Source: Bacillota bacterium
GTDB lineage: Bacteria > Bacillota_A > Clostridia > Peptostreptococcales > Anaerovoracaceae
Length of the DNA: 9,709 bases
Assembly (NCBI GenBank): GCA_017457585.1
Contig: JAFTHD010000112.1
Coordinates: forward strand, 1 to 9,709
Direction: 5' to 3'
In this document: positions 1-9,709 of the stretch, piece by piece
How positions within the stretch are numbered: position 1 is the first letter of the stretch
Layout of the letters: the number at the start of each line of letters is the position of its first letter
The notes under the pieces: model-generated
Databases searched by the model: none
Told to the model about the DNA's origin: nothing
Seen by the model: only the letters and a program-made list of their open reading frames with translations
Translations under genes and position numbers: made by a program

Positions 1-593
1 CCATCACTCAGGTGTACGTTCTCTACTGCTACATGAGGCGGTACTTCGATATCGACAGGAGCGAAATTCCACAGACCCTTAACACCTGCGAAACAAAGCT
101 TGTCCGCAACTTCCTGTGCAACCTCTTTGGTCGTGCAAATAACGCCGATATCTATATCATTCTCCTCTACATACTCAACGATATCCTCATAATCTCTAAC
201 CTCGATATCGTTGATCTTTATTCCGATCAGTCTCGGATTCACCTCAAAAATACTGTCAACCACGAATCCCGTCTTGTAGTAGTATGTATGGTTGGCTATT
301 GCCTGCCCCAGGTTGCCGGCACCCATGATGACCATCTTGTACTTCTTGTCAAGGCCGAGTATAGCGCTGATCTCGTCGTAAAGACCATCTACGCTGTACC
401 CATACCCTTGCTGACCGAAGCCGCCAAAATTGTTCAGATCCTGACGAATCTGGGAAGCGGTATAGCCTATTAATCTGCTGAACTCGTTGGAAGAAATCTT
501 ATCGACGCCCTTCTTCTTGAGTTCCTTCAGGTATCTGCGATATCTTGGCAGTCTCTTAATGACCGCGTTTGAAATCTTAACCTGCTTCTTCAT
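1..593 (-). CDS. rex: Redox-sensing transcriptional repressor Rex, 3' end cut by window edge
   Basis: Rex is a dimeric DNA-binding repressor that senses the NADH/NAD+ ratio and controls fermentation and respiration genes in Gram-positive bacteria. I translated this strand by hand: 197 complete codons are visible, out of about 210 usual for the family, so only the C-terminal tail is missing. Residues 1-80 form the winged-helix DNA-binding part, with the family-typical stretch RLPRYRRYL at 14-22 and SNEFSRLIGYTASQIRQDL around 35-53. The Rossmann NAD(H)-binding domain follows, with GAGNLG at 91-96. The last visible residues, NVHLSD, match the family's C-terminal region. The ATG at 591-593 is preceded by AGGA about 7 nt away. 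Only 20 nt separate it from the acpP stop, so it is probably co-transcribed with acpP. The identification is firm; regulation by its own product is not evident here. Confidence 0.93.
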   Translation of the reverse strand, partial: MKKQVKISNAVIKRLPRYRRYLKELKKKGVDKISSNEFSRLIGYTASQIRQDLNNFGGFGQQGYGYSVDGLYDEISAILGLDKKYKMVIMGAGNLGQAIANHTYYYKTGFVVDSIFEVNPRLIGIKINDIEVRDYEDIVEYVEENDIDIGVICTTKEVAQEVADKLCFAGVKGLWNFAPVDIEVPPHVAVENVHLSD

Positions 594-613
594 CCTGGTG
601 TCCTACCCGCTAT

Positions 614-841
614 CTATGCCTTAGCTTCAACGTAGCTGACGATGTCATTTACAGTTGCAAACTTCTCTGCATCTTCATCAGGAACTTCGATATCGAACTC
701 ATCCTCGATAGCCATGATGATCTCTACAGCGTCCAGCGAATCTGCTTCAAGATCCTTAGCCAGATTTGTTTCCAGCTTTACTTCTTCTTCGTCAACTCCG
801 AGCTGTTCTGCGATGATTCCCTTAATTTTGTCTAATGTCAT
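614..841 (-). CDS. acpP: Acyl carrier protein
   Basis: This is a 75-residue acidic protein of normal ACP length. It carries growing acyl chains on a 4'-phosphopantetheine arm during type II fatty acid synthesis in the cytoplasm. The attachment serine is Ser35 in the [10 protein letters not shown] motif, and the acidic helix that docks fatty-acid enzymes ([10 protein letters not shown]) follows it. The ATG has a clear GGAGGT ribosome site 7 nt upstream. The gene ends in TAG, which shows that amber is used as a normal stop in this genome. It has its own promoter upstream and rex directly downstream. No other fab gene is in view, so it is separated from the fatty-acid operon, at least on this side. 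Confidence 0.97.
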
Positions 842-901
842 AATATTACCTCCGTTATATAGATAACTTAATTTGTCTTATGTCCAAAATTTGGTCGCAT
901 C

Positions 902-970
902 TGACCCCCTAATTATAATTGATTGATTCCTCTAATGCAATACATTTCACTAAAATGAAAATGACCCCCT
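902..970 (-). repeat. 9-bp direct repeat AGGGGGTCA flanking the acpP promoter
   Basis: TGACCCCCT on the plus strand (AGGGGGTCA on the transcribed strand) occurs at 902-910 and again at 962-970, exactly 60 bp apart. One copy covers the predicted transcription start and the other lies about 25 bp upstream of the -35 box. The placement suggests paired regulator sites, but I do not recognise the motif, and it is not the FapR operator. Confidence 0.4.
912..940 (-). promoter_or_regulatory. SigA-type promoter of acpP-rex
   Basis: On the minus strand, TTGCAT (935-940) and a perfect TATAAT (912-917) are separated by exactly 17 nt. This predicts a start near base 905 and a leader of about 65 nt before acpP. 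I see no terminator between the upstream ABC-F gene and this promoter, so some read-through from the translation cluster is possible. Confidence 0.8.
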
Positions 971-980
971 GCTTCGCCCT

Positions 981-2984
981 TTATTGCAGCTCCATCCACG
1001 CTTCGTACTTCTCCTCCAGCATCTCTTTGCTTTCAGCGAGCGTCCCTGCAAGTTCCGTCAGCTTCGCGTGACTCTTCATGTTCTCTTCCAAAGTAAGGGC
1101 GTCTTCGATTTCTGAGATCTTTGCCTCAAGCTCTGCGATTTCCTTCTCAAGTCGCTCTCTCTTTCTTACGAGGCGTCGTTCCTCCGCCTCCCGCACTTTT
1201 TTGAGTCTGCGCTCCTCCGCACTTGAAAGCGTCCCCTGCTCCTCTTTATCGCCTGCACCGCGGGAATGAGTCTTTCCTGCCGCCTCAGTCCCTGCATTTG
1301 CGCCTGCGGTATCGCGAGCCAGATCTCTCATGTATTCCTTGCCCGACCTGATGTTCTCCTGTTTCTTCTCCACGTAGTAGTCGTAAGTGCCCAGGTAGTT
1401 ATCTGCCCCCTGTTTCGTCAGCTCTATGATCCTCGTCGGAATCCTGTTGAGAAAATATCTGTCGTGGGAAACGATGATGCACGTTCCCGGGAACTCCAGC
1501 AGTGCTTCCTCAAAAATTTCCTTCGATTCGATGTCCAGATGGTTCGTCGGTTCGTCAAGGACGAGAAGATTTGCACCTGACATCATCAGCTTCAGAAGGG
1601 AAAGTCTCGCCTTTTCTCCGCCGCTTAGAGAGCCCACGTTTAAGAACACCGACTCTCCTCTGAATAGAAACCGGGCAAGTATGTTTCTAAGTTCCGGCTC
1701 GGTATACAGCCTGTATTCATCGTGGAGTTCTTCGATTACCGTGTTGGCGTTGTTCAGAAGCTGCTGCCCCTGATCGTAGTACCCCGGCTGCACGTTGTGG
1801 CCGATTTTTATCCTGCCTGCAGTAGGCTGTATCTCGCCGAGGAGCATTCTAAGAAGCGTCGTCTTGCCAATTCCGTTGGCGCCGACTATGCAGATTCTCT
1901 CGCCCCTTTTGATGTCAAGATCCACATCGCAGAACAGTTCCCTTGCCCTCATTCCGTATCCAAAAGTCTTTGCCAGACCCTCTGCGAATATGACGTCCTT
2001 GCCGCTCTGGAAGTTCTCTCGGAAATTCAGTTTAAGCTTGTTTCCTGCGCCGTCAGGCCTGTCCATCAGCTCCATGGCGGCCAGTCTCTTCTCCCTTGAG
2101 GCTGCACGCTTTGCAAGCTTCTCCGTGCCCCTCTCCTTAAAGCGCCTGATCATGTCCTCCTGGCGCCTTACTTCGGCTTGCTGCTTCTCATATTTCCGCA
2201 TCTCGGCTTCCCGCCTGACCCTGCGTTCCTCGGCGTAGAAGCTGTAGTTTCCTTCGTAAATGCTGAGCCTGTGGTTGTTCACCTCAAAGATTCTCGTCAC
2301 CGTCTGGTCGAGGAAGTACCTGTCGTGGGATACGAGCACGATGGTTCCTTTGTAATTCTTAAGGTACTGCTCCAGCCACTTCAGCGTGCCGATGTCAAGG
2401 TGGTTTGTCGGCTCATCCAAAAATAGCAGATCCGGTTTCCTGAGCAGAAGACAGGCAAGCGCAAGCCTCGTCTTTTCGCCGCCGCTGAGCTGGGAAATCT
2501 TCTTGCTATAGGAGTCTTCCCCAAAGGCCATGCTGGCCAGGATCCCGGTCATCTCGCTCTTATATGAATAACCGCCTCTGTTTCTGAATTCCTCGTGAAG
2601 CTGGTCGTATCTGTCGAGGAGAACCAACGCTCTTTCCGGGTCGCTTTCACCGATCTCGCTCGCTTCTGCAAGCAGACTCTCCATCTCCCTTTCCATCTTC
2701 GGGAAATCCGAGAAGATTTCGTTCACCTCTTCAATTAAAGTGTTCTCGGATTCAAAGGCGCCGTCCTGCTTGAGATACCCGATCTTCGTATCTCCCGATA
2801 TAAAGCAGTCTCCGCTGTCCGCTGCAAGCTCTCCCGTGAGCACGCGAAGAAGGGTAGTCTTGCCGGCTCCGTTTATGCCGATTATTCCTACCCGTTCACC
2901 TTTGTTGATGTGAAATGATACGTTCTCAAGAATCACATCCGTTCCGTATGCTTTTGTCAGATCCTTTGCAGATAGTATGATCAA
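981..2984 (-). CDS. ABC-F family ribosome-associated ATPase (YdiF/Uup-like)
   Basis: This is a soluble tandem ABC ATPase of 667 residues with no membrane segments. ABC-F proteins bind the ribosomal E site and act on stalled or initiating ribosomes; some give antibiotic protection. Domain 1 has Walker A GINGAGKT (36-43), signature LSGGE (166-170), Walker B ending D190-E191 and H-switch His220. The long charged linker around 245-310 is the P-site tRNA interaction region. Domain 2 has GANGIGKT (368-375), LSGGE (453-457), D477-E478 and His507. A low-complexity Ala/Gly stretch (560-585) leads into a C-terminal coiled coil (about 588-665), as in Uup/YdiF types. No ATG lies near the N-terminus. The start is TTG at 2982-2984 with AAAGGA 9 nt upstream, and that site overlaps the end of tsaD, 14 nt away. 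The subfamily is not settled, and there is no specific sign of a resistance role. Confidence 0.92.
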   Translation of the reverse strand: MIILSAKDLTKAYGTDVILENVSFHINKGERVGIIGINGAGKTTLLRVLTGELAADSGDCFISGDTKIGYLKQDGAFESENTLIEEVNEIFSDFPKMEREMESLLAEASEIGESDPERALVLLDRYDQLHEEFRNRGGYSYKSEMTGILASMAFGEDSYSKKISQLSGGEKTRLALACLLLRKPDLLFLDEPTNHLDIGTLKWLEQYLKNYKGTIVLVSHDRYFLDQTVTRIFEVNNHRLSIYEGNYSFYAEERRVRREAEMRKYEKQQAEVRRQEDMIRRFKERGTEKLAKRAASREKRLAAMELMDRPDGAGNKLKLNFRENFQSGKDVIFAEGLAKTFGYGMRARELFCDVDLDIKRGERICIVGANGIGKTTLLRMLLGEIQPTAGRIKIGHNVQPGYYDQGQQLLNNANTVIEELHDEYRLYTEPELRNILARFLFRGESVFLNVGSLSGGEKARLSLLKLMMSGANLLVLDEPTNHLDIESKEIFEEALLEFPGTCIIVSHDRYFLNRIPTRIIELTKQGADNYLGTYDYYVEKKQENIRSGKEYMRDLARDTAGANAGTEAAGKTHSRGAGDKEEQGTLSSAEERRLKKVREAEERRLVRKRERLEKEIAELEAKISEIEDALTLEENMKSHAKLTELAGTLAESKEMLEEKYEAWMELQ

Positions 2985-2998
2985 TGATCTATGTCCTT

Positions 2999-4015
2999 TT
3001 ACAGTTTCAGATTCGGTATGGCGTCAAGGGTCAAATCGTCTCTTCCACCCTCCATGTACTTGTAGTAGGCGGCACATCCTATCATCGCCGCATTGTCGGT
3101 ACAGAGAATTGGCGATGGATGATACAGCTCAATTCCATTTTTCCTGCAGGCCTGTCCGAGCATCTCGCGGAGCCTTGAATTGGCTGCTACGCCCCCTGCC
3201 ATGACGACTTTATCCTTGCCAAGGCTTACGGCTGCATCCACGGTCTTCTTTACGATCACGTCCAAAACGGCCGCCTGGAATCCCGCTGCCACATCGGGCA
3301 CGTTGATCTCTCTTCCTGCCTGCCTCTCGGAATTGACGTAGTTCAAAACGCCCGTCTTGATGCCGCTGAAGCTGAAGTCGAGACTGCCCTTCTCAAGGTA
3401 AACACGCTTAAACTGTACAGCTTCCGGATTCCCTTCCTTTGCGATCCTGTCTATGAGAGGACCTCCGGGATAGCCAAGCCCCAGCACCCTCGCCACCTTG
3501 TCATAGGCTTCACCAACCGCGTCGTCTCTCGTTCCGCCCAGCACATGGCAGCTGTTATATCCCGTCACCTCAACCAGTTCCGTATGACCTCCCGACACGA
3601 CGAGTGCCATGAAAGGCGGCTCAAGATCCCTGTGCTCGATGTAGTTGGCGCTGATGTGCCCGAGAATATGGTGAACCCCTATGAGCGGTTTACCGGTCGC
3701 AAGGGCATAGGCTTTCGCAGTCGCAAGCCCTATCAGAAGGGCCCCCACAAGACCCGGCCCGTAGGTAACGCCTATCATATCTACATCTTCCATGGCAACA
3801 CCGCTCTCTTCAAGGGCGCTGTCCACTACCGCATTCACGTTGTTCAGGTGATGCCTCGATGCGATCTCCGGCACCACGCCGCCGTATGCTTTGTGTATGT
3901 CTATCTGGGATGAGATTATATTTGACATTACATGTCTTCCGTCTGCCACAACTGCAGCAGCCGTCTCATCACAGCTCGATTCAATTGCAAGAGTTATCAG
4001 TTTACCGTCTAACAT
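2999..4015 (-). CDS. tsaD: tRNA t6A37 threonylcarbamoyltransferase subunit TsaD
   Basis: TsaD transfers the threonylcarbamoyl group from threonylcarbamoyl-AMP to A37 of tRNAs that read ANN codons. It works in a complex with TsaB and TsaE, both encoded just upstream. The protein is 338 residues, full length for the Kae1/Qri7/TsaD family. Visible family marks are AIESSCDET (10-18), the metal-binding HxxxH (His116, His120 in HHILGH), [10 protein letters not shown] (141-150), the [20 protein letters not shown] signature (203-222), [13 protein letters not shown] (274-286) and the metal ligand Asp307 in TDNAAMIG. The ATG has GGAGGA 4-5 nt upstream. It lies 52 nt after rimI and 14 nt before the ABC-F start. 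The protein appears complete and functional. The partner enzyme TsaC/Sua5 is not in this window. Confidence 0.97.
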
Positions 4016-4067
4016 CGGTTCCTCCGGTCATTTTCGGTTCGGATGATGCTCACTTCTTGTTGTCCCT

Positions 4068-4520
4068 TTACGCCTCTTCATGGCGCCACATGATGAGCGC
4101 ATCCTCGCCGTTGTTCTTGTAGTATTTCTTCCTGCGCCCCTCCACTTGAAAGCCCATCTTCTCGTAGAGGTTTATGGCCGCAGCGTTGGAAGGTCTGACT
4201 TCGAGAGTATGATGCTGAATGCCCTCTCTGCTGGTGTGATCTATGAGCACGGTCATGATCCCCATCCCCACGTGCATGCCCCTGTATTCGGGCAAAACGG
4301 CCACGTTTGTGATGTGCCCTTCGTCCACGATCCACCAAAGTCCTGCGTAGCCTGCAAGTTTTCCGCTCAGCTCCGCCACGATGTAAAAAGCGTGCGGGTT
4401 TTCGGTAAGCTCGAAGGCGATCGATTCCAGCGACCAGGGATCGGGAAAGCAGGCTTTCTCTATTTCAAAAATGCCTTCAGCATCGGAAGGCACTGCCTGT
4501 CTAATCAGAAGATCCGGCAT
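4068..4520 (-). CDS. rimI: N-terminal alanine acetyltransferase RimI (GNAT family)
   Basis: This is a 150-residue GNAT protein, the usual RimI length. RimI uses acetyl-CoA to acetylate the N-terminus of ribosomal protein S18 and some other proteins. The N-terminal IRQAVPSDAEGIFEIEKACF matches the family's first strand and helix. The acetyl-CoA-binding motif A is NVAVLPEYRGMHVG (72-85). The C-terminal half carries the highly typical LEVRPSNAAAINLYEKMGF (106-124) and KKYYKNNGEDALIM (131-144). One oddity is that motif A reads R80-G-M-H83-V-G, where the common pattern is R-G-x-G-x-G, so the first loop glycine appears to be histidine. The gene starts one base after the tsaB stop (TGA-C-ATG), so translation is almost certainly coupled. 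Linkage to tsaB and tsaD is common in bacteria. Confidence 0.93.
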   Translation of the reverse strand: MPDLLIRQAVPSDAEGIFEIEKACFPDPWSLESIAFELTENPHAFYIVAELSGKLAGYAGLWWIVDEGHITNVAVLPEYRGMHVGMGIMTVLIDHTSREGIQHHTLEVRPSNAAAINLYEKMGFQVEGRRKKYYKNNGEDALIMWRHEEA

Positions 4521-4521
4521 G

Positions 4522-5241
4522 TCACTTACCTTCCGCCTTCCTGCTCTCGCGAAGCTTTCTTTCAGCCTCCGGTATCCTCATGTAATCCGGCTGCAGCTGG
4601 CTGTAGTCTACGCCGCCTTTTTCCTCAAAGGCTTTCGCCGCCAGCAACGCAACGGTGCTCGCATGCTGGTATCTTATGCTCTCAGGGGCAATGATATGGT
4701 TGACATTCCCTTTCTCCTCGATCTTCTCCCCATAGGCATCCGTCCCGTCGCCCAGCAAAACCGCCTCGCCCTTGCCGTCTATCAGTTCAGTGAACTCATC
4801 TATGGTATAGGGGCCTGCCTTTACAACAGGCTCCGGTTTGCCGCCCTTCAAAAGGTATGCACCTGCATACACCTGGCTTCTCCTCGCATCCAGCATAGGA
4901 CAAATCACCCTGCCCTCTCCTGAAAATCCCTCCGCTCTCATGGCGAGCGCCTCCAGGCTCGACACCGGAACACAGGGAATTTTGAGAATCTGCGCGAGCG
5001 CCCTTGCAGATGACACACCGATTCGTATCCCTGTAAAGGAGCCTGGGCCCACGGAAACGCCGATTGCGGACAGCTCTCTAAGTTCCACACCGCTCTCCTC
5101 CAGCACCGTCTTCACCTGAGGCATGAGGTTTTGCAGGTGAGAAAACCTGTCGTCACCTTCAACCTGCGCCAGAATCTTTTCACCATCCGTTACCGCCACC
5201 GACGCATATGCTCCTGTTGTCTCTATGGCTAATATGTACAT
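4522..5241 (-). CDS. tsaB: tRNA t6A37 biosynthesis dimerization subunit TsaB
   Basis: TsaB is an inactive paralogue of TsaD that binds TsaD and is needed for t6A formation. The protein is 239 residues, normal for the family. It begins with the ASKHA-fold phosphate-loop region MYILAIETTG (1-10) and has the TsaB/YeaZ signature GPGSFTGIRIGVSSARALAQ at 65-84. It lacks the HxxxH metal site found in TsaD, as expected. Its ATG lies inside the 3' end of tsaE (13-nt overlap), and rimI begins one base after its stop, so the three are translationally coupled. Confidence 0.96.
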   Translation of the reverse strand: MYILAIETTGAYASVAVTDGEKILAQVEGDDRFSHLQNLMPQVKTVLEESGVELRELSAIGVSVGPGSFTGIRIGVSSARALAQILKIPCVPVSSLEALAMRAEGFSGEGRVICPMLDARRSQVYAGAYLLKGGKPEPVVKAGPYTIDEFTELIDGKGEAVLLGDGTDAYGEKIEEKGNVNHIIAPESIRYQHASTVALLAAKAFEEKGGVDYSQLQPDYMRIPEAERKLRESRKAEGK

Positions 5242-5657
5242 GTATATACTCTCTCTCCTTCAGCCTTCCCGTATTCGATCAGTATCCTGACTGCGTCCTC
5301 GGGGATCAGCTCTTCGATCAGATCCGCCCATTCAACGACGCTGACTCCGTCTCCGTAAAAATACTCTTCATATCCCAGCTCGAACATTTCGTCCTCGTCG
5401 GATACTCTGTACACATCAAAGTGATAGAGAGGCAATCTGCCTCCCCGGTATTCCTTAACGATTGTAAACGTGGGACTGGTTATGGTATCGCTTATCCCCA
5501 GGCCTTCCGCAATGGCCTTTGTGAGGGTTGTCTTGCCCGTCCCAAGGTCGCCTGTGAGTGCCACCACTGTTCCCCCGGTCAGCGTCTCAGCCAGCTTTTT
5601 ACCGAAGGCCTTGGTCTCCTCCTCGTTCTTTATGTTAATGACTTCCTGTTTTCTCAT
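5229..5657 (-). CDS. tsaE: tRNA t6A37 biosynthesis ATPase TsaE
   Basis: TsaE is a small P-loop ATPase that binds the TsaBD complex and resets it between rounds of t6A synthesis. The protein is 142 residues, close to the family norm of about 150. Walker A is GDLGTGKTT (36-44), the family motif SPTF is at 61-64, YHFDVYR at 78-84, and the VVEWADLI strand at 107-114 carries the conserved Glu-Trp pair. The ribosome site before the ATG is weak (GGAC). The gene lies 21 nt after rluB and overlaps tsaB by 13 nt. It ends in TAG, with a second in-frame TAG two codons further on. Confidence 0.96.
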   Translation of the reverse strand: MRKQEVINIKNEEETKAFGKKLAETLTGGTVVALTGDLGTGKTTLTKAIAEGLGISDTITSPTFTIVKEYRGGRLPLYHFDVYRVSDEDEMFELGYEEYFYGDGVSVVEWADLIEELIPEDAVRILIEYGKAEGERVYTCTY

Positions 5658-5678
5658 CAGTTCATGTCCAGTCAGATA

Positions 5679-6383
5679 TTATAAACTCTTAAGATACTCT
5701 ATTTCCTCGCGTGTAAGCTTCCTGTAGTGCCCTGACATGAGCCTGCCCAGCCTGACATCGCCTATTGCCGTTCTCTCCAGAGACTGCACTCTGTTTCCTA
5801 CAGCCGCAAACATTTTGCGAACCTGTCTGTTCTTGCCTTCGTGAATCTGTATCTCCACCACCGCGTGGCGCGGCATCTGCTTGAGCACCTTAACCCTTGC
5901 AGGGGACGTAACGTACCCACCTATATCGACGCCCTTTCGCAGCTTTGCAACTCTCTGATTGCTGAGAACACCCGCGACTGTAGCTACGTATGTCTTCCAC
6001 ACCTGATGCTTCGGATGGGTCAGAGAATAGGTAAGCTGCCCGTCGTTGGTCATAATCAGAAGGCCCGTGGTATTGTAGTCCAGCCTTCCAACGGGGAAAA
6101 GTCGTTCCGGTACGTCTTCAACAAGCTGGGCTACTGTCGCCCTGTCCTTGTCGTCGTCCATGGATGTGATGTATCCCAAAGGTTTGTTCACGGCCACGTA
6201 GACCTTTTTCTCGGCAGCTTCGACGGGTTTTCCGTTGACGGTGACCTTATCGCCGTCTTCCACCTGCACGCCCAGTTCTCTGACTACGATACCATTGACC
6301 TTGACGTTGCCGCATGAAATGAGCTCGTCGGCCTTGCGCCTGCTGCATATTCCTGCCTGTGCGATGTATTTGTTCAGTCTCAT
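5679..6383 (-). CDS. rluB: 23S rRNA pseudouridine synthase, RluB/RsuA family
   Basis: This enzyme isomerises a specific uridine of rRNA to pseudouridine. The 234-residue protein has an N-terminal S4 RNA-binding domain (about 1-47, MRLNKYIAQAGICSRRKADEL) and a catalytic domain. The invariant Asp102 lies in GRLDYNTTGLL (99-109), followed by the KTYVATV strand (130-136) and the HEGKNRQVRKM motif (181-191). I chose the ATG at 6381-6383 over the in-frame ATG at 6401 for two reasons: MRLNKY is the usual family N-terminus, and a purine-rich GGAAGG lies 5 nt before it. It is the first gene of the translation cluster. RluB (uridine 2605 of 23S) is more likely than RsuA from general similarity, but the exact target cannot be read from the sequence. 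Confidence 0.9.
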   Translation of the reverse strand: MRLNKYIAQAGICSRRKADELISCGNVKVNGIVVRELGVQVEDGDKVTVNGKPVEAAEKKVYVAVNKPLGYITSMDDDKDRATVAQLVEDVPERLFPVGRLDYNTTGLLIMTNDGQLTYSLTHPKHQVWKTYVATVAGVLSNQRVAKLRKGVDIGGYVTSPARVKVLKQMPRHAVVEIQIHEGKNRQVRKMFAAVGNRVQSLERTAIGDVRLGRLMSGHYRKLTREEIEYLKSL

Positions 6384-6413
6384 TATGGCCTTCCCTTCCA
6401 CATATTCCGCTCA

Positions 6414-6442
6414 ATTTTATCACAAAAAACAGGTCTTGAAAA
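6414..6442 (-). promoter_or_regulatory. Candidate promoter of the rluB-tsaE-tsaB-rimI-tsaD-ABC-F cluster
   Basis: On the minus strand, TTTTCA (6437-6442) and TAAAAT (6414-6419) are 17 nt apart and lie 30-60 nt upstream of the rluB start. The -10 box matches the consensus at five of six positions and the -35 box at four of six. It is the best candidate in the divergent intergenic region. Confidence 0.45.
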
Positions 6443-6445
6443 CCT
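6431..6445. promoter_or_regulatory. 15-bp near-palindrome between divergent promoters
   Basis: AGGTCTTGAAAACCT reads almost the same on both strands: one mismatched pair around a central base. It overlaps the -35 box of the rluB-side promoter and touches the -35 box of the ATPase promoter. This is where a shared operator would sit. I do not recognise a regulator for it. Confidence 0.35.
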
Positions 6446-6473
6446 TGCCATAAAATTACGTCAGGTGTACTAT
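6445..6473 (+). promoter_or_regulatory. SigA-type promoter of the DUF815 ATPase gene
   Basis: TTGCCA (6445-6450) and TACTAT (6468-6473) are separated by exactly 17 nt. The predicted start is near base 6480, giving a leader of about 28 nt that contains the AGGAGG ribosome site of the next gene. Confidence 0.6.
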
Positions 6474-6507
6474 GTGACTGTAAAGCAGCGTGGTTAGGAG
6501 GCCCGAA

Positions 6508-7704
6508 ATGAAACAGGAATTTGAACGATTGAAACTTCAGATAGATTCTCTCGCCATATTTGCGGAGATCAAGAAAGACAGCGTTATCACGGCTCTCAGA
6601 AAGCTTCTGGACGCGCTCTCTCATGACAGGGCAGCGGATGAGACGGTGGCCCTTTACAGCAAAGTCATTGAAGGGCTCTATCCAGTGTCCGCGAATCTCG
6701 GGGAATACATTACAAAGCTTGTTATCGAGGATGATAACTTCTACATCAAGGCAAAGGCTTCAGGCCGCCATATAACAGACACCGTGGAGAGAACTCTGCA
6801 TCAGGAGCTCTCAGTGCTGCAGACCCTTGCCATGCTCAAATCCGAGACCATCACCGGTGCAATGGGATACGATGACTTCCTTCCTGCGTGGGAAAACGGG
6901 ACTTCGGACATCGAATACGAATTTACAAAGAGGCTGAACACCATAAAGAAGACGGGCTACGGCATCTTCGCCAAGTTCAGCTTCTTCCGGCTGGAAAACG
7001 GCAAGATCGTTCCCATCAAGCATCCGGAATATCAAAGCCTGGATCAGCTTTTCGAGTACCACAGGGAACGCGATCTGATTATGCGAAATACGCAGGCCCT
7101 CATCGACGGAACCGGCTCGAGCAACGTGCTGCTCTACGGAGACGCAGGTACGGGAAAGAGTTCCACAATCAAAGCTGTGGCCGCTCACTTCGCACCGAAG
7201 GGTCTCAGGATAATCGAGGTTAAGAAGAATCAGCTCTATCAAATCCCCGGGATTATGGAAGAGCTTTCGTCGAATCCTCTGAAGTTCATACTCTTTATCG
7301 ATGATCTCAGCTTCACGGGAAATGACGACAATTTCTCAGCGCTCAAGGCCACCCTCGAAGGAAGCATATCCGGCAAGGGAAGCAATGTTGCAATCTATGC
7401 GACCAGCAACAGGCGTCATCTTGTCAAGGAGTCCTTCACCGACCGCATAGGCAACGAACTTCACGCCAACGATACGCTTCAGGAGACTATGAGCCTTGCA
7501 GCAAGATTTGGCCTGACGATCACCTTCCAGAAGCCGTCTAAGGATGACTATCTGAGCATCGTCAGATCGCTGGCAACAGAGTACGGAATTGAAATGGATG
7601 AGAAGACGCTTTTCTCAAAGGCCGAGGCTTTCGCCATCCGCAAAAATGGCAGAAGCCCGAGAACTGCGAAACAGTTCATCGAGCTGCTAAAAATTGGTTT
7701 ATAA
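6508..7704 (+). CDS. DUF815-family AAA+ ATP-binding protein
   Basis: The protein is 398 residues and its biological role is not established. The C-terminal half is a recognisable DUF815 AAA+ domain with Walker A GDAGTGKSS starting at residue 211 (Lys217), the RIIEVKKNQL strand, Walker B FILFIDDLSF with Asp265-Asp266, and the sensor-like IYATSNRRHL segment that is a hallmark of the family. The lid region ends in RSPRTAKQFIELL. The N-terminal 180 residues are predicted helical and lack a motif I know. There is no signal peptide or membrane helix, so it should be cytoplasmic. I chose the ATG at 6508 because AGGAGG lies 6 nt upstream; the GTG at 6490 precedes that site. It stands alone, divergent from the rluB cluster and convergent with cca, and its transcript probably ends at the hairpin at 7893-7927. 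Confidence 0.9.
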   Translation: MKQEFERLKLQIDSLAIFAEIKKDSVITALRKLLDALSHDRAADETVALYSKVIEGLYPVSANLGEYITKLVIEDDNFYIKAKASGRHITDTVERTLHQELSVLQTLAMLKSETITGAMGYDDFLPAWENGTSDIEYEFTKRLNTIKKTGYGIFAKFSFFRLENGKIVPIKHPEYQSLDQLFEYHRERDLIMRNTQALIDGTGSSNVLLYGDAGTGKSSTIKAVAAHFAPKGLRIIEVKKNQLYQIPGIMEELSSNPLKFILFIDDLSFTGNDDNFSALKATLEGSISGKGSNVAIYATSNRRHLVKESFTDRIGNELHANDTLQETMSLAARFGLTITFQKPSKDDYLSIVRSLATEYGIEMDEKTLFSKAEAFAIRKNGRSPRTAKQFIELLKIGL

Positions 7705-7868
7705 ATTGTGCACCCGGCCGCACCTGCGCTGGTTTTCAGCGCCCGCCTGTGGGTATGCACAAGGCCGCGCCATAGTCAGGTGGCCGGTCTTGCCAGATTG
7801 TTCCCTGCTTTGGTCACGCACGACCGTGCCCAGTTGCTCGCACTGTAGTCAGGTGGCCGGCGCAAACG
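7705..7868. repeat. GC-rich non-coding stretch with internal direct and inverted repeats
   Basis: This 164-bp stretch between the ATPase stop and the cca stop is clearly richer in G+C than its surroundings. TAGTCAGGTGGCCGG occurs twice exactly (7773-7787 and 7846-7860, 73 bp apart). TGCACnnGGCCGC occurs twice (7709-7721 and 7756-7768). The left segment CCGGCC-gc-ACCTG (7714-7726) can pair with CAGGTGGCCGG in either copy, with a 2-nt bulge. A perfect 6-bp hairpin GCGCTG-GTTTT-CAGCGC lies inside at 7726-7742. It could be a small dispersed-repeat element or a structured 3' untranslated region. Nothing in it looks like protein coding. Confidence 0.5.
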
Positions 7869-8681
7869 TCAGCCCTCGTCACTTTTACACGCAAGCCGCT
7901 TCGCTTCTTCGATAAGCGGCTTTTTTTCATTGTGAATCCGCTCTTCAATCACCGCATTCAAAAGCCCGTCAAGTATCCTGCCCACTTCAGGCCCCTCAAC
8001 ACCGCACTCCCTGATGATGTCGTTGCCGTCAACGAGGAGATCCTTCAGTTTGAAGCACTCTTCTTCCGCCAGTATCTTTTCGAGCATAATCTTGATTTCG
8101 TCAAATCGCTGAATCAGTTCCGGAATCACGTGCCCTGTTGCCAGATTGTCCGCCCTTTTGATCTCCAGCAGTTCAAAGAGCACCTCCGGGCCGAACTTTC
8201 TCAGCCACTTCTTGAGAAGCTTCGGATCTTTGCGGAACAGAAGATCGTGATACTTTGTGAGGAGCGTGACTCTTTCGATTGTGAAGGAATCTGCTTTGAG
8301 ACCTTTTAGAATCTCCTCCGTGTGCTCTGCGCTTACGGCAGGATGCCCGAAAAAGTGTCCGATTCCCTCTTCATCAATCGTGAATGTGTCCGGTTTGCCC
8401 ACGTCATGGAGGAGTCCTGCAAGCCGCATGTACACTTTGTTCTCGTCCGTCACGCGGAGCGCCTGCATACACTTTATGCAGTGGGTCAGCACGTCATATT
8501 TATGATACGGATTCTGCTGGCCAAATCCGTCCATGGCTTCGATATGCGGAATCACTGCGCCGAGAATTCCCACATACCTGCTAATAGCGTCTCCTGCAAA
8601 AGGGGCAACAATCAATTTCTTGAGTTCTGAGAAAATCCGCTCCCTCGAAATGTTGACTAGCAAATTTTTGCAGGAAAACAT
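7869..8681 (-). CDS. cca: CCA-adding enzyme, C-terminal body and HD-domain fragment
   Basis: This 270-residue open frame has an ATG start and continues the cca frame after the TAG. NISRERIFSELKKLIV (10-25) is the usual neck region that binds tRNA. An HD phosphohydrolase domain follows, with HDVGKPDTF (92-100), His109, the GHP triplet (112-114) and His120 as likely metal ligands. In enzymes such as E. coli Cca this domain has phosphatase or phosphodiesterase activity. The last codons overlap the plus-strand terminator hairpin, and the stop is TGA. Confidence 0.75.
   Translation of the reverse strand: MFSCKNLLVNISRERIFSELKKLIVAPFAGDAISRYVGILGAVIPHIEAMDGFGQQNPYHKYDVLTHCIKCMQALRVTDENKVYMRLAGLLHDVGKPDTFTIDEEGIGHFFGHPAVSAEHTEEILKGLKADSFTIERVTLLTKYHDLLFRKDPKLLKKWLRKFGPEVLFELLEIKRADNLATGHVIPELIQRFDEIKIMLEKILAEEECFKLKDLLVDGNDIIRECGVEGPEVGRILDGLLNAVIEERIHNEKKPLIEEAKRLACKSDEG
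7893..7927 (+). terminator. Intrinsic terminator for the DUF815 ATPase transcript
   Basis: A perfect 9-bp stem AAGCCGCTT (7893-7901) / AAGCGGCTT (7914-7922) with a 12-nt loop runs into seven T residues (7921-7927) on the plus strand. The hairpin lies about 190 nt after the ATPase stop, inside the last codons of the convergent cca gene. Confidence 0.85.
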
Positions 8682-8696
8682 GGCGGCTTCCGTAGT

Positions 8697-9233
8697 CTAT
8701 TCTATTTCAAAGCCGAGCTGCCCTGCGAATCTTACAGCCCTCATGATCCGCAAAGGATCCTCTGTAAATCTCTTTTCAGGATCGCCAACCGCTCTGATTA
8801 TACCTCGGCTTATATCCTTTGCACCACCAAAAGGGTCTGTCAGCCTGCCCGCAGAAGACAGTGCGATTGCGTTCATGGTAAAGTCCCTGCGTGCCAGGTC
8901 GTCTCTTACATCCTTTACGAACTCAACTTTGTCGGGATGTCTGAAGTCTCCATATTCCCCATCGCTTCTGAACGTAGTTATTTCAACGGGTATGCCTTCC
9001 CAAAGGAGCGTCACGGTCCCGTGTTTAAGACCCGTCTCAACTATCCTGTTTCCTGCAAACACGGCTTCGACTTCGTCCGGAGTCGCACTTGTTGTAACAT
9101 CAATATCCCCGGCTTCACGTCCCATGATGGCATCGCGAACACAGCCGCCCACGAAATAGCCCTCATAGCCGGCTCGTTCAAGTTTCTTAATAACCTCACC
9201 CTCAGGAGAGATGATTAGCTGCATGATGTCCAT
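8697..9233 (-). CDS. cca: CCA-adding enzyme, N-terminal catalytic head fragment
   Basis: These 178 residues hold every catalytic motif of a class II nucleotidyltransferase. They are GG..R (Gly29, Gly30, Arg33), the metal-binding DxD (Asp43, Asp45 in AGDIDVTT), VEITTFR (83-89), the RRDFTMNA motif (115-122) that templates the incoming nucleotide, and EDPLRIMRAVRFA (158-170). The fragment ends at LGFEIE followed by TAG. Without the neck and body it should not hold tRNA well on its own. Confidence 0.8.
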   Translation of the reverse strand: MDIMQLIISPEGEVIKKLERAGYEGYFVGGCVRDAIMGREAGDIDVTTSATPDEVEAVFAGNRIVETGLKHGTVTLLWEGIPVEITTFRSDGEYGDFRHPDKVEFVKDVRDDLARRDFTMNAIALSSAGRLTDPFGGAKDISRGIIRAVGDPEKRFTEDPLRIMRAVRFAGQLGFEIE

Positions 9234-9258
9234 ATTCCTACGCTCCTTTTCACATTCC

Positions 9259-9264
9259 ATTATA
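9259..9264 (-). promoter_or_regulatory. Candidate -10 box of cca
   Basis: A perfect TATAAT on the minus strand lies 26 nt upstream of the cca start codon, with the AAAGGAG ribosome site between. No good -35 box is found at 17-18 nt (GTGCTT is the nearest), so the promoter is either weak or helped by a factor bound upstream. The inverted-repeat array begins 60 bp further upstream. Confidence 0.5.
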
Positions 9265-9325
9265 CACCGCTGCTGCCATAAAAGCACAGCGCAACTGCAG
9301 TTTCCCTAAAACGAATGGTGACTCA

Positions 9326-9553
9326 TACCATAATCGAGCACGAGTTGTGAAATATGGTAGTTTTTTACCATAGTTTAAATGACATTCACAGATATGGTAA
9401 CATTCCCCGTATAATACCCCTTCTTTTCTACCATATTTCGCAAAGCAATTACTAATATGGTAAATTCCTTTCATTTATCTACCATTGAAGCTTGTGATTT
9501 TATCTTTATGGCAAATTTCTACCATATTTCAAAATTTACATACCGTTATGGTA
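9326..9553. repeat. Array of five TACCATA-N20-TATGGTA inverted-repeat units
   Basis: Five units of 34 bp lie at 9326-9359, 9366-9399, 9429-9462, 9480-9513 and 9520-9553. Each starts with TACCATA and ends with its reverse complement TATGGTA, with exactly 20 nt between in all five. Unit 4 is degenerate (TACCATT / TATGGCA). The 20-nt interiors are unrelated in sequence, apart from TTTC next to the left arm in units 3 and 5. The gaps between units are 6, 29, 17 and 6 nt. The array fills most of the 390-bp spacer between cca and the next gene. The rest of that spacer holds only the two promoters and AT-rich sequence. A multi-site protein-binding region is the simplest reading; the protein is unknown. 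Confidence 0.85.
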
Positions 9554-9611
9554 AATAACTTGCGCACAGTATTCGAATCCAGCACGCAGCTACAATTATT
9601 TTCCATTTTAC

Positions 9612-9640
9612 TTGCATTTTCTCCTCCGAAAATGTATAAT
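9612..9640 (+). promoter_or_regulatory. SigA-type promoter of the right-edge gene
   Basis: TTGCAT (9612-9617) and a perfect TATAAT (9635-9640) are 17 nt apart, giving a predicted start near 9647 and a leader of about 33 nt. The last inverted-repeat unit ends 58 bp upstream of the -35 box, a distance suited to an activator or a looping repressor. Confidence 0.75.
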
Positions 9641-9679
9641 TTTTCCAAACCGTTATTGATTACAAAAAGGAGGCGATGG

Positions 9680-9709
9680 ATGGAACACCGCATACGCTCG
9701 GCAAGGGAC
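9680..9709 (+). CDS. Start of an unidentified gene, cut by the right edge
   Basis: Only ten codons are visible (MEHRIRSARD), too few to name a family. The call rests on a textbook ribosome site, AAGGAGG at 9667-9673, six bases before the ATG, and on the strong promoter upstream. A second ATG at 9676 in another frame is only two bases from that site and is less likely. Being divergent from cca and next to the inverted-repeat array, it may encode the protein that uses the array, but this is a guess. Confidence 0.6.
   Translation, partial: MEHRIRSARD

Follow-up and report, generated by a model that had tools for sequence, protein, structure and literature searches.

The DNA upstream of cca in the window, the whole stretch of 9,709 nucleotides analysed here, carries a five-unit array built from the inverted words TACCATA and TATGGTA. 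With a confidence somewhat better than even, this array is regarded as belonging to a class of elements dispersed between genes in this genus of Bacillota, which would act as scaffolds for a putative DNA-bending protein. The array words differ between related genomes while the geometry stays, and there is strong evidence both that this geometry is kept and that the elements are dispersed.

The array of the window and its genes

The window is a housekeeping stretch, in which a family search identified rex, acpP, an ABC-F gene, tsaD, rimI, tsaB, tsaE, cca and an AAA gene, while a pseudouridine synthase and a DUF815 label for the AAA gene were assigned by eye. The array is located between the minus-strand cca and a plus-strand open reading frame (ORF) that leaves the window (Table 1). 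The cca gene consists of two ORFs separated by one in-frame TAG (8697-8699, minus strand), after which the frame resumes in the ORF at 7869-8681. TAG is not generally recoded, because acpP and tsaE of the window terminate in it, and the split of cca may represent a pseudogene, a sequencing error or readthrough. The promoter scan did not bear out a sigma-70 promoter spotted by eye around 9612-9640.

The original prediction of five TACCATA-N20-TATGGTA units at 9326-9553, with ten 7-mers in strict forward and inverted alternation, was borne out by direct reading and pattern matching. Four units are exact and one contains two mismatches, one in each arm and non-compensating, with eight of the ten 7-mers exact and two bearing one mismatch. 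The forward-to-inverted distance is 27 bp in all five units, and successive inverted words are followed by a forward word at distances of 13, 36, 24 and 13 bp. The interior had been termed invariant, which is correct for its length (N20) but not for its sequence, which differs among the units. The comparison of the unit count with shuffled sequence, also raised earlier, came out in favour of the array: whole-window shuffles gave a mean of 0.13 matches at ≤3 mismatches and five matches in 0 of 200, and dinucleotide shuffles of 9288-9680 (34% GC, n = 2,000) never gave an exact unit or two units at ≤2 mismatches, and in none of them did a different 7-mer form three units with a common spacing.

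Table 1. Positions of the array units and of the flanking coding sequences in the window
Feature	Position	Strand	Description	Basis
Unit 1	9326..9359	+	TACCATA-N20-TATGGTA, exact	direct reading and pattern match
Unit 2	9366..9399	+	exact; 40 bp start-to-start from unit 1; 6-bp gap, compare the pairs of relative G001	
Unit 3	9429..9462	+	exact; 63 bp start-to-start from unit 2	
Unit 4	9480..9513	+	TACCATT / TATGGCA; 51 bp start-to-start from unit 3	pattern match
Unit 5	9520..9553	+	exact; 40 bp start-to-start from unit 4; 6-bp gap	
cca, N-terminal part (tRNA nucleotidyltransferase)	8697..9287	-	upstream side faces the array; in-frame TAG end	
Plus-strand ORF, start	9681..9709	+	ATG at 9681; runs past the window edge	by eye

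Composites of the same word in a relative

The pattern TACCATA-N20-TATGGTA-N3-33-TACCATA was scanned against one genome per species (84,980 species), which returned 22 stretches: eight in the MAG RGIG4357 (termed G001), whose TsaD is 77% identical to that of the window, four in one Defluviitaleaceae MAG, and ten elsewhere, one per record. The 14 stretches outside G001 resemble other repeats or chance and were rejected as arrays of the same kind. Those of the Defluviitaleaceae MAG belong to a different short hairpin repeat, built from GGTACCATACGGTACCAT (L001, L006, L010, L017), and a Pseudodesulfovibrio contig (L003:58-3284) harbors 50 same-strand TACCATA words 64-68 bp apart, which resembles a CRISPR array.

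The search of related genomes advised with the original prediction was thus productive in G001, where 41 sites at ≤2 mismatches were found versus three for the reversed control. Exact doublets of the form TACCA-N24/25-TGGTA-N6-TACCA-N24/25-TGGTA numbered 46 in G001, with none in the control and none in 48 other genomes of the genus, and a narrower doublet pattern in an order-level sample gave eight in G001 and none in 392 other genomes. Within a family sample, the exact single unit was present in five of 197 genomes (11 in G001, three in G193 and one in each of three genomes); the lone exact sites in G049, G135 and G167 and the three in G193 were read and excluded from the array counts. In G193, which belongs to the family but to another genus, GCTACC-word repeats lie around a TACCATA-N20-TATGGTA unit (L039, L044).

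The doublets of G001 fall in roughly 23 intergenic composites, one of which is upstream of cca. Twenty-one loci were read, 19 with full composites and two with the doublet alone (L056, L057); the 20 distinct composites, including that of contig C20, correspond to 21 rows, as C20 was read from two loci. Composites are constructed from four units arranged as two pairs. All 21 rows (20 distinct composites) have 6 bp between the units of a pair, and the pairs themselves are separated by 100-101 bp in 12 rows and 110-112 bp in nine, so that middle gaps are equal or differ by one helical turn. In the best-fitting orientation, two direct A[GA]CAA[AG] motifs lie 27-28 and 59-60 bp past the first pair; both are present in 14 of the 20 composites, one in five and strictly neither in one, and the rest of the sequence is far more variable than the words and motifs. 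CTTCA / TTGAAG motifs were also seen by eye about 10-16 bp beyond the outer words in several composites. No called gene is interrupted by a composite, and two over-long ORF calls enter one (L063, L064). The word and the place common to the window and G001 may reflect common descent.

Other words of the same design in the genus

Reading of 30 cca loci of the genus disclosed arrays of other words, at first in G237, G239 and G223 and later in G207. The array word of G239 is TTTCACCGTTT, with three TTTCACCGTTT-N19 units at the cca locus, and that of G237 is TTAGTGATT, with three TTAGTGATT-N21 units at the cca locus; G223 employs TTTTATGTATA and TTTCAGC, the latter at its cca locus, and G231 employs TATCACGAT, TATCAC, AAGTATCA and GTACAAGA. 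A word-blind search of longer stretches revealed further arrays in G239, G237, G223 and G231, with shuffled controls giving 0 each time. G231 was chosen for its long contigs, and neither it nor G238 was selected on account of an array already known; G238 (172 kb) returned a 62-bp tandem repeat only. The same search found no arrays in 400 kb of G193, only 243-bp tandem repeats, and marked one place in 107 kb of unrelated scan loci, the pattern-selected one in Hymenobacter.

Genome-wide, TTCACC-N27/28-GGTGAA occurs 40 times in G239 (at least one of these units looks like chance), once in G001, and not at all in the control or in six other genomes, while 16 exact TATCAC-N25-GTGATA units were counted in G231 and none in seven other genomes. 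In G231, composites with spacings of 83+72 bp recur at three places, two of which include a unit with one mismatch, and a fourth place has 73+83 bp; four three-unit places of G239 have 126+95, 114+105, 105+116 and 115+94 bp.

Tandem repeats with near-identical interiors were left uncounted (G193 L238, G231 L222/L224, G238 L178 and the alr locus L247), as were the G239 repeat of L151 and L161, the L149 row and G231 L219. The G239 repeat (L161:14240-14545, L151:13-140) is another dispersed repeat, made of nested GCGTTCATT / AATGAACGC hairpins in tandem with near-identical interiors, and the 62-bp repeat of G238 (L178:2805-3060) has TAAAACTAT / ATAGTTTTA arms and resembles tandem duplication of one unit. 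In G201 (L131:753-990), two GATACATT units with an inner spacing of 28 lie close to an IS200-type gene and are separated by 200 bp, or about 19 turns; this pair was found after the helical-period tests and hence is outside them.

Inner spacing and helical phasing

Because the earlier search patterns presupposed the spacing, it was tested with free interior length (about 5-64 bp allowed) at the loci of G001, G239 and G231. Inner spacing is constant for each word: CTACCA pairs of G001 have an interior of 24-25 in 83 of 90 cases, the other seven (60-64) extending into the neighbouring unit, TTCACCG pairs of G239 have 25 in 16 of 18 with one at 24 and one at 26, and TATCAC pairs of G231 have 25 in seven of seven.

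Unit-to-unit distances, which the array search restricted by an upper limit alone, cluster at whole helical turns. For the first 15 spacings, the Rayleigh R was 0.89 at a period of 10.5 bp, and the best value over periods of 9.5-12 was reached by 0 of 20,000 random sets. The G231 spacings of 83, 72 and 166 bp, seen afterwards, fitted the 10.5-bp ladder, as did four of the five G239 classes that were new after the ladder had been seen (79, 92, 104.5, 189 and 250). The final test comprised 26 spacing classes from all families, misfits included, some of them known before the ladder was recognised. Spacings of a single genome that differed by ≤1 bp were pooled, and L212 contributed 73, 52 and 41 bp although two of its four words have no exact partner. 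The best period was 10.50 bp with an R of 0.76, a value matched by 0 of 20,000 random sets, although such probabilities are optimistic, since spacing classes of the same lineage partly depend on one another. The clear misfits are 89 bp (G207) and 79 bp (G239). Natural one-turn variants exist in G001 (100/101 versus 110-112 bp) and in G239 (94/95 versus 104/105 bp). The earlier proposal that geometry is the kept feature is therefore upheld by the inner spacing of each word together with the whole-turn unit distances.

Interior composition and variation of the arms

Units were aligned on their dyads, 38 from G239, 18 from G231 (two with one mismatch) and 82 from G001 (sets of 39 and 43). The AT fraction at the dyad is 0.97 in G239, 0.72 in G231, and 0.96 and 1.00 in the G001 sets. 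Away from the dyad it drops, reaching about 0.2-0.3 at 3.5-6 bp in G001 and G231 and, in G239, about 0.4 at 4-8 bp. A second rise follows at 8-12 bp, where the outer peaks overlap the fixed words in part. In each of the four sets the central AT was higher than in shuffled interiors: none of 5,000 shuffles reached the observed value for G239 or either G001 set, and p was 0.021 for G231. The interior sequence had been considered free, a view contradicted by this dyad-centred AT/GC pattern in the three relatives, the five units of the window being too few and too AT-rich to display it. An AT-rich dyad with GC-rich flanks may indicate a bend of the DNA around a protein.

Changes just inside the words affect one arm far more often than they are compensated in the other, at 15:1 in G239, 13:1 in G231 and 133:3 in G001. 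Arm pairing at 28 positions was mostly at or below the permuted-arm level, and six positions exceeded it by at least 0.08 (7, 11 and 14 of G231, 15 of G239, and 12 and 15 of G001, the last with 0.50 versus 0.36). Single compensated units exist, namely the third unit of L123 and the second unit of L215. The window array folds better than shuffles (RNA z -4.73, DNA z -3.38), an effect which repeated complementary words cause anyway, and no Rfam match at gathering scores was obtained for 12 sources, nor any match for 9200-9709 at E ≤ 1. Arms that mostly mutate independently argue against hairpins, and with the preference for whole B-DNA turns they agree with the original view of a site acting as DNA rather than RNA. 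Moreover, the fixed inner spacing, the whole-turn distances and the mostly independent arms fit one assembly gripping both words.

Genomic placement, gain and loss

Arrays lie upstream of cca in three of 29 relatives (G207, G237, G239), in addition to G001 and the window, which by rough estimate is not clearly above the genome-wide array density. A special tie to cca could thus not be sustained, since upstream arrays occur in just these three of 29 and others lie between convergent genes, and a private cca element is ruled out by the dispersal in G001 and the placement elsewhere.

The genes flanking 21 loci of G001 are co-directional at 15, divergent at three, convergent at two and unresolved at one. 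Arrays of the same design were also found between convergent genes in relatives, and 12 arrays (14 rows) of G239 and G231 overlap no called gene. One G223 array is upstream of an XRE-like regulator, named by eye, and the genes neighbouring the arrays have no visible common theme. Arrays adjoin alr in G001 and G231; a link to alr was rejected, as 0 of 29 other alr loci have arrays by stricter criteria, and under the loosest criterion the hits were two 6-mer rows of two units each and a tandem repeat.

In G210 and G227, a gap of about 70 bp without an array separates cca from its divergent neighbour, which is DUF5685-like by eye in these relatives. This gap measures 381 bp in G207, where it contains a TGGGYGTG array, and 555 bp in G001, where it contains a TACCA composite. 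These lengths indicate that arrays come or go at the cca locus, where G207 and G001 hold different words in the same gap; presence and absence at orthologous sites was observed at this one locus.

Comparison with known systems and alternative explanations

A transcription-factor operator array, in which a regulator on the five sites would control cca, the plus-strand gene or both by looping, accords with the position of the window array upstream of both, with the arrays upstream of cca in G001, G207, G237 and G239, and with that upstream of the XRE-like regulator. Lrp-type wrapping regulators and phased operator arrays likewise have several symmetric sites on one helix face of bent DNA. However, the arrays described here occur in dozens of copies per genome and also between convergent genes, so they are not confined to promoter regions, which argues against promoter operators as a general role; the mostly co-directional flanks in G001 (15 of 21) and the neighbours without a common theme add to this, and the operator explanation appears rather unlikely. 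Site-specific recombination or integration was considered as well, because the paired inverted sites and the two direct AGCAA-type middle motifs resemble the layout of attP and res accessory-site regions, which contain paired inverted sites at fixed, helix-dependent spacing over 100-260 bp. Against it stand the many copies per chromosome, roughly 23 composites in G001, and the finding of no linked recombinase common to the arrays, one of ten scanned G001 neighbour genes being a serine recombinase. In addition, the window array matched nothing among plasmids or phages, and viral contigs contained neither the TACCA doublet nor the G239 unit, only one lone G231-type site; one viral stretch with the window word resembles, on reading, an unrelated AT-rich repeat. 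The recombinase, partition and phage readings offered earlier hence gained no support, and recombination sites are judged very unlikely. A row of transcribed RNA hairpins would be suggested by the perfect 7-11 bp arms, the few compensated changes and the folding, but arms that are independent at most tested positions, spacing that follows the B-DNA helix and the negative Rfam searches render it extremely improbable.

MITEs are elements of 70-300 bp (PMC3733652), and the arrays resemble them in being non-coding, intergenic and present in several to many copies. A MITE-like element whose units are transposase sites, whose phasing serves a transposition complex and which has no host role would explain the multi-copy, fixed-plan composites between genes in G001, G239 and G231 and their presence or absence at the cca locus. 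Yet 19 composites of G001 revealed no target-site duplication, the best flank match being not above permuted flanks, no transposase linked to the array words was found, and the copies, strongly diverged while their lengths stay, share words and lengths more than sequence, so that this explanation is held to be unlikely. Two PD-(D/E)XK nuclease-family transposase-like genes lie near G001 composites (L061:4009-4806, L062:3411-4250). REPs are described as GTAG- or CGTC-tagged stem-loops with stems of 5-13 bp and loops of 2-20, preserved as palindromes and mostly RAYT-linked (PMC2817692, PMC3733652, PMC6006769), and BIMEs as binding the nucleoid proteins IHF and gyrase (PMC2817692). The arrays share with REP, REPIN and BIME repeats the dispersal between genes of palindromic units in alternating orientation, the multi-unit composites and the species-specific differences. 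They differ in having lineage-specific words with one fixed interior length per word (about 15-27 nt), helix-bound spacing, and arms that mostly do not covary, so that palindrome upkeep by compensating changes was not found at the ratios given above. The window words contain no GTAG or CGTC tag; GTAG is contained in the G001 words CTACCA/TGGTAG and not in those of G239, G231, G237 and G223. Spread by a RAYT through single-strand hairpin transposition might be suspected from the sole Y1_Tnp match of G001, 176 bp from a composite, but this RAYT-like gene (L075:1203-2097) is framed by its own 28-nt terminal inverted repeats, which contain GGGGACGG and are unrelated to TACCA, rather than by the array repeat. 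Furthermore, no Y1_Tnp match was obtained in the array-bearing G207, G223, G237 and G239, whose assemblies are possibly incomplete. A REP/RAYT origin was accordingly rejected as highly improbable. In titles and abstracts of the literature, most subscription papers being outside reach, no helically phased dispersed palindromes were described.

Proposed scaffold and its meaning

In the preferred explanation, a scaffold for a DNA-bending protein, each unit of 34-43 bp would be a dyad-symmetric site for the putative protein, a dimer or larger, which would hold both words and bend the DNA between them. With units at or near whole turns, the bound proteins would share one face, and roughly 150-260 bp would be folded into a single nucleoprotein body, wrapped or looped. 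The word would belong to the lineage, presumably tracking the specificity of the protein, while the spacing rules are kept, and the elements would multiply as composites and settle between genes in any orientation. We infer such a protein, its bending and wrapping of the DNA, the mode of spreading and the role; placement regardless of gene orientation makes it likelier that the main role is that of a scaffold of the chromosome, propagated as a miniature element, than that of a promoter operator.

The element is rated as a new variety of dispersed intergenic palindromic elements, and there is a real chance of its being a new kind. A bolder proposal, which is advanced tentatively and is on the whole doubtful, is a chromosome-wide nucleoprotein system unlike REPs, MITEs and operator arrays, in which bending proteins with private words would act on scattered, phased scaffold sites. 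Rapid replacement of the word would set close relatives apart, whereas the bending at the dyad, the inner spacing and the whole-turn unit distances would persist, and protein and site would coevolve in the manner of a self-propagating scaffold.

If the scaffold explanation is right, dispersed intergenic DNA would be conserved in geometry rather than in sequence, and ordinary repeat and motif searches would therefore tend to miss such arrays. Since the words differ among relatives while the helical rules stay, the coevolution of a scaffold or miniature element with its binding protein becomes testable, and the one-turn variants of G001 and G239 would provide ready natural material on phasing.
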